Shown: positions 1-64,000 of the stretch, piece after piece
How positions within the stretch are numbered: position 1 is the first letter of the stretch
Layout of the letters: each line of letters begins with the position of its first letter
Assembly (NCBI GenBank): GCA_016200485.1
Contig: JACQEP010000015.1
Span: 1-64,000 of the forward strand
Source of the DNA: Gammaproteobacteria bacterium
GTDB lineage: Bacteria > Pseudomonadota > Gammaproteobacteria > Tenderiales > Tenderiaceae
Reading direction: 5' to 3'
DNA: 64,000 nucleotides
Made by a program: the position numbers and the translations under genes
The notes under the pieces: model-generated
What the model saw: only the letters and a program-made list of their open reading frames with translations
What the model was told of the DNA's origin: nothing
Database searches by the model: none

Positions 1-370
1 CTATCAGATTCATCACTCGGGTAAAGTTATAAGCCCAAGCCATAAGACTCCACTCACCCCTCACTTTGTTCAAACCACGTAACAGAAAATGGTCCCAGCC
101 TGCTCGGCGTTTGAGTGTGCCGAAGGGGTGTTCCCCTGATGCTGATCTCTGCCGCATGATGCCCGGATGCTTTACCATGTACTCAAGGTGCGCAGCAAGT
201 ACCTCTTCATGCTCACCCCTCGAAATCCGCCGATTCTTACTCTTCGGTGAGAGACATTGCTCACGAATAGTACAATGGCGACAATCGGACTTCAGGCTAG
301 CGTAGCACTGTTGCCATTGGTTGTTTTGGTAGTGGGGTTTACTTGTCGGTTTCAACACGCATTCAGTCGG
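1..370 (-). pseudogene. IS1182-family transposase, 3' remnant (runs off window start)
   Basis: Minus-strand translation gives the C-terminal part of an IS1182/IS5-like DDE transposase. It has the zinc-ribbon-like segment DCRHCTIREQCL, a cluster of basic residues, then HPFGTLKRRAGWDHFLLRG and MAWAYNFTRVMNLI, which is the usual end of these enzymes. The reading frame is open past the window edge. On the 5' side, homology stops near 370, where a GC-rich palindrome begins, and the frame hits a stop at 425-427. The catalytic N-terminal two thirds are therefore missing in this window and the copy cannot be functional as seen. Family assignment is from recognised motifs and no search was run. Confidence 0.8.
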
Positions 371-428
371 GTAGGGTGCGCTGCGCGCACGCGGGCTGCA
401 AAAATCGCGTGCGCATGGCGCACCCTAC
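371..428. repeat. GC-rich palindromic repeat (GTAGGGTGCGC type)
   Basis: GTAGGGTGCGC at 371-381 is the reverse complement of GCGCACCCTAC at 418-428. The spacer contains a second complementary pair (GCGCAC/GTGCGC). The palindrome abuts the broken end of the transposase remnant. A similar GCAGG-TGCGC palindrome lies at 28525-28549. It resembles REP-type intergenic elements. Confidence 0.7.
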
Positions 429-513
429 CGAAATGATAAGCGGGCAAGTCCCTTGGGCCAGATTCATGAATCGCCCCTACGATTTATGGCCAATAGCGCG
501 TATCATAGGCGTT

Positions 514-856
514 GGAGTTGGCCGAACAGTCGCTGTGCCTAACGGCATGGAGGAAAGTCCGGGCTCCATAGGGCAGAGTGCCAGGTAACGCCTGGGAGGT
601 GTGAGCCTACGGAAAGTGCCACAGAAAATATACCGCCTGTCTCGCAAGGGGCCGGTAAGGGTGAAAAGGTGCGGTAAGAGCGCACCGCGCCGGTGGTAAC
701 ACTCGGCGGCACGGAAAACCCCACTCGGAGCAAGACCAAATAGGGAAACATAGGCGTGGCCCGCGCTGTTTCCGGGTAGGTCGCTTGAGGTTCGCGGTGA
801 CGCGTGTCCCAGATGAATGGCTGTTCTCGACAGAACCCGGCTTACAGGCCAACTCC
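514..856 (+). ncRNA. rnpB: RNase P RNA (M1 RNA), bacterial type A
   Basis: This is the catalytic RNA of ribonuclease P, which removes 5' leaders from precursor tRNAs. Diagnostic segments in order are AACAGTCGCTG, GGAGGAAAGTCCGGGCTCC (P4 5' strand and CR-I), GGTAAGGGTGAAAAGGTGCGG, ACCCCAC.CGGAGCAAGACCAAATAGG, and the 3' P4 half ending in GACAGAACCCGGCTTACAGGCC. The first bases GGAGTTGGCC pair with GGCCAACTCC at the 3' end (P1), which fixes both ends to within a few bases. About 343 nt is normal for a proteobacterial type A molecule. Its place directly upstream of mraZ matches the Pseudomonas-like order. A possible -10 box TATCAT lies at 501-506. Confidence 0.96.
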
Positions 857-874
857 AAATTTAATACTGCTTTA

Positions 875-989
875 TCACAGAGACACAGAGCGCACAGAGT
901 GATTTCAGGTGGGCGCAGGTCTCTGTATTCAGTGAAATCGATTAAGTCCGCGCCACAAAATCTCTGTGTTTTCGGTGTCTCTGGGGTGA
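875..989. repeat. Dispersed CACAGAG inverted repeat, copy 1
   Basis: The left arm at 875-899 carries three CACAGAG units and the right arm at 959-989 is its approximate reverse complement (CTCTGTG and GTGTCTCTGGGGTGA). The same element is at 21774-21880 and as a half copy at 49083-49115. The rest of 857-1190, between rnpB and the mraZ promoter, shows no gene. Confidence 0.75.
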
Positions 990-1190
990 ATTATTGTTTT
1001 TATCTCATGACGCCAGCGCTCAAAAGGCGTCAATTTTTTAACATGGTGGTTTAGCAGTCCTTCCCAAGCGCCTGATTTGCTTCCGTTCTCCGTTTTTTTC
1101 AACGCAAAATAAATTACCTTTCAGCTATGCGTGAATTCGCTAAGTCACTGTCATTAAAGAAAGATTTTCCCTTTCAGGGGGTAAAAATTC

Positions 1191-1220
1191 TTGACAGGTG
1201 GGCAGATGAATTCCTATAGT
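1191..1220 (+). promoter_or_regulatory. Sigma-70-type promoter of the dcw cluster (Pmra)
   Basis: A perfect -35 box TTGACA at 1191-1196 is separated by 18 nt from a -10 box TATAGT at 1215-1220. It lies just upstream of the MraZ operator and the mraZ start, in the position of the main dcw promoter of other gammaproteobacteria. Confidence 0.85.
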
Positions 1221-1228
1221 GTTAAGAA

Positions 1229-1274
1229 GTGGGTGAAAGTGGTCGATAGTGGGATAGACGGGGATAAATTGGGA
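1229..1274 (+). promoter_or_regulatory. MraZ operator: five 10-bp-phased TGGG repeats
   Basis: TGGG-like boxes start at 1230 (TGGGT), 1240 (TGGTC), 1250 (TGGGA), 1260 (GGGGA) and 1270 (TGGGA), with an exact 10-bp period. MraZ is known to bind direct TGGGN repeats separated by 5 bp and to repress its own operon. The last box overlaps the GGGAG ribosome binding site of mraZ, so MraZ bound here would lie on the transcript start region and the translation start. Confidence 0.88.
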
Positions 1275-1282
1275 GACCGTAC

Positions 1283-1738
1283 TTGTTCCGTGGGGTAAGC
1301 GCCATCATTGTGGATGCCAAGGGGCGGATGGCGGTTCCGGCGAAGTACCGGGATCGTTTGCAGGAGTGTTGCGCCGGTCGTTTGGTGTTGACGGTCGATC
1401 TCGATCGTTGTCTGTTGTTATTTCCAGAACCCGAGTGGGAACAGTTCGAGCGCAAGCTCGTGCGCTTGCCAACATTGCAACCGCGCGCGCGGCGTTTGCA
1501 GCGTTTGTTGCTGGGCCATGCTTCGGAATTGGAGTTGGATAGTCATGGCCGGATTTTGTTGCCGGCGTTGCTGCGTGAATATGCAAATTTGGATAAGCGA
1601 GTCGTGTTAGTCGGGCAAGGTGCCAAATTTGAGTTGTGGAACGAGCAGACGTGGAATGAACGGCGTGAATCCTGGTTGGCGGAAGAAGCGAGTGCCGCCG
1701 GGGATCTGTCCGCTGAACTGGAATCGTTGTCGTTTTGA
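1283..1738 (+). CDS. mraZ: Transcriptional regulator MraZ
   Basis: MraZ is the DNA-binding autoregulator of the dcw cluster. The protein is 151 aa, the usual length, with the two SpoVT-AbrB-like halves visible: MFRGVSAIIVDAKGRMAVP at the start, and a second repeat around residues 80-125 with LDSHGRILLP. The start is TTG at 1283, chosen because MFRG is the conserved N-terminus and GGGAG at 1271-1275 is correctly spaced. The stop codon TGA at 1736 overlaps the TTG start of rsmH. The gene sits directly under its own operator. Confidence 0.96.
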   Translation: MFRGVSAIIVDAKGRMAVPAKYRDRLQECCAGRLVLTVDLDRCLLLFPEPEWEQFERKLVRLPTLQPRARRLQRLLLGHASELELDSHGRILLPALLREYANLDKRVVLVGQGAKFELWNEQTWNERRESWLAEEASAAGDLSAELESLSF

Positions 1739-2676
1739 AGCAGGGGGGCGCTGAATTCGAGCACCGCCCAGTCATGCTGGAGGAAGTGGTGGAGGCGTTA
1801 CAGCTCAAGGCGGGAGGCAACTACGTTGACGCGACCTTTGGTCGTGGCGGCCACGCTGCGGCCATTTTGCAAAAGCTGGGTGCCGGCGGACGCTTGATCG
1901 CGATTGATAAAGATCCGCAAGCAGTAGCGGCGGCACGCATCCAATTCGCCGATGACAAGCGATTTACAATTTATCATGGCAGCTTTTCCGATTTGCGTGA
2001 AGTGGTTCATGAGTCTGAGTTGGAAGGGCAAATCGATGGCATCCTGCTTGATCTGGGCGTTTCTTCGCCGCAACTGGATGATGCGGCGCGTGGATTTAGT
2101 TTTATGCGCGATGGGCCGCTCGATATGCGAATGAATACCTCGCGTGGGCAAAGCGCGGCTGCGTGGCTGGCAGTAGCGGGTGAAGGTGAGATTGCGCGTG
2201 TATTGCGTGAGTTGGGTGAAGAGAAATTTGCAAAGCGTATCGCCCGCACCATTCTCCAGGCGCGCCAGGAAGCACCGATCGATACCACGGGTCGCCTGGC
2301 GGCGGTAATCTCGGCGGCCATTCCGACGCGGGAGCGGGACAAGCATCCGGCGACGCGTAGTTTTCAGGCGATCCGTATCTACATCAATCAGGAATTGGAA
2401 GATTTACAAGCTTGTCTTGGTCAGGTTGTCGACGTGTTGCGTGTGGGTGGTCGGTTAGCGGTGATCAGTTTTCATTCCTTGGAAGATCGCATTGTCAAAA
2501 ATTACATGCGTGATGAGGCGCGTGGCGACGATTTTCCGGAAGATTTTCCGGTGACGGCAGATCAATTAAATCCACGTTTGCGGTTAGTGGGTAAAGCAGT
2601 GCGGGCAGGAGAGGCAGAGGTTGATGCTAATCCCCGTGCGCGCAGTGCCGTGCTGCGTATTGCGGAGAAAGTTTAA
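1735..2676 (+). CDS. rsmH: 16S rRNA m4C1402 methyltransferase RsmH (MraW)
   Basis: RsmH uses S-adenosylmethionine to N4-methylate C1402 in the 16S rRNA decoding centre. The 313-aa protein shows the family opening HRPVMLEEVVEAL, the SAM-binding loop VDATFGRGGHAAAIL (about residues 33-47), LLDLGVSSPQLDDAARGFSF and the late motif AVISFHSLEDRIVKNY. The start is TTG at 1735, in a TTGA overlap with the mraZ stop, which implies translational coupling. Its TAA stop overlaps the ftsL ATG (TAATG). Confidence 0.96.
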   Translation: MKQGGAEFEHRPVMLEEVVEALQLKAGGNYVDATFGRGGHAAAILQKLGAGGRLIAIDKDPQAVAAARIQFADDKRFTIYHGSFSDLREVVHESELEGQIDGILLDLGVSSPQLDDAARGFSFMRDGPLDMRMNTSRGQSAAAWLAVAGEGEIARVLRELGEEKFAKRIARTILQARQEAPIDTTGRLAAVISAAIPTRERDKHPATRSFQAIRIYINQELEDLQACLGQVVDVLRVGGRLAVISFHSLEDRIVKNYMRDEARGDDFPEDFPVTADQLNPRLRLVGKAVRAGEAEVDANPRARSAVLRIAEKV

Positions 2677-2981
2677 TGGCAGCGCTGCGGGCAACGGCGC
2701 GCCAGTCTCAATCGCCCTGGCTGTGGCCGTTGTTGGTTGTGATGGGCGTGGCTGTGTTGTTGTCGGCGCTGACGGTGGTGTACGCCAAATTCAAGAGTCG
2801 GACCCTGTTTTCTGAGTTGCAGGCGTTGCAGGCAGAGAAGGATGGTCTTGATGTTGAGTGGGGACAATTGCAACTGGAGCAGAGCACCTTGACTGCGCAT
2901 GGGCGGATTGAGGGCATTGCCCGGAGTCGCCTTGGATTGACGTTGCCAACGCAGAAACAGGTGGTGATTGTCAGGCGATGA
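2676..2981 (+). CDS. ftsL: Cell division protein FtsL
   Basis: FtsL is a small bitopic inner-membrane protein of the FtsQLB complex. It links early divisome proteins to activation of septal peptidoglycan synthesis by FtsW-FtsI. The 101-aa protein has a short cytoplasmic N-terminus, one membrane span (WLWPLLVVMGVAVLLSALTVVY, about residues 15-36) and a periplasmic leucine-rich coiled coil ending in RSRLGLTLPTQKQVVIV, a recognisable FtsL tail. It overlaps rsmH by one base and ftsI by four (ATGA). Confidence 0.93.
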   Translation: MAALRATARQSQSPWLWPLLVVMGVAVLLSALTVVYAKFKSRTLFSELQALQAEKDGLDVEWGQLQLEQSTLTAHGRIEGIARSRLGLTLPTQKQVVIVRR

Positions 2982-4741
2982 ACAAGTTTGAGCCAAAATT
3001 ATTTCAATTGCGGCGTTGGTTTCTGCTGGGCCTGGTGTTATTGGCGGCGGCGGGGTTGGTGTGGCGTGCTCTGTATTTGCAATGGATGAATAAAGAGTTT
3101 TTGCTGAATCAGGGCGATGCGCGCCATTTGCGGGTGATTGAATTGGCGGCAACACGGGGAATTATTTTTGACCGCAACGGTGAGCCGTTGGCAATCAGTA
3201 CGCCAGTGGATTCAATCTGGGTAAACCCTAAGGCCTATCTGGGTCAGGTCAAGCCAAAGTCAGAAGCGGCGTTGTCGGGTTTATTAGAGATAAAGAAGGA
3301 TGAGTTGCGTCGCCGGATTAAGGCGCGCGGCAGCCGTGAATTTGTCTATTTGCGGCGCCATGTGGCGCCTGAATTGGCAGACAAGGTTGCAGCGCTGGAA
3401 GTGCCAGGCGTGCATTTGCAACGTGAGTATCGCCGCTATTACCCCACCAGTGAAGTGACAGGGCATGTTGTTGGTTTTACCGATGTCGATGATGGTGGCC
3501 AGGAAGGTATGGAATTGGCCCTTGATTCGCAGTTGCGCGGCGTCAATGGCGCCAAGCGCGTGTTAAAAGACCGTCTCGGTGAAGTGGTGGAGGATGTCGA
3601 GCATATTGCCGATCCACAACCCGGGCATGATGTCACGCTCAGTATCGACCGTCGGGTGCAATATCTTGTTTATCGTGAGTTAAAGGCGGCGGTGCAGGCA
3701 AATGATGCGCGCTCGGCATCGGCTGTGTTGTTGGATGCCAGCTCGGGTGAAGTGCTGGCGATGGTCAATCAGCCTACCTTTAATCCAAATAATCGCGACA
3801 CCTTGAAAAGTGATTACTACCGGAATCGTGCGGTGACAGATGTATTTGAGCCGGGTTCGACGGTCAAGCCATTTACCGTTGCGGCGGCGCTGGAGGCGGG
3901 CAAGATCAAGGCTAATACGTTGATCAATACAGGGCCGGGGTATCTTCAGTTGGGCCGTTATACCATTCGCGATGCGGTCAATTACGGCACGATTGATGTT
4001 ACGACTATTCTGCAAAAATCCAGCAATATCGGCGCCAGTAAAATTGCGTTGACGATGCGCCCCGAGCAGTTGTGGAAAGGATTTTCGCGTGTCGGATTCG
4101 GCATGAGGAGCAGCAGTCAGTTTCCGGGTGAGGTAGAAGGCAAGGTCGGCGACTACAGTCATTGGCATGATGTGCAGCAAGCAAGTTTTTCTTACGGCTA
4201 TGGTCTTTCAGTAACGGCGCTGCAATTGGCGCGCGCGTACTCGGTGTTGGCTAATGATGGCATGCTCAAGCCGGTTTCATTTGAAAAGCTTGAGAGGACG
4301 TCTGAGGGTGTGCAGGTGATGGACGCAAAGGTGGCAGTTCAAGTGCGGAGCATGCTGGAAAGTGTTGTTGCCGATGCGGGTACAGCCCGGGCGGCGCGCG
4401 TCGATGGCTATCGAATTGCGGGTAAGACCGGAACTGTGCACAGGATGGATAATAACGGTTATGCCGATGATCGTTACAGTTCCCTGTTTGTAGGTATGGC
4501 GCCAGCATCACGTCCGCGGCTGGTGATGGCGATCGTGATACATGATCCACAGCGCGGTGAATATCATGGCGGAACGGTTGCGGCACCCGTGTTTGCGCGG
4601 GTGATGACGGGTGCACTGCGGCTGTTGGATATTCCGCCAGACAATTTGCCAGCACCGGAATTGCGGCAGGCGGCTACTGAGTCCGCGCCGGCATTTGGCA
4701 GCGGATTGATCAAGACGGCGGCAGTGGGAGGCGTGCATTGA
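2978..4741 (+). CDS. ftsI: Septal peptidoglycan transpeptidase FtsI (PBP3)
   Basis: FtsI is a class B penicillin-binding protein that cross-links septal peptidoglycan with FtsW. The 587-aa protein has one N-terminal membrane anchor (about residues 15-35) and a PBP dimerisation domain starting with RGIIFDRNGEPLA. The three transpeptidase motifs are present: S-T-V-K with the catalytic serine near residue 294, S-S-N near 348-350, and K-T-G near 483-485. No motif is missing. The gene overlaps ftsL at its start, and its TGA overlaps the murE ATG. Confidence 0.97.
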   Translation: MNKFEPKLFQLRRWFLLGLVLLAAAGLVWRALYLQWMNKEFLLNQGDARHLRVIELAATRGIIFDRNGEPLAISTPVDSIWVNPKAYLGQVKPKSEAALSGLLEIKKDELRRRIKARGSREFVYLRRHVAPELADKVAALEVPGVHLQREYRRYYPTSEVTGHVVGFTDVDDGGQEGMELALDSQLRGVNGAKRVLKDRLGEVVEDVEHIADPQPGHDVTLSIDRRVQYLVYRELKAAVQANDARSASAVLLDASSGEVLAMVNQPTFNPNNRDTLKSDYYRNRAVTDVFEPGSTVKPFTVAAALEAGKIKANTLINTGPGYLQLGRYTIRDAVNYGTIDVTTILQKSSNIGASKIALTMRPEQLWKGFSRVGFGMRSSSQFPGEVEGKVGDYSHWHDVQQASFSYGYGLSVTALQLARAYSVLANDGMLKPVSFEKLERTSEGVQVMDAKVAVQVRSMLESVVADAGTARAARVDGYRIAGKTGTVHRMDNNGYADDRYSSLFVGMAPASRPRLVMAIVIHDPQRGEYHGGTVAAPVFARVMTGALRLLDIPPDNLPAPELRQAATESAPAFGSGLIKTAAVGGVH

Positions 4742-6222
4742 TGGTACAGCCAAAACTGCTTTCCGATTTGTTACGAGGTTTGATTGCTGCATCTGTGCCC
4801 GTAGTGACGGTGACGGGGTTGGCCCTGGATAGCCGTCAGGTGCAACGCGGCGATGTGTTTTTGGCGCTGGCCGGTGTGCAGGCGCGTGGCCATGAGTTTA
4901 TTGATTCGGCGATCGAAAACGGCGCCGTTGCGGTGCTTTATGATGCGGACAGCGGCGCTGTAAATGCGGGCTGCAAAGTGCCCTGTATAGCAGTGGCGGG
5001 TTTGGCACACAAGGTAGGAATAATCGCCGAGCGTTTCTTTGACGAACCTTCGCGTGAGTTGTTTATGGTGGGGGTCACCGGCACCAATGGCAAGACTTCA
5101 TGCACTCAATTTCTGGCGCAGGCTTATCACGATGATGCGCCCTGCGGTGTCATCGGCACGATTGGCAATGGTTTTTATGGCGCGCTGGATGTGGCAAGTC
5201 ACACGACGCCGGATGCGGTGAGTCTGCATCGTTTATTGCGTCAGCTGCGTGATCAGGGGGCGACACGGGTAGTGATGGAAGTGTCATCCCATGGTCTGGA
5301 TCAAGGACGTGTGGCGGGTGTCAATTTTAATGTCGCTGTTTTTACCAATCTCAGTCGCGATCACCTGGATTATCACGGTGACATGGCGGCTTATGGCCGT
5401 GCCAAGAGTCGTTTGTTTTCCTTGCCCGGACTGCGTTGGGCAGTGATCAATACCGATGATGCATTTGGTCACAGTTTAGTGGATGAAATTCCGGAGTCTG
5501 TAGGTGTAGTGACTTATGGCATGGAAGAGCCCGGCGTGCTGCGTGGTGATCGCATTCAAGGACAGTTGATACGTCTTGATCGTCAGGGGTTGGTGTTGGC
5601 GGTGGATACGCCCTGGGGTCAAGGCATGATCAAAAGTCCATTGCTGGGGCGGTTCAATGCCAGTAATTTGCTGGCCGTGTTGGGTGCCTTGCTGGCGAGT
5701 GGTATCAAGTTCGAGACAGCGGTGCAGCGTTTACAGCGGTTAAATACAGTGCCGGGGCGCATGGAGCACTTTGGTAAAGAGGGGCAGCCTTTGGTGGTGG
5801 TGGATTATGCCCACTCACCTGATGCTTTGTATCAAGTGCTGACCACTTTGCGTGAGCATTGCGCGGGCAAGTTGTGGTGTGTGTTTGGGTGCGGAGGTAA
5901 TCGTGATCGTGGCAAGCGGCCGCTGATGGGCGAGGTGGCGGAGCAATATGCAGATCAAGTAGTGATTACTAACGATAATCCGCGTCGCGAAGATCCGCAA
6001 ATGATCATCGATGAGATTCGCAGTGGTATGAAACATTCAAAGACGGTGACCGTGATTGCGGATCGCGCATCTGCAATCGCACACGCTGTGCGGCAGGCGG
6101 GTATCGATGACGTGGTGCTGATTGCAGGCAAGGGGCATGAAGATTATCAACAAATAGGTGACGTGCGACATCCGTTTAGCGATCGTGCTCAGGTACAGGC
6201 TTTGCTGGGGATGGCCGCATGA
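4741..6222 (+). CDS. murE: UDP-MurNAc-tripeptide synthetase MurE (meso-DAP adding)
   Basis: MurE is the cytoplasmic ligase that adds the third stem-peptide residue to UDP-MurNAc-L-Ala-D-Glu using ATP. Visible motifs are the P-loop GVTGTNGKTS, SSHGL, NLSRDHLDYHG and the DNPRREDP loop that selects meso-diaminopimelate, so Gram-negative peptidoglycan is implied. I chose ATG 4741, which overlaps the ftsI stop as TGATG; a TTG three bases earlier is in frame and possible. The end overlaps murF by ATGA. Confidence 0.96.
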   Translation: MVQPKLLSDLLRGLIAASVPVVTVTGLALDSRQVQRGDVFLALAGVQARGHEFIDSAIENGAVAVLYDADSGAVNAGCKVPCIAVAGLAHKVGIIAERFFDEPSRELFMVGVTGTNGKTSCTQFLAQAYHDDAPCGVIGTIGNGFYGALDVASHTTPDAVSLHRLLRQLRDQGATRVVMEVSSHGLDQGRVAGVNFNVAVFTNLSRDHLDYHGDMAAYGRAKSRLFSLPGLRWAVINTDDAFGHSLVDEIPESVGVVTYGMEEPGVLRGDRIQGQLIRLDRQGLVLAVDTPWGQGMIKSPLLGRFNASNLLAVLGALLASGIKFETAVQRLQRLNTVPGRMEHFGKEGQPLVVVDYAHSPDALYQVLTTLREHCAGKLWCVFGCGGNRDRGKRPLMGEVAEQYADQVVITNDNPRREDPQMIIDEIRSGMKHSKTVTVIADRASAIAHAVRQAGIDDVVLIAGKGHEDYQQIGDVRHPFSDRAQVQALLGMAA

Positions 6223-7658
6223 GTGAAGTGATGATGACCCTGGCGCAAGCAGCGCGGTTGTTGGATCTGGCGCCACCGAGGGTGGATGTGAATATTACGG
6301 GTGTTTCCACGGATAGCCGCAGTGTGAAGGCAGGCGAGCTGTTCGTGGCGCTGACCGGTGACCGGTTCGATGGTCACGATTTTCTGGTGCAGGTGCAGGA
6401 GAAGGGCGCGGTTGCGGCGTTGGTCTCGCGGCACGTTGCCGGCGTGTCATTGCCGCAGCTGGTGGTAGATGACACGCGACTGGGGTTGGGTCGCCTGGCA
6501 GCAGGCTGGCGCGCCGGCTTTAAAGGGATGGTTGTTGGCTTGACCGGAAGTAATGGCAAGACAACAGTTAAAGAAATGATTGCGTCAATTCTGTCGCAGA
6601 CGGGTTTTGTTCTGGCAACACAAGGCAATTTGAATAATGACATCGGGGTGCCTCTGACTTTATTCCGATTAAATCCGGGTGTGCATCGTAGCGCCGTGAT
6701 CGAAATGGGTGCCAATCATCTCGGTGAGATTGCCTATTTGACTAGTTTGGTGCGCCCTGATATCGCGCTAGTGAATAACGTGGGGACTGCGCACATTGGT
6801 GAGTTTGGTGGTCTTGAGAATATCGCGCGCGGCAAGGGCGAAATCTGGCAAGGGTTGGCACAAAATGGCGTGGCAGTCATCAATGCGGATGATGATTTCG
6901 CCAACTATTGGCGGGGACTGGTAAAAGGACATCGAATTGTCACTTTCGGCGCGCGGCAGGCTGATGTGAGTGTGGCCGTAGAGAAGGGATGGTTGATTGA
7001 AAACGGTCGTATCCAGAATCGTTTTGTGATCAAGACCCCCCAGGGTGAAGTTGAAGTTGCCTTGCACTTGGCGGGACACCATAACGTTTTGAACGCGCTT
7101 GCAGCAACGGCGTCTGCATTGGCAGCGGGCGCAACTCTGGCGCAGGTCAAGGTGGGTTTAGAAAGTATGCAGCCAGTCAAAGGACGGCTTCAGCCGCAAT
7201 TGAGCCGTTGGCAGCAAATGGTGATTGATGATACCTACAACGCGAACCCCAGTTCGGCGGCGGCGGCGATTGATGTTTTGGTGCAGTTGGCTAAACAAAC
7301 AATATTCGTGCTCGGGGATATGGGTGAATTGGGGTCTGAATCACTGCAGTTGCATCATCTGGTGGGGGAGCATGCGCGTCAGCGTGGCGTGACGCGTTTT
7401 TATGGCACAGGCTCTTACAGTAAGGAAGCGGTTCGCGCCTTTGCGGGCGATGGATTCTGGTTTGAGACTCAGGCGGCGTTGATTGAGGCATTGGTGAAAG
7501 ATTTGGCGCAGGCGGGTAGTGAGGTTGCAGTGTTGGTCAAAGGCTCGCGCAGTGCGCGAATGGAAAATGTTGTGGCGGCATTGGTGACGGGGACGGTTTC
7601 GGCGCAAGGCGGTGGTAGTTCCGGTGCGTCTCCGGCGCGAGCAGTAGGAGGAGTTTAG
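6219..7658 (+). CDS. murF: UDP-MurNAc-pentapeptide synthetase MurF
   Basis: MurF adds D-Ala-D-Ala to UDP-MurNAc-tripeptide, completing the cytoplasmic pentapeptide precursor. The 479-aa protein has the Mur-ligase N-domain ([24 protein letters not shown]), the P-loop [14 protein letters not shown], the [10 protein letters not shown] metal/ATP segment, [10 protein letters not shown] and the C-domain [12 protein letters not shown] and LGDMGELG. A glycine/serine-rich C-terminal tail of roughly 15 residues extends beyond the usual end. Start ATG 6219 overlaps murE. Confidence 0.96.
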
Positions 7659-7659
7659 G

Positions 7660-8742
7660 GTGTTACTTTATCTAACGGATTGGCTGGCGCAGTACTACAA
7701 AGGGTTCATGGTGTTTCAGTACCTTACCCTGCGGGCGATACTCGGGGTGCTGACGGCGCTTGCCATCTGTTTCATGATTGGGCCGGCAATGATCCGCAAG
7801 CTGAGTCAATATAAAGTGGGACAGCAAATTCGGGAGCTGGGTCCACAGAGCCATTTTAGCAAGGCGGGCACGCCGACGATGGGGGGGGCATTGATATTGG
7901 TATCCATCGCGATCAGCACATTGTTGTGGGGAAATCTTGCCAATCGATATCTGTGGGTGGTGTTAATCGTCACACTGCTCTACGGTGTGATCGGTTTTTA
8001 TGACGATTACAAAAAGCTGGTGCTGAAAGATTCGCGCGGGTTGGCGGCGAAATATAAATATTTGTGGCAATCTGTGATCGGGTTGGCGGCGGCGGTATTT
8101 CTCTATACTACGGCACAAACACCCGCCGAAACACAGTTGCTCATCCCCTTCATGAAGAACACGGCGATTGATCTTGGGTTGATGTACATACTGCTGGTTT
8201 ATTTTGTGGTTGTCGGGACCAGCAATGCGGTGAATCTTACCGATGGTCTGGACGGTTTGGCGATTTTGCCTACGGTAATGGTGGCGGGTGCGCTGGGGAT
8301 TTTTGCCTATGTTACCGGTCACATTAAATTTGCTGAATATCTTGGAATTCCTCATATCAACGGTGTTGGCGAGGTAGCCATTTTTTGCTCGGCCATCGTC
8401 GGCGCGGGGCTTGGTTTCCTTTGGTTCAATACCTATCCTGCCCAGGTGTTCATGGGTGATGTTGGTGCGCTTGCTTTAGGCGGGGCGCTGGGCATCATTG
8501 CAGTGACTGTGCGTCAGGAATTGATCTTGTTTGTAATGGGTGGCGTGTTTGTGATGGAGACAGTCTCCGTGATCATGCAGGTTGTGTCATTCAAATTAAC
8601 CGGCAAGCGCATCTTTCGTATGGCGCCCATACATCATCACTTCGAATTAAAAGGCTGGCCGGAGCCGCGAGTTATTGTTCGGTTCTGGATTATTACGGTC
8701 ATTTTGGTATTGATTGGATTGGCATCATTGAAGATCCGTTGA
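7660..8742 (+). CDS. mraY: Phospho-MurNAc-pentapeptide translocase MraY
   Basis: MraY is the integral membrane enzyme that transfers phospho-MurNAc-pentapeptide to undecaprenyl phosphate, making lipid I. It is 360 aa with about ten hydrophobic spans. Signature segments are [11 protein letters not shown], the Asp-rich [40 protein letters not shown] and the [15 protein letters not shown] loop. The start is GTG 7660, supported by AGGAGGAG at 7646-7653. Confidence 0.97.
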
Positions 8743-8754
8743 TGGGGAGAGGCT

Positions 8755-10125
8755 ATGGGACTGACGGCATTGAGCGAGACGCGAGTCATGGCGAGTGAGG
8801 CGGTGAAAACTGTGATCATCGGCCTGGGAAAAACAGGCCTGTCTTGTGCGCGTTATTTAACCGCGCAGGGTTACGATATCACGGTGGTCGATAGCCGCAA
8901 GGAACCCCCTGGTTTGGAAGTCCTGAAAACTGAATTGCCGCATATCCCAGTGATTCTCGGTAGCTTCGAGCCGGCCGTTTTGGCAAAGGCGGAGTTATTG
9001 GTGATCAGCCCCGGTGTCCCGCTTAATCAGCCGGCGATTGCCGAGGCCGTCGCGCGCGGTGTGCCGGTGGTGGGTGATATCGAATTATTTGCTCAGACGG
9101 CCACTGCCCCTGTGGTGGCGATTACCGGATCGAATGGGAAGAGCACGGTCACAACACTTGTATATGAAATGGCGCGTCAGGCGGGGCGTAATGTCCGCGC
9201 TGGCGGCAATCTTGGTACTCCGGCTTTGGATTTGTTGCAGGATCATGAACCTGATTTATATGTGCTGGAGCTATCAAGCTTCCAGCTTGAAACCACCCAT
9301 AGCTTGAATGCTGTTGCAGCAACGGTCTTGAATATCAGCCAGGATCATCTGGATCGTTATCAAGATATGGATGAATATATCGCTGCCAAATATCGCATCT
9401 TTCAGGGCGGTGGCGTAGTCATTATTAATCTAGATGACCCTGTGGTAAATCAATGGCAACTCCCGGGGCGGAACTGTTTGCGTTTTGGTTTGAAAGAGCC
9501 TGAGTTGGGCAGCGATTTTGGGTTGCGCCAATATCAGGGGGAGTCGTGGCTGGCGCAGGGCAATGAGCTATTGATGCCGCAGAAAGAATTGCGTATCGCC
9601 GGGATGCATAACGTGGCAAATGCGTTGGCTGCATTGGCCTTGGGCGCGGCGATTGGTCTGCCGTGTGCGGCGATGATTGAAACACTGCGTGTTTTTAAAG
9701 GGTTGCCGCATCGTTGCCAGTGGGTAGCCGAGCAGGAGGGTGTTACCTGGTACAACGATTCAAAAGCCACCAATGTCGGTGCAGCTGTCGCGGCGATTAA
9801 CGGCATGCCGGGCAAAGTGGTGTTGGTGGCCGGTGGTTTAGGTAAAGGCCAGGATTTCCGCCCCCTGCAACCCGTGGCGGCAGATAAATGTCGGGCCGTT
9901 ATTTTGATAGGTAAAGATGCGCCGCAGTTGAAAGCGGCGCTAGGTGATGTAGTGCCGGTGTTTTTCGCAGCGAATCTGGGCGAAGTAGTGGCCAAAGCGC
10001 GAACCCTGGCGCAGCCGGGCGATGCCGTGTTGTTATCGCCAGCCTGCGCCAGCTTTGACATGTTTAGTGGTTATGAAGATCGTGGCGAACAGTTTGCAGC
10101 GGCCGTACTGAGGACGTTGATGTGA
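8755..10125 (+). CDS. murD: UDP-MurNAc-L-Ala D-glutamate ligase MurD
   Basis: MurD adds D-glutamate to UDP-MurNAc-L-alanine in the cytoplasm. The 456-aa protein has an N-terminal Rossmann segment (IIGLGKTGLSCARYL), the P-loop AITGSNGKSTV, ELSSFQLE, NISQDHLDRY, and the C-domain NDSKATNVGA and LLSPACASFDMF. I kept ATG 8755, preceded by GGGGAGAGG; an in-frame ATG at 8788 closer to the Rossmann fold could also serve. It overlaps ftsW by four bases. Confidence 0.96.
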   Translation: MGLTALSETRVMASEAVKTVIIGLGKTGLSCARYLTAQGYDITVVDSRKEPPGLEVLKTELPHIPVILGSFEPAVLAKAELLVISPGVPLNQPAIAEAVARGVPVVGDIELFAQTATAPVVAITGSNGKSTVTTLVYEMARQAGRNVRAGGNLGTPALDLLQDHEPDLYVLELSSFQLETTHSLNAVAATVLNISQDHLDRYQDMDEYIAAKYRIFQGGGVVIINLDDPVVNQWQLPGRNCLRFGLKEPELGSDFGLRQYQGESWLAQGNELLMPQKELRIAGMHNVANALAALALGAAIGLPCAAMIETLRVFKGLPHRCQWVAEQEGVTWYNDSKATNVGAAVAAINGMPGKVVLVAGGLGKGQDFRPLQPVAADKCRAVILIGKDAPQLKAALGDVVPVFFAANLGEVVAKARTLAQPGDAVLLSPACASFDMFSGYEDRGEQFAAAVLRTLM

Positions 10126-11318
10126 CTGTGATGAGCATTACCCAAAAGCTGGCGGCGATGAACTGGGGTTCCAGAACGGAAACCTCGCGTCTTGGATTCG
10201 ATCCGTGGCTGGTGGGCACTATTGTTTTGTTGCTGGCCTTGGGGTTGGTGATGGTGAGTTCTGCATCATTGCATTTATCGGAGCGCCAGTTTGGGGATCC
10301 CTGGCATTACACCATCAGACAACTGGCGTTTATTGGAATGGGTGTTGGCGTGATGCTGATAATCGGCCGCATGCCATTTGCCTTCTGGGAACGGATCGCC
10401 CCCGCGCTCTTGATTGCGGGTATCGTGATGTTAGCGTTGGTCTTGCTACCTGTTCTGGGACGGGAAGTTAACGGCGCTAAGCGCTGGCTGAATCTGATTC
10501 TTTTTAAGCTGCAAGTGTCAGAGCTGGTGAAGTTGTTTGTGATTATTTATCTGGCGGGATATCTGGTGCGGCGTGGGGATGAGCTGCGTGCCTCGGTAAA
10601 AGGTTTTGTGAAGCCGCTGGCCTTGCTTGGCGTTATCAGTGTCTTGTTGTTGTTGGAGCCGGACTTCGGCGCGACGACGGTCATTATGCTGACGGCGCTG
10701 AGCATGATTTTTCTCGCGGGTGTCCGGCTCTGGCAATACGGTGTGTTGGCGTCGCTGGTGGCGATGATTCTGGCGGTATTGGCTTTTTCATCGCCGTATC
10801 GTGTGCAGCGGCTGACCACTTTTCTTGATCCTTGGGCCGATCCCTTCGCCAGCGGTTTTCAATTGACACAGGCATTGATCGCTATCGGTCGCGGTGAGTG
10901 GTTTGGTGTTGGTCTCGGTGCCGGGGTACAGAAATTATTCTACCTGCCCGAGGCGCACACCGATTTCGTGTTCTCGGTATTGGCAGAAGAGCTTGGATTC
11001 ATCGGTTCGGTATTGGTGATCGGTCTGTTTGTGATGCTGGTATTTCGTGCTTTTGCCATTGCGCGGCGGGCGGAGCAGGTTGGGGCGTATTTTATTGCCT
11101 ACGTCGTGTATGGCGTAGCCTTGTGGATGGGTTTGCAGGCGTTTGTGAATATTGGCGTCAACATGGGTGTATTACCAACCAAGGGTTTGACATTGCCGCT
11201 GATGAGTTATGGTGGCAGTAGTGTGATTGTCAGCTGCGCAGCAGTGGCATTGTTGTTGCGCGCCGATCGTGAAACGCGGCAGATGGGGCGGCAGTCGGCG
11301 CGGGAGATGCTGCGATGA
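10122..11318 (+). CDS. ftsW: Septal peptidoglycan glycosyltransferase FtsW (SEDS)
   Basis: FtsW is the SEDS-family polymerase that extends septal glycan strands from lipid II together with FtsI. The 398-aa polytopic protein carries the SEDS signatures GREVNGAKRWLNL, LLLEPDFGATTV, PYRVQRLTTFLDPWADP, the periplasmic loop FLPEAHTDFVFSVLAEELGF-like segment and LPTKGLTLPLMSYGGSS. The start is GTG 10122 in a GTGA overlap with murD; ATG 10131 is the alternative. Confidence 0.96.
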   Translation: MTVMSITQKLAAMNWGSRTETSRLGFDPWLVGTIVLLLALGLVMVSSASLHLSERQFGDPWHYTIRQLAFIGMGVGVMLIIGRMPFAFWERIAPALLIAGIVMLALVLLPVLGREVNGAKRWLNLILFKLQVSELVKLFVIIYLAGYLVRRGDELRASVKGFVKPLALLGVISVLLLLEPDFGATTVIMLTALSMIFLAGVRLWQYGVLASLVAMILAVLAFSSPYRVQRLTTFLDPWADPFASGFQLTQALIAIGRGEWFGVGLGAGVQKLFYLPEAHTDFVFSVLAEELGFIGSVLVIGLFVMLVFRAFAIARRAEQVGAYFIAYVVYGVALWMGLQAFVNIGVNMGVLPTKGLTLPLMSYGGSSVIVSCAAVALLLRADRETRQMGRQSAREMLR

Positions 11319-12406
11319 CGGCCTGTGTCTTAATCATGGCAGGTGGTACGGGTGGCCATGTGTTTCCAGGGTTGGCAGTGGCTGACGAGTTGCGTGCCCG
11401 TGGTGTCGATGTCGTGTGGCTCGGTTCGCGCGGTGGGATGGAAGCGGAATTGGTGGCAAAGGCCGGTGTCGAGATGGAGTGCATCTCAATCAGCGGTCTG
11501 CGCGGCAAGGGAATCGGCGGCTGGCTGCTGGCGCCGTTTCGTTTGGCGACGGCATTGATACAATCGCTGGCCGTGATTATGCGCCGCCGTCCGGCAGTGA
11601 TCTTGGGTATGGGCGGCTTTGTGGCGGGACCGGGTGGCGTGATGAGCTGGTTGCTGCGCAAACCCTTATTGATTCATGAACAGAATGCGATTGCCGGGTT
11701 GACCAACAAGTTATTGGCGAAGCTGGCCACCAAGGTGCTTGAGGCATTCCCCGGGACGTTTTCTGCAAGGGAAAATGTGATCGAGATTGGTAATCCGGTG
11801 CGTGCTGTGATTGCTGCATTGCCTGAGCCCGCAGTGCGTTTGGCGCAACGTCCTGCCCGTCTGCGATTGTTGATCGTCGGTGGTAGTCTCGGCGCGCAGG
11901 GATTGAATGAAGTTGTGCCACAAGCCGTTGCGAAAATGGCGCCAGAATTACGGCCGGAGATTTGGCATCAGGCAGGCAAGCGCAATATCGATGCCACGTG
12001 CGCGCAGTATCAAACTCTGAATGTCGAAGGTCGCGTTGAGCCGTTTATCGATGATATGGCTGCGGCGTATGGCTGGACAGATCTGGTGTTGTGTCGTAGC
12101 GGCGCGCTTACAGTATCTGAACTGGCGGCGGCGGGTGTGGCGGCAGTATTAGTGCCATTTCCGTTCGCCGTCGATGATCATCAAACGGCGAACGCAGCGT
12201 ATCTCGCCAATGCGGGCGCCGCAATACTCGTCCAGCAGCGTGATTTGAGTGCAGCAGGGTTACAGGCTTTGTTGGAAGAATTTGCACGCGATTGCCAAAC
12301 AGGCCGTGAACGGTTGTTGGCAATGGCGCAAAATGCGCGCCGCAAGGCAATGCCCAGTGCAGCGACACGGGTAGCGGATATTTGTTTGGAGGTGGCGCGT
12401 GCTTAA
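11315..12406 (+). CDS. murG: UDP-GlcNAc:lipid I transferase MurG
   Basis: MurG is the peripheral inner-membrane GT28 glycosyltransferase that converts lipid I to lipid II. The 363-aa protein has the [17 protein letters not shown] loop, [44 protein letters not shown] and the UDP-GlcNAc-binding [24 protein letters not shown]. The start ATG 11315 overlaps ftsW by ATGA. Confidence 0.97.
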
Positions 12407-13811
12407 TAAGGGAATGCGTCGGATTAAGCATATCCACTTTGTCGGCATCGGCGGTGCCGGTATGTCGGGGATTGCCGAGGTGTTGCATAACCTTGGCTAC
12501 CGCGTTTCAGGCACCGATCTTGGTCAAAGCGCGACCACGCAGCGCTTGCAAAAAATGGGTATTGAAGTGGCCATCGGCCATGAAGCTAAGCACATTGCCG
12601 GTTGCGATGCGCTGGTGACATCCTCGGCCGTGACAGAAGATAACCCTGAAGTTGTCGCCGCGCATGAGCATCGAATCCCCGTTGTGCCGCGTGCCGAGAT
12701 GCTGGCCGAATTGATGCGCTTCCGTTATGGCATCGCCGTGGCGGGGACGCACGGCAAAACAACGACGACCAGTCTGGTTGCCAGCGTGCTGGCAGAGGCC
12801 GGGCTTGATCCGACGTTTGTCATCGGTGGTCGTCTCAACAGCATCGGCGCCAACGCCCGTCTCGGTGGCGGTGAATATCTGGTCGCCGAAGCAGATGAGA
12901 GCGATGCTTCATTTTTATATCTGCAGCCAATGATCTCCATCGTCACCAACATTGACGTCGATCATATGAGCACCTATGGCGGTGATTATGGTCGCCTGCG
13001 CCAGACCTTCATCGATTTCCTGCATCACTTGCCGTTTTATGGGCTGGCGGTGTTGTGCATCGATGATCCGGGTGTGCGCGAGATTCTCGATCTCTGCGGC
13101 CGGCCGATGATTACCTACGGTTTTGCAGAAGATGCGGATTTGCGGGCGGTGGACGTCCGTCACGACAAGTCGGCGACGACGTTCAATGTAATTCGTGCCG
13201 ATCGCAAAGATCCGATGGCGGTGACCTTGAATTTGCCCGGCCGTCACAACGTGCTCAACAGCTTGGCGGTGATCGCCGTGGCACACGAACTGGGTATCAG
13301 CGACGATATTATCGTGCGCGCCTTGGCCAATTTCCAGGGGATCGGCCGTCGTTTCCAGATCAATGGCGAGATTCAAACTGCCAAAGGCAAGGTGATGCTG
13401 GTCGACGACTACGGTCATCATCCGCGCGAAGTGGCGGCAACGGTGGCTGCAATTCGTGCCGGTTGGCCGGGACGGCGCATCGTTGTCGCCTTCCAGCCGC
13501 ATCGTTATAGCCGCACCCGTGATTTGTTCGAAGATTTTACCGTCGTGCTGTCTGAAATCGATGTACTGCTACTGCTGGAAGTGTATCCGGCCGGCGAAGC
13601 ACCGATTCCCGGCGCCGATTCGCGCAGTTTGTCACGCGCAATTCGCGCGCGTGGCCAGGTCGATCCCGTGTTTGTCGAATCGCCGGATGAAATGGCGGCC
13701 ACCTTGCTCGGTGTGATCAAGGATGGCGATATCGTGCTGACTTTGGGCGCAGGCAACATCGGCGCCGCCGCTGCCAAACTGGCAGCGAATCTGGCGGGAG
13801 GCAGCGCATGA
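12399..13811 (+). CDS. murC: UDP-MurNAc L-alanine ligase MurC
   Basis: MurC performs the first stem-peptide addition, L-alanine onto UDP-MurNAc, in the cytoplasm. The 470-aa protein has [18 protein letters not shown] near the start, the P-loop [27 protein letters not shown], and the C-domain [14 protein letters not shown] and [12 protein letters not shown] 12399 was chosen because GGAGG at 12388-12392 is 6 nt upstream; ATG 12414 is a possible alternative. It overlaps murG by 8 bases and murB by ATGA. Confidence 0.96.
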
Positions 13812-14704
13812 TGGCGGCGCAGAAGAATGTGCTTCGCGGCGTAATCAAATATCACGAGCCGATGGCGCGGCACACCAGCTGGCGTACTGGCGGTCCGGCC
13901 GATCGTTATTATGAGCCGGCTGATCTCGCCGATTTGTGCGAATTTTTGCAGCAAACGCCCGCTTCTGAGCCGGTGATGTTTGTCGGATTGGGCAGCAATT
14001 TGCTGGTGCGCGATGGTGGCATACGCGGCACAGTGATCATGACCAGTGGCTTATTAAATGAGATCTCATTGCTGGAACCCGGACTGGTGCGCGTCGAGGC
14101 CGGTATTGCCTGTGCCAAGGTGGCGCGTTTTTGCGCACGTCAGGGGTTGGTCGGTGTTGAATTTTTGGCCGGAATTCCCGGCACCATGGGCGGCGCGCTG
14201 GCGATGAATGCCGGTGCCTTTGGTGGCGAGACCTGGCCGCATGTGGTGGCGCTTGAGACTATTGATCGTAGTGGCGCACGGCATCAGCGCGCCCCCGCTG
14301 AATACGACATCAGTTATCGCCATGTGCGTGGACCCGCCGGTGAATGGTTTGTGGCCGCACATTTACGTCTCCAGCCGGGGGATACTGAGGCCAGCACCGC
14401 TCACATCAAATCATTGCTGGAAAAACGTTCGGCCACGCAACCGATCGGCTTACCCAGCTGTGGTTCCGTGTTCCGTAATCCGCCGGGTGATCATGCCGCG
14501 CGTTTGATCGAGATCAGCGGACTCAAGGGTACCCGGATCGGCGGCGCCATTGTCTCGGAAAAGCACGCCAATTTCATTATCAATACCGGCACCGCCACGG
14601 CGGCCGACATCGAAGCGCTGATCGAAAAGGTCGCCGCCGAGATCGAGCAGCGTCATGGGATTCGTCTGGTGAAGGAAGTTCATATCGTCGGGGAGGCGAA
14701 ATAA
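13808..14704 (+). CDS. murB: UDP-N-acetylenolpyruvoylglucosamine reductase MurB (short type)
   Basis: MurB is the FAD-dependent reductase that makes UDP-MurNAc from enolpyruvyl-UDP-GlcNAc. The 298-aa protein shows [16 protein letters not shown], the FAD-binding [13 protein letters not shown], the [20 protein letters not shown] segment, SYRHVRG and the proton-donor region [21 protein letters not shown]. It is the short form of about 300 aa encoded inside the dcw cluster, unlike the longer E. coli enzyme encoded elsewhere. Confidence 0.96.
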
Positions 14705-14708
14705 CGCG

Positions 14709-15644
14709 ATGAACGCATTGCAGTCAAGCAAAATCAAAAATGCAAAGGACTTTGGCCGGGTCGCCGTCTTGTATGGTGGTTTGGCTGCCGAACGTCCTGT
14801 CTCCCTCAAGAGCGGCACGGCGGTATTGGCTGCGCTGCTGGCGAAGGGCGTCGATGCTGTGGGTGTCGATGTCGGCAATGATGTCGTTGAGCAATTGCAA
14901 CGCGGTCATTTCGATCGCGCCTTCATTGTGCTGCATGGTCGTGGCGGCGAGGATGGCGTGATGCAGGCGGTGCTGGAGATGCTAGGCATCCCCTATACCG
15001 GCAGTGGCGTGATGGCCTCGGCGGTCACGATGGACAAGTGGCGCACCAAGTTGTTGTGGCAGGCGGCAGGGATTCCCGGTGCGCGCTATACCATGCTCAA
15101 TGAAGAAAGCGATTTTGACGCAGTGATCGAGCAGCTCGGTTTGCCCTTGTTTGTCAAACCGGCGCGCGAGGGTTCCAGTATTGGTGTCGCCAAGGCGAAG
15201 ACGGCTGCTGAATTGCGGACGGCGTACGAAGCGGCGCGCCAATATGATGATCTGGTGCTGGTGGAAGAATTCATCGCCGGCAAGGAAGTGCAATTCCCGA
15301 TTCTCGACCGCCAGGTATTACCCTCGATTCGCATCGAAACGCCCTGCGAATTCTACGATTACGAGGCCAAATATATTCGCAACGATACGCGCTATACCTG
15401 TCCCGGTCTGCCTCCGACCGAAGAACAGGCGCTGCACGAGATCGTCTTGCGTGCCTTCGATGTGGCGGGCTGTCGCGGTTGGGCGCGCGTCGATTTGATT
15501 ATCACGCCAGACGGTAAACCCTATTTTCTGGAGATCAACACCGTGCCCGGCATGACGGATCACAGTCTGGTGCCGATGGCAGCGCGCACGGCAGGCATCA
15601 GTTTTGAAGATCTGGTGTGGCGGATCCTGGAGACGAGTCTGTGA
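14709..15644 (+). CDS. ddl: D-alanine--D-alanine ligase
   Basis: This ATP-grasp enzyme makes the D-Ala-D-Ala dipeptide used by MurF. The 311-aa protein has GRVAVLYGGLAAERPVSL at the start, the LHGRGGEDGVMQAVLE loop, PLFVKPAREGSSIGVAK, VEEFIAGKEVQFPIL and the metal-binding EINTVPGMTDHSLVP. It has a slightly long N-terminus of about 17 residues before the core. Its TGA overlaps the ftsQ GTG. Confidence 0.96.
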   Translation: MNALQSSKIKNAKDFGRVAVLYGGLAAERPVSLKSGTAVLAALLAKGVDAVGVDVGNDVVEQLQRGHFDRAFIVLHGRGGEDGVMQAVLEMLGIPYTGSGVMASAVTMDKWRTKLLWQAAGIPGARYTMLNEESDFDAVIEQLGLPLFVKPAREGSSIGVAKAKTAAELRTAYEAARQYDDLVLVEEFIAGKEVQFPILDRQVLPSIRIETPCEFYDYEAKYIRNDTRYTCPGLPPTEEQALHEIVLRAFDVAGCRGWARVDLIITPDGKPYFLEINTVPGMTDHSLVPMAARTAGISFEDLVWRILETSL

Positions 15645-16420
15645 AATTATTTCGACGCCGCGATCAAGGACGGCCTCAGGCGAGCAGTCGCCCCCGTGCT
15701 GACGCCCGTCCTATTGTAACTACCGGTCTGACATGGCTGGTGCGCGGCGTATTGGCGACGGGAGCGCTAGTCGCGGTGATCGGTGGCTGGCAGTTGCTGA
15801 CCAATCCTGAAATTCTGCCGATGCGCCAAGTCATACTTGAGGCGCCGCTCAAGAAAATTTCGGCGCAGGAGGTGTATCAGGTGGTGCAACCGCTGGCCCA
15901 GGGTGGATTCTTTAATGTTGATGTTGCGTCGATTACCGGGGCAGTGGCGACGTTACCGTGGGTTGATCATGTCACCGTGCGCCGTGTCTGGCCTGATGCA
16001 CTGCAAGTGACCGTGATCGAACAGCAACCATTGGCGCGCTGGTCGGAGGGTGGCTTGGTTAATGTCCGTGGTGAACGTTTTTTGCCTGATCCTGCCAGCT
16101 ATCCTGAAGGTTTACCCGAGTTGACGGGGCCTGAAACCACGATTGCGCAAATGGCAATGCTGTTTAAAGGCGTTGAAGCACCATTGCAGAATTTGGGTGT
16201 TGCGGTAAAGCGCATGACACTGACGCCGCGCCGCGCCTGGGAGCTGGAACTTAACAACGGGATTCGTATCGTAGTCGGCCGTGCCGATGCCGAGATGCGT
16301 TTGCAACGCCTGGTTCGCTTCTATCCGGAACTCGCGGCGCGCGCAGATAACGTGCAGCAAATCGATATGCGTTACACAAATGGATTCGCTGTGAAATGGC
16401 GACACTTGCCACAAGCGTGA
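15641..16420 (+). CDS. ftsQ: Cell division protein FtsQ
   Basis: FtsQ is a bitopic divisome protein that scaffolds FtsL and FtsB. From GTG 15641 (overlapping the ddl stop) it is about 259 aa. It has a basic cytoplasmic tail, one membrane span (about residues 30-50), a POTRA domain (IRQVILEAPLKKISAQ-like segment) and the FtsQ domain with WVDHVTVRRVWPDALQVTV. A reading frame open back to 15617 inside ddl exists, but the coupled GTG is the more natural start. The start itself carries some uncertainty. Confidence 0.93.
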   Translation: MKLFRRRDQGRPQASSRPRADARPIVTTGLTWLVRGVLATGALVAVIGGWQLLTNPEILPMRQVILEAPLKKISAQEVYQVVQPLAQGGFFNVDVASITGAVATLPWVDHVTVRRVWPDALQVTVIEQQPLARWSEGGLVNVRGERFLPDPASYPEGLPELTGPETTIAQMAMLFKGVEAPLQNLGVAVKRMTLTPRRAWELELNNGIRIVVGRADAEMRLQRLVRFYPELAARADNVQQIDMRYTNGFAVKWRHLPQA

Positions 16421-16459
16421 GATTAATGTAAAGAATGAAAAACTGGAGAATGTTTTAAG

Positions 16460-17695
16460 ATGTCACGAAAGTCGGACAAGAATTTGATCGTAGGACTGGA
16501 CATCGGTACCTCCAAGGTCGTCGCCATCGTTGCCGAGATTACGGCGAGCGGCGAAATGGAGATCATCGGCTTGGGTTCGCATCCCTCGCGCGGTCTCAAA
16601 AAGGGAGTGGTCGTCAATATTGAATCCACCGTGCAGTCGATCCAGCGTGCCGTCGAAGAAGCCGAGTTGATGGCTGGTTGCGAGATCCATTCGGTATACG
16701 CCGGTATCGCCGGTAGTCACATTCGCAGTCTCAATTCCCATGGTATCGTCGCCATCCGTGACACCGAAGTCGCTGCCGCCGATGTCGAGCGCGTGATTGA
16801 TGCCGCCAAGGCCGTCGCAATCCCCGCCGATCAACGCATCATTCACGTCATCCCGCAAGAATTTATCATCGACAAACAGGAAGGCATCCGCGAGCCCGTC
16901 GGCATGTCCGGCGTACGGCTCGAAGCCAAGGTTCATATGGTAACCGGCGCCGTCAGCGCCGCCCAGAACATCATCAAGTGTGTGCAACGCTGTGGGTTGG
17001 AAGTCGAAGACATCATTCTGGAACAGATTGCCTCCAGTCATGCCGTGCTCACCGAAGACGAGCGCGAGCTGGGTGTGTGCCTGGTCGATATCGGCGGCGG
17101 TACCACTGACATTGCCGTCTTCACCGATGGCGCGATTCGTCACACTGCCGTGATCCCGATTGCCGGTGATCAGGTCACCAACGATATCGCCGTTGCGCTA
17201 CGCACGCCAACCCAATTCGCCGAAGATATCAAGATCAAGTATGCCTGTGCGCTGACGCAACTGGCCAGTCCGGATGAAACCATCGAAGTCCCCGGTGTTG
17301 GCGATCGTCCTTCGCGGCGTCTGGCACGCCAGACCCTGGCCGAAGTGGTTGAGCCGCGCTACGAAGAACTGTTGACGCTGGTGCAAGCCGAATTGCGGCG
17401 TAGCGGGTTTGAAGATCTCGTTGCCGCCGGCATTGTGCTGACGGGCGGCAGTTCCAAGATGGAAGGCGTGATCGATCTGGCGGAAGAAATTTTTCATATG
17501 CCCGTGCGGTTGGGCGTGCCGCAACACATCTCCGGTTTGGTGGATGTGGTGCGCAACCCGATCCATGCCACGGGCGTCGGTTTGCTGTTTGTCGGCAGGC
17601 AACAACGGTTTGAACGGGGTGGAGAATCATTTATGGGCAGCAGCGCCAAAGGGGCGTGGGGGCGGATGCGGGGCTGGTTCAAGGGAAATTTTTAG
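16460..17695 (+). CDS. ftsA: Cell division protein FtsA
   Basis: FtsA is an actin-like ATPase that tethers FtsZ to the membrane and recruits later divisome proteins. The 411-aa protein has LIVGLDIGTSKVVAIVAEI (phosphate 1), HVIPQEFIID, LVDIGGGTTDIAVFTDGA (phosphate 2), ILTGGSSKMEG-like adenosine motif, and a C-terminal amphipathic tail MRGWFKGNF that would serve as the membrane-targeting helix. It follows ftsQ after 39 bases and precedes ftsZ by 57. Confidence 0.97.
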   Translation: MSRKSDKNLIVGLDIGTSKVVAIVAEITASGEMEIIGLGSHPSRGLKKGVVVNIESTVQSIQRAVEEAELMAGCEIHSVYAGIAGSHIRSLNSHGIVAIRDTEVAAADVERVIDAAKAVAIPADQRIIHVIPQEFIIDKQEGIREPVGMSGVRLEAKVHMVTGAVSAAQNIIKCVQRCGLEVEDIILEQIASSHAVLTEDERELGVCLVDIGGGTTDIAVFTDGAIRHTAVIPIAGDQVTNDIAVALRTPTQFAEDIKIKYACALTQLASPDETIEVPGVGDRPSRRLARQTLAEVVEPRYEELLTLVQAELRRSGFEDLVAAGIVLTGGSSKMEGVIDLAEEIFHMPVRLGVPQHISGLVDVVRNPIHATGVGLLFVGRQQRFERGGESFMGSSAKGAWGRMRGWFKGNF

Positions 17696-17752
17696 TTTTT
17701 GGTTTAGGGATGTTTTTAGTTATTTGGGTCGTCGGCACAGGAGGTCGTAAAC

Positions 17753-18949
17753 ATGTTTGAATTAATGGACACCTACACACAAAATGCAGTAATCAAAGTG
17801 ATCGGAGTTGGTGGTGGTGGTGGTAACGCGGTTGACCACATGGTGGCCGCCAATATCGATGGCGTGGAATTCATTTGCGCCAACACCGACGCGCAAGCGC
17901 TGAAGAAATCCGGCGCCAAATCCCTGTTGCAACTGGGTGGCGGTATTACCAAAGGGCTCGGCGCTGGGGCGAATCCGGAAATCGGTCGCAAAGCCGCATT
18001 GGAGGATCGTGAACGCATCATCGAGCTGGTTCAAGGTGCCGATATGTTGTTTATCACCGCTGGTATGGGCGGCGGTACCGGTACTGGCGCCGCGCCAATT
18101 GTGGCGCAAGTCGCCAAGGAGCTGGGCATTCTGACGGTCGCCGTGGTCACCCGTCCGTTTCCCTTCGAAGGCAAGAAGCGTAATGCGATTGCCGATGCCG
18201 GGATCAAGGAACTGTCGCAATATGTAGACTCCCTGATTACGATTCCAAATGAGAAACTACTCTACGTGTTAGGCAAGAACGCCTCGTTGTTGCAGGCCTT
18301 CGGTGCCGCGAATGATGTGTTGTTGGGCGCAGTGCAGGGGATCGCGGATTTGATCACCCGTCCGGGCTTGATCAACGTTGACTTCGCCGATGTTCGCACC
18401 GTCATGTCCGAAATGGGAATGGCGATGATGGGTTCAGGTCGCGCCAGTGGTGAAGATCGCGCCCGTCGCGCGGCTGAAAGTGCGGTGGCCAGTCCGTTGC
18501 TGGAAGATATCGACCTTTCCGGCGCTTGCGGCATCCTGGTCAACGTCACTGCCGGCCTGGATATGTCGATCGGTGAGTTCGAAGAGGTGGGTAATGCAAT
18601 TAAAGAATTTGCCTCCGAGAACGCTACAGTTGTGGTTGGTACGGTTATCGATCCGGAAATGAGCGACGAATTACGCGTGACGGTGGTCGCCACCGGATTG
18701 GGGCAACAAGGCAAAGCGGCGCAGCAGGCTGCCGAAAAGGCGGCCTCGGTCAAGCTGGTCTTCCACAAGGAAAAGGAAGAAGAGCGTGTCCCGGCCCCGG
18801 TTGCGGAAACGGTGCGGTACGAGCAATTTGAGCGCCCGACCGTGATGCGTAATCAAGTGGTCGCCAGCCGTGTCGCCACTGCCGCAGCGCTGGATACGAG
18901 CCTGGATTATCTCGATATCCCGGCCTTTTTACGGCGGCAGGCGGATTAA
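17753..18949 (+). CDS. ftsZ: Cell division GTPase FtsZ
   Basis: FtsZ is the tubulin-like GTPase forming the cytokinetic ring. The 398-aa protein has the nucleotide-binding [17 protein letters not shown], the tubulin signature [15 protein letters not shown], the T7-loop [11 protein letters not shown], a charged variable linker after residue about 320, and the conserved C-terminal peptide [15 protein letters not shown] that binds FtsA and ZipA. AGGAGG lies about 7 bases upstream of the ATG. Confidence 0.98.
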
Positions 18950-19008
18950 CGCGGTCGATCTCTAAAGCCGAGCATGGCGATGGTGGCGTCCGAGGCGTCG
19001 AGCAGGGG

Positions 19009-19026
19009 CCCCGGCGAAAGCCGGGG
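19009..19026 (+). other. Strong GNRA-capped hairpin downstream of ftsZ
   Basis: CCCCGGC (19009-19015), loop GAAA, GCCGGGG (19020-19026) form a perfect 7-bp GC stem with a tetraloop, 60 bases after the ftsZ stop. There is no T-run, so it is a poor intrinsic terminator. It may act as an RNA-stability or processing element between ftsZ and lpxC. Confidence 0.6.
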
Positions 19027-19132
19027 ATGCGACCGCCGGTGGGCGGCAAGCGATGGACTGCTGGGGAACTCACTTCGCGTGGATACTCCTCCGTCTCTTA
19101 GGGCAGCCATCGCCTGGGTGCGAGTTATTTTG

Positions 19133-19141
19133 TGATATACT
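19133..19141 (+). promoter_or_regulatory. Probable extended -10 promoter of lpxC
   Basis: TG-A-TATACT at 19133-19141 is an extended -10 element about 90 bases upstream of the lpxC start. No good -35 box is visible 17 bases upstream, which is normal for extended -10 promoters. It would allow lpxC expression independent of the division genes. Confidence 0.6.
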
Positions 19142-19231
19142 TGCCCGCTTTAATTAGACTCGGCGGCGGGTAAAACACTCGGGGCGTTTGTGCGGTCTGT
19201 GTAACGATTGGAAAACAAAGAGCAAGTGGGA

Positions 19232-20143
19232 ATGATCAGACAACGTACCCTAAAAAATGTGATTCGTGCAACAGGCGTGGGTTTGCACACCGGAGAGAAG
19301 GTATTTCTGACTCTTCGTCCCGCGCCTGTGGATAGCGGCATTATCTTTCGCCGGGTAGATCTTAATCCTGCGGTTGAGATTCCGGCGTTGGCTGAAAATG
19401 TCGGTGATACCCGTCTTTCCACCACCTTGGTTCAAGGTGATGTCAGGATTTCCACTGTAGAGCACCTGTTGTCAGCGCTGGCCGGGCTGGGGATTGATAA
19501 TGCCTTTATAGAGTTGAGTGCCGCCGAAGTCCCGATTATGGACGGCAGCGCCGGTCCGTTTGTCTTTTTGATTCAGTCGGCCGGGGTGCAGGAACAGGAA
19601 GCTCCAAAGCGCTTTATTCGTATCAAAAGCAGCGTGATCATCGAAGATGGCGACAAATGGGCGCGCTTTGACCCCTTTGAAGGTTTTAAAGTCTCGTTCG
19701 CCATTGACTTTAATCACCCGGCCTTCCAAAACCGTTCCAAAGAGGCAACAGTCGATTTTTCCACGACTTCTTTTGTGAAAGAAATCAGCCGTGCCCGTAC
19801 CTTTGGCTTCATGCGTGATATCGAGGCCTTGCGGGCTGCCAATCTGGCGCTTGGCGGCAGCATGGATAATGCTGTCGTGGTCGATGATTATCGTGTACTT
19901 AATAGCGAAGGTCTGCGTTATGACGACGAATTCGTCAAACACAAAGTACTGGATGCGATCGGTGACCTGTACCTGTTGGGACGTAGCCTGATCGGTGCCT
20001 TTAGCGGCTATAAATCTGGCCATGCCCTCAATAATCGTCTGTTGCGGACACTGATGGCTGATGAGGCTGCCTGGGAACTGGTCACGTTCGAAAACGAAGC
20101 TGAAGCCCCTATCTCCTTTATGCAGCCGGTTACGGCTGTTTAG
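19232..20143 (+). CDS. lpxC: UDP-3-O-acyl-GlcNAc deacetylase LpxC
   Basis: LpxC is the zinc-dependent enzyme for the committed step of lipid A synthesis. From ATG 19232 it is 303 aa, the usual length, starting [20 protein letters not shown]. Zinc ligands are visible as His in [18 protein letters not shown] and His/Asp in [26 protein letters not shown] and VVDDYRVLN are also conserved, and [10 protein letters not shown] is near the C-terminus. An in-frame TTG at 19208 would add eight residues not found in the family. Confidence 0.97.
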
Positions 20144-20177
20144 TCAATTCTGTTAAATTACTTAGTTAAATATTAAG

Positions 20178-20209
20178 AATACCCGCTTGAAAAACAAGGG
20201 GTATTTTTT
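20178..20209 (+). terminator. Intrinsic terminator after lpxC
   Basis: The stem AATACCCGCTTG / CAAGGGGTATT with an A5 loop runs from 20178 to 20205 and is followed directly by a run of Ts to 20209. It closes the dcw-lpxC transcript 35 bases after the lpxC stop. Confidence 0.9.
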
Positions 20210-20331
20210 ATCTATTTGAAATATAAGTAATTTTTCTAGTAGACCGAGTTCACAAAATCCCAATTTCATTGTTAAGCGGAACAAGGGGGACGTCGATAAC
20301 CTTTATGCCCTTTGTTATATCCCTTGGGCAT

Positions 20332-20772
20332 TCAGGATGATTTGCGTCCATGACGGGAGAGGCGATGTAAGGCTTCTTTGAGTTTTGGATCGTTCATGGT
20401 GCCAGCCAGTTGTAGTAATAGCGTGGCTGTGCTTTTTGACATCAAGGCGGGGTGACGGGGAGGTACAGGGCGTGGGCCGCTGATCGGCTGGATCTTGATT
20501 TCAATCTGGCGCACGTTGGCCGACTGTAAAGCACGTTCCAGGGAGGGTCCGGCCAAACGAAGTTTGGTGGCCCAGACAGGGGAATCCGTTTGGAGGACCA
20601 AGGTGGCGCCACGAACACTGATCACCCGGCAATGGGCGCGCAGTGACTCTGGCAGTAAGGATTGCACAAGGCGAGTCAGGCGCTCAAGCTCCTGAACCCG
20701 GCCAAGCAGACGGCCCAGTTCTGGTGAGGGGCTGGCCAAGCATGATTTTAGTGACGGGCGTTTTCGTGACAT
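20332..20772 (-). CDS. dciA: DciA-type replicative helicase loader (DUF721)
   Basis: DciA is the widespread DnaB-loading partner in bacteria lacking DnaC. The 146-aa protein has the DUF721 layout: LGRLLGRVQELERLTRLVQSLLP, a KH-like alpha/beta core (LRAHCRVISVRGATLVLQTDSPVWATKLRLAGPSL in pieces) and a basic, disordered C-terminal part. Position between lpxC and an M23 peptidase gene upstream of secA is the same as in Pseudomonas. I chose the internal ATG at 20772 (MSRKRPSL) over an upstream in-frame ATG at 20793. The start faces the M23 gene with only 30 bases between them. Confidence 0.85.
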   Translation of the reverse strand: MSRKRPSLKSCLASPSPELGRLLGRVQELERLTRLVQSLLPESLRAHCRVISVRGATLVLQTDSPVWATKLRLAGPSLERALQSANVRQIEIKIQPISGPRPVPPRHPALMSKSTATLLLQLAGTMNDPKLKEALHRLSRHGRKSS

Positions 20773-20802
20773 GAAGATGGCCAATTTCAACAAGAGAGGC
20801 AG

Positions 20803-21759
20803 ATGACCATGGCGATTATACTACTGCCAAAAGGCTCCAAGGGTCCGGCGCTGCATTTGAATCGCGGTGCCAGTATAGCCTTGTGCGCAGCATTATTGGT
20901 GGCGCTGCCGGGAATTGCCATGTATTTGGGATATTGGCTGGGTGCCGGGTCTGGCACAGGTGGTCAGGGTGGGACGATGGGCTGGTTGCGGGAGGAGTTG
21001 AAAACCCAGCAGCAGGATATCGTCGAGGCTAAACGCCATGCCCAGGAAAATCTCAATGCGTTGACTCTGCGCTTGTCGGATTTACAGTCGCGTGTCGTGC
21101 GCCTGGATGCCGTGGGTGAGCGGATCACCGAAATGGCGAATTTGGATAAGGGCGAGTTTGACTTCACCAAACGTCCAGCGGTCGGTGGGCCTGAAAACCC
21201 AAGTGCGACGCTGGATCAGCCGGGAGTCGAAGATTTTCTTGGCTCCCTGGATGTGTTGTCAAAACAGGTGGCGGATCGTGAGCAGCAGCTTGGGGTGCTG
21301 GAGTCGATGCTGATGACCCGTAATCTGCAATCGCAAGTCTATCCGGCCGGGTTTCCGGCGGAGCACGGCTGGTTGAGTTCTTATTTTGGTGTTCGTGCCG
21401 ACCCCTTTACCGGGCGTCCGGCGCGCCATGAGGGGGTCGATATTGCCGGTAAGCTAGGGACCAAAATCCTGACTGTAGCCTCTGGTGTGGTGACCTGGTC
21501 GGGCGAGCGTTATGGCTATGGCACCATGGTCGAAATCAACCACGGCAATGGTTATGTCACTCGATATGCTCATAATTCAAAGACTTTGGTGAGGCTGGGT
21601 GAAACCGTAAAGAAAGGGCAGGCCATTGCCTTGATGGGTTCGACCGGCCGTTCGACGGGGCATCACGTCCACTTCGAAGTCTGGCGCAACGGCCAAGTGG
21701 TCGATCCGCTGAAATATGTCCAGGCTACGACGGTAACCGCGGCGGTCGCCGCCAATTAA
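20803..21759 (+). CDS. Membrane-anchored M23 (LytM-type) peptidase
   Basis: This is probably a periplasmic peptidoglycan endopeptidase. The 318-aa protein has one N-terminal membrane span (about residues 25-47), a coiled-coil region (60-115), and a C-terminal M23 domain with the zinc motifs RHEGVDIAG (H and D ligands) and HHVHFEVWRNGQ (HxH). Also visible is GNGYVTRYAHNSK. It corresponds in position to the M23 gene next to secA in pseudomonads. All metal ligands appear present, so it need not be a degenerate activator. Specific substrate is not readable from sequence. Confidence 0.88.
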   Translation: MTMAIILLPKGSKGPALHLNRGASIALCAALLVALPGIAMYLGYWLGAGSGTGGQGGTMGWLREELKTQQQDIVEAKRHAQENLNALTLRLSDLQSRVVRLDAVGERITEMANLDKGEFDFTKRPAVGGPENPSATLDQPGVEDFLGSLDVLSKQVADREQQLGVLESMLMTRNLQSQVYPAGFPAEHGWLSSYFGVRADPFTGRPARHEGVDIAGKLGTKILTVASGVVTWSGERYGYGTMVEINHGNGYVTRYAHNSKTLVRLGETVKKGQAIALMGSTGRSTGHHVHFEVWRNGQVVDPLKYVQATTVTAAVAAN

Positions 21760-21773
21760 GCTTAAAGTCTCTG

Positions 21774-21880
21774 TTCACCACAGAGGCACAGGGTACACAG
21801 AGTAGTGCTATTTAAGAGGTGGGGGAGTGATCTGGCGGCTAACTGATTGATTGAAAATCTCTGTGTCCTCTGTGGTGAAT
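21774..21880. repeat. Dispersed CACAGAG inverted repeat, copy 2
   Basis: Left arm TTCACCACAGAGGCACAG at 21774-21791 continues to 21802. The right arm at 21856-21880 (CTCTGTGTCCTCTGTGGTGAAT) is its reverse complement. It is the best-preserved copy of the element in this window, between the M23 peptidase gene and secA. Confidence 0.8.
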
Positions 21881-21920
21881 GGTTACTATTTAAGAATAGC
21901 CGCAATTGCTTTATGATCGA

Positions 21921-21948
21921 CGCTTTCTTGTAAAAGAAGGCGTTTTTT
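21921..21948 (+). terminator. Terminator-like hairpin in the secA leader
   Basis: CGCTTTCTT (21921-21929), loop GTAA, AAGAAGGCG (21934-21942) forms a 9-bp stem with one G-U pair, followed by T6 (21943-21948). This has the form of an intrinsic terminator ending 7 bases before the secA ATG. The only purine-rich ribosome-binding candidate, AAGAAGG, is in the 3' arm of the stem. It may attenuate secA transcription or hide its ribosome binding site. Confidence 0.7.
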
Positions 21949-21955
21949 CTTTCCC

Positions 21956-24664
21956 ATGGTGACCGGATTATTAAAGAAAGTCTTTGGCAGCCGCAACGAG
22001 CGCCTGTTGAAGCAGATGGACAAGGTAGTAGCACAGATCAATGCCCTGGAGCTGGGGCTGGCAGCGCTGAGCGATGCCGATCTGCGAGCCAAGACTGAAG
22101 AGTTTCGCCAACGCATCGCCAAGGGCGCGAGTCTGGACTCCCTGTTGCCTGAGGCCTTTGCCGTGGTGCGTGAGGCGGGCAAGCGTGTGCTCGGCATGCG
22201 CCATTTCAATGTCCAGCTCATCGGTGGCATGGTGCTGCACGACGGCAAGATCGCCGAAATGCGCACGGGTGAGGGTAAAACCCTGGTCGCCACCCTGCCG
22301 GTATACCTTAATGCTTTGGCCGGCAAGGGCGTTCATGTGATCACGGTCAATGATTACCTGGCCCAGCGTGACGCTGCCTGGATGGGTAAGTTGTATGAAT
22401 TCCTCGGTTTGACGGTGGGCGTGATTCTCTCCGGCCAGGATCAGGACACCAAGCGCGCCGCCTATGGCGCCGACATCACCTACGGCACCAACAACGAATA
22501 CGGTTTTGATTATCTGCGCGATAACATGGCGTTTCGCATCACCGACAAGGTGCAGCGCGGTTTGCAATTTGCCGTGGTCGACGAAGTGGATTCGATCCTG
22601 ATCGATGAGGCGCGTACGCCGCTGATTATTTCCGGTCAGGCCGATGATAATGCCGAGCTTTATTCGAAGGTTCACACCCTGATTCCAAGGTTGGTCAAAC
22701 AGGAAAAGGAAGAGGGTCCTGGCGATTACAGTGTCGATGAAAAAGCACGTCAGGTATTCCTGACTGAGATCGGACATCAACATGTCGAAGAATTGATGGA
22801 AGAAAGTGGCTTGCTGAAGCCGGGCGAGAGCCTGTACGACGCGACCAATATCACCTTGTTGCATCACTTGAATGCCGCATTACGCGCACATGCCTTGTTC
22901 CAGCGTGACGTGCATTACATCGTCAAGGATCAAGAAATTGTTATCGTTGATGAATTCACCGGCCGCACCATGATTGGCCGCCGCTGGTCCGACGGTTTGC
23001 ATCAGGCGCTTGAAGCGAAAGAAGGCGTGCCGATTCAGAAAGAAAATCAGACGTTGGCAGCGATCACTTTCCAGAATTATTTCCGTCTGTATAAAAAACT
23101 GTCAGGCATGACCGGTACCGCGGATACGGAAGCTTACGAATTTCAGGAAATCTATAATCTCGAAGTGGTGGTCATTCCGCCCAATAAACCAACGGTGCGC
23201 GATGACCAGGGCGATTTGGTGTTTTTGACACAGCAGGATAAATTCAATGCCATTGTCGAAGACATTAAGGAATGTTACGAGCGCGGTCAGCCGGTACTGG
23301 TGGGTACGACCTCGATCGAAAATTCAGAACTCATTTCTGCGCAACTGAAAAAAGCCAAGATCAAGCACGAGGTCTTGAATGCCAAGCAACACGCCCGCGA
23401 AGCCGAGATTGTCTCTCAAGCTGGGCGGCCAGGTGCGGTGACGATCGCCACCAATATGGCCGGTCGCGGTACCGATATCGTGCTGGGCGGTAGTCTTGAA
23501 GTGGAGTTGCATGCTGCACAGGCCAAGGGTGCCGACGAGGCGACCTTGAACAATATTCGTGAAGAATGGAACAAGCGTCACGACGAAGTGCTGGCAAAGG
23601 GCGGGTTGCGCATTATCGGCACCGAACGCCATGAATCACGGCGCATCGATAATCAGTTGCGCGGCCGTGCTGGTCGTCAGGGTGATCCCGGATCCACACG
23701 CTTTTATTTGTCATTGCAAGATTCGTTGATGCGTATCTTTGCCTCGGATCGTGTCGCCATGCTAATGCAAAAACTCGGCATGCAGGCGGGGGAAGCGATC
23801 GAGCATCCGTGGGTGACCAAGGCGATTGAAAACGCACAGCGCAAGGTGGAAGGCCATAACTTTGATATTCGTAAGCAATTGCTCGAATATGATGATGTGG
23901 CCAACGACCAGCGTAAAGTGATTTACGAGCAGCGTAATGAATTGATGGCGTCTGACGATATTTCGGAAACGATCAATACCGTTCGTCGCAGTGTGCTGAA
24001 TAATCTGATCAATAGCTTTATAGCGCCGAACAGTCTCGAAGAGCAGTGGGATGTGGCGGGGCTTGAGAATGCGCTGCGTGAAGAATTTGGGCTTCATCTT
24101 GAAATTCGCTCATGGCTCGATGCGGACGAAAACCTGCACGAAGAGCCATTACGCAAACGTATTTTAGAGAGTTTCGAGCAGGCCTATGCCGATAAGGAAG
24201 GACATGCCGGTAGTCCGGTGATGCGGCACTTTGAAAAGGCGGTGATGTTGCAGGTGCTGGATACCCAGTGGAAGGAACATCTGGCGGCGATGGATCATTT
24301 GCGCCAGGGGATACACTTACGTAGTTATGCCCAGAAAAATCCGAAACAGGAATATAAACGCGAAGCGTTCGAAATGTTCCAGCAATTGTTGGAGCGCATC
24401 AAACATGAAGTTGTCGCACTGTTGTCCAAAGTGCAGGTGCGGGCCGAAGAAGATGTGGCGGCGGTTGATGAGCAGCGCCGCAGTCATGGTGAGCTGCATT
24501 TTGAACATCCCGCTACGCCAGTGGCTGATGAAGAAGGTGGGGTTGCTGTTGAAGAAGGTGCAGCCGCTCCCTTTGTCCGTGAAGAACCCAAGGTCGGTCG
24601 TAACGATCCTTGCCCGTGTGGTTCCGGCAAAAAATATAAACATTGTCACGGCCAGTTGAGCTGA
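21956..24664 (+). CDS. secA: Preprotein translocase ATPase SecA
   Basis: SecA is the motor that drives unfolded preproteins through SecYEG. The 902-aa protein begins [19 protein letters not shown], the conserved N-terminus. It has Walker [15 protein letters not shown], the DEAD-like [28 protein letters not shown] and the helicase motif [17 protein letters not shown]. The C-terminal zinc-binding tail [20 protein letters not shown] binds SecB and lipids. The start ATG 21956 has no free Shine-Dalgarno (see the hairpin entry). argJ follows after 10 bases. Confidence 0.98.
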
Positions 24665-24674
24665 GGGTAAGCGC

Positions 24675-25892
24675 ATGGCAGTTGGTTTGATGGGTTTGCC
24701 CACCCTGCATCCGGTTCCCGGTATCCGCTGGGGTACGGCGCAGGCCGGCATCAAAAAGCCCGGACGTACGGATGTGGTGTTAATGGAAATTGCAGCCGGT
24801 TCGACCTGCGCCGCTGTTTACACCCGCAATGCCTTCTGTGCCGCACCAGTAATCGTCGCCAAACGTCACGGTGTTGTAACTACGCCCAGCTATTTACTGA
24901 TCAACACCGGTAATGCCAATGCCGGCACCGGTGAGCGTGGTCTCAAAGATGCGGAAAAGTGTTGTCAGGCCGTTGCCGAATTGATGGGTTGCCAGCCAGA
25001 GCAGGTATTGCCGTTCTCGACGGGTGTTATCGGTGAACCGTTGCCAGTGGATAAAATTCTTGCGGCATTGCCCACAGCCAAAGCCAGCTTTAACGAAGCT
25101 TTGTGGGCCGAAGCGGCGCGCGGCATCATGACCACCGACACCGTGCCCAAGGCCGCATCTAAACAAATCAGGATCAACGGTGTCACTGTGACTATCAGCG
25201 GCATTTCCAAGGGCGCGGGCATGATTCGCCCCGACATGGCCACTATGCTCGCCTACATCGCTACCGACGTTGCAATGCCTATGGCATTGTTGCAACAGGC
25301 ATTGAGCGAAGCGATGAATCGCTCCTTCAATTGCATCACTGTCGATGGTGATACCTCGACCAACGATTCCTGTGTGCTTGTCGCCACCGGTAAATCCGGT
25401 GTCCGTTTTGAATCGCTCACAGCACCGGGTTTCGCACAATTCCAGCAGGCACTCAACGAAGTTTGCGAGACCTTGGCGCAAGCCATCGTCCGTGATGGTG
25501 AGGGCGCTACCAAGTTCATCACTATTGATGTCGAAGGCGGGTCCAGTTTTGCTGAATGCCGCCAGGTGGCTGATGCCGTCGCGCACTCACCGTTGGTGAA
25601 AACGGCATTTTTCGCCTCTGATCCGAACTGGGGGCGCATCCTCGCTGCGGTTGGCCGCGCTGGTGTGGCGGATCTCGACATCAACAAAATTGTGATCCAC
25701 CTCGGCGATGTCTGCATTGTCCGTAATGGCGGTCGCGATCCGGAGTATACCGAGCAGGCGGGACAAAAAGTGATGGCCAACGAAGAAATCACCATTCGCA
25801 TTAATCTTAATCGTGGCCAACACCGTGGCCACGTCTGGACCTGTGACTTCTCCTACGACTACGTTAAGATCAACGCTGAATATCGTACCTAA
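24675..25892 (+). CDS. argJ: Bifunctional ornithine acetyltransferase / N-acetylglutamate synthase ArgJ
   Basis: ArgJ recycles the acetyl group in arginine biosynthesis, moving it from N-acetylornithine to glutamate; bifunctional forms also use acetyl-CoA. The precursor is autocleaved before a threonine, here in the segment GAGMIRPDMATMLAYIATD. The 405-aa protein also has NTGNANAGTG, STGVIGEPLP, NCITVDGDTSTNDS and DPNWGRILAAVGRAG, all family segments. GAGGG lies just upstream. It probably shares a transcript with secA. Confidence 0.96.
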   Translation: MAVGLMGLPTLHPVPGIRWGTAQAGIKKPGRTDVVLMEIAAGSTCAAVYTRNAFCAAPVIVAKRHGVVTTPSYLLINTGNANAGTGERGLKDAEKCCQAVAELMGCQPEQVLPFSTGVIGEPLPVDKILAALPTAKASFNEALWAEAARGIMTTDTVPKAASKQIRINGVTVTISGISKGAGMIRPDMATMLAYIATDVAMPMALLQQALSEAMNRSFNCITVDGDTSTNDSCVLVATGKSGVRFESLTAPGFAQFQQALNEVCETLAQAIVRDGEGATKFITIDVEGGSSFAECRQVADAVAHSPLVKTAFFASDPNWGRILAAVGRAGVADLDINKIVIHLGDVCIVRNGGRDPEYTEQAGQKVMANEEITIRINLNRGQHRGHVWTCDFSYDYVKINAEYRT

Positions 25893-25910
25893 GGTGTGTT
25901 GTGGTTTTTG

Positions 25911-26474
25911 CTAGCCACCCAACTTATCCAGCAACAATTGTTTGATCCTGGCGCTGTTCGCTCGCGTGTACGATTGATATAGATTGGATTGTTTTGTATC
26001 AAATTCACGTTGCGAGATCAGCCTCGCGTCTCTGGCTTGACGCAGGATCGTCATCTTCACCTGGACGGCGGTTTGTATTTCGATCTCTAACTGAGCCACC
26101 CAGCCCATGTCCCGCTTCAATTGCCATTCCCGATAGGTTTTTAACAGTTTGTGCACGAGGTAGGCAGTCACGGCTGTCGTCACAATGGGCAGGCAGACTA
26201 TCAAGAACTTGTACGTCGTGGGACTGACGACGTGGGTGCCGCCCTTAACCAAGCCCCAGGATGCCAGAAATCCCCTGAATGGCGATGTCGTGAACGTCGA
26301 TGCCACCCATGACCCAACGAAAATACCGACAACGCCGCTGATGCTGGGAATTTGACTAAGTGACTGTTTTTTCACAAAAAAGAACAGCTCGCTAAGTTCT
26401 TTGGCGAACGTGTGTCGGTTCATTGTTTTCAGAGCGTAAAGAAAGACTGTGAGACGTGCGATTTGCTTATTCAT
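25911..26474 (-). CDS. Hypothetical protein with two membrane segments
   Basis: I do not recognise the family. The 187-aa product has two hydrophobic stretches, IPSISGVVGIFVGSWVASTF (about residues 42-61) and FLIVCLPIVTTAVTAYLVH (about 89-107), then a charged, probably helical C-terminal half with QLEIEIQTAVQVKMTILRQ and a conserved-looking ISQREFDTKQ. No clear Shine-Dalgarno precedes ATG 26474; an internal ATG at 26423 is an alternative. It is convergent with argJ (18 bases between stops). It could be a small membrane accessory protein. Confidence 0.6.
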   Translation of the reverse strand: MNKQIARLTVFLYALKTMNRHTFAKELSELFFFVKKQSLSQIPSISGVVGIFVGSWVASTFTTSPFRGFLASWGLVKGGTHVVSPTTYKFLIVCLPIVTTAVTAYLVHKLLKTYREWQLKRDMGWVAQLEIEIQTAVQVKMTILRQARDARLISQREFDTKQSNLYQSYTRANSARIKQLLLDKLGG

Positions 26475-26693
26475 ATCGAGAGAGGCAAAGACTTTCTTTG
26501 GGAGGGGGGCAGGAACCTTCCGGGATGAGGATGGGTCTACTATTGGCGAGTATTATATTGAAGCCTAATGATTAAGTCAGCTCGCCAGATCAGCATCTAT
26601 AATCATTTAAGACAAGGGCTTGCTGCCCCCACGCTTGTGGGCTATGGCCTTATACTTTATAAGTAATATTTATCCTATTTTGCCGAGGTGTCA

Positions 26694-27869
26694 ATGTTGA
26701 ACGGAATTCTCGATTTGTCCGGTTGGGGTGTATTGGCGGCAGTGCTGCTGATGACGCATATCACTATCGTCAGTGTGACGGTGTATTTGCATCGCCATCA
26801 AGCGCATCGCGCTCTGGATTTACATCCGGCGTTGGCGCATTTTTTCCGCCTCTGGTTATGGCTGACCACAGGCATGGTCACCAAAGAGTGGACAGCCATT
26901 CATCGTAAACACCACGCTCGCTGCGAGACAGTCGACGATCCGCACAGCCCGCAAATTCTTGGTATCCGCAAAGTACTGTGGCAAGGTGCTGAGTTATATC
27001 GCAAAGAATCGTTTAATCAAGAGACGCTGGATAAATATGGTCACGGGACGCCGAACGATTGGCTTGAACGAAAAATTTATTCACGCTACTCCGGTTTGGG
27101 CGTGGCGCTGATGCTGGTGTTTGATCTGATGTTGTTCGGTGTGATCGGGATTAGCGTTTGGGCGATCCAAATGATCTGGATTCCGTTTTTCGCAGCTGGT
27201 GTGATTAACGGCCTTGGCCATTTCCGTGGCTATCGCAACTTTGAAACCACCGATGCGGCAACCAATATTTCGCCCTGGGGAATTTTGATTGGTGGTGAAG
27301 AACTGCATAATAATCATCATGCCTTCCCCAGTTCCGCCCGTTTATCATCAAAGCCATGGGAGTTCGATATCGGCTGGATGTACATCCGCCTGTTTGAAAA
27401 GTTGCGTCTTGCCAAGGTGAAAAAAATCGCGATTCTGCCGGTGATTGTTGCCGATAAGCAGGCTGTCGATATTGAAACTCTGAAGGCGATTATTACCCAT
27501 CGCTTTCACGTATTGGCGAGTTATTGCCGTGAAGTGATCGCGCCGGTGCTGAAAGACGAGCTAAAAATGGCCGACAGTGTACGACGCCCTTTCCTTAAAC
27601 GGGCACAGCGATTATTGGTCCGTGAACAAATTTTGCTGGATGAGGTGGCGCAGAATCGCTTGAATGCACTGCTGCAACGTAGCCATGCCTTGCAAACGGT
27701 GTATCGCCACAAGATGGAGTTGCAACAGTTGTGGAGGCGTTCGGCGCAGTCACAAGAAGCCCTGGTGCAGGCATTGCAGGAATGGTGTCAACAGGCAGAA
27801 GCCACCGGGATACGCGCCTTGCAAGAGTTTTCCCGGAATCTGAAGGGATACAGTCTGGCGACTGCATAG
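26694..27869 (+). CDS. Membrane fatty acid desaturase (acyl-lipid/acyl-CoA type)
   Basis: This diiron integral-membrane desaturase probably introduces a cis double bond in membrane fatty acids. The three histidine boxes are clear: HRHQAHR (about residue 33), HRKHHA (about 69) and HNNHHAFP (about 204), with hydrophobic pairs between them. The family core ends near residue 250. A further 130-residue helical, charged C-terminal extension follows (repeated LLQR and VQALQEW segments), longer than in the simple desaturases I know. ATG 26694 was chosen because GAGG at 26685-26688 is correctly spaced; a GTG six bases upstream is in frame. Confidence 0.9.
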   Translation: MLNGILDLSGWGVLAAVLLMTHITIVSVTVYLHRHQAHRALDLHPALAHFFRLWLWLTTGMVTKEWTAIHRKHHARCETVDDPHSPQILGIRKVLWQGAELYRKESFNQETLDKYGHGTPNDWLERKIYSRYSGLGVALMLVFDLMLFGVIGISVWAIQMIWIPFFAAGVINGLGHFRGYRNFETTDAATNISPWGILIGGEELHNNHHAFPSSARLSSKPWEFDIGWMYIRLFEKLRLAKVKKIAILPVIVADKQAVDIETLKAIITHRFHVLASYCREVIAPVLKDELKMADSVRRPFLKRAQRLLVREQILLDEVAQNRLNALLQRSHALQTVYRHKMELQQLWRRSAQSQEALVQALQEWCQQAEATGIRALQEFSRNLKGYSLATA

Positions 27870-27941
27870 ATCAAGATAGGGCTCACGAGGTGCAAGCCGT
27901 AATGCGCCGGATGTGTTCACTAAAAAAGGATCAAATGCGCG

Positions 27942-28511
27942 ATGATGCAAAGGATTGCGTTGTTCGGTTTCGGATTGATGTTCTGTTTGACCACCGCAGC
28001 TGCCGAGCCGGAAATAACACCATCACCTAAATCTGAACCCCTGGTTCAAACAGGCTGGGAGCAAGCCTTATTTCCCGGCTTAACGTTCGAAAAACAAACT
28101 ATCACCGTCGATGATGCTTTGCGCGCCAGCGTGAGCGCGATCTATGGTGTTGATCCACCCGTTGAACCCTTCGATGTCTATTTTGCGAAAGATAGCACCG
28201 GAAAACTAGCCGGTGGTTTACTGCAAATGAGGATTCCCTATCTCAACGGCCGTTTCACCCTGGCGGTTGGTTTAAATATGGAATCGCGTATCGTGAAAGT
28301 GATGATCCCGGAGTCGGATGCCGTGATTCACATGGATGTTCATGATCTGGCCCCCCGCGGGATCGTCACACGTTATACCGTTGCCTCACTGCCGCAAGTG
28401 AAGCAAATCGCCAAAAGTTTTCAGGGGCGCAATGGCTTAGGGGCGTTAGTTGCGCAGGAAGTGTTGCGTGCGGGTGGGACGTTGAAGGTGCTGATGGATC
28501 GGGTGAAATAA
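27942..28511 (+). CDS. Exported hypothetical protein
   Basis: The 189-aa product begins with a signal peptide (MQRIALFGFGLMFCLTTAAA, probable cleavage after AAA-E near residue 22), so it should be periplasmic or outer-membrane associated. No cysteine follows the cleavage site, so it is not a lipoprotein. The mature part has alternating beta-like segments and no motif I can name. It lies 72 bases after the desaturase in the same direction and may be co-transcribed. Confidence 0.65.
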   Translation: MMQRIALFGFGLMFCLTTAAAEPEITPSPKSEPLVQTGWEQALFPGLTFEKQTITVDDALRASVSAIYGVDPPVEPFDVYFAKDSTGKLAGGLLQMRIPYLNGRFTLAVGLNMESRIVKVMIPESDAVIHMDVHDLAPRGIVTRYTVASLPQVKQIAKSFQGRNGLGALVAQEVLRAGGTLKVLMDRVK

Positions 28512-28524
28512 TTGTTCTCTCATT

Positions 28525-28549
28525 GCAGGATGCGCCGTGCGCACCCTGC
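28525..28549. repeat. Palindrome between convergent genes
   Basis: GCAGGATGCGC-C-GTGCGCACCCTGC is a near-perfect palindrome between two convergent genes. It resembles the element at 371-428. A partial related copy follows the small-gene operon at 30284-30305. It could help terminate transcription from both sides. Confidence 0.55.
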
Positions 28550-28570
28550 CTGATTATCCCGATTTCTTCA

Positions 28571-29092
28571 TCAGTACGGAATGAGATTCATCATTCCAAT
28601 CCTGAACGCGGTTGCACCATTAACTCCCGTCAGGCGTATTGCTTTTACACCTTTGACGAGGGGTGATGACGCGTTGCGGCCATTGAACATGACGTAAATC
28701 CCTTTTGAACCGATATAGGTCGACCACTGTGACGCATAGGACCAGTTGCCTAGCGAATCCTGAACTTCAAGCATGATCGCGCCGATGAAATTCATGCCGT
28801 TGTACGCATTAGACCCCGTCATTGAGACCTGCATGATTGTGAGATCGAGTAGGCCGCCATTAGCGTTCGACACTTCGATCGATGGTTCATTAACATTAAA
28901 CCCTGTGGCTGACGGTGCCGACGTCGGATAGGTCGGAACAAACTTAAGCGTAAACAGATTGTCACTGGTGTTCTGCACGCAATAGATGACTGCAGTGCAG
29001 TCCAACGGGCCTGCAGTGGTGAATGTCTCCTGTGCTGCGAACACGTTGCCAGAAACGACAAGTGCGGCGATGAAGTTGAGAAGTTTAGTCAT
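28571..29092 (-). CDS. Secreted hypothetical protein
   Basis: The 173-aa product starts with a signal peptide (MTKLLNFIAALVVSGNVFAA, cleavage near residue 20). The mature part is rich in Ser, Asn, Gly, Val and Thr, with probable beta strands such as SIEVSNANGGLLDLTIMQVS and VKAIRLTGVNGATAFRIG. Two cysteines (DCTAVIYCVQN) could form a disulphide. GGAGG lies 7 bases upstream of ATG 29092. Function unknown; it looks like a small extracellular beta-sandwich protein. It is alone on this strand, and about 398 bases upstream (29093-29490) show no other gene. Confidence 0.7.
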   Translation of the reverse strand: MTKLLNFIAALVVSGNVFAAQETFTTAGPLDCTAVIYCVQNTSDNLFTLKFVPTYPTSAPSATGFNVNEPSIEVSNANGGLLDLTIMQVSMTGSNAYNGMNFIGAIMLEVQDSLGNWSYASQWSTYIGSKGIYVMFNGRNASSPLVKGVKAIRLTGVNGATAFRIGMMNLIPY

Positions 29093-29490
29093 ATATTGCC
29101 TCCATGATGTTAAATGATATTGCCTATTTCAAAGTATAGAACCCATTTATAGACGCAAGGATGTCATGAGTAACATTAATCCTTGCTTAAAAATGATGTG
29201 AGTCGATGAATTGTGACCATACAGAGATAAGGGTGCCGTAGTTAACCACAACTTTATGTATTCGTTTTGAAGATATGAACAACCGTGTTCACATGACTCA
29301 TGACCGAAAAATATGATGATATCTCATTGATTCGAGCGCGAACGTATACCGCATCTACCCGGATGAAAGTGTATTAATTATGCCCCCGCTGTTTGTTGGA
29401 TAGTAATTTAGGTACTACACTTCAGAATGAAAGCGGCTATCTTTATAAATGGGTGAACGAAAAATAATTTCACTGAATAAGGAGCAGCAT

Positions 29491-29817
29491 ATGGCAGAGG
29501 CAGATGACATCCGCGCGGAACTCAAGACGCTCAAGGCGGATTTGGCGACGTTAAAGCATGACTTGGGTGATCTGGTGGGTCTGATGAAGGACCTGGGTGT
29601 GAGTAAGGGCGAAAGCGTGAAAAGCGCATTCCAGGAGCACTGGCATGAGGGCAGCGAGAAGCTGAAGCAAAAAGCATCGGCGGCCAAGAAGCGAGCGAAG
29701 GAAGCGGTTGACGATACAGAGGAGTACATCGGTGAGCACCCGCTCGCGAGCGTGGGTGTGGCCTTCGGCGTCGGATTTCTCATTGCCAAGTTGTTGGATA
29801 TGAGGGGGCGGCACTGA
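29491..29817 (+). CDS. yqjD: DUF883 / YqjD-ElaB family membrane-anchored protein
   Basis: YqjD-type proteins are small inner-membrane proteins whose soluble helical part binds stalled ribosomes in E. coli in stationary phase. From ATG 29491 (AAGGAG at 29479-29484) the product is 108 aa. It has a coiled-coil N-terminus (IRAELKTLKADLATLKHDL), an alanine/lysine-rich middle and the conserved tail EYIGEHPLASVGVAFGVGFL, which contains the membrane helix. A reading frame extending back to 29449 lacks a better start. It is followed by yqjE- and yqjK-like cistrons in the same order as E. coli. Confidence 0.85.
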   Translation: MAEADDIRAELKTLKADLATLKHDLGDLVGLMKDLGVSKGESVKSAFQEHWHEGSEKLKQKASAAKKRAKEAVDDTEEYIGEHPLASVGVAFGVGFLIAKLLDMRGRH

Positions 29818-30089
29818 AGCGGCTGATCGATCTTGTTATTGCCGTCGCCGACCTGATTGAGGCAGAGGGGCGGGCGCTGCGTCGTTCCACGGCGCGCTTG
29901 GGTTGGGCGCTAGGCTTGACGCTCGTGGCCGTGCTGTTTCTTGCATTGGGCGGCGGCCTGTTCTTGTGGGCGCTTTATCAATCCATTGCCATGGCGGCAG
30001 GCTCGATCGCGGCCGCCATGGCGACAGGACTGGGATGTCTGCTGGTGGCAGGAGGATTGGCATGGGGTGCACGCCGTCTGACGAACTGA
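29814..30089 (+). CDS. YqjE-like small membrane protein (phage holin superfamily III type)
   Basis: The frame is open from 29814 and encodes up to 92 aa: a short helical N-terminus (KRLIDLVIAVADLIEAEGRAL) and two membrane spans (LGWALGLTLVAVLFLALGGG and a second around SIAAAMATGLGCLLVAGGLA). Position and size match YqjE. There is no ATG. The only start at the beginning is CTG 29814, which overlaps the yqjD-like stop (CTGA) and has GAGGGGG upstream. TTG 29898 would remove the first helix. The start is uncertain; the protein itself is likely real. Confidence 0.6.
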   Translation: MKRLIDLVIAVADLIEAEGRALRRSTARLGWALGLTLVAVLFLALGGGLFLWALYQSIAMAAGSIAAAMATGLGCLLVAGGLAWGARRLTN

Positions 30090-30277
30090 GTGTTGAAGAA
30101 GCAAAGGCCCGCTTGATTGCTGCGGCCGAGGAGTTAAGCTTGGCCGGCTACGTCAAACGGCGGCCGTATACGGCGCTGATGCTGGCATGTGCCGCGGGCG
30201 CACTGTTTGGGGTTAGCCCGCGTTTACGCAAAATTGTCACAAAAGGTTTGATGCGGGGCGGGATGGGGTTGTTTTAG
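30062..30277 (+). CDS. Small YqjK-like protein, third cistron of the yqjD operon
   Basis: The product is 71 aa from ATG 30062. The start is supported by an excellent AGGAGG-type site at 30050-30055 placed six bases upstream, and it overlaps the previous cistron by 28 bases. A helical N-terminus (SVEEAKARLIAAAEELSL) is followed by one hydrophobic segment (YTALMLACAAGALFGVSP) and a basic tail. Order and size suggest a YqjK counterpart, but sequence similarity is weak by eye. From 30278 to 30550 I see only a partial palindrome and no gene I trust. Confidence 0.65.
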   Translation: MGCTPSDELSVEEAKARLIAAAEELSLAGYVKRRPYTALMLACAAGALFGVSPRLRKIVTKGLMRGGMGLF

Positions 30278-30550
30278 CACTGCAGGGTGCCACCGTGCGC
30301 ACGAAAATCTAATTCTTGATGTCCACCATTTCCGGCTAAGAGCGGGCGTCTGCACTTGGTCGCTATCTCACTCAAAACGCTAGCTCTGAGCTAGGCTTCT
30401 AAGAAGCGCCTCACATGCCGAAATGCCCAGCTCACGCGGATACGGAAGAGGTCGCCATGCGTCCGACGCTGCGATGAGCTAAATATATGTTTCCCTGCCT
30501 AGTACGGAGGAAACACACCATGTACACCCATCAAGACAACACAACCCTCG

Positions 30551-30860
30551 GATCAGTACCTGTTCCCGAGCCGGTTGCGGCAGTCGCCGCATCTTTCGAC
30601 ACGGCATACGCGCGTATTCTTAAAGAGGTGGGACGCACACGCTGCGGCGCACCAAGGCCACCTTGATTTACCGGCGAACAAAGAGTCTTCGTGCCGTTCA
30701 ACAGCTGCTTGGGCGCACTAAGCTGGAAAGTACAGTCCGATATCTTGGAATAAAGGTCGATGATGCCTTTGAGATGTCAGAGCAGACAGCAGTTTTAATC
30801 CATTTATTAGGCAGCGACCGCACTCTTTGCGGTCGTTCTCCGATTGTACTAGCGAGTTGA
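30551..30860 (+). pseudogene. Tyrosine recombinase (integrase) remnant
   Basis: Two fragments of a phage-type integrase are visible in different frames. The first (30551 on) reads DQYLFPSRLRQSPHLST. The second (from about 30639) reads THTLRRTKATLIYRRTK, then RAVQQLLGRTKLESTVRYLG and a short acidic tail, which is the catalytic C-terminus with HxLRRT, the G-[HR]-TKLEST box and the nucleophile Tyr in VRYLG. About 30 residues between the fragments are deleted and the frame is shifted, so the enzyme is dead. The clade is the common proteobacterial one with an IYRRTK box. Confidence 0.78.
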
Positions 30861-30886
30861 ATCGGCGCATCGCCTAAATCGCTAGT
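30848..30886. repeat. Nested inverted repeat downstream of the integrase remnant
   Basis: ACTAGCGA (30848-30855) and TCGCTAGT (30879-30886) are perfect 8-bp inverted arms enclosing an inner GGCG-CAT-CGCC palindrome. It overlaps the 3' end of the dead integrase frame, so it could be a remnant recombination site. It could equally be a simple hairpin. Confidence 0.4.
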
Positions 30887-30958
30887 CAGAATATAATTAA
30901 ATTCGCATGAACATATTTGACGACAAATAATACATTCCACCTTGACATTTTGTTTCAT

Positions 30959-30989
30959 CGAGCCTACGGTTTTTGTGTGCGTAGGCTCG
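30959..30989. repeat. 10-bp perfect inverted repeat in the leader of the toroid gene
   Basis: CGAGCCTACG (30959-30968) and CGTAGGCTCG (30980-30989) are perfect inverted arms with an 11-base loop. A TTGACA box lies at 30942-30947, just upstream. No T-run follows, so this is not a plain terminator. The rest of 30861-31224 is AT-rich with no gene seen. Confidence 0.5.
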
Positions 30990-31224
30990 TAACAATTAAT
31001 GTATTCATAATATTAGAAAATATGATTGGGTGATTAAAGCCCGACTAAATTACATAATTCCGTGTAGTTCTGTAATCGAGAAATAACATTTGTTTTTCAT
31101 TGGCGGCTAAATAGTGCCAGCGGAAGGATGTGTTTTGTGATCTAACATCATTAGGATGAATAACTCTGACCTTTGCGCAAGGTTGCGAGAAAATGTTGCG
31201 AGAAAATCGTTCGGGAGAACAGGG

Positions 31225-31932
31225 ATGAAATGGATTGTGCGGAGTTCAGTGTTGTTGGGCCTCATTGGTTTTGGTCAGAGTGGATTGGCCGCTACTCAGG
31301 CTCAGATCGATCAGGCATGGAACAAAGGTCTTTCATGGCTGATGCCCAATCAGCATGGCGATGGCGGATGGAGTTCCGTTATCACTAGCGGCAATCCCAC
31401 TCAGCAAGGGCTTGGAATACAGACGACTGCGGCTGTGTTAGATGCCTTGAATGCGATGGGATTCAAAAGTAATTACACGTATTCTGCGGGTGTTGCGTGG
31501 TTGTCGAATGCTGAAGCCGTGAGCGTCGACGCGTTATCACGTCAGGCGGCGGCCATAAAAAACTCGGGGGAGGATGCGACAGCATATGGCACACGGCTTG
31601 CCTCTTGGCGTAATGAGCGCTTGGCTTGGGGTGCATATTCTGGATATGAGCCTGGTTTGCCCGATACAGGTTTAGGTGTGGCAGCACTCATTGATGTGCA
31701 AGGCACCTCCTATACTAATAGCGATATCTTCAATGCCTTGTGTCAAATTCTGCCGGCACAGCTGGCTGCCCCCAATAATCTCTGGTCCTACTCGGTGACG
31801 GCTGTAACTACGGCCCCGGCGAGTCAAACTGGCGGTGCAATAATCCCGACCGTTCATGCCGTGCTTGCTCTCGGCAAAGCTAATACCCGTTTTACGGGCG
31901 GACTTGCGGAAATGGCGTTGCGTACACATTAA
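31225..31932 (+). CDS. Secreted terpene-cyclase-like toroid protein, N-terminal part (frameshifted)
   Basis: From ATG 31225 (GGGAG upstream) the product has a signal peptide (MKWIVRSSVLLGLIGFGQSG, cleavage after LAA near residue 24). It continues with alpha/alpha-toroid repeats of the prenyltransferase/squalene-cyclase type, such as AWNKGLSWLMPNQHGDGGW and GIQTTAAVLDALNAMGF. The frame stops at 31930, but homologous sequence continues in another frame into the next entry. Adding one A to the GAAA run at 31909-31912 restores a continuous reading (AENGVAYTLSDRI). The pair is therefore one gene of about 827 codons broken by a one-base deletion, or a sequencing error. An upstream ATG at 31156 precedes the signal peptide and is less likely. 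Confidence 0.75.
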   Translation: MKWIVRSSVLLGLIGFGQSGLAATQAQIDQAWNKGLSWLMPNQHGDGGWSSVITSGNPTQQGLGIQTTAAVLDALNAMGFKSNYTYSAGVAWLSNAEAVSVDALSRQAAAIKNSGEDATAYGTRLASWRNERLAWGAYSGYEPGLPDTGLGVAALIDVQGTSYTNSDIFNALCQILPAQLAAPNNLWSYSVTAVTTAPASQTGGAIIPTVHAVLALGKANTRFTGGLAEMALRTH

Positions 31933-31961
31933 GTGACCGTATTATCGCAGCCATAGCAGGA

Positions 31962-33707
31962 TTGGTGGCCAAAAAGAACGCAGATAATGGTTATGGTGAT
32001 AATGGCAGCAGCGGCGTGCTGGAGACGGCGCTGGTATTGCGCGCGTTTAAAGCAGCAGACCCCGCCAACGTAAATGCGCCCACCGCCATCGACTATTTGA
32101 TTGCTCAACAAGCGGCGGACGGAAGCTGGCGTGGTGATGCCTTGCAGACAGCAGAAGCGCTGATGGCCTTGGCTGCGCCGACCACGGCAGTGACGCAAAG
32201 ACCCTCGGCTACGGTAATTACGGATACTGATAAAGACGGTGTGCCAGATGCCGTTGAAACACTTCTTGGTATGAACGCCAATCTGGCAGATTCGCGTGTT
32301 CTCGCGGATGGCGCTGGCAGTACGGTGACGGCGCCTGTGCAGACGCAGATGTTGGCATCGCTAACATCTCCTACCGTTAAATTAAAAAGTTCTGGCGGGA
32401 AGATTCGTGCGCTGACTAATGCTATGCCCGACAAGGTCATCAACGTTGTTATTTCCGGGACATCGGTACAATCATCCACCGCAAACAATATAAAACTTTC
32501 TCGCACGTGGGAAAAAACGGCTGATTTTGAGGTTTTCCTGGTAGGTTCATCAATGCAATTGCCAGCGATTGAGGCGGCGATAGCCAGCTTATTTGTTCCT
32601 GGGGGTATGGATGTGTTAACAACAGACGGGGAAGCAAATGGGGGGATGTATCGCGCTTATTTCGGTACGGTGGTTGCGGGCAGCTATCAAGGATTATGGG
32701 GTAAGACGCTGCTGATTCACTTCAGCGTAAACGGTGGATCATACAATGGTGTCGCATCTGTAGCTCGTGCAGGAGGAGTGCCGCGCATGATTGCAGATAA
32801 GTTCTGTATAGCCGGGGATGTAGATCATCATTGGCTGTGTCCCTCTAGTCGTATGATTCTGGCAGTTCCAGATGCGGGTGTATCTGATGTCGAGCCACTA
32901 CTGCACGTGGGCGTTAATGTGCCTGCGGGTGCACAAGGTGTGACGGCCGAGGAAGCTACACGCCTTGATTCGGCACGAGTAAACGCAATGGTTTCCGGTG
33001 TCGCGGTGAGTAAGTCATTAATAAACGCAGGATTGCGTAATTTGAATAATGTCACGCTTGCTCAAATTTTCGGTAAAAATGAGCTTTCAAGCTGGCAAAT
33101 AATAGATCACACGTTGCCTCAGCAGCCGATTATTGTCTGCCGGCTTGTAGATGGTGCGCAGCCAGCAAGTAATGCGCTCATCTTAAATGCCGGGTGTGAT
33201 GAAACTGCTCCGGCACCGCGATCGGAATTCTCAGGCATGAGCAACGATGGCTTGGGTAGTGCAGGACTCTTGGTCGTCGAAAATGCGACTGTCGATAAAC
33301 TTATCACTTGTCTGAATACAGCGAATAGTGGTGGTAGCTTCGAAGTGGCTGGCCATGAAGCGCGCGTCGCCCCAGGCGGTTTTGCTATCGGTGTGCTCAG
33401 TGTTGATCATCAGCCTGGACATGGCGATCAGTTTGATTATATTGCCTTGAACGGTATGAGCCCGACCAAGTTTAATGCGATGACCGGAGTTTATAACCAA
33501 TTTACCGAAACCTGGATGCAATGGCGTCGAGAGGCAGTAAATGAAGTCGCGCCACCTTCGGGAATTAAGCTTGCTGCGCTCCAGGTGCTGCGCGGGCAGT
33601 TAGCTAGCCCTGATGTGCTCAGAGGATTGCCGGGGACAGTTGCGCTCGCCGGAACTGAGGGAATGTGGGTGAGCCGTGGTGGAGATTCTTGCCGGGCGCT
33701 GCGCTAA
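31962..33707 (+). CDS. Toroid protein C-terminal part: toroid repeats, Ca-binding motif, PstS-like domain
   Basis: This continues the preceding frame and its TTG start is only formal. Toroid repeats go on (GVLETALVLRAFKAADP and IDYLIAQQAADGSWRGDALQ in pieces). A thrombospondin-3-like calcium motif DTDKDGVPDAVE follows at about 32223-32258. The rest, about 480 residues, resembles a periplasmic phosphate-binding (PstS-like) fold, with FLVGSSMQLPAIEAAIASLF, HFSVNGGSYNGVASVARA, and NLNNVTLAQIFGKNELSSW (compare the LT..Q...IF.G....W motif). There is no ABC transporter nearby, so transport is unlikely. The gene ends 103 bases before a transglutaminase-fold RHS gene and probably shares its transcript. 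Confidence 0.72.
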   Translation: MVAKKNADNGYGDNGSSGVLETALVLRAFKAADPANVNAPTAIDYLIAQQAADGSWRGDALQTAEALMALAAPTTAVTQRPSATVITDTDKDGVPDAVETLLGMNANLADSRVLADGAGSTVTAPVQTQMLASLTSPTVKLKSSGGKIRALTNAMPDKVINVVISGTSVQSSTANNIKLSRTWEKTADFEVFLVGSSMQLPAIEAAIASLFVPGGMDVLTTDGEANGGMYRAYFGTVVAGSYQGLWGKTLLIHFSVNGGSYNGVASVARAGGVPRMIADKFCIAGDVDHHWLCPSSRMILAVPDAGVSDVEPLLHVGVNVPAGAQGVTAEEATRLDSARVNAMVSGVAVSKSLINAGLRNLNNVTLAQIFGKNELSSWQIIDHTLPQQPIIVCRLVDGAQPASNALILNAGCDETAPAPRSEFSGMSNDGLGSAGLLVVENATVDKLITCLNTANSGGSFEVAGHEARVAPGGFAIGVLSVDHQPGHGDQFDYIALNGMSPTKFNAMTGVYNQFTETWMQWRREAVNEVAPPSGIKLAALQVLRGQLASPDVLRGLPGTVALAGTEGMWVSRGGDSCRALR

Positions 33708-33810
33708 TCAAAGTTATGTTTCCGAATGAACTTAACTTACCGCCAGGGATTCGGTGGATACTCCGGTTGCGTTAAACGATCGAAATCAGGAAGATTTAGG
33801 GGAAAACCAT

Positions 33811-36800
33811 ATGCGCGTTATTGCCAAGTTACTTATGCTTAGTCTATTGACCACGCCAGTTTGGGCGGATGGCAATGATCCGGCGCCAATCCCTCAGGAA
33901 GTGATTGATAAAGTAGTGGCGCGTCCTCTAGAGAGCGGGGGAAATCTGTTGCCACTGCGGGTTGAGCAAAAATTAGATGCTACCTTGGAACAGCTTGATC
34001 GGCTCGAACGTAGCCGTATTTCCGCAAACCTGACGCAGGCCGATGCTGCCAGTTTGTCAGTTAACAGCAGGGATTTCGAAGCGCTACGTTTAGAAGCGCG
34101 TAGTCAATTAACGGCGGCTCGAAGCCGTTTGCTTAAGTCCGGTTTGACCTCGCAAGTCAAAAAGCTGGATGCAATGGCGGTGATGGTGGAAGATCGTTTT
34201 GAGCGCGTCGCTCAAGCGCTAGGATCATTGCATAATGCCAAAGATGATGCTGGACGCAAGAATGCCAAAGAACAGCTAAAAGGTGTGCTGCGCAAATTGC
34301 ACAAACCTGAGGATCCAACAGCATTTCAACATCCGATTACTACCTTTGGCTATGATGTTCCACTGAAGTCAAAGCCCCAACAGCCCGCGACGGATTTGCC
34401 TGGCTATCTGGCGTTGGGTTCACCGCGAGGTGTGCAACTAGCCTTTAATGGTGATCTTCTATTGTTGGCGGGTACTCCGCCTGTAACGCCACCAGAAGCA
34501 ACACAGTGCAGTTACACCGCGGCAGATTTGGACAAGAGCGCCACGGCTCAATTCGAGGTGCGTGCCACCCCTGAAATCACAGCGCTTGCCGATTCGCTCG
34601 ATTATTCTCCTGTCAAAATATACAAGTGGGTGTACGACAATATTGCCTATGAGCCTTACTACGGCTCACTTAAGGGTGCACAGGGTGCGTTGTTGTCGCG
34701 CGCCGGGAATGATACTGATCAGGCTTCGTTGTTAATCGCTTTGTTGCGCGTTTCCAATATTCCTGCCCGTTATGTCAAAGGGCAAGTCTGGGCAATGGAT
34801 GCGACATCAGCGGGCGCGAATGCGAAGATCGCCAAATGGTTGGGCGCCAAGAGCTACGATGCCGCCGCGAACATGTTGTCGCAAGGACGTAATCCGAGTG
34901 TTGGGTTTATTACCAATGCCAGCAGCCAAAAGATTGGAGTTTCGTTTGTGCATGTGTGGGTCGAAGCCTGTGTGCCATATGCGCATTATCGTGGGGCGAG
35001 GGTCGACACCAGCGGTAATCGCTGGATACCGCTGGATCCCGCGTTCAAAGAAAAGACTTATCAGGCAGGCATCGCTACCAATGTCAGTTTCGATTACAAC
35101 AGCTATTTAGCCAATCGCAAAAACGGCCCTGACAGTCTGCCGCATGAAGCCTATGCGCAGCAGGTCGAGACCAGTATCAAGTCTTCCAATGCGAATGCGA
35201 CGTTAGAGGATGTTCCCTATAGCGGCCGGACTAATCCAATGCGGATCGATGTGATGCCGGCCAGTTTACCTTTTTCTGTCAACCAATTCCTGGCGTGGGC
35301 AGGCAGTACCTCTGCTGAGACATCGTCATTGCCCGATAGTCATCGATACAAGTTTAGTATTAAAGTAAGCAATTCAGCCAATACACAGCTTGCTGCTACG
35401 ACACTGCAATTACCGGAACATATCTTAAAGCGCATTACCTTGTCGCCCAAGGGTGCGACGGCTGCGGATCAGACCGCACTTGACAGCTGGCGCCTGGATG
35501 GCAGTGTGAGCTCTGCTGCGCCGTGCACGATTAATACGTTGCCCGTTGTGAAATCAGAGGGCGTCGACGTGGTGGCTGGTACAGCAGCAGTGGGCTTATG
35601 TACGACAAATAACCGTTTAAATTTACAGATGCTGTTACCCGAGCTCGCAGCCGGTGACTGCAATTCCGTGCCCGCGAGTGCGGCCTGTTTGAACGGCGTG
35701 ACCTACACGAACATCGGCGCCGCCAATTATCATGCCTTGCAGGCCTACGGTTTTCAGGCTTCCAATCAACATTTGGCGGCGCGGGGGGAGAAGCTATTGG
35801 CGGCGGTCAGGAATATTGCCAATCCCAATACTAATCTTGAAGAGACCGAAGGCGAGTATTTGAATTTGGTTGGTCTCAAGTACATGCGTTATTTCAGCGA
35901 TGCCAATAAGACTGTCGGTAGGCTGGATGGTGGGTCTGGTGAGAGTGGTAATCATCTGGGATTGATCTCATCGCAGATGAAGGTGGCTTATCTCTTCGAT
36001 CTTCCCTTCGCGGTGAATCGTAGCGGTTTTCTGGTCGATGTGCCGGGTGGGCGTAGCCGCAACGTCGATTTAACGTCCGGTGCACTGGTCTACAAGACCT
36101 TCCTGTTGTCTGGGTATAGTGCGTCGGCCTATGAGTCATACATCTGGCAGGAAAACTCCCGCATGGATGCCGTTTCGACGGTGCGTGGTATTCAGTATGC
36201 GCGCGAAACCGGTATCGAGGTATTGACACTAACGACAGCCAATTGGAGTGTGGCAGGTGACACCGCCTGCGCCAACACCACTAGCCAGTGTTACAAGTTT
36301 ACCCACAATACCAATGCGGCTCTCAATTATTCCACCGCTGAAGTCAACGCCATCAAGGCCAACTACATAGATGATGGCAGGACGGTCACCATTCCGCGCA
36401 GCCTGATCCTGTATAACAATTGGAAAGGATCAGTCTATGTCGCGGAAAAAAATGCACTGCCAACTTCGGCACAGGCATCATTCATCATTGGTGGCACCTA
36501 TGCGGGTGGTTACACTACTACCACGCCACTGATATTCAGTTACTCGCCCACGCTCAATACTGGGTATTTCAACCCCAGCACGGTGCCATCGACCGCCAAC
36601 CCATTGGGTTTACCGTTGATCACCATCGGCGGCGGCGGTGTGGGTAATGGCCGGACTCACTACAATTCCTGGGCCGGTGATCCGGTCAACATGGTCACGG
36701 GGAACGTTTACCACACCGAGCGCGATATTTCGATTCCGGGTCGCGGCGGGTTGCCGATCGTATTCGAGCGGTCTTATAACAGTCGTGCAGCAACCCTGGA

Positions 36801-39800
36801 TACCACATGTGCACCAATGGGCTGTGGTCGGACCCATAGCTTCAATCACTATCTCAAGTTCTATGGCGTGGAAGGTGGGATGGCCAAAGTATCCTGGGTG
36901 GATGGCACAGGTGGCGAAAAGTTTTTCTCAACTACCGCCCATACTAATGGCGATATCACTCTCGGTACCACACTGAGTAATCCGCCCGGTATTTTCGCTA
37001 CCTTTAAACGTGAAGCGAGCGGGGTCTATACCCTCCGCGAGAAAAACGGCTTGACGTACACCTTCGCCAATGTCGCGGGGACATCAACCGGTGGCCAGCG
37101 CGCGCGGATGGATAAGATTGTGGACGCAAATGGCAATACATTGAACCTGGTCTATGACGCATCCAATCAGCTCACGCAAGTCAAAGATACTGTCGGTGCC
37201 AGCGGCCGTGCATTGACGTTTACCTATACCGGTGGACGCATTACCCAAATCACCGACTTCGCCTCGCCGGTACGCAGTTATCAATACAGCTATGAGGCCG
37301 ATGGCGATCTTGCGTCGTTCAAAAATCCCCTGGCCGTGTCTTCGCCTGCGACGCAGCCGCCGGTGAATTACGCCTATTACACGACGGCGGATGGCGCGAA
37401 TCTAAATCACGCGCTCAAGACCTATACGCTGCCACGCGGCAACGGCATGAAATTCGAGTACTATGCCGATAGCCGTGCTTTCCGCCATTCCACGTTGGCG
37501 TGCGCGACCGCTGCAACATCGCCGACGTGCCAGGTCAACACCTTCACTTACAATGACTTCCGCCGCGAGGCGGTGCAGGTCAGTGAACGTGGTTATGCCC
37601 GGCGTTTCTTCTTTGATCAATACGGCAATCCGTTACAGATCGTCGAAGAAAACGGCGCTACCCATGATTACACGTACGACGCCGCCAATCCCTACAATCG
37701 TTTGAGCAAGATCGATGCCCTCGGCTACAAGACGCTGTATGCCTACGATGCCAGCGGCAACGTCACCAGCATCACCACGCCACGATTGGCCACCGTTACC
37801 TTCGACAATTACAACACGTTCAATCAGCCGCAGCGCGTTAAGGACGCACGCGGCAACTATACGGTGATGAAATACGATGCCAAGGGCAATCTGCTTGAAT
37901 CAATCAAGCTCAAGACCGGGATAGTGCCGGTGATTCCCTATACCCCAGTCGCTACAGACGTCATCGCCTGGACCATCAATACCTATGGCGCCTATGGCAA
38001 TCTGCTCACCGCCAAGCCAGTGAAAAATGCCGCCAGCCCTGCCGGCCAAGGGCCTGTTATTACTTATGCCTATGACGCCAATAGTCTTTATCCCACCAGC
38101 ATCAGCCGGACAGGGGATAAAAATGGCGATGGGGTGAGTGATGCCGCCGATACCAAAACGCTGGTTTACGATATTGTGGGTCGCGTCACGACCGATATCG
38201 ACGCTGACTGGCACACCACCACCTTTGTATATGACACCGTCGACCGTGTCACTTCAGGGACCGATGCCATCGGTAAGCCACGTAGTTACAGCTATGATCA
38301 AAACGGAAATCTGACTGAAAACAAACTCGTCATCAGTGCCGTCACCTATGACCGGGCGGTGTACAGTTACGATCTCTCAGACCGCCGCACCCAGGTGACC
38401 GATTTCGGTAATGGCAGCGGCAATGCCGTCAGCACTACCGTCTATGATGCCACCGGCAATCTGGTCAAGATCACCGACCCGGACGGATTTTCGCTAGGCT
38501 TTGAATATGACGAAGCTAACCGCGCCGTGCGTGCCTTCGACAAGGAAGGTAATCATGTCTATATGAGTCGCGATATCGACGGCAAACCCAAATGCACCCG
38601 CGACCCCAACGGCAATGCCGTCTTCTACACCTACTGGGATAAAACCCGCGACGGCCGCCTGAAACGGGTTACCGCACCGAGTGCCAACGCCTGCCCCGGC
38701 AGTGCGCCCACCACTGGCGTGCGCGCGGTCGAGTACGACTACGACGCCAACGGCAATGTCATCGCCACCACCGAGATCGGCAGCGACAACACTACCCGTA
38801 CCCATTTCACCAGCTACGACGAACTCAACCGCCCTGTGCAAGCCATCGGCCCGACCTACACCGATGCCACGCTCGGCAGCATCCGCCCCGTCACCCAATA
38901 CAGCTACAATTTGCTCGGCCATTTGACTCAAGTGCAGGCTGGCTATTGCGCCTCTAGCACCACCGGTTGTGCCGCCGCCGCAGTGCTGAGCCCGCAACTG
39001 ACCACGGTTGCCGACGACTTCGGCCGCAAAATCAAAGAGACCGACGCCAACGGCAAGTTCTGGAGCACCAGCTACGACATCAACAACAACCCCACGCAAA
39101 TCACCGACGCCAAAGGCCAGCTCACCGCAATGAGCTGGAACTACGGCCATCTGTTGGCGACGCGCACCAACCTTGCCGCCGGCAACGTCGCGCTCACCTA
39201 CAACAACCTCGGCCAAGTGCAAACCGCCAACACCAAGACAGCCGGCAGCGCCACCACCGACCTGATCAACTACAGCTCTACCTACGACAGCCTCAATCGG
39301 CTCAACACTATCACTGACAATCGCGGCGGCATCGTGCTGGACTATGACTTCAGCCCCGGCGGCCTGCTCAACAAATTCAAAGACAGCCACGGTAACGAAA
39401 CCAATTATGTCTACGACGCTGTCGGAAGACTCGCCAGTCTCTGGGCCCCGAACTACGGCACCGTCTCGTATCGTTACGACGCCGGTGGCCGCCTGCTCGA
39501 AAAATGGTTACCCAACGGCGTCAGCGCCCGTTACACGTACAACGCCGACAACACGCTCGCCAGCCTCATCAACCGCCGCACCAGCACGGCCATCATCAGC
39601 CAGCACAGCTACCTCTACGACGCCTACGCCAACCGCCGCCAGCAGGTCGAAACCATCAACGGCGCCGCGCTCACCAACAACTACACCTACGACAGCCTCA
39701 ATCGATTGCTCACCGCCGCCAACGGCACCGTCACCCAGGATCAGGGTTACAGTTATGATCCGCTCAATAATCTCACGAGCAAAACCCTCGGCACCCCCGT

Positions 39801-41160
39801 CACCGCCACCACGAACTACACCTACGACGTCGCCCACCAACTGCTCGAAACCCGCGATGCCACCAGCACCCTGCTCAGCGCCTTTGTGCTCGACGCCAAC
39901 GGCGCCCTCACCAAAAAGTGCGAAGGCGGCACCGTCACCCGCACCGCCACGGATTGCAGCGGCACCACTGTCACCAGCCTCAGCTACGACCCCTTGAACC
40001 GCCTCACCCAAGCCGTCAAAGGCGCCACTACTGAAAGCTACGCCTATGACGAACAAGGCCGCCGCATCCGCAAGATCAGCGGTGCCACCACAACGAACTA
40101 CCTCTACACCGGCCCCGATATTCATGCCGAATACGGCACGGCGTATACCACGCCCAACGCAATCACCGTCCACGGCCCCAACGACGACGACCCCATCATG
40201 CGTCTCACCGGCACGGGCACCGCCGCCGTTCCCACGTACTATCATCAGGACGGCCTCGGCAGTGTCGTCGCCACCAGCAGCAGCACCGGCACCGTCGCCG
40301 CCAGCCAGCGCTTCGACGCCTGGGGCAACGTCCTCAGCGCCAGCGGCGCCATCGCCCAGTATGGCTACACGGGAAGAGAGCCGGATGCCACCGGCTTGAT
40401 CTACTACCGCGCGCGGTACTACGATCCCACCATCGGACGGTTCACGCAGCGGGATCCGATTGGGCTGGCAGGTGGAATTAATCGGTATGCGTATGTGGGG
40501 AATAATCCGGTTAATTACACCGATCCGAGGGGCTTGTTCATCTCCTCGTTCTCATCGATCAACGCGGGCTCGTTCTTAGGGTCGGGAGGTGGTGCGAGTA
40601 AGGGCGCGTCTAACACCAGCAGCTCAGTTTACGCCGCCCTGGACCAGTGGTTCTCGTTGGCGGATTTGACGGCGGGGAGGCAAAGCCTGGGTGGAAGCTC
40701 CTGGGGAAGCCAGGGATTTGGCAGCAGTTACACCAATGGTTGGCCTTCGAGCTGGTATCCGGATAATTGGTTCGCGGATACTCGTATACAGGTGGCGGCG
40801 GCTGTTCCAATGCCTGCCCCCGTCGTTATCCCCGATTTCCGATTGCCAGCACCTAATCCTTGGTGGCTGTTGTTATACCCTACACCTGCGGGTGAGGGTT
40901 CGGATATCATTCCCCCTGGCCCCTATTTCAATGATAAATCGAGGCAGTCAAAACCAGATGGATGTCCAACTGGAACTATTCCGATTGACCAGGCAAAGGG
41001 GAAATTCAAGTGGGATAAGGATGATGTGCATAAGATTAAGAAAAGGGCTGACGCCAATCCGACAGACTGGACGGGAGTATCACCAAATGGACATATTTGG
41101 ACCGGAGACGGAAAGGGGAATGCCGTTGATAATGGTCATTGGACGGGGTTGATTAAATGA
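33811..41160 (+). CDS. Secreted transglutaminase-fold RHS polymorphic toxin
   Basis: From ATG 33811 the product is 2449 aa. Layout: signal peptide (cleavage near PVWA-D, residue 19), coiled coil (about 60-170), transglutaminase-like domain (about 265-420), beta-rich linker, DUF6531-type RHS entry near 957 (NMVTGNVYHTERDISIPGRG), many YD repeats, the RHS core end DPIGLAGGINRYAYVGNNPV (about 2225-2245), a Gly/Ser/Trp-rich spacer, and a tip of about 75 residues. In the transglutaminase domain the His (HVWVE) and Asp (WIPLDP) are present, but the expected Cys segment reads AGNDTDQASLLIALL without Cys. The tip (PIDQAKGKFKWDKDDVH..) resembles polymorphic toxin type 33 as I remember it. RHS shells encapsulate toxic tips. 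The next gene overlaps by ATGA and looks like immunity. An upstream GTG at 33754 is unlikely because it precedes the signal peptide. Confidence 0.88.
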   Translation: MRVIAKLLMLSLLTTPVWADGNDPAPIPQEVIDKVVARPLESGGNLLPLRVEQKLDATLEQLDRLERSRISANLTQADAASLSVNSRDFEALRLEARSQLTAARSRLLKSGLTSQVKKLDAMAVMVEDRFERVAQALGSLHNAKDDAGRKNAKEQLKGVLRKLHKPEDPTAFQHPITTFGYDVPLKSKPQQPATDLPGYLALGSPRGVQLAFNGDLLLLAGTPPVTPPEATQCSYTAADLDKSATAQFEVRATPEITALADSLDYSPVKIYKWVYDNIAYEPYYGSLKGAQGALLSRAGNDTDQASLLIALLRVSNIPARYVKGQVWAMDATSAGANAKIAKWLGAKSYDAAANMLSQGRNPSVGFITNASSQKIGVSFVHVWVEACVPYAHYRGARVDTSGNRWIPLDPAFKEKTYQAGIATNVSFDYNSYLANRKNGPDSLPHEAYAQQVETSIKSSNANATLEDVPYSGRTNPMRIDVMPASLPFSVNQFLAWAGSTSAETSSLPDSHRYKFSIKVSNSANTQLAATTLQLPEHILKRITLSPKGATAADQTALDSWRLDGSVSSAAPCTINTLPVVKSEGVDVVAGTAAVGLCTTNNRLNLQMLLPELAAGDCNSVPASAACLNGVTYTNIGAANYHALQAYGFQASNQHLAARGEKLLAAVRNIANPNTNLEETEGEYLNLVGLKYMRYFSDANKTVGRLDGGSGESGNHLGLISSQMKVAYLFDLPFAVNRSGFLVDVPGGRSRNVDLTSGALVYKTFLLSGYSASAYESYIWQENSRMDAVSTVRGIQYARETGIEVLTLTTANWSVAGDTACANTTSQCYKFTHNTNAALNYSTAEVNAIKANYIDDGRTVTIPRSLILYNNWKGSVYVAEKNALPTSAQASFIIGGTYAGGYTTTTPLIFSYSPTLNTGYFNPSTVPSTANPLGLPLITIGGGGVGNGRTHYNSWAGDPVNMVTGNVYHTERDISIPGRGGLPIVFERSYNSRAATLDTTCAPMGCGRTHSFNHYLKFYGVEGGMAKVSWVDGTGGEKFFSTTAHTNGDITLGTTLSNPPGIFATFKREASGVYTLREKNGLTYTFANVAGTSTGGQRARMDKIVDANGNTLNLVYDASNQLTQVKDTVGASGRALTFTYTGGRITQITDFASPVRSYQYSYEADGDLASFKNPLAVSSPATQPPVNYAYYTTADGANLNHALKTYTLPRGNGMKFEYYADSRAFRHSTLACATAATSPTCQVNTFTYNDFRREAVQVSERGYARRFFFDQYGNPLQIVEENGATHDYTYDAANPYNRLSKIDALGYKTLYAYDASGNVTSITTPRLATVTFDNYNTFNQPQRVKDARGNYTVMKYDAKGNLLESIKLKTGIVPVIPYTPVATDVIAWTINTYGAYGNLLTAKPVKNAASPAGQGPVITYAYDANSLYPTSISRTGDKNGDGVSDAADTKTLVYDIVGRVTTDIDADWHTTTFVYDTVDRVTSGTDAIGKPRSYSYDQNGNLTENKLVISAVTYDRAVYSYDLSDRRTQVTDFGNGSGNAVSTTVYDATGNLVKITDPDGFSLGFEYDEANRAVRAFDKEGNHVYMSRDIDGKPKCTRDPNGNAVFYTYWDKTRDGRLKRVTAPSANACPGSAPTTGVRAVEYDYDANGNVIATTEIGSDNTTRTHFTSYDELNRPVQAIGPTYTDATLGSIRPVTQYSYNLLGHLTQVQAGYCASSTTGCAAAAVLSPQLTTVADDFGRKIKETDANGKFWSTSYDINNNPTQITDAKGQLTAMSWNYGHLLATRTNLAAGNVALTYNNLGQVQTANTKTAGSATTDLINYSSTYDSLNRLNTITDNRGGIVLDYDFSPGGLLNKFKDSHGNETNYVYDAVGRLASLWAPNYGTVSYRYDAGGRLLEKWLPNGVSARYTYNADNTLASLINRRTSTAIISQHSYLYDAYANRRQQVETINGAALTNNYTYDSLNRLLTAANGTVTQDQGYSYDPLNNLTSKTLGTPVTATTNYTYDVAHQLLETRDATSTLLSAFVLDANGALTKKCEGGTVTRTATDCSGTTVTSLSYDPLNRLTQAVKGATTESYAYDEQGRRIRKISGATTTNYLYTGPDIHAEYGTAYTTPNAITVHGPNDDDPIMRLTGTGTAAVPTYYHQDGLGSVVATSSSTGTVAASQRFDAWGNVLSASGAIAQYGYTGREPDATGLIYYRARYYDPTIGRFTQRDPIGLAGGINRYAYVGNNPVNYTDPRGLFISSFSSINAGSFLGSGGGASKGASNTSSSVYAALDQWFSLADLTAGRQSLGGSSWGSQGFGSSYTNGWPSSWYPDNWFADTRIQVAAAVPMPAPVVIPDFRLPAPNPWWLLLYPTPAGEGSDIIPPGPYFNDKSRQSKPDGCPTGTIPIDQAKGKFKWDKDDVHKIKKRADANPTDWTGVSPNGHIWTGDGKGNAVDNGHWTGLIK

Positions 41161-41573
41161 CGAGGGGCATAAGATTTAGCGCTTCTTTTAGGGCGCGTCA
41201 TCCCACGAAAACGGCTCAAGAAGTTGTTGATCAGTTCGGCTTGCAACCAGATGTTATGCATTCTGTGGGAAGTCAGCGCATGACTCCGAAAGGTAATTTG
41301 CTAAACGGAGTTTACGAAAGAACCTCCGTTTTATTTCCCTTTGATGTTGAAGAATACGATTCCGTGGAAGAATTTCTTCTTCATATGCTCGACGCTGATT
41401 TTTTGAAGGATGAGGCGCGTCTTAGTGAATTTGTTTCTACTGGAGGTAGGTTGGAATTCTTTTTAGGAATATTCTGTGAAAATAACGGTGGTATCGAGTT
41501 CGACACGGATTTGATGAGAAGGCTGGCGGCAAAAGGTGTCTCATTATCTTTGGATATTTACGGAAGCACATAG
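41157..41573 (+). CDS. DUF4279-like immunity protein candidate
   Basis: The product is 138 aa and cytoplasmic (no signal). The layout resembles DUF4279 proteins: an N-terminal beta strand (IRFSASFRAR), a VVDQFGLQPD segment, and the ending LAAKGVSLSLDIYGS, which is typical. DUF4279 members often sit behind polymorphic toxin genes as immunity proteins. The ATGA overlap with the RHS gene and the AT-richer composition shared with the RHS tip support acquisition as a toxin-immunity cassette. The toxin target is not known, but a cytoplasmic immunity protein argues for a cytoplasmic target. Confidence 0.75.
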   Translation: MTRGIRFSASFRARHPTKTAQEVVDQFGLQPDVMHSVGSQRMTPKGNLLNGVYERTSVLFPFDVEEYDSVEEFLLHMLDADFLKDEARLSEFVSTGGRLEFFLGIFCENNGGIEFDTDLMRRLAAKGVSLSLDIYGST

Positions 41574-41637
41574 CCCCGTAGCGTGGGCACATTATCTGTA
41601 GAAGTCACGATCTGATCTGACACCTGACTTGAAAAAG

Positions 41638-41702
41638 TGAGGGTTACCGGTTTTGATTGAAGTGCGAACTTTAATCAAAACCAACTCAAGAGGTAACCCT
41701 CA
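41638..41702. repeat. 65-bp compound palindrome
   Basis: Outer arms TGAGGGTTACC (41638-41648) and GGTAACCCTCA (41692-41702) are perfect complements. Inner arms GGTTTTGATT (41649-41658) and AATCAAAACC (41673-41682) are also perfect. The whole would fold as a long hairpin. It resembles the terminal region of an insertion element rather than a terminator (no T-run), but no transposase follows. 41703-42056 contains only a half copy of the GTAGGATGCGGTGA repeat near 41874 and no credible gene. Confidence 0.7.
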
Positions 41703-42056
41703 TGCTACATAACTCGTAACGTGGGCTGTGAGATGCGGTAGGTTGGCGCTGAACGCTTTTTGTGAAGCCCAACTTAACAGCCCTGCATAGCGTGGATGGT
41801 TGACGTGTCCCATGAATTGCTGCGCCGTGACGCCTCACCATCATTCAGAGAACCATCATTGATGGCAGCCCGCGTAGGATGCGGTGAATGCAATGAACCG
41901 CATCGATCGCGAAGGACACGATTGATGGGAATTAGGGCCAGGTTCAACTTCATCCTGTTATCCTACCGGAATAACCGATGCAAACAAGGTGAGAAGGGTG
42001 ATGCGCGACCTTAACCAGAACTTTGCACCCAACGCCGTTCGTCGGTCACAAAGCAT

Positions 42057-42380
42057 CGACTTCAGCCCCGGCGGCCTGCTCAATAAATTCAAAGACAGCC
42101 ACGGCAACGAAATCAACTACGTCTACGATGCCGCAGGCAGACTCGCCAGTCTGGGCCCCCCACTACGGCACCGTTTCTTATCGCTACGACGCCGGTGGCC
42201 GGCTGCTGGAAAAATGGTTACCCAACGGCGTCACCGCCCATTACATCTGGAACGCCGATTTTACCCTAGCCAGTTGCACCATACTATTTCTACGACGCAT
42301 ACGCCAATCGCCGCCAGTAGATCGAGACACCATCCGCCCCTCACCTACGACTACGACAGCCGCAACCCGCATCACCCAGA
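42057..42380 (+). pseudogene. Orphan RHS fragment duplicated from the upstream RHS gene
   Basis: From ACTTCAGCCCCGGCGG (about 42059) the sequence aligns closely with 39349 onward in the large RHS gene, through GGTGGCCGGCTGCTGG and AAAATGGTTACCCAACGGCG, and then more loosely to about 42370 with deletions. Near 42155 the reading GTCTGGGCCCCCCACT replaces GTCTCTGGGCCCCGAACT, shifting the frame. There is no start, core end or tip. From 42381 to 42636 I see no gene. Confidence 0.85.
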
Positions 42381-42636
42381 TGAGCAATCTGTTTGAATTC
42401 AGTGGTGCCAGCCAAAATGGAAAAGGAGCATAGTCATCTTACAAAAACACTAGTAGTGACCGGCCTGGAAGATGGGTAACAAAAAAGTCTGAGGACATGG
42501 GTTACAGGTTTCGATCACGAAAGTACTTAAACGACTGCTTTCCACAACTGTGGCCGTCTCCTATGGGGTCGAGAGCGGAAACTAAGGTTCGAAAGAGATA
42601 ACCTTTTGTGTTTTCGTGCAGTCATTACAGCCAAGA

Positions 42637-42669
42637 AACAAAAAACCCGCCAATGGCGGGTTTCTCGTT
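42637..42669 (-). terminator. Intrinsic terminator of rpmB-rpmG
   Basis: AAACCCGCC (42643-42651), loop AAT, GGCGGGTTT (42655-42663). On the minus strand the stem is followed by a T-run (the A-run ending at 42645 on the plus strand), 29 bases after the rpmG stop. A weaker T-run (TTTTT near 42668) on the plus side could make it bidirectional. Confidence 0.88.
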
Positions 42670-42691
42670 TTTAACCTGAAGCACGAAAGCC

Positions 42692-42859
42692 TTACTTGAT
42701 CTTGGCTTCTTTATAGACAACATGCTTGCGGACGACGGGATCGAATTTCATGATCTCCATCTTCTCGGGCTTGGTCCGTTTGTTCTTGGTGGTGGTGTAG
42801 AAGTGGCCGGTTTCGGCACTGGACACCAGTTTGATCTTTTCGCGTGCGCTCTTCGCCAT
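42692..42859 (-). CDS. rpmG: 50S ribosomal protein L33
   Basis: The product is 55 aa and reads [20 protein letters not shown] then [20 protein letters not shown] and [15 protein letters not shown], the full zinc-free L33. It is a small structural component of the large ribosomal subunit near the E site. The ATG at 42859 is 11 bases after the rpmB stop and has GGAGATAACC upstream. Transcribed with rpmB, as in most proteobacteria. Confidence 0.97.
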
Positions 42860-42870
42860 GGGTTATCTCC

Positions 42871-43107
42871 TTAAATGCTTTCGCCGCGGGCGCGGATGCC
42901 GTCGAGCACGGTTTTGATACCTTGCTTGTCGATGATGCGCAGGCCGTGGTTAGAAACACACAGTTTGATAAAGCGGCCTTCTTCTTCAACCCAGAAACGG
43001 TGGGTATGAAGGTTGGGTAGGAAGCGGCGCTTGGTTTTGTTATTGGCGTGGGAAACGTTGTTTCCAACCTGGGGGCGCTTGCCCGTGACCTGACAGATTC
43101 TCGACAT
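42871..43107 (-). CDS. rpmB: 50S ribosomal protein L28
   Basis: The product is 78 aa, the normal length, starting [20 protein letters not shown] with the conserved [20 protein letters not shown] and a C-terminal [10 protein letters not shown]. It is a structural protein of the large subunit. A GGAGAAGG ribosome binding site precedes the ATG. First gene of the rpmB-rpmG operon. Confidence 0.98.
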
Positions 43108-43169
43108 GGACCTTCTCCAACAAAATCTTTTTAAATAGCCACGTACTCCCGTGGCGGGGAAAGCGCGAA

Positions 43170-43198
43170 TTTATACCAGATTTAGACGGGGCGAGCAA
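43170..43198 (-). promoter_or_regulatory. Sigma-70-type promoter of rpmB-rpmG
   Basis: Read on the minus strand, TTGCTC (43198-43193) is separated by exactly 17 bases from TATAAA (43175-43170). The predicted start point lies about 55 bases upstream of the rpmB ATG. Confidence 0.75.
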
Positions 43199-43350
43199 GT
43201 TTGATATTTATTTGGACCCACCCTCGGCAACTGCTCCTGCGTTGTCCTACCTCGTGCATCCATGCACTCGCACCCCTTGCGGCACCCCTCCTCGCGCGCG
43301 AGGAGGGGATAAGCGCATCGGTTCGGTTGTGTCGCCTGCGGCGACGGCTT

Positions 43351-43384
43351 GGTGGGTTACGCCAGCCTTGCTGGCTAACCCACC
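43351..43384. repeat. GGTGGGTTA palindromic repeat
   Basis: GGTGGGTTA (43351-43359) and TAACCCACC (43376-43384) enclose a CCAGC-CTT-GCTGG inner stem. It is a REP-like hairpin at the 3' end of radC. The stretch 43199-43403 otherwise shows no gene. Confidence 0.65.
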
Positions 43385-43403
43385 CTACATATAATTCAAT
43401 GAG

Positions 43404-44078
43404 TTACATCAAGCCCCGCTCGGCGAGAGAAGTTGCGGGGCCGTCGCCGATGATCAGGTGATCCAGCACCCGAATGTCGACCAAGGCCAGCGCCTCTTTG
43501 AGGCGGCGGGTGAGGCTGAGGTCGGCTTGGCTGGGTTCGGCTACGCCAGAGGGGTGGTTGTGGGCAAGGATGACGGCAGAGGCGTTGTGGCTGAGGGCTT
43601 TCTTCACCACTTCGCGCGGATGGACGCTGGCGCCGTCGAGGGTGCCGAAGAATAGCTCTTCGAAACGGATCACCCGCAGGCGGGTGTCGAGAAACAGGCA
43701 GGCGAAGACTTCGTGCGGGTAGTGGCGGAGCTTGGCGCTGAGGTAGCGGCGCGTGTCTTCCGGGTTGCTGAGGGCGTCGCCGCGCTGCAGGGTCTCGCCG
43801 AGGTGACGGCGAGCCATTTCCATCGTGGCTTGCAGCTGCGCGTACTTGGCATCGCCGAGGCCTTTGGCGCGGCAGAAACCCTTGCGGTCGGCTTCGAGCA
43901 GGGCACGCAGGCCACCGTATTCGTCGAGCAGGTCGCGGGCGAGGTCGACGGCGGTCTTGCCGGGGATGCCGGTGCGCAAGAAAATCGCGAGCAGTTCAGC
44001 ATCGGAAAGTGAGCTGGGACCACGCTCCAGCAGTTTTTCACGGGGACGTTCGGCGTCCGGCCAGTCGGTGATGGGCAT
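43404..44078 (-). CDS. radC: RadC-family JAB-domain protein
   Basis: RadC proteins carry an N-terminal helix-hairpin-helix region and a C-terminal JAB1/MPN-type metalloprotease fold; their cellular role is still unsettled despite the historic DNA-repair name. From ATG 44078 the product is 224 aa, starting [17 protein letters not shown]. It has [14 protein letters not shown], and the JAB motif [16 protein letters not shown] with its His and Asp metal ligands intact. An upstream in-frame ATG at 44114 would add 12 residues not found in relatives. The gene is divergent from coaBC, in the arrangement common in gammaproteobacteria. Confidence 0.93.
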
Positions 44079-44159
44079 TTCCTTGCCTTTTTCGTTTCGA
44101 TTATGGTCCGGCAATGGTATTTTATTGAGCTTGGATTGGCGAGTAGGGGGGGCTTATTT

Positions 44160-45392
44160 TTGTCTGAGATCAGTACCCAAGGCGTGAGCGGGCGACGCAT
44201 CCTGATTGGGGTGAGCGGCGGCGTTGCGGCGTACAAGAGTGCCGAGCTGGTGCGCCGTTTGCGCCAGGCCGGGGCTGAGGTGCGGGTGATGATGACGCCG
44301 TCGGCGATGCAGTTCATCACGCCGCTGACCTTGCAGGCGCTGTCCGGCAAGCCGGTGCATACCCAATTGCTGGACCCGGCGGCCGAGGCGGGAATGGGCC
44401 ATATCGAGCTGGCGCGCTGGGCGGAGGCGATTTTGATCGTGCCCGCGACGGCGAATGTCATCGCCCGGTTGGCGCAGGGCATGGCCGATGATTTGCTGAC
44501 CACGGTGTGTCTGGCGAGCGAGGTACCGTTATTAGTAGCGCCGGCGATGAATCGCGTGATGTGGGATCACCCGGCGACACGGGCCAATTGCGCGACTCTG
44601 CAACAGCGTGGCGTGCGGCTACTTGGCCCGGCGGCGGGTGAACAGGCCTGCGGCGAGATAGGCATGGGCCGGATGCTGGAGCCGGAACAATTGCTGCAGG
44701 CATTGGCGGCATTGTGGCAACACGGGCCGCTGGCCGGATTGAAGGTGGTGGTGACTGCCGGGCCGACGCGCGAGGCGATCGACCCCGTGCGTTTTATCAG
44801 CAACCGCAGTTCCGGCAAGATGGGCTATGCGGTGGCTGCCGCAGCAGCGGCGGCGGGTGCCGATGTGGTGTTGGTGTCGGGGCCGACGGCTTTGCCAGTG
44901 CCGGAGGGCGTGCGTCGTGTGGCGGTAGAAACAGCGGCGCAGATGCACGATGCGGTGTTGGCCGAGATTGCAGGCAGCGCGATTTTTATTGCGGCAGCGG
45001 CGGTGGCAGATTATCGGCCACAGCAGGTTGCCGAGAACAAGATCAAAAAACAAACTGGCGAGATGCAATTGGCATTGGCGCCGACGGTGGATATCGTCAG
45101 CGCCGTGGCACAATCGGCAGTACGCCCAAGTTTTGTGGTTGGCTTCGCGGCAGAAACTAATGAATTGGAAAAACATGCGCGCGACAAATTAACGCGCAAG
45201 AAACTTGATCTGGTCGCGGCCAACTGGGTGGGCGGTGAGACCGGTTTTGATTCCGAGCATAATGCGTTAGAGATTTTTTGGAATGGCGGTCAACGCCGTA
45301 TCGAACGCGCGGACAAACAAACCGTGGCGCGGGAATTAATCACAGTCATTGCAGAGAGATATCATGTCAAAAATCCAAGTAAAAATTCTTGA
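44160..45392 (+). CDS. coaBC: Bifunctional phosphopantothenoylcysteine decarboxylase / phosphopantothenate--cysteine ligase
   Basis: CoaBC performs two consecutive steps of coenzyme A synthesis. The CoaC half shows [17 protein letters not shown], the PAMNRVMW segment and the catalytic cysteine in [13 protein letters not shown]. The CoaB half shows [34 protein letters not shown] and KIKKQTG. From TTG 44160, supported by a GGGGGGG-containing purine stretch, the product is 410 aa. The open frame reaches back to ATG 44103, but those 19 residues are not family-like. dut starts inside its 3' end. Confidence 0.94.
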
Positions 45393-45819
45393 TTCACGAA
45401 TTGGTAAAGAGTTGCCGTTGCCGCAATACGCCACGGGCGGTTCGGCAGGGATGGACTTGCGTGCCTGTGTTGAAGCGCCATTGATACTGAACCCGGGTGA
45501 ATGTCAGTTGATCCCGACCGGTATCGCGATTCATATCGGTGATCCAGGTCTGGCGGCGGTGTTATTGCCGCGTTCGGGATTGGGGCATAAAAACGGTATC
45601 GTGCTCGGCAATCTCGTCGGCTTGATCGATTCCGATTATCAAGGACAGTTGATGGTGTCATGCTGGAATCGCGGCAAGGAACCGTTCACTGTGAATATTG
45701 GTGAGCGCATTGCGCAAATGGTGTTTGTGCCGGTGGTGCAGGCAGCCTTTGAAGTTGTCGATGATTTCGAGAGCAGTCAACGCGGTGTGGGTGGGTTTGG
45801 ACACACTGGGCGTCATTAA
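45364..45819 (+). CDS. dut: Deoxyuridine 5'-triphosphate nucleotidohydrolase (dUTPase)
   Basis: Dut hydrolyses dUTP to dUMP, keeping uracil out of DNA and feeding thymidylate synthesis. From ATG 45364 the product is 151 aa, the usual length for a homotrimeric dUTPase. The motifs are in order: [44 protein letters not shown] and the C-terminal arm [12 protein letters not shown]. It overlaps the coaBC end by 29 bases, so the two are almost certainly coupled. Confidence 0.97.
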
Positions 45820-45896
45820 CAAAAGGCATGTTATTAATGTGAATTCATGTTCCGCATAAAAATAAGGATGCTATCGCAGTTGAAGAAACGAATGAT

Positions 45897-47288
45897 ATGT
45901 CTATAGGAAAGTGCAGCGGGTTGTCGCAGGAAATATTTCTCGCCTATGACATTCGAGGTGTTGTTGGTAAGACGCTGACTCCGGAGATTGTCTACGACAT
46001 CGGTCGTGCAATTGGTAGCGAAGCATGGAAGCGAGGCGAACAAACGCTGGTGGTGGGGCGTGATGGCCGCCTGTCGAGCCCACAATTGGCGGATGCCCTG
46101 ATCGCAGGTTTGCGCGCCAGTGGCCGCAATGTGATCAATCTGGGGCAGGCGCCGACGCCGTTGCTTTACTTTGCAACGCATTATTTGAGTGCCCGTTCCG
46201 GGGTGATGGTCACGGGTAGTCACAATCCGGCAGACTACAATGGGCTGAAGGTGGTACTTAAGGGCGACACGCTGACAGAGGATGACATTCAAGGCCTGTA
46301 TCAACGCATTGTTAAGAAAGATTTTACCGAAGGCGCTGGAAATTTAAGTGCCCAAAATTTGGTGGCCGATTATATTGCCCGCGTCTGTGCCGATGTGCAT
46401 TTGCAACGGCCGCTGAAGGTGGTGGTCGATTGCGGTAACGGCGTGTCAGGGGAGCTGGCACTCGCATTGTTGCGCAATCTTGGATGTGAGGTGATTGCCC
46501 TTTATTGCGATGTCGACGGCCAGTTTCCGAATCACCATCCTGATCCCAGCCAACCTGAAAATCTGCGTGATTTGATGGCTGCCGTTAAACGCAATCATGT
46601 GGATGTCGGGCTTGCCTTTGACGGCGATGGTGATCGCCTGGGTGTTATCGATTCGCGGGGGCAGATTATTTGGCCAGACCGGCAGTTGATGCTGTATGCC
46701 ATTGAGATTCTAAAATCGAATCCCGGCGCGCAAATTATTTATGATGTGAAATGTAGTCGTAATTTGCAGAGTGTGATTGCCGGGTATGGCGGGCGTCCTT
46801 TGATGTGGCGGTCGGGTCATTCTGTATTGAAGGCGAAACTCAAGGAAAGTAAAGCATTGCTGGCCGGCGAAATGAGCGGCCATGTCTTCTTTAATGATCG
46901 TTGGTTTGGTTTTGATGACGCCTGTTACACTGCGGCACGTCTGCTTGAGATCTTGAGCGCTTCGGATCGCTCTTCGGCAGAAGTGTTTGCCTTGATTCCG
47001 GATGCGATCAGTACGCCAGAGTTGCGGCTGGATCTGGCAGAAGGTGCGCACTATGCTTTCATGGAGCGCTTAAAGAAAGAGGCGAAGTTTCCTGATGCCG
47101 AGTTGATCACCATTGATGGCGTGCGCGCAGAGTTTGCCGACGGCTGGGGCTTGGTTCGCGCGTCAAACACGACGCCGTGCCTGACATTACGCTTTGAAGC
47201 GGATAACACCGCAGCGTTGGAAAGAATCAAGCAGTTGTTCCGGAAGGTGTTGTCCGGACTGGATTCTTCCCTGAAATTACCGTTTTAA
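45897..47288 (+). CDS. algC: Phosphomannomutase / phosphoglucomutase (AlgC/ManB type)
   Basis: This alpha-D-phosphohexomutase interconverts mannose-6-P/mannose-1-P and glucose-6-P/glucose-1-P, feeding polysaccharide and LPS synthesis. The 463-aa protein has FLAYDIRGVVG, the phosphoserine loop VMVTGSHNPADYNGLK, the metal loop FDGDGDRLG, the sugar loop GEMSGHVFF, and the phosphate-binding C-domain RASNTTPCLTLRFEA. All four active-site loops are intact. It lies between dut and argB as in Pseudomonas-like genomes. Confidence 0.95.
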   Translation: MSIGKCSGLSQEIFLAYDIRGVVGKTLTPEIVYDIGRAIGSEAWKRGEQTLVVGRDGRLSSPQLADALIAGLRASGRNVINLGQAPTPLLYFATHYLSARSGVMVTGSHNPADYNGLKVVLKGDTLTEDDIQGLYQRIVKKDFTEGAGNLSAQNLVADYIARVCADVHLQRPLKVVVDCGNGVSGELALALLRNLGCEVIALYCDVDGQFPNHHPDPSQPENLRDLMAAVKRNHVDVGLAFDGDGDRLGVIDSRGQIIWPDRQLMLYAIEILKSNPGAQIIYDVKCSRNLQSVIAGYGGRPLMWRSGHSVLKAKLKESKALLAGEMSGHVFFNDRWFGFDDACYTAARLLEILSASDRSSAEVFALIPDAISTPELRLDLAEGAHYAFMERLKKEAKFPDAELITIDGVRAEFADGWGLVRASNTTPCLTLRFEADNTAALERIKQLFRKVLSGLDSSLKLPF

Positions 47289-47291
47289 TGA

Positions 47292-48203
<912 letters not shown>

Positions 48204-48255
48204 ACGTGTCTGTCGCTGTTATTCATTGCCTTCTCATGTGTAATTTGGAGTGGCG

Positions 48256-49008
48256 GTGAACTGGAGTGAACAGCTCTTGCTGTTGTTGGTGTCCCTGACA
48301 GCTAACGCCTTCTCGGCACTGGCCGGAGGTGGGGCAGGACTGATTCAGTTGCCCGCATTGATCTTTCTTGGCTTGCCATTCGGCATCGCGCTTGCGACGC
48401 ATAAAGTGGCCAGTGTGGCGCTGGGTGTCGGCGCCACATTACGCCATTGGCGCGAGAAATCTCTCGATCTCCCATTCGCTGGTTTTGTCATGGCCAGTGG
48501 CTTGCCCGGAGTGATCGCTGGGGCGGCGGTGATTCTCAAGGTGCCGGACCGTGCCGCGCAGGTGGCGTTGGGGGTGCTGACGATCGGTATGAGTGTGTAC
48601 TCATTTTTTACGCCGCAACTTGGGTTAGTGGCGGAAACACGACATCGCGATCGACACGGATATCTGGTGGGTGGACTGGTGTTGTGTTTGATTGGCGTGT
48701 TGAATGGGTCGCTGACCTCGGGTACCGGATTGTTTGTCACCTTATGGCTGGTGCATTGGTTCGGTCTGGATTACAAACAGGCGGTGGCCTATACGCTGGT
48801 ATTGGTAGGGCTGTTCTGGAATGGGGTCGGGGCAGTGACGCTGGGGCTGCTGGGTGAAATTCGGTGGGATTGGCTACCGGCATTGCTGATCGGATCAGTG
48901 GTGGGCGGTTATCTCGGCGCCCATTTTGCGATTGTCAAAGGCAATCGCATGATCAAGCGCAGTTTTGAGATTGTGACCTTGTTGGTGGGGTTGAAATTAC
49001 TATTTTAA
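48256..49008 (+). CDS. TauE/SafE (TSUP) family membrane permease
   Basis: TSUP proteins are seven-to-nine-span inner-membrane carriers linked to export or uptake of sulphur-containing anions. The product (about 250 aa) has the family start LVSLTANAFSALAGGGAGLIQLP, with the glycine-rich half-repeat, and a second inverted repeat around LNGSLTSGTGLFVTLWLVHWFG. GTG 48256 was preferred because GGAG lies five bases before it; GTG 48250 is in frame. Substrate cannot be read from sequence. A second, distant paralogue is encoded on the opposite strand after 49122. Confidence 0.85.
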   Translation: MNWSEQLLLLLVSLTANAFSALAGGGAGLIQLPALIFLGLPFGIALATHKVASVALGVGATLRHWREKSLDLPFAGFVMASGLPGVIAGAAVILKVPDRAAQVALGVLTIGMSVYSFFTPQLGLVAETRHRDRHGYLVGGLVLCLIGVLNGSLTSGTGLFVTLWLVHWFGLDYKQAVAYTLVLVGLFWNGVGAVTLGLLGEIRWDWLPALLIGSVVGGYLGAHFAIVKGNRMIKRSFEIVTLLVGLKLLF

Positions 49009-49029
49009 ATAATTCAGCTTGTTGAAAAA

Positions 49030-49115
49030 CGCCCTCTCCCTCAGGGAGAGGGTTGGGGTGAGGGGATAAATGAATCTAAAAAAATCTCCGTGTTCTCTGT
49101 GCCTCTGTGGTGAAT
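49030..49115. repeat. CCCTCTCCC repeat plus half CACAGAG repeat
   Basis: CCCTCTCCCTCAGGGAGAGGG (49032-49052, a palindrome followed by TTGGGGTGAGGG) is next to one arm of the CACAGAG element (49083-49115, CTCTGTGCCTCTGTGGTGAA). Two repeat families therefore meet between the convergent TSUP genes. Related CCCTCTCCC copies are at 52331-52380 and 52702-52740. Confidence 0.7.
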
Positions 49116-49121
49116 TTCTTT

Positions 49122-49910
49122 TCAGGCAACGATGAACTTCATGCCGATCAGGATCAACATCCCGGCCAGCGCCGGGCGCAAGATATGATCCGGCACCTTG
49201 GTGCTGGTGTGGCTGCCGAGGTAAATGCCGGGGAGTGAACCGATCAATAGCGATGCCAGCAAGGTGAGATCTACCGTACCGAGGTGCATGTGCCCCAGAC
49301 CGGCGATCAGCGTCAGCGGCACGGCATGGGCAAGATCAATGCCGACGATGCGTTTGGTCGGCATCCACGGATAAAGCAATGTCAGCATCGCCGCACCCAG
49401 CGCGCCCGCGCCGACCGAGGTCAGCGGCACCAATATTCCCAGCAATGCACCCGCGCCAACGGTGGCGTAGTTGCGTTTGCTGCTGAGATTCGGAAAGCGC
49501 TGGCCTAATGCGTTGCCGAGGCGATGCAGTTGGCTGCGCATTAATAACACGGTAGCCGTGAGCAACAAGGCGACCCCCAGCGTAAAGGTGATGAGGTGCG
49601 CGACGGCAGCGGTTTCGGCCTTGAGCCAATCGAGGAGCGTGACGCTGACCAACGCCATCGGCAGGCTGCCCAGACTCATTAGTCCGACGATTTTCCACTC
49701 GATGGTGCCGCGACGCTGGTGGACAAAAATGCCGCCGCTTTTGGTAATGGCGGCGAACAGCAGGTCGGTGCCGACGGCAATGGCGGGCTTAATGCCAAAG
49801 AAAAAAATCAGTAACGGGGTCATCAGCGAGCCACCGCCGACGCCGGTCATGCCGACGATGAAGCCCACCAGCAGGCCGGCAAAGGTGTAACCCCATTCGA
49901 TATCTATCAT
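49122..49910 (-). CDS. TauE/SafE (TSUP) family membrane permease, second copy
   Basis: The product is 262 aa from ATG 49910, with the TSUP half-repeat GFIVGMTGVGGGSLMTPLL and the second one GILVPLTSVGAGALGAAML. About eight hydrophobic spans are visible, and HQRRGTIEWKIV is the usual cytoplasmic loop. An in-frame ATG at 49934 precedes a non-family extension. The protein differs strongly from the 48256 gene, so it is an old paralogue or a separate acquisition. Substrate unknown. Confidence 0.85.
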   Translation of the reverse strand: MIDIEWGYTFAGLLVGFIVGMTGVGGGSLMTPLLIFFFGIKPAIAVGTDLLFAAITKSGGIFVHQRRGTIEWKIVGLMSLGSLPMALVSVTLLDWLKAETAAVAHLITFTLGVALLLTATVLLMRSQLHRLGNALGQRFPNLSSKRNYATVGAGALLGILVPLTSVGAGALGAAMLTLLYPWMPTKRIVGIDLAHAVPLTLIAGLGHMHLGTVDLTLLASLLIGSLPGIYLGSHTSTKVPDHILRPALAGMLILIGMKFIVA

Positions 49911-50006
49911 TACGATCTCTGCGGATTGAAACAAACTTTCCGCACTATAACGGCTATTCGTTATTTGAAAAAGTAATATTAGATTATATTTTTATAACAA
50001 AAAAGA

Positions 50007-50654
50007 CTATGGGGTCTCGCCGTATTGTTTCAAATAGGCCCGGATATGCTCCTTGGCCTCGTGCAGGTCGGTGTGGTCTTCCAGGTATTCCAGCAGAACG
50101 TCGAGATTGACGATGCTGAATACCGGGATGTCGTAGTCCTGTTTCACTTCCTGGATGGCCGATAACGGCCCCTTGCCGCGTTCCTGGCGGTCGAGGGCAA
50201 TCACCACGCCGACGACTTCAGCCCCTGCGGCTTCGATCAGGTCGATGGATTCGCGGACCGAAGTACCGGCCGAGATCACATCATCAATAACCAGGACTTG
50301 TCCATGCAAGGGCGCACCGACGATGACCCCGCCCTCGCCATGATCCTTGGCCTCTTTGCGGTTAAAGGCATACGGCACATCGCGCTGATGCTGGTCGGCA
50401 AGTGCGACGGCAGTGGTAACCGCCAGCGGGATGCCCTTGTAGGCAGGACCAAACAACATGTCGAACTCGACCCCGGCTTGTATAATCGTGGTCGCGTAAT
50501 GGCGGCCAAGCTGGGCGATGGCGGCGCCGGTGTTGAACAGGCCGCTGTTGAAAAAATAGGGGCTGATGCGTCCTGATTTGAGCTTGAATTCACCGAAGCG
50601 CAGCACATCGGTGGCAATGATGAAATCAAGGAATTTGCGTTGGTAGATATGCAT
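50007..50654 (-). CDS. pyrE: Orotate phosphoribosyltransferase
   Basis: PyrE transfers phosphoribose from PRPP to orotate, giving orotidine monophosphate in pyrimidine synthesis. From ATG 50654 ([12 protein letters not shown]) the product is 215 aa, the normal size. It shows [41 protein letters not shown] and the PRPP loop [13 protein letters not shown]. The open frame reaches further upstream (to 50852) into the exonuclease III gene on the other strand, but that part has no family similarity. Divergent from xth, a common gammaproteobacterial pairing. Confidence 0.96.
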
Positions 50655-50742
50655 GGCCAGGCCGGATTGAATTGTTGTTGCGGCTAATTTTAATGTATCT
50701 AGGCCACCACTAGCCAGAATTTTTCCAATATAGCAGGGATTT

Positions 50743-51516
50743 ATGAGAATTATCTCCGTCAATTTAAACGGTATCCGCGCCGCCGAGCGCAAGGGTTTTT
50801 TCAAGTGGATGTTAAAGCAGGACGCAGACGTGGTTTGCCTGCAAGAGACCAAGGCGCAGGAAGATCAGTTGCCGCCCGAGGTTTATCACCCGCCGGGCTA
50901 TCACACCTATTTTCACGATGCGGTGAAAAAGGGTTACAGCGGCGTTGGGCTTTATTGCCGGAAAAAACCGGATCGTGTGATCAAAGGGTTGGGGTGGCCG
51001 GACTTCGATGCTGAAGGCCGATTCATCGAGGCCGACTTTGGTGATCTGAGCGTGATCTCGCTCTATCTGCCATCGGGATCAAGTGGCGATATCCGGCAGA
51101 CGGCGAAGTTTGATTTTATGGCGCGTTTCACGCCGGTACTGGAAGCGATGCGCCGCAAAAAACGCGAATACATTATTTGTGGCGACTGGAACATCGTTCA
51201 CAAAGAAATTGATATCAAGAATTTCAAATCGAATCAGAAAAATTCCGGCTGCTTGCCGGAGGAGCGCGCCTGGTTGGATCAATTGTTCGGGCCGATGGGG
51301 TTTGTCGATGCGTTTCGCGTGGTTGAGCCGCGTTCGGAACAATACACCTGGTGGTCAAATCGTGGTCAGGCATGGGATAAAAACGTGGGCTGGCGCATCG
51401 ATTACCAAGTGATCACACCGGGATTGAAAGATAAAGTGAAAGCGGCGGCGATCTACAAAGACGAGCGTTTTTCCGATCATGCGCCGCTGATAATTGATTA
51501 TTCAGGAAAGCTGTAG
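50743..51516 (+). CDS. xth: Exodeoxyribonuclease III (AP endonuclease family)
   Basis: This Mg-dependent enzyme cleaves at abasic sites and degrades 3' ends in base-excision repair. The 257-aa protein has [23 protein letters not shown] (metal-binding Glu), [22 protein letters not shown] (catalytic Asp and Asn), WRIDYQVI and the terminal [10 protein letters not shown] with its essential His. All catalytic residues are present. The subfamily looks like the ExoA/XthA type common outside the enterics. Confidence 0.95.
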
Positions 51517-51581
51517 GGGCGATTCACGAATTGCTTTGCTATGTTGTAGTTAAGCAGGGTGGTATGCATTTTGTTCCCGCT

Positions 51582-51997
51582 TTACATCTCCTTCGCCGCA
51601 ATCCTGCGCAGCGCCTCATTCACATCGATTATTCTGACATTCTGATACTCAGCCACTGTGAGCAACGGGTGGTCCCCGGTGACGACCCAGTCCGCCTTGG
51701 CAGCGATGGCAGTCGCGATGACTACATCATCATCGGGATCGGGCGCGAGAGGGGTTGCGGGTGTACCACGGCGGCGAGCTCCGAATAGCGATCTACTAAC
51801 TGATCGATGGTGAGCATTGAGGCGGCTATCTTCTTCTCGAATTTGCGTCGGCCCAGGATATCGGTCAATTCTGCCAGCAGTGGCAGGCTGGTATATAGCT
51901 TGATCTGTTTGTCGCGTCCCGCCAGCAACAGCCGGTAGGGATTGCCGCCCCACAACATGGCCGAGGTGACCACATTGGTATCGAGCACCAGGCGCAT
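51582..51997 (-). pseudogene. PIN-domain toxin, frameshifted
   Basis: Two frames together make one PIN (VapC-like) ribonuclease. The N-terminal frame from ATG 51997 reads MRLVLDTNVVTSAMLWGG with the first catalytic Asp and stops at about 51722. The C-terminal frame reads PDPDDDVVIATAIAAKADWV and VVTGDHPLLTVAEY with the other acidic residues and ends at 51582. Removing two bases from the CTCTC run near 51748 restores HPQPL-APDPDDDVV. The start overlaps the antitoxin stop (TGATG). Either a real inactivating insertion or a sequencing error. Confidence 0.8.
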
Positions 51998-52242
51998 CAG
52001 CTATTGGTCTTGGCGCGGCGTTCCGCGCGCATGGCGCGTATCTCCTCAGCCACTTCCTCCGGTGACATCGCAGGCGGCTCTTCGCTCTGAGCCATCCGTT
52101 CCAATGCGGTGAAGAACTCATCCTGATGCTGTGCCCGCAACTGCTCGCGCAACCATTTTTCCAGCGCCTTTTGCGATAGCAGCCCGGCGCGTTGCGCCTC
52201 TTTCGCCAATTGGTCCGGCAGTGTGATCTTTATGGTTGTCAT
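51997..52242 (-). CDS. Antitoxin of the PIN-type pair
   Basis: From ATG 52242 (AGGAG upstream, eight bases away) the product is 81 aa. It starts MTTIKITLPDQLAKEAQRAG, a ribbon-helix-helix-like DNA-binding start, and has an acidic C-terminal half (SPEEVAEEIRAMRAERRAK) suited to bind the toxin. The reading frame is open to 52413, but the extra sequence lies in repeat DNA. It is directly upstream of the PIN frame. A decayed paralogue with the same opening residues is at 53450-53652. Confidence 0.8.
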   Translation of the reverse strand: MTTIKITLPDQLAKEAQRAGLLSQKALEKWLREQLRAQHQDEFFTALERMAQSEEPPAMSPEEVAEEIRAMRAERRAKTNS

Positions 52243-52330
52243 GGCCGTGCTCCTGACAGAAGATAATTCATATTTACCATGATAAAGCCCGTACAGAATA
52301 GGTGCAATGAAAAGAGCCCATTCCCCTGTT

Positions 52331-52380
52331 CCCTCTCCCACCTGTGGGAGAGGGTGGCCCGGAGGGCCGGGAGAGGGAGA
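52331..52380. repeat. CCCTCTCCC palindromic repeat
   Basis: CCCTCTCCCACCTGTGGGAGAG at 52331-52352 is a hairpin, followed by GGCCCGGAGGGCC, also palindromic. It belongs to the same family as the elements near 49032 and 52702. No gene lies in 52243-52829. Confidence 0.65.
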
Positions 52381-52443
52381 AGACGCCACGGGCTCCGGGG
52401 CACAAACCGGCACACAGGGAATGTGGCACCCCCGGTTTTCAGG

Positions 52444-52538
52444 TGTCGGAAAACTTTACACTTTTCACCTGGGGATTCAGTCGCACCAAACAAACCCCAT
52501 ATAAACCATGATGTTATAAAAATTAGCATGGGAATTGC
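52444..52538 (+). promoter_or_regulatory. Inactive duplicate of the sigma-54-type promoter region
   Basis: TGTCGGAAAACTTTACA (52444-52460) and about 90 following bases are a diverged copy of 53757-53850. In this copy the -24 element reads TAGC instead of TGGC (52524-52527), while TTGC (52535-52538) is kept, so the essential GG is lost. No RHS gene follows. Similarity continues to about 52610. A relic of a duplication. Confidence 0.65.
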
Positions 52539-52701
52539 TTTTGCTTTTCCTCCCCCTCCCCCCAATTGCGAGGGCTAAGCTCTTGGCATGGCCTCTGTCG
52601 TGAAGGACAGCCCTAAAGATTAAATACGTTCACTCGGTTCTAAACCCATAAATAACTATTGATCCGGCTTGATGAAGTTTTAACTTTGATCGGTACGGAT
52701 A

Positions 52702-52740
52702 CTCCCTCTCCCGCTTGGGGGAGGGCTGGGGACAAGGGTG
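52702..52740. repeat. CCCTCTCCC repeat, third copy
   Basis: CTCCCTCTCCCGCTTGGGGGAG followed by GGCTGGGGACAAGGGTG is the same family as at 49032 and 52331. It lies 90 bases upstream of the intact toxin-antitoxin pair. Confidence 0.6.
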
Positions 52741-52829
52741 CGACTTCAAATATATTAATGCCGTATCAATAGGCTGTTTTGCCTATGCTGTAGTTGCATA
52801 TCTTAACCAAGGGACGTATCTTGTAATTT

Positions 52830-53063
52830 ATGGCCATATCTGTTGAAAAACTGACCGAAGCCGTCTTATCGCTGCCGAGCGAGGCGCGGGCATTGCTTGC
52901 CGATCGTTTGGTAGAAAGCCTGGATCCTCTCGCGGACGAGGATGTTCGTGATTTATGGGCTGCCGAGGCGCTCCGTCGGCGTGATGAGGTTCGTGAAGGG
53001 AAGATCCCCGCTATTTCTGGCGAGGCCGCCCTGGAGCAGGTACGAAATTCCCTCAAGAAATGA
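52830..53063 (+). CDS. Addiction-module antitoxin (TIGR02574-like)
   Basis: The product is 77 aa, helical and acidic, with the recognisable pattern LTEAVLSLPSEARALLADRL, VESLDP and a C-terminal EALRRRDEVREGKIPAISGE. This family of short antitoxins is normally encoded just before a ParE/RelE-fold toxin, as here with an ATGA overlap. It should bind and inactivate that toxin and may repress the operon. A related antitoxin is at 61777. Confidence 0.88.
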   Translation: MAISVEKLTEAVLSLPSEARALLADRLVESLDPLADEDVRDLWAAEALRRRDEVREGKIPAISGEAALEQVRNSLKK

Positions 53064-53350
53064 AGTTTGAGTTTCATCCCCAAGCGCTTGCCGAGTTCGA
53101 GGAAGCTGCACATTATTACGAGCGATGCCAGCATGGTCTGGGGCTTCGTTTCTATTCAAATGTCGAAGCAACGCTTCAAAATATCATTGAAAACCCCGGG
53201 CGCTGGCCGGTTCTGCACCAAGATGTTCGTCGTTGTCTCACGCGGGTATTTCCGTATGCGGTGCTTTACACCGTGGAACCCGAATATGTGCTTGTTGTGG
53301 CAGTCATGCATTGTCACCAAAAACCCGGATATTGGAGTGCTCGGGTATAA
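53060..53350 (+). CDS. ParE/RelE-superfamily toxin
   Basis: The product is 96 aa and starts KFEFHPQALAEFEEAAHYYE, with the middle NPGRWPVLHQDVRRCLTRVF and the ending VAVMHCHQKPGYWSARV; these are the standard ParE/RelE-fold segments. Length is normal and nothing is missing, so the pair looks functional. ParE members poison gyrase and RelE members cleave mRNA; the sequence alone does not decide. Part of a cluster with two decayed PIN-type pairs. Confidence 0.88.
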   Translation: MKFEFHPQALAEFEEAAHYYERCQHGLGLRFYSNVEATLQNIIENPGRWPVLHQDVRRCLTRVFPYAVLYTVEPEYVLVVAVMHCHQKPGYWSARV

Positions 53351-53374
53351 CCGGGTGTCCGGCTAATTTCCAGG

Positions 53375-53466
53375 TCACCATCGGTGGTCGCCAGCAGCAG
53401 CTTGAAGGGCGTGCCGCCCCAGATCAGCGCCGAGACGACCACATTGGTATCAAGAACGATCCGCAT
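53375..53466 (-). pseudogene. PIN-domain toxin, N-terminal fragment only
   Basis: Reading from ATG 53466 gives MRIVLDTNVVVSALIWGGTP and FKLLLATTDGDLEIS, the first 30 or so residues of a PIN toxin (compare the gene at 51997). Homology is then lost beside the end of the ParE-type toxin gene. The later catalytic acids are absent. Paired with the decayed antitoxin directly upstream. Confidence 0.75.
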
Positions 53467-53652
53467 CGTCGGCGTTGGCCTGACGGGTGCGGCGCTCAGC
53501 GCGTACCGCCTTGACCTCGGCGACGATTTCCTCGTCGCTCATCGGCGGAATGCGTCCTTCAGCAGTTGGGCCAACGCTTCGGGCGTGAGCAGCCCGGCGC
53601 GTTGCGCTTCCTGCGCCAATTGATCCGGCAAAGTAATTTTTATGGTCGTCAT
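53450..53652 (-). pseudogene. Antitoxin of the decayed PIN pair
   Basis: From ATG 53652 (AAGGAG seven bases upstream) the frame reads MTTIKITLPDQLAQEAQRAG, LLTPEALAQLLKD and then stops. The remainder (EGRIPPMSDEEIVAEVKAVR) is in a different frame and ends at 53450. A deletion with frameshift removed the middle. The opening residues are nearly identical to the 52242 antitoxin, so the two pairs are duplicates. Confidence 0.75.
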
Positions 53653-53756
53653 GGTCATACTCCTTAAAAAAACAGCATATTACGAATTCGTCCCCCTTAA
53701 TACTCAAGGGCGCGCTGAATAACAGAGTGCAAGACTCGGCCTCTCAGCCTTTCAGG

Positions 53757-53850
53757 TGTCGGAAAACTTTACACTTTTCACCTGGGGATTCAGATGCGCA
53801 AAATAAACGCCATATAAACCATATTGTTATAAAAATGGCATGGTAATTGC
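53757..53850 (+). promoter_or_regulatory. Sigma-54-type promoter with upstream palindromic motif
   Basis: TGGC (53836-53839) and TTGC (53847-53850) have the -24/-12 spacing of RpoN promoters, with ten bases between the invariant GG and GC. Seventy bases upstream is TGTCGGAAAACTTTACA (53757-53773), an imperfect dyad suited to an activator. From memory, similar motif-plus-sigma-54 arrangements occur upstream of PEP-CTERM protein genes, but no PEP-CTERM signal is seen here. It lies about 95 bases before the RHS gene. Confidence 0.72.
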
Positions 53851-53945
53851 TTTGGTAGCCATTCAATATCGAGGGCTCAGCCCTCGCCGTGGCCTCTGTC
53901 ATGCAAGGCAGGGATAACAAGTTTAAAGAAGATGGGTAGGGTTTG

Positions 53946-54182
53946 ATGAGACGAATGAAGTGTTTTGGCTTTATTGCATCGTTATATCTTTCGATAGATC
54001 AAATTCGGAACCGGTTTTTCTGTAAAAGTTACCTGGGTGTTGGATTCATGGCGATTTTGTTGTGGGCGCCACAACTTTCTTTCGCGGCGGGATCTTATTG
54101 TGCAATAAGCGGTTTATCTGGGGGGGGAAAGCTTATGTGGTTTTCTCACATTAGAAGAAGCTGCCGCCTGGGGTTGGGATAA
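53946..54182 (+). CDS. RHS gene 5' part: signal peptide, out of frame with the body
   Basis: From ATG 53946 the frame encodes a basic stretch (RNRFFCKSYLGVG), a signal peptide core (FMAILLWAPQLSFAAG) and SYCAISGLSG. It then runs through eight Gs at 54120-54127 and stops at 54182. The following frame, open from 54109, continues as the RHS protein. One G fewer joins them as SGGESLCGFLTLEEAAAWGW. This is therefore the beginning of the gene listed next. The signal peptide start could be ATG 53955, or ATG 54048 if the n-region is short. Confidence 0.75.
   Translation: MRRMKCFGFIASLYLSIDQIRNRFFCKSYLGVGFMAILLWAPQLSFAAGSYCAISGLSGGGKLMWFSHIRRSCRLGLG
54120..54127 (+). repeat. Poly-G tract (G8) at the frame junction of the RHS gene
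   Basis: Eight consecutive Gs stand exactly where the signal-peptide frame must change to the RHS frame. A length of seven (or four or ten) would put the two in frame. Such tracts are typical of phase-variable surface genes, and also of sequencing errors. Confidence 0.8.
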
Positions 54183-54234
54183 CTCCCTTCTCAAAGCACA
54201 ATCCCCATCTGGATCTCCATATACATTTGGAGGG

Positions 54235-57200
54235 GTGGTTTATTATAAACACGCGCCTGACGGCGCTCAACCCGCCGCAGGCTGGACTAATTATTGGTGG
54301 GGTTACTATAATTATGGGAACGGCCCATATTACTATTACCCAATTAGTTATAGCCCATCAACTCCTCCCCGCAACAAAAATTATTCTGGTTCGTCATGTA
54401 GCTATATTGGTAATCCTATTCATGTTGGAATGGGGGACAAATTCCAGAGTGAGACGGATTATCAGGGCGTTGAATCTATGTTATCGCCACGATTTACCCG
54501 GTACTACCATAGCGATGCCCAAGGGGCATTCAGATCATTCGGGTCGCTATGGCGACACAACTATGATCGTTCCATCAAAGTCTTTCGCAATTCTTCCGCA
54601 AGTTTTGCTTACGTTACCAGAGCTGATGGTATGGGGATGTCTTATATATTGGTAGGAGATCGCTGGATTGCGGACAGTGATATTAATGACAAGCTCACCG
54701 AATACCGTGATCTGACCGGGAATACAACGGGCTGGCAGTTAACAACTAATACTAATGACATCGAAAGCTACGATGCCAGCGGTCGTCTCCTCTCAATTAC
54801 CAATCGAGTTGGAGAAACCCAGACGTTGACATATGACGCTCAAAACCGCCTCTACCAAGTCTTCGATTCGTTCAGTCGTGCGATTACCTTTGCCTACGAT
54901 ACCCAAAACCGTATACAAACCATGACTGATCCTGAGGGCGGTGTTTATATCTATGGTTACGGCGTCAACAACAATTTAATCTCGGTCGCTTATCCCGATA
55001 ACAAAACACGTACCTACTTGTACGAAAATACCAGTTTCCCGCATGCACTCACCGGCATCATTGATGAAAACGGCAATCGTTTCGCTACTTATGCCTATGA
55101 CAGTCAAGGCCGCGCGATTTCCAGCGAACACGCTGGTGGCACAGAAAAGGTCAGTTTGGCTTACAACACTGATGGCACCACCACGGTAACGGATGCCCTA
55201 AACACCTCCCGCACCTACAGTTTTCAAACGATATTGGGTGTTGTGAAAAAAACTGGGCAGTCGCAGCCCGGTGGTTCGGGCTGTGGTCCCGCCTCTTCGG
55301 CTACCACCTACGACCCCAACGGCAACATCGCCTCGAAAACGGATTTCAACGGCACAGTCACCACCTACACCTACGACCTCACCCGCAATCTCGAAACCGC
55401 GCGCACCGAAGCGTATGGCACCGCCAACGCCCGTACCCTCAACACCCAATGGCACGCAACCTTCCGGCTTCCCACCGCTATCGCCGAACCCTTGAAGCTC
55501 ACCACCTATACCCATGACGCCAACGGCAACGTGCTCACCCAAACCGAGCAAGCGACGATTGATAGCAACGGCAGCCAAGGCTTTGCCGCAACGCTCGTTG
55601 GTTCACCGCGCGTCTCGACTTACACCTACAACACCTTCGGCCAGGTATTGACGGTGAATGGCCCACGCACCGATGTCAACGACACCACCACCTACACCTA
55701 TGATACCCAGGGCAATGTTAGCTCTGTTACCAACGCCCTCAACCACCTCACCCAGATCACGAATTATGATGCCTCCGGCCGTCCGTTGCGCATCGTCGAT
55801 CCGAATGGCCTCGTCACCACCCTGACCTATTCACCCCGTGGCTGGTTAACGAGTCGCAACGTCGGCGGCGAGAGCACCGGCTTCCAATACGATGGTGTCG
55901 GCCAATTGCTCAGCGTCACGCTGCCGGACAACAGCGTCATCGCTTACACCTACGATGCCGCGCATCGGCTGACGGACATTCAAGACGCCGCCGGCAACCG
56001 CATCCACTACACGCTGGACTTAATGGGCAATCGCACGAAGGAAGATGTCACCACCGCGACCAACAGCCTGACCCAAACCCGCTCCCGCGTGTTCGATGCC
56101 CTCAGCCGCCTGGCACAAGCCTTAGGTGCCCAGAATCAAACCACCGCCTATCAATACGACGCCAGCGGCAACGTGACGCAAATCACCGATCCCGCCAGCA
56201 ATGTCACGCGTAATGGTTACGATGCGCTGAATCGTCTGACGCAAGTCACCGATGCCTTGAGCGGCGTCACCCAATACCAATACAACGCCCAGGACCAGCT
56301 CACCCGCGTCACCGATCCGCGCGGCAACATCACCCGTTATAGTTACGACGGCCTCGGCAATCTCACGCAACAGATCAGCCCCGATACGGGTGCCACTGCC
56401 TTTGGTTATGATGCCGCCGGTAATCTCATCACGCAGACCGACGCCAAGAGTCAGACCACCACCTATTACTACGACGCGCTCAATCGTCTGACCCAGGCGA
56501 CGTACAGTGATGCCACCACCACCGTCTACAGTTACGATCAAGGTATCAACGCCCTCGGCCGTCTGACGAGCATCACCGATCCCAGCGGCAGCACCGCCTA
56601 TCAATACGATGCCCACGGCCGTGTTACCCAAAAGACTCAAACCCTGGGCAATATCAGCCTCAGCGTCGCCTATCACTACACCGCCCAAGGCCAGCTTGAC
56701 CAGATCAGCTATCCGTCCAGCGTCATCGGGTATAGCTACAGCAACGGCAAACCCAGCAGCCTCAGCCTCAACGGCCAGCCACTGCTCAGCAACATCAGCT
56801 ACGTTCCTTTTGGCCCCGTCACCGGCTGGAGTTGGGGCAGCAACAGCACCACGGACGTCAGCCGCCTCTATGATCTTGATGGCCAACTCACCAGCTACAC
56901 GCTGGCCAACGCGACACAACAACTGAGCTACGCCAGCACCGGCAACCTCAGCACGATCACTGACGCCGGTAATGCTGCCAACAATCAAAGCTACGGTTAC
57001 GATGCTTTGTATCGTCTCGCCACCGCCAATGGTGTCTACGGCGCGCAAAGTTACGGTTACGACGCCAACGGCAACCGCAGCAGCGCCACGCTCAACGGCG
57101 TTACCAACAGCTACACCAACGCCGCCACCAGCAATCGCCTGCAAAGCGCGAATGGTAAGACCTATACGTTTGATGCTAACGGCAACATCACCAACGACGG

Positions 57201-58389
57201 TGTTCACAGCTACAACTATGATGCCCGCAACCGCCTCGTCGGCCTCAACACCGGCGTCAGCTACACGATCAACGGCCTCGGCCAACGCATCGCCAAAACG
57301 ATTCCCGGCATCGACACTGGCAACACAACAGCAGGTGATGCCAACGGCGACGGACTAATTAACGCCCAGGACTACAGCGCCATTTTGAACCACATCCTCG
57401 GCACACCTGCCAGCAACGACGCCGATTGCAATCAAGACGGCCAGGTCAACGTCCAGGATCTGGTGTGCATCAACATCAAGATCAACCCCGCGCTGCAAAC
57501 CGCAGGCGGCAAGACATTGTTTGTCTACGACGAACAAGGGCAACTCATCGGCGAATACGATCAAACCGGCACCCCGATCCAGGAAACGATTTATCTGGGT
57601 AACTTGCCCGTCGCTGTCGTGAAGAACAACGTCGTCTATCGCCTCTACGCCGATCATCTCAACACACCGCGTGCAATTGCCGACACCACCAACAAAGTGA
57701 TGTGGAGCTGGAACAGCGACGCCTTCGGCACCACCGCCGCGAATGAAGATCCGGATGGGGATGGGGTGAAACTCACCTACAACTTGCGCTTCCCCGGCCA
57801 GTATCTCGATCAGGAGACGGGGCTGCATTACAACTACTTCCGGGATTATGATCCGCAAACCGGACGCTATGTTCAGAGTGATCCGATAGGGCTTGATGGC
57901 GGGTTGAATACGTACACCTATGTAGCGGGGAATCCGCTGAATTGGGTTGATTTGTTTGGCTTGAAGGTTCTTAACCCTAACGGCTGGCCTGTGTCACCTG
58001 ATGTAATGAATTCGCTTTGGGAATTTAATCGACTTATTGGCTGTAACAAAGATGTTGTCATTACCGGTGGTGATCGTTCTGCGGATTCGAAGTTGGGCGC
58101 TGGTTCTAGTAGTAGTCATGTACAGCACATTGCTGCTGATATTATGGTGCCTGGACAATCACACTTGGAAACCGCAAATCAGGCTGGACAAAGCGGCTTG
58201 TTTGGTGGTGTTGGTTGGTACGAAGAAGGATACCGCGGTCCAAATGGAGAAGGCCCACATACACATGTCGATCTGAGAAAGAACGGCCCGGCCCGTTGGG
58301 GACACCCGAGAAAAGGTCAAGCTATGCATGGATATTTTCCAAAATATGACGTTAAACTGAATCCATCTACTTGCGGGTGTGATCAATGA
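54235..58389 (+). CDS. RHS polymorphic toxin with dockerin-like segment and M15-peptidase-like tip
   Basis: The body (1384 aa from the formal GTG 54235; the frame is open from 54109) has a Tyr/Trp-rich N-terminus, an RHS entry (MGDKFQSETDYQGVESMLSP), and about forty YD repeats. A dockerin-like pair of calcium motifs lies at about residues 1030-1085 (GDANGDGLINAQD and DCNQDGQVNVQD). The RHS core follows with PGQYLDQETGLHYNYFRDYD and SDPIGLDGGLNTYTYVAGNP. The tip of about 140 residues is AT-richer. It contains SSHVQHIAADIMVPG and GEGPHTHVDLRK, matching the SxHxx.xAxD and HxH zinc motifs of M15 DD-peptidases, so it may cut peptidoglycan. The next gene overlaps by ATGA and is exported, as expected for immunity to a periplasmic toxin. 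Confidence 0.88.
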   Translation: MVYYKHAPDGAQPAAGWTNYWWGYYNYGNGPYYYYPISYSPSTPPRNKNYSGSSCSYIGNPIHVGMGDKFQSETDYQGVESMLSPRFTRYYHSDAQGAFRSFGSLWRHNYDRSIKVFRNSSASFAYVTRADGMGMSYILVGDRWIADSDINDKLTEYRDLTGNTTGWQLTTNTNDIESYDASGRLLSITNRVGETQTLTYDAQNRLYQVFDSFSRAITFAYDTQNRIQTMTDPEGGVYIYGYGVNNNLISVAYPDNKTRTYLYENTSFPHALTGIIDENGNRFATYAYDSQGRAISSEHAGGTEKVSLAYNTDGTTTVTDALNTSRTYSFQTILGVVKKTGQSQPGGSGCGPASSATTYDPNGNIASKTDFNGTVTTYTYDLTRNLETARTEAYGTANARTLNTQWHATFRLPTAIAEPLKLTTYTHDANGNVLTQTEQATIDSNGSQGFAATLVGSPRVSTYTYNTFGQVLTVNGPRTDVNDTTTYTYDTQGNVSSVTNALNHLTQITNYDASGRPLRIVDPNGLVTTLTYSPRGWLTSRNVGGESTGFQYDGVGQLLSVTLPDNSVIAYTYDAAHRLTDIQDAAGNRIHYTLDLMGNRTKEDVTTATNSLTQTRSRVFDALSRLAQALGAQNQTTAYQYDASGNVTQITDPASNVTRNGYDALNRLTQVTDALSGVTQYQYNAQDQLTRVTDPRGNITRYSYDGLGNLTQQISPDTGATAFGYDAAGNLITQTDAKSQTTTYYYDALNRLTQATYSDATTTVYSYDQGINALGRLTSITDPSGSTAYQYDAHGRVTQKTQTLGNISLSVAYHYTAQGQLDQISYPSSVIGYSYSNGKPSSLSLNGQPLLSNISYVPFGPVTGWSWGSNSTTDVSRLYDLDGQLTSYTLANATQQLSYASTGNLSTITDAGNAANNQSYGYDALYRLATANGVYGAQSYGYDANGNRSSATLNGVTNSYTNAATSNRLQSANGKTYTFDANGNITNDGVHSYNYDARNRLVGLNTGVSYTINGLGQRIAKTIPGIDTGNTTAGDANGDGLINAQDYSAILNHILGTPASNDADCNQDGQVNVQDLVCINIKINPALQTAGGKTLFVYDEQGQLIGEYDQTGTPIQETIYLGNLPVAVVKNNVVYRLYADHLNTPRAIADTTNKVMWSWNSDAFGTTAANEDPDGDGVKLTYNLRFPGQYLDQETGLHYNYFRDYDPQTGRYVQSDPIGLDGGLNTYTYVAGNPLNWVDLFGLKVLNPNGWPVSPDVMNSLWEFNRLIGCNKDVVITGGDRSADSKLGAGSSSSHVQHIAADIMVPGQSHLETANQAGQSGLFGGVGWYEEGYRGPNGEGPHTHVDLRKNGPARWGHPRKGQAMHGYFPKYDVKLNPSTCGCDQ

Positions 58390-58907
58390 ATTTATTTAAA
58401 AAAATATTTGTAATGGGAGTGTTTGCAGTGGCTTCCGGGTTTTGGCCTGTAAGCGGGTTTTGTGCTGGACCAAAAGAAGACGTATTTGAGACGAATTTAT
58501 TTCAAACAATTGAGATATCCTCGTTTGCGATTAATCCTGAGAAGCTTACAAAGCTCACAGCCGTAGATAAAAAAGACTTATTGCTGGCAAAGGATGTGCT
58601 AAGGAGGTTTTTCATCAGTCTGGATGATTCTGATGGAAATTATAATCAATATTTGTCACCAGCATTTTTTGCCGGAAAAACGTTAAACCGACAAGATATT
58701 AGAAAAAAAATCATAGCTGACGAAACTGATCTTTTAAAAATTGGTATTACTAATTTTGATTTTAATGGTAACCGTAAGACGGTTGTATTTGATTTCTATG
58801 CCATTGTCTATGTAGAGGGTGTTTTCTCTCTTGGGGAAGGAAAAGCTCAATTGGAGAAACATACTGGCTCGTGGAATATCTCCGGAATAACTATTAATAG
58901 ACCGTAA
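58386..58907 (+). CDS. Exported immunity protein candidate
   Basis: The product is 173 aa and starts with a signal peptide (KKIFVMGVFAVASGFWPVSG, cleavage near FCA-G, residue 27). I do not recognise the mature part; it has helical (DKKDLLLAKDVLRRFFISL) and beta (FDFNGNRKTVVFDFYAIVYV) sections reminiscent of small NTF2-like folds. The ATGA overlap with the toxin, low GC content and periplasmic address fit immunity against the M15-like tip. This role is inferred from context. Confidence 0.7.
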   Translation: MNLFKKIFVMGVFAVASGFWPVSGFCAGPKEDVFETNLFQTIEISSFAINPEKLTKLTAVDKKDLLLAKDVLRRFFISLDDSDGNYNQYLSPAFFAGKTLNRQDIRKKIIADETDLLKIGITNFDFNGNRKTVVFDFYAIVYVEGVFSLGEGKAQLEKHTGSWNISGITINRP

Positions 58908-58943
58908 ACCGTGTAACGCGCGTAAGGCGTACTGGTAGCAAGC

Positions 58944-59003
58944 GTAGCCTGGGTTGAGCGTATTTCGCGAAACCCGGGTTTCACTTCGTTCAACCCAGGC
59001 TAC
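58944..59003. repeat. GTAGCCTGGGTTGA palindromic repeat
   Basis: GTAGCCTGGGTTGA (58944-58957) and TCAACCCAGGCTAC (58990-59003) are perfect 14-bp inverted arms, with an inner AACCCGGGTT palindrome. A REP-like hairpin between the immunity and cohesin genes. Confidence 0.75.
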
Positions 59004-59033
59004 CTGTTATTGATGCCAGGATTGGGGAGGTAC

Positions 59034-59103
59034 GTAGGATGCGGTGAGGAACGAACCGCATCAATCGCGAACGATGCGGTTCACGCTGTTCACCGCATCC
59101 TAC
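59034..59103. repeat. GTAGGATGCGGTGA palindromic repeat
   Basis: GTAGGATGCGGTGA (59034-59047) and TCACCGCATCCTAC (59090-59103) are perfect 14-bp arms, with inner AACCGCAT/ATGCGGTT arms. A half copy occurs at 41874-41910. A different repeat family from the element 30 bases upstream, although the layout is the same. Confidence 0.75.
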
Positions 59104-59169
59104 AAACGGGATTCAAGAACACCCACAACACCGTCTTAAACGGTGAATTGAGACAAGAAGCAAGAAGAG

Positions 59170-61458
59170 ATGAATGTTATGCACATCAAAGACTATGCAC
59201 TGATCGCCCTCGGATTCGCATTGAGCGCTGCCCTGTGCACCCACACCGCAATCGCCGCGCCGAACCTGACCCTGGGCAGCGTCACACAAGCCGTGCAGGG
59301 GCAGGGGGTCAATATCCCGGTGACCTTTGATAACGACGTGACAGTGACGGGTCTGCAATTTGATGTGCAATACAACACTGCGCAACTGAACGCGGGTACG
59401 GCGTTGGCCGGCAGTGCCTTATCGGCCACCGGCCACGGGGTGTCTTCCTCGCTGATCTCTGCCAATACGCTGCGGGTGGTGGTGACACCGCCGAGCAATA
59501 ATGCCGTGTTAACGGCCGGCACCCTCGCCACGATTCCGTGGACCATCAATCCTGCGGCCACCGGTGGGCCACAGGCGTTAACACTCAGCAATGTTGTGTT
59601 TACGGACAACAGCGCCGTGTCGGTGGCTGCCGGTACGTTGACTAACGGTAACCTCAGCATCAACTATGCGCCCGTCGCCAGCAACAAAACGCTCACCACC
59701 AACGAAGATCAAGCCGTCAGCAGCAATCTGATCGCCAGCGATAATGATAATGAGCCAGTGACGTATGCCATTGTCACCAATCCCAGCCACGGTGTGGTGA
59801 TCCTGACATCAAACACCGGTGCCTTTACCTATACGCCCGCGGCTAATGTCAGCGGCAGCGACAGCTTTACCTTCCGCGCCAGTGACGGCAAGGTCACATC
59901 CAATGTTGCGACTGCCACTATCAATCTCGCTTCTGTTAACGATGCCCCGGTGTTGAGTGTGATCGGCAACCAAAGCCTGAATGAAGGCGCGACCAAGACG
60001 CTTGCGCTGAGCGCTACCGATGTCGATACGGCTGATACCTTGACCTTCAGCGCCACGGGTCTGCCCGCGTTTGCGACCTTAACCAACAACGGCAATCGCA
60101 GCGCCAGCCTCAGCCTGGCGCCGAACTATACGGCGTCGGGAACGTACAGCATTACCGTCACGGTGGCCGATAACGGTACGCCGATCTTGAGTGCCGGTGA
60201 AACCTTCACCCTCACCGTCAACAACGTCAACGCCCCACCGACCGCCAACGCTGGCCCGGATCAAACCGTGAATGGTGGCGCTGCCGTCAGCATGACGGGC
60301 AGTGGCAGTGATCTCGACGGCACGATCAGCAGCTATGCCTGGACTCAGGTCAGTGGTACTGCGGTGACCTTAAGTGGCGCGACGACGACCAACGCCAGTT
60401 TCACGGCACCGGCCGTTAACGGCACCACCTATCTTACCTTCCAGTTGAAGGTCACCGACAACGGCGGCGCGACGGGCACCGATCAGATCATCATCACCGT
60501 CAAACCCACCGGCAAACCGGATTTAACTATCTCCGCCATCGGTTCACCGCTGACGGCGAAAGCAGGGGCAAGTATCACCGTCTCCAACACCGTCGCCAAC
60601 AACGGTACTGCCGATGCCGAAGGTAATTTCGATGTCGGGGTGTATCTGATTCCACAACCCGTGTTGTTCAGCAGTACGTTTGATAGCGGCACGCTGGAAG
60701 GCTGGTCAGCGCTCAAGACAGGCGGCATCAGTGTCATCAACGACGCCACCGACGGTTATGTCCTCAAGAAGGCGACCACGGCCGATCCGAACGGTGGTCA
60801 GGCACTGCTCAGCACCGCCGTCAGTGATTTTGAACTCACGGTGTACACCAAACGTTTGAGCACCGGCACCGCCAAGACCAATTGCTACAGCCTGACCGGC
60901 GCCACCGGCAACGGCTATGGCCTCTGCCTCAACTACACCGATGGCAAACTCTATCTCAACAAACGTGGCAGCTGGGCGATCACCAGTCTCGGCACCGCCG
61001 CCGCAGTAACGGGCGGTACGGTCGTCAATCAGTGGTACACGCTGCAATTGATCAAGCAGGGCTCATCGCTCACCGCCAAGGCTTACCTGGGTAAGGTGGT
61101 GCCGTCCACCGCGACCGCAATTGCGACGGTGACCAACACCAACACGACCTACACCAGCTTCACTCAGGTCAACGTCAACGGTGGTTATGACTACTACAGC
61201 GACAACGTCAAGGTCGTGCAATTGGTCAGCGCCTTCCCGACCAACGGCAGCGAGATCTTGCTCGGTAAGCGTACCGTGTTTAGTCTGCTGAAGAGTGCTA
61301 CCAGCGTCGGCGATGTCGCCGCGACGATTCCGCTGGCGACGCCAGTGGGCACCTATGCCATCGCCGCCAAAGCGGATATGTATGCCACCCTCACCGAGAG
61401 CAGTGAGACGAATAATGTGTTGTTTGGGACGAAGCTGTTTGCGGTGACACCGCCGTAG
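59170..61458 (+). CDS. Secreted multidomain protein with N-terminal cohesin-like domain
   Basis: The 762-aa product has a signal peptide (cleavage near AIAA-P, residue 30). A cohesin-like domain follows at residues 31-160 (LTLGSVTQAVQGQGVNIPVT, GLQFDVQYNTAQLNAG). Then come a tandem cadherin-like domain (about 160-260), an Ig-like domain (VNDAPVLSVIGNQSLNEGAT, about 260-360) and a PKD/REJ-like domain (ANAGPDQTVNGGAAVSMTGS, about 360-447). Last is a CARDB-type domain from 450, split by a laminin-G/concanavalin-like insert (about 500-690) and closing with VGTYAIAAKADMYATLTESS. No enzyme motif and no membrane anchor are visible. It lies downstream of the dockerin-bearing RHS gene, so it could be its docking partner. 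ATG 59179 is an alternative start. Confidence 0.85.
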   Translation: MNVMHIKDYALIALGFALSAALCTHTAIAAPNLTLGSVTQAVQGQGVNIPVTFDNDVTVTGLQFDVQYNTAQLNAGTALAGSALSATGHGVSSSLISANTLRVVVTPPSNNAVLTAGTLATIPWTINPAATGGPQALTLSNVVFTDNSAVSVAAGTLTNGNLSINYAPVASNKTLTTNEDQAVSSNLIASDNDNEPVTYAIVTNPSHGVVILTSNTGAFTYTPAANVSGSDSFTFRASDGKVTSNVATATINLASVNDAPVLSVIGNQSLNEGATKTLALSATDVDTADTLTFSATGLPAFATLTNNGNRSASLSLAPNYTASGTYSITVTVADNGTPILSAGETFTLTVNNVNAPPTANAGPDQTVNGGAAVSMTGSGSDLDGTISSYAWTQVSGTAVTLSGATTTNASFTAPAVNGTTYLTFQLKVTDNGGATGTDQIIITVKPTGKPDLTISAIGSPLTAKAGASITVSNTVANNGTADAEGNFDVGVYLIPQPVLFSSTFDSGTLEGWSALKTGGISVINDATDGYVLKKATTADPNGGQALLSTAVSDFELTVYTKRLSTGTAKTNCYSLTGATGNGYGLCLNYTDGKLYLNKRGSWAITSLGTAAAVTGGTVVNQWYTLQLIKQGSSLTAKAYLGKVVPSTATAIATVTNTNTTYTSFTQVNVNGGYDYYSDNVKVVQLVSAFPTNGSEILLGKRTVFSLLKSATSVGDVAATIPLATPVGTYAIAAKADMYATLTESSETNNVLFGTKLFAVTPP

Positions 61459-61484
61459 GGGAAAACTAGCTTTCCGACGCTGAA

Positions 61485-61516
61485 CAAACAGACCCCGCCA
61501 TTTGCGGGGTTTGTTT
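61485..61516 (+). terminator. Intrinsic terminator after the cohesin-protein gene
   Basis: ACCCCGC (61492-61498), loop CATTT, GCGGGGT (61504-61510), followed by TTGTTTTGT. The stem can be extended by CAAAC/GTTTTG. It lies about 30 bases after the stop codon. Confidence 0.85.
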
Positions 61517-61586
61517 TGTCTGGGTGGTGGTGACACTGAGTGTCAGCTTTTGGCCGGTCATCGTCTGCGCAACCAACAGGCGCATG

Positions 61587-61814
61587 TTATGTGCGATTTT
61601 CCCAATAACCTGGTTTTTTACTGTTGTGCATGACGGCTATCACAAAAATTGAATTATTCTTTGGTCGATAAATTACAGAGAATGGAAACCTGCTGAGTAG
61701 AAACCGACGACAGTTCTTGCTAAATCTTGGCCAAGTATTAGGGGGTTCGGCTATTGCTTCATATGAAGCCTTAATTTCATGCACAATGTCTGGGTGAAAT
61801 ATAAGCTTGGGCAT
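61587..61814 (-). CDS. ParE/RelE-superfamily toxin with internal deletion
   Basis: The 75-aa frame has the family start MPKLIFHPDIVHEIKASYE and the family end FPFSVIYRPKNNSIFVIAVM, then HNSKKPGYWENR. About 22 residues are missing between them: ASYEAIAEPPNTWPRFSKN joins the first helix directly to the segment that normally follows the second. The family length is about 96-98 aa (compare the intact toxin at 53060). The frame is kept, so the deletion may be recent. The protein probably cannot fold normally. Confidence 0.75.
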   Translation of the reverse strand: MPKLIFHPDIVHEIKASYEAIAEPPNTWPRFSKNCRRFLLSRFPFSVIYRPKNNSIFVIAVMHNSKKPGYWENRT

Positions 61815-62037
61815 CCTGGCCTTTCACCCCATTTTTAATATCTTCCCAGGAGACTCCTTTTACATCGCCTGATTCAAGCTCTAAGGAACGCTTTTCTGAC
61901 AACGCTATCCATGTCTCATCTACCCCCTCATCCTGCTCGGACTCGAGCGATGAAATTAGACAATGTGCCAGCAGGGCTCTTTCGCCCGGGGATAGCTCTC
62001 TAATATTTTCAATGAGTTGTTTGAATTGGACTGACAT
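61777..62037 (-). CDS. Addiction-module antitoxin (TIGR02574-like)
   Basis: The product is 86 aa with FKQLIENIRELSPGERALLA, HCLISSLE, and ALSEKRSLELESGDVKGVSW, the same layout as the 52830 antitoxin. The C-terminus overlaps the toxin start by 38 bases in another frame. Since the toxin is shortened, the antitoxin may be a leftover. A purine-poor leader precedes ATG 62037, so the start is only fairly certain. Confidence 0.8.
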   Translation of the reverse strand: MSVQFKQLIENIRELSPGERALLAHCLISSLESEQDEGVDETWIALSEKRSLELESGDVKGVSWEDIKNGVKGQDAQAYISPRHCA

Positions 62038-62270
62038 AAGGCCCCCTAACGGTGTCTGCTGCCTTCGAGTTTAGCACTCTACCTGGAATTCATCAGCACT
62101 ATACTCACGCCCTTGAGACCATTCGCAAAATAGCATCCGCGTTGGGATCGCTCTAGACGGCAAGATCAGATCCTCACCCTGCGCCAACACACATCCGACA
62201 TCGGCAAGAATCACATGCGTCCAGTATCGCTGACTGCTGTCATTCTTTGCTGATCTGGTGCAGATTGAGA

Positions 62271-62301
62271 GTTCGGCCTGAATGTCTCTTCATGGCCGAA
62301 C
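62271..62301. repeat. Small inverted repeat in a gene-free stretch
   Basis: GTTCGGCC (62271-62278) and GGCCGAAC (62294-62301) are perfect arms, followed by a further CACGGCCAT. The 319-base stretch 62038-62356 between the antitoxin and the dynamin-like gene shows nothing else I can name. Confidence 0.45.
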
Positions 62302-62356
62302 ACGGCCATATCGAGATGAGGTGTAGTCTGCCAGATCAAGTCGCGACTACTAGAAT

Positions 62357-64000
62357 TTAACCGGCAGCAGCTTGCTTTTCAGGAGCGGTGACGGGTTCTC
62401 GCAACGCCGCCTGCATTTTCTCCAGTGTCGCCAATTGTGTTTGTAGATTTCGCTGTTGCATCTGCAGTTCCTGAATCTGGGTGGCGAGGTTGTCCTTCGA
62501 TTCATTGATCTTGTACAGCGTTTCCATGTGCTGTTCGAGTACTTGCTTATTTTCGGTCACATGCTTGGCCAGCGGTACCATGATGTCCTTAAACCAGGTT
62601 TCAGCCTCTTGATTGGCCTGGAAGAAAATATCACGGGCATGGCTGACCATGGAAATAAAAAACTTTTTGATGACGAAATTTTGTTCGGTCATGGTGGTGG
62701 CAGTGCTGGTGCGATATTCCTCTGCCTGTTTGTAGAGTTTTTCCATTTCTGCCGCATATTTGTCGGTAGAAAATGGTTTTGGATCCAATTCATTAAGTTC
62801 ATTTTCTTTCTGGAACATTTGATAAATTTCAATGATCTGGCGATGTGTTTGATCGGCATGGCGGGTGGCTACTTGCAGGGTTTCACGGATGCCATCAAGC
62901 AGTGTCTTCATGCCGGTTTTGAGGCCACCGGTGGTCCAGCTGTCGGCCATTTGTTTGCGTGCCGCTGCAGCAAGATCGTCAAATGTCTTCAGACTTAATT
63001 CAGTGAGCAACAGTTTCGCCTGTAAATTTAAAGTGCGGCGGCTGGATTGAAAATGCTCCATGTTCTTATTGTAAGCCGCTTGTTTTTCCCGCGCTTTACG
63101 CATCAGATGTTGAATCAGGTTGGTGTTCTTGCCGCTGACGGAACTCAACTCTTCAATTTGGGTTTTGACTTGTGACAGTTGCGATGCAATCGCCGCGAAG
63201 TCGTTTTTGATCAGGCCGCCGACTTCGTTAATGATGTTGGTGCGAACGATGGCTTGTTTGGCGGGGATTATTTCCTCGGCCAGGTGCCGTTCCAGTTCCA
63301 GGAGACGGCTGCGTGTAAGTAATTCGGTATCACCTTTGGTTTTGGCCAATAACCCTTTTTGCGCTGAAACCGGGAAGACATGCTTGAGATCGATGGATAA
63401 CGAATTGGCGACATCGCGTTGCTGTGTTTCGATGGAGGCTGCAACCTCTGTATCGCTCTTCATTTCATCCCATAAGGTATCAATTTTGTTGAGCGCGGCA
63501 ACCAGATTTTTGCCGCTCTGATCGCGAAATTCCTTGATGTGATACTCCCACATATCCAGGTCGCTGCGCGTGACGCCCGTGTCAGCGGCGAGGATGAACA
63601 GCACGGCATGGGCATTCGGCAGCATGTTGAGCGTCAGTTCCGGTTCCGTCCCTAACGCATTGAGGCCGGGTGTATCCAGAATCGCGAGCCCCTGTTGTAA
63701 CAAGGGATGTGGGAAGCTGATCAGCGCATGACGCCATTGTGGGACTTCGATTTGAGTAGGGGGAGGTTCATCCGTGCGGCGGCGGCGTTGATTGCTGTCA
63801 TGATACAGGCCGAGATTCATGGCATCGGCAAGTGGCACCTTTTTGGTCTTCATGACTTCCTTGAGCGCATCCACCATTTGGTCTGGCGAGTTCACGTCAA
63901 GGTTGATGGTCTTCCAGCGGCTTTTGTCGCGCTTGAGTTCCGAGATGCTGGCATCTTCAAGCCGGGTTTCAATGGGTAACAATCGAATATAGGCGTGATC
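62357..64000 (-). CDS. Dynamin-like GTPase, C-terminal part (runs off window end)
   Basis: The frame is open through the right edge, so the N-terminus with the P-loop is outside. Visible are the G3 motif LDTPGLNALGTEPELTLNML, the G4 motif NKID in NLVAALNKIDTLW, and LPNAHAVLFILAADTGVT between them. A long helical stalk follows, with predicted coiled coil in the last 60 residues (QIQELQMQQRNLQTQLATLE). Bacterial dynamin-like proteins of this layout remodel or protect membranes. No second dynamin-like gene is in view. At least 547 residues are encoded here. Confidence 0.85.
   Translation of the reverse strand, partial: DHAYIRLLPIETRLEDASISELKRDKSRWKTINLDVNSPDQMVDALKEVMKTKKVPLADAMNLGLYHDSNQRRRRTDEPPPTQIEVPQWRHALISFPHPLLQQGLAILDTPGLNALGTEPELTLNMLPNAHAVLFILAADTGVTRSDLDMWEYHIKEFRDQSGKNLVAALNKIDTLWDEMKSDTEVAASIETQQRDVANSLSIDLKHVFPVSAQKGLLAKTKGDTELLTRSRLLELERHLAEEIIPAKQAIVRTNIINEVGGLIKNDFAAIASQLSQVKTQIEELSSVSGKNTNLIQHLMRKAREKQAAYNKNMEHFQSSRRTLNLQAKLLLTELSLKTFDDLAAAARKQMADSWTTGGLKTGMKTLLDGIRETLQVATRHADQTHRQIIEIYQMFQKENELNELDPKPFSTDKYAAEMEKLYKQAEEYRTSTATTMTEQNFVIKKFFISMVSHARDIFFQANQEAETWFKDIMVPLAKHVTENKQVLEQHMETLYKINESKDNLATQIQELQMQQRNLQTQLATLEKMQAALREPVTAPEKQAAAG

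Follow-up and report, generated by a model that had tools for sequence, protein, structure and literature searches.

Poly-G/C tracts that undergo slipped-strand phase variation control exported and surface proteins in Neisseria, Campylobacter, and Helicobacter. In addition, homopolymeric tracts at the 5′ ends of genes have been described as an inactivation device, with inlA among the genes concerned (Orsi et al. 2010, PMC2831843). The MafB proteins of Neisseria are Sec-exported polymorphic toxins accompanied by immunity genes (PMC4287609).

The gene analyzed here encodes an RHS protein and lies in a contig of a Tenderiaceae genome; the whole stretch of DNA that was analyzed, 64,000 nucleotides in length, is referred to as the window. 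As in the loci of Neisseria, Campylobacter, and Helicobacter, a G/C run of at least 8 nucleotides occurs toward the 5′ end of a gene for an exported protein, and the length of the run sets the frame between signal peptide and body. The locus differs from those systems in that the target is an RHS toxin, the host is apparently free-living and possesses MutS and MutL, and a single assembled run length is known. Like the tracts in PMC2831843, the run lies near the 5′ end of the gene and could break the frame reversibly, but that survey dealt mainly with poly(A) and poly(T), whereas the window gene contains a G/C run. With the RHS/YD-repeat polymorphic toxins, the protein shares a DUF6531 domain, RHS repeats, the Rhs-associated core, a variable C-terminal enzyme, and a small gene directly 3′; unlike those toxins, it has a Sec signal-peptide leader that is separated from the body by the G run. 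We read the protein, like MafB, as a Sec-exported polymorphic toxin with a candidate immunity gene, although MafB lacks RHS repeats and poly-G control of MafB is not described in the passages of PMC4287609 consulted. A literature search for poly-G phase variation of Rhs toxins returned no relevant report, an absence that is no proof. Both poly-G phase variation and RHS toxins are familiar on their own; the choice of target is the point of interest.

The RHS locus and its G8 run

On the plus strand of the window, a signal-peptide frame (53946-54182; 78 aa in translation) runs from an ATG at 53946 to a TAA at 54180-54182. Its hydrophobic, signal-peptide-like stretch is followed by a cleavage-like site, read from the sequence, with ...KSYLGVGFMAILLWAPQLSFA before and AGSYC after the cut. 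The RHS body frame (54109-58389, plus strand) is bounded upstream by a TAA at 54106-54108 and stays open until the TGA at 58387-58389, with no further stop over ∼1,430 codons, which bears out the first-pass annotation of the rest of the 4.1-kb frame as intact. As assembled, the two frames are out of register with each other, and their overlap is restricted to 71 bp (54109-54179) around a run of eight Gs (54120-54127, plus strand), which is the proposed slipped-strand switch; the length of this run sets whether the product is complete or truncated. The run thus lies at exactly the position between signal peptide and RHS body that was noted initially. The frames most naturally meet at the Gs themselves, although any point in the 71-bp overlap could in principle be where the frame changes. 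The two frames are described separately throughout. The codon score of the signal-peptide stretch (53946-54182) is weak, and the coding score of the gene shifts frame weakly near the G8. A promoter scan gave a score no better than that of shuffled sequence.

The body comprises a leader (54128-54384), DUF6531, RHS repeats, a dockerin-like stretch, and the Rhs-associated core (Pfam PF20148, PF05593, and PF00404; NCBIfam TIGR01643 and TIGR03696). Both hallmarks of RHS polymorphic toxins, the repeats and the Rhs-associated core, are recognized by Pfam and NCBIfam. The dockerin type I-like stretch (PF00404, 30.9 bits, residues 1033-1081 of a 1384-aa ORF, window 55100-57500) is unusual for an RHS toxin. 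A variable C-terminal domain is present 3′ of the core (57961-58386, plus strand), with a weak, above-cut-off match to M15 peptidases and endolysins: in a scan of the tail alone, PF08291 scored 24.3 bits (cut-off, 23.2), whereas it fell below the cut-off in the whole-protein scan, and phrog_894, an endolysin, matched the tail with an E value of 9.3e-8. These similarities make the tail a candidate peptidoglycan-cutting toxin tip. The RHS stop codon overlaps, in an ATGA, an ORF for a 173-aa protein with a signal-peptide-like N terminus (58386-58907, plus strand). Scans of Pfam and NCBIfam found no family match for this protein, which is, by its position only, a candidate periplasmic immunity protein. 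Single-sequence structure predictions of the RHS C terminus and of the 173-aa protein were of too low quality for use, and a PDB sequence search yielded no useful match.

The window contains a third RHS gene (33755-41161) that is unbroken, encodes 2468 aa, and has no G8 run. Directly 5′ of the split RHS gene, small toxin-antitoxin-like ORFs cluster at 51582-53707, including one for a ParE-like protein (53060-53350).

Split and unsplit genes with G/C runs in the genome

First-order statistics predict ∼1.5 G runs of at least 8 per 64 kb, and a second G8 in the window (7881-7888) is inside an intact mraY gene. The 3.06-Mb genome contains 29 G/C runs of at least 8, fewer than expected when the first-order statistics of the window are scaled up. 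The sequence context was examined for all 29: ∼12 are intergenic or upstream of genes, 13 are in frame-continuous genes, 3 split genes, and 1 (L020) is unassigned. L020 (202 aa), which matches no family, was not counted as a control for this reason. The 13 unbroken genes with G8-G9 runs encode MraY, HolB, CobS, RseC, a PfkB kinase, an HpcH aldolase, ManC, two GGDEF/EAL proteins, a NUDIX protein, a nucleotidyltransferase, an Fe-S protein, and a DUF498 protein; given that they are unbroken, general homopolymer miscalling is unlikely.

All three gene-splitting runs hit genes for exported proteins, namely, the window RHS gene, a second, SpvB-like RHS gene, and a PEP-CTERM gene. The second RHS gene (L091:3829-10723; G000:C6, minus strand) is split by a G8 at C6:56378-56385, where a 455-aa SpvB/FG-GAP frame joins an 1844-aa FG-GAP/RHS frame with a colicin-DNase/WHH tip; a same-family homologue has a single 2138-aa frame that is alignable to both halves. 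In the gene for the PEP-CTERM exported protein (L011:838-1774; G000:C6, minus strand), a G8 at C6:16995-17002 divides the signal-peptide frame from the PEP-CTERM frame, and no relatives of this protein were found among 142 other genomes of the class. Coding scores switch frame near the run in both of these genes, and the breaks of all three genes are in one register. The split of broken genes between exported proteins (3/3) and the other G8-G9 genes (0/13) gives a Fisher p of 0.0018 under a null of random G8 miscalls, on small numbers.

The chance that a run coincides with a given 71-bp interval is ∼7e-4, and three runs in this genome fall on a frame junction. The G8 by itself is not exceptional; its coincidence with a frame junction is. 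A bare chance run was rejected as an explanation: runs of at least 8 are not enriched genome-wide, yet three of them are at frame junctions.

Several other runs lie near gene starts or in intergenic regions. A G8 (L264:3693-3700; G000:C16:163692) near the start codon of an M1-peptidase-like gene, 3′ of a 690-aa ORF, could affect translation start. Two intergenic runs are possible promoter-spacing switches: a G11 (L004:1501-1511; G000:C4:165542) ∼60 bp 5′ of a chemoreceptor-like gene and a G12 (L265:2860-2871; G000:C24:100859) ∼155 bp 5′ of a signal-peptide-bearing gene beside a receptor-like gene. Apart from these two, the longest G/C runs are an intergenic C15 (L266:5789-5803; G000:C22) and C10 (L267:1858-1867; G000:C18).

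Runs in RHS homologues

RHS homologues with the DUF6531 region were collected by profile and protein searches in three sets (64, 80, and 20 genes; species partly overlapping). Scanning genome contigs with a single protein gave no match; an alignment-based scan recovered the homologues. In a typical homologue, a variable leader of ∼80 to 130 aa connects the signal peptide to the body, all in one frame. By our own reading of the sequences, an in-frame signal-peptide-like stretch is present in 71 of the 76 evaluable homologues, so that the product is usually fused. Homologues lacking a G tract had been named at the outset as evidence that would count against a switch; most homologues are indeed of this kind, a result that is still compatible with switching where the tract is present.

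Such runs are found in ∼5 of some 160 homologues. The runs of at least 8 in the first set are a C13 (L039), a G9 directly 5′ of the ATG (L032), and a G8 (L112), all at most 450 bp before DUF6531, a limit that was chosen after this set had been seen and was then fixed for the second set. There, the C10 of L205, the G11 of L213, and the G8 of L209 (one gene with L112, counted in both sets) are all in the leader, which makes up 12% of the second-set sequence scanned (3/3, p = 0.0018; p = 0.015 without L209). The third (phylum) set of 20 genes had no run of at least 8, and none was found in ∼380 kb of RHS body sequence across the sets. Run-bearing homologues are out of frame in 2 of 3 cases, compared with 3 of 73 run-free ones (p = 0.01). 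Weaker constraint in the leader may account for the presence of G/C runs there.

The anatomy of the window gene is repeated in the MAG of Lysobacterales bacterium Ru_enrich_XN (contig coverage ∼55), where both of the RHS genes sampled carry a run inside the signal peptide. In L205, the frame that reads MNGYVRGFLIVLAAVA terminates in the C10 run (L205:4050), and the body proceeds in a different frame. In L213, a hydrophobic signal-peptide frame terminates in the G11 run (L213:4106) and is again not in register with the body; because there is also a weaker start that is in frame, the splitting of signal peptide from body by G11 is graded as probable. The bodies of both genes are otherwise open for >1,400 codons each. 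A search for close relatives of L213 or L039 that have the run found none. In L039 (G336:C30), the C13 follows a possible ATG, precedes the signal peptide, and is currently in frame; the G9 of L032 (G011:C186) is immediately 5′ of the ATG.

A putative export switch and its alternatives

We propose, with a probability of roughly 0.6, that the G8 acts as a contingency switch, by slipped-strand changes in its length, on an exported RHS polymorphic toxin. The proposal draws on the observed frames, runs, and domains, on the genomic controls, and on the recurrence in homologues. The assembled G8 state would be OFF, because translation from 53946 ends at 54182 and would yield the signal peptide and leave the body unexported. 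Replication slippage would alter the run length and bring the signal peptide into frame with the body (ON). The ON product would be an RHS protein exported by Sec, the M15-type peptidase tip of which may cleave the peptidoglycan of neighboring cells, and the producer would be protected by the exported 173-aa protein encoded by the overlapping downstream gene. A long G/C run within the gene, a product set by run length, and a placement beyond chance (on small numbers), as expected of a slipped-strand locus, are all found here. The original suggestion of a phase-variable switch is thus supported in part, by two more exported genes split at a G8, intact G8 controls, leader-confined runs, and the C10 and G11 splits elsewhere.

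The main rival is an incidental frameshift at a hotspot, without programmed switching: a one-off slippage, in nature or in culture, would have knocked out a costly or unneeded toxin, and the run would not be maintained as a switch but would mark an early pseudogene. Homopolymers are mutation hotspots, and breaks would gather in variable exported genes because these are dispensable; moreover, the RHS genes L228, L256, and L257 are broken without any run. The genome encodes MutS and MutL and the G8 is short, so that slippage would be slowed; switching may therefore be slow, and the break may be a mere hotspot knock-out. Against such an origin stand the ∼1,430 codons without another stop, the recurrence of runs in unrelated homologues, at the signal peptide or in the leader but not in the bodies, and a pattern common to three exported genes of one genome, and we consider it rather unlikely. 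A sequencing or assembly error in the G8, with the real gene unbroken, is improbable: homopolymer miscalls are frequent on some platforms and the three breaks share a register, but 13 G8-G9 genes are correctly read in the same assembly, and the same anatomy is seen in a separately assembled MAG.

Two further explanations leave the DNA unchanged or dispense with the signal peptide. Ribosomes or RNA polymerase might slip on the G run, a possible slippage site around which both frames overlap, and so yield some full-length exported protein. Joining the frames would, however, take a move of +1 (or -2), a direction in which ribosomes slip less often on such runs; furthermore, the runs of homologues vary in kind and register (C10, C13, G9, and G11), most homologues have none, and an Rfam scan at the window RHS locus found no match, so that we regard recoding as very improbable. 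Alternatively, the RHS body might be translated alone from an internal start in its frame (GTG 54235, ATG 54430, or ATG 54478) and function with no signal peptide, in which case the upstream frame would not belong to it. This is hardly credible, given that GTG 54235 lacks a well-spaced ribosome-binding site, the body frame 5′ of it resembles the leaders of homologues, nearly all evaluable homologues have the in-frame signal-peptide-like stretch, and the exported protein encoded downstream is suggestive of the periplasm.

The slipped-strand switch remains the preferred reading. The same kind of switch on the C6 RHS gene, with its DNase tip, and on the PEP-CTERM gene could make a clonal population a mosaic of toxin states. 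More broadly, and tentatively, the sequences suggest that some environmental proteobacteria might possess separate poly-G/C switches for each exported RHS toxin, at or near the signal peptide, which would generate clonal mosaics of toxin sets. Phase variation is known chiefly from surface structures of host-associated bacteria that face immunity or phages. If the proposal holds, the competition weapons of free-living bacteria would be bet-hedged within clones, and some of the "broken" RHS genes in assemblies would be explained; a clonal population would then be a phase-variable interbacterial arsenal, with an independent switch for each toxin.
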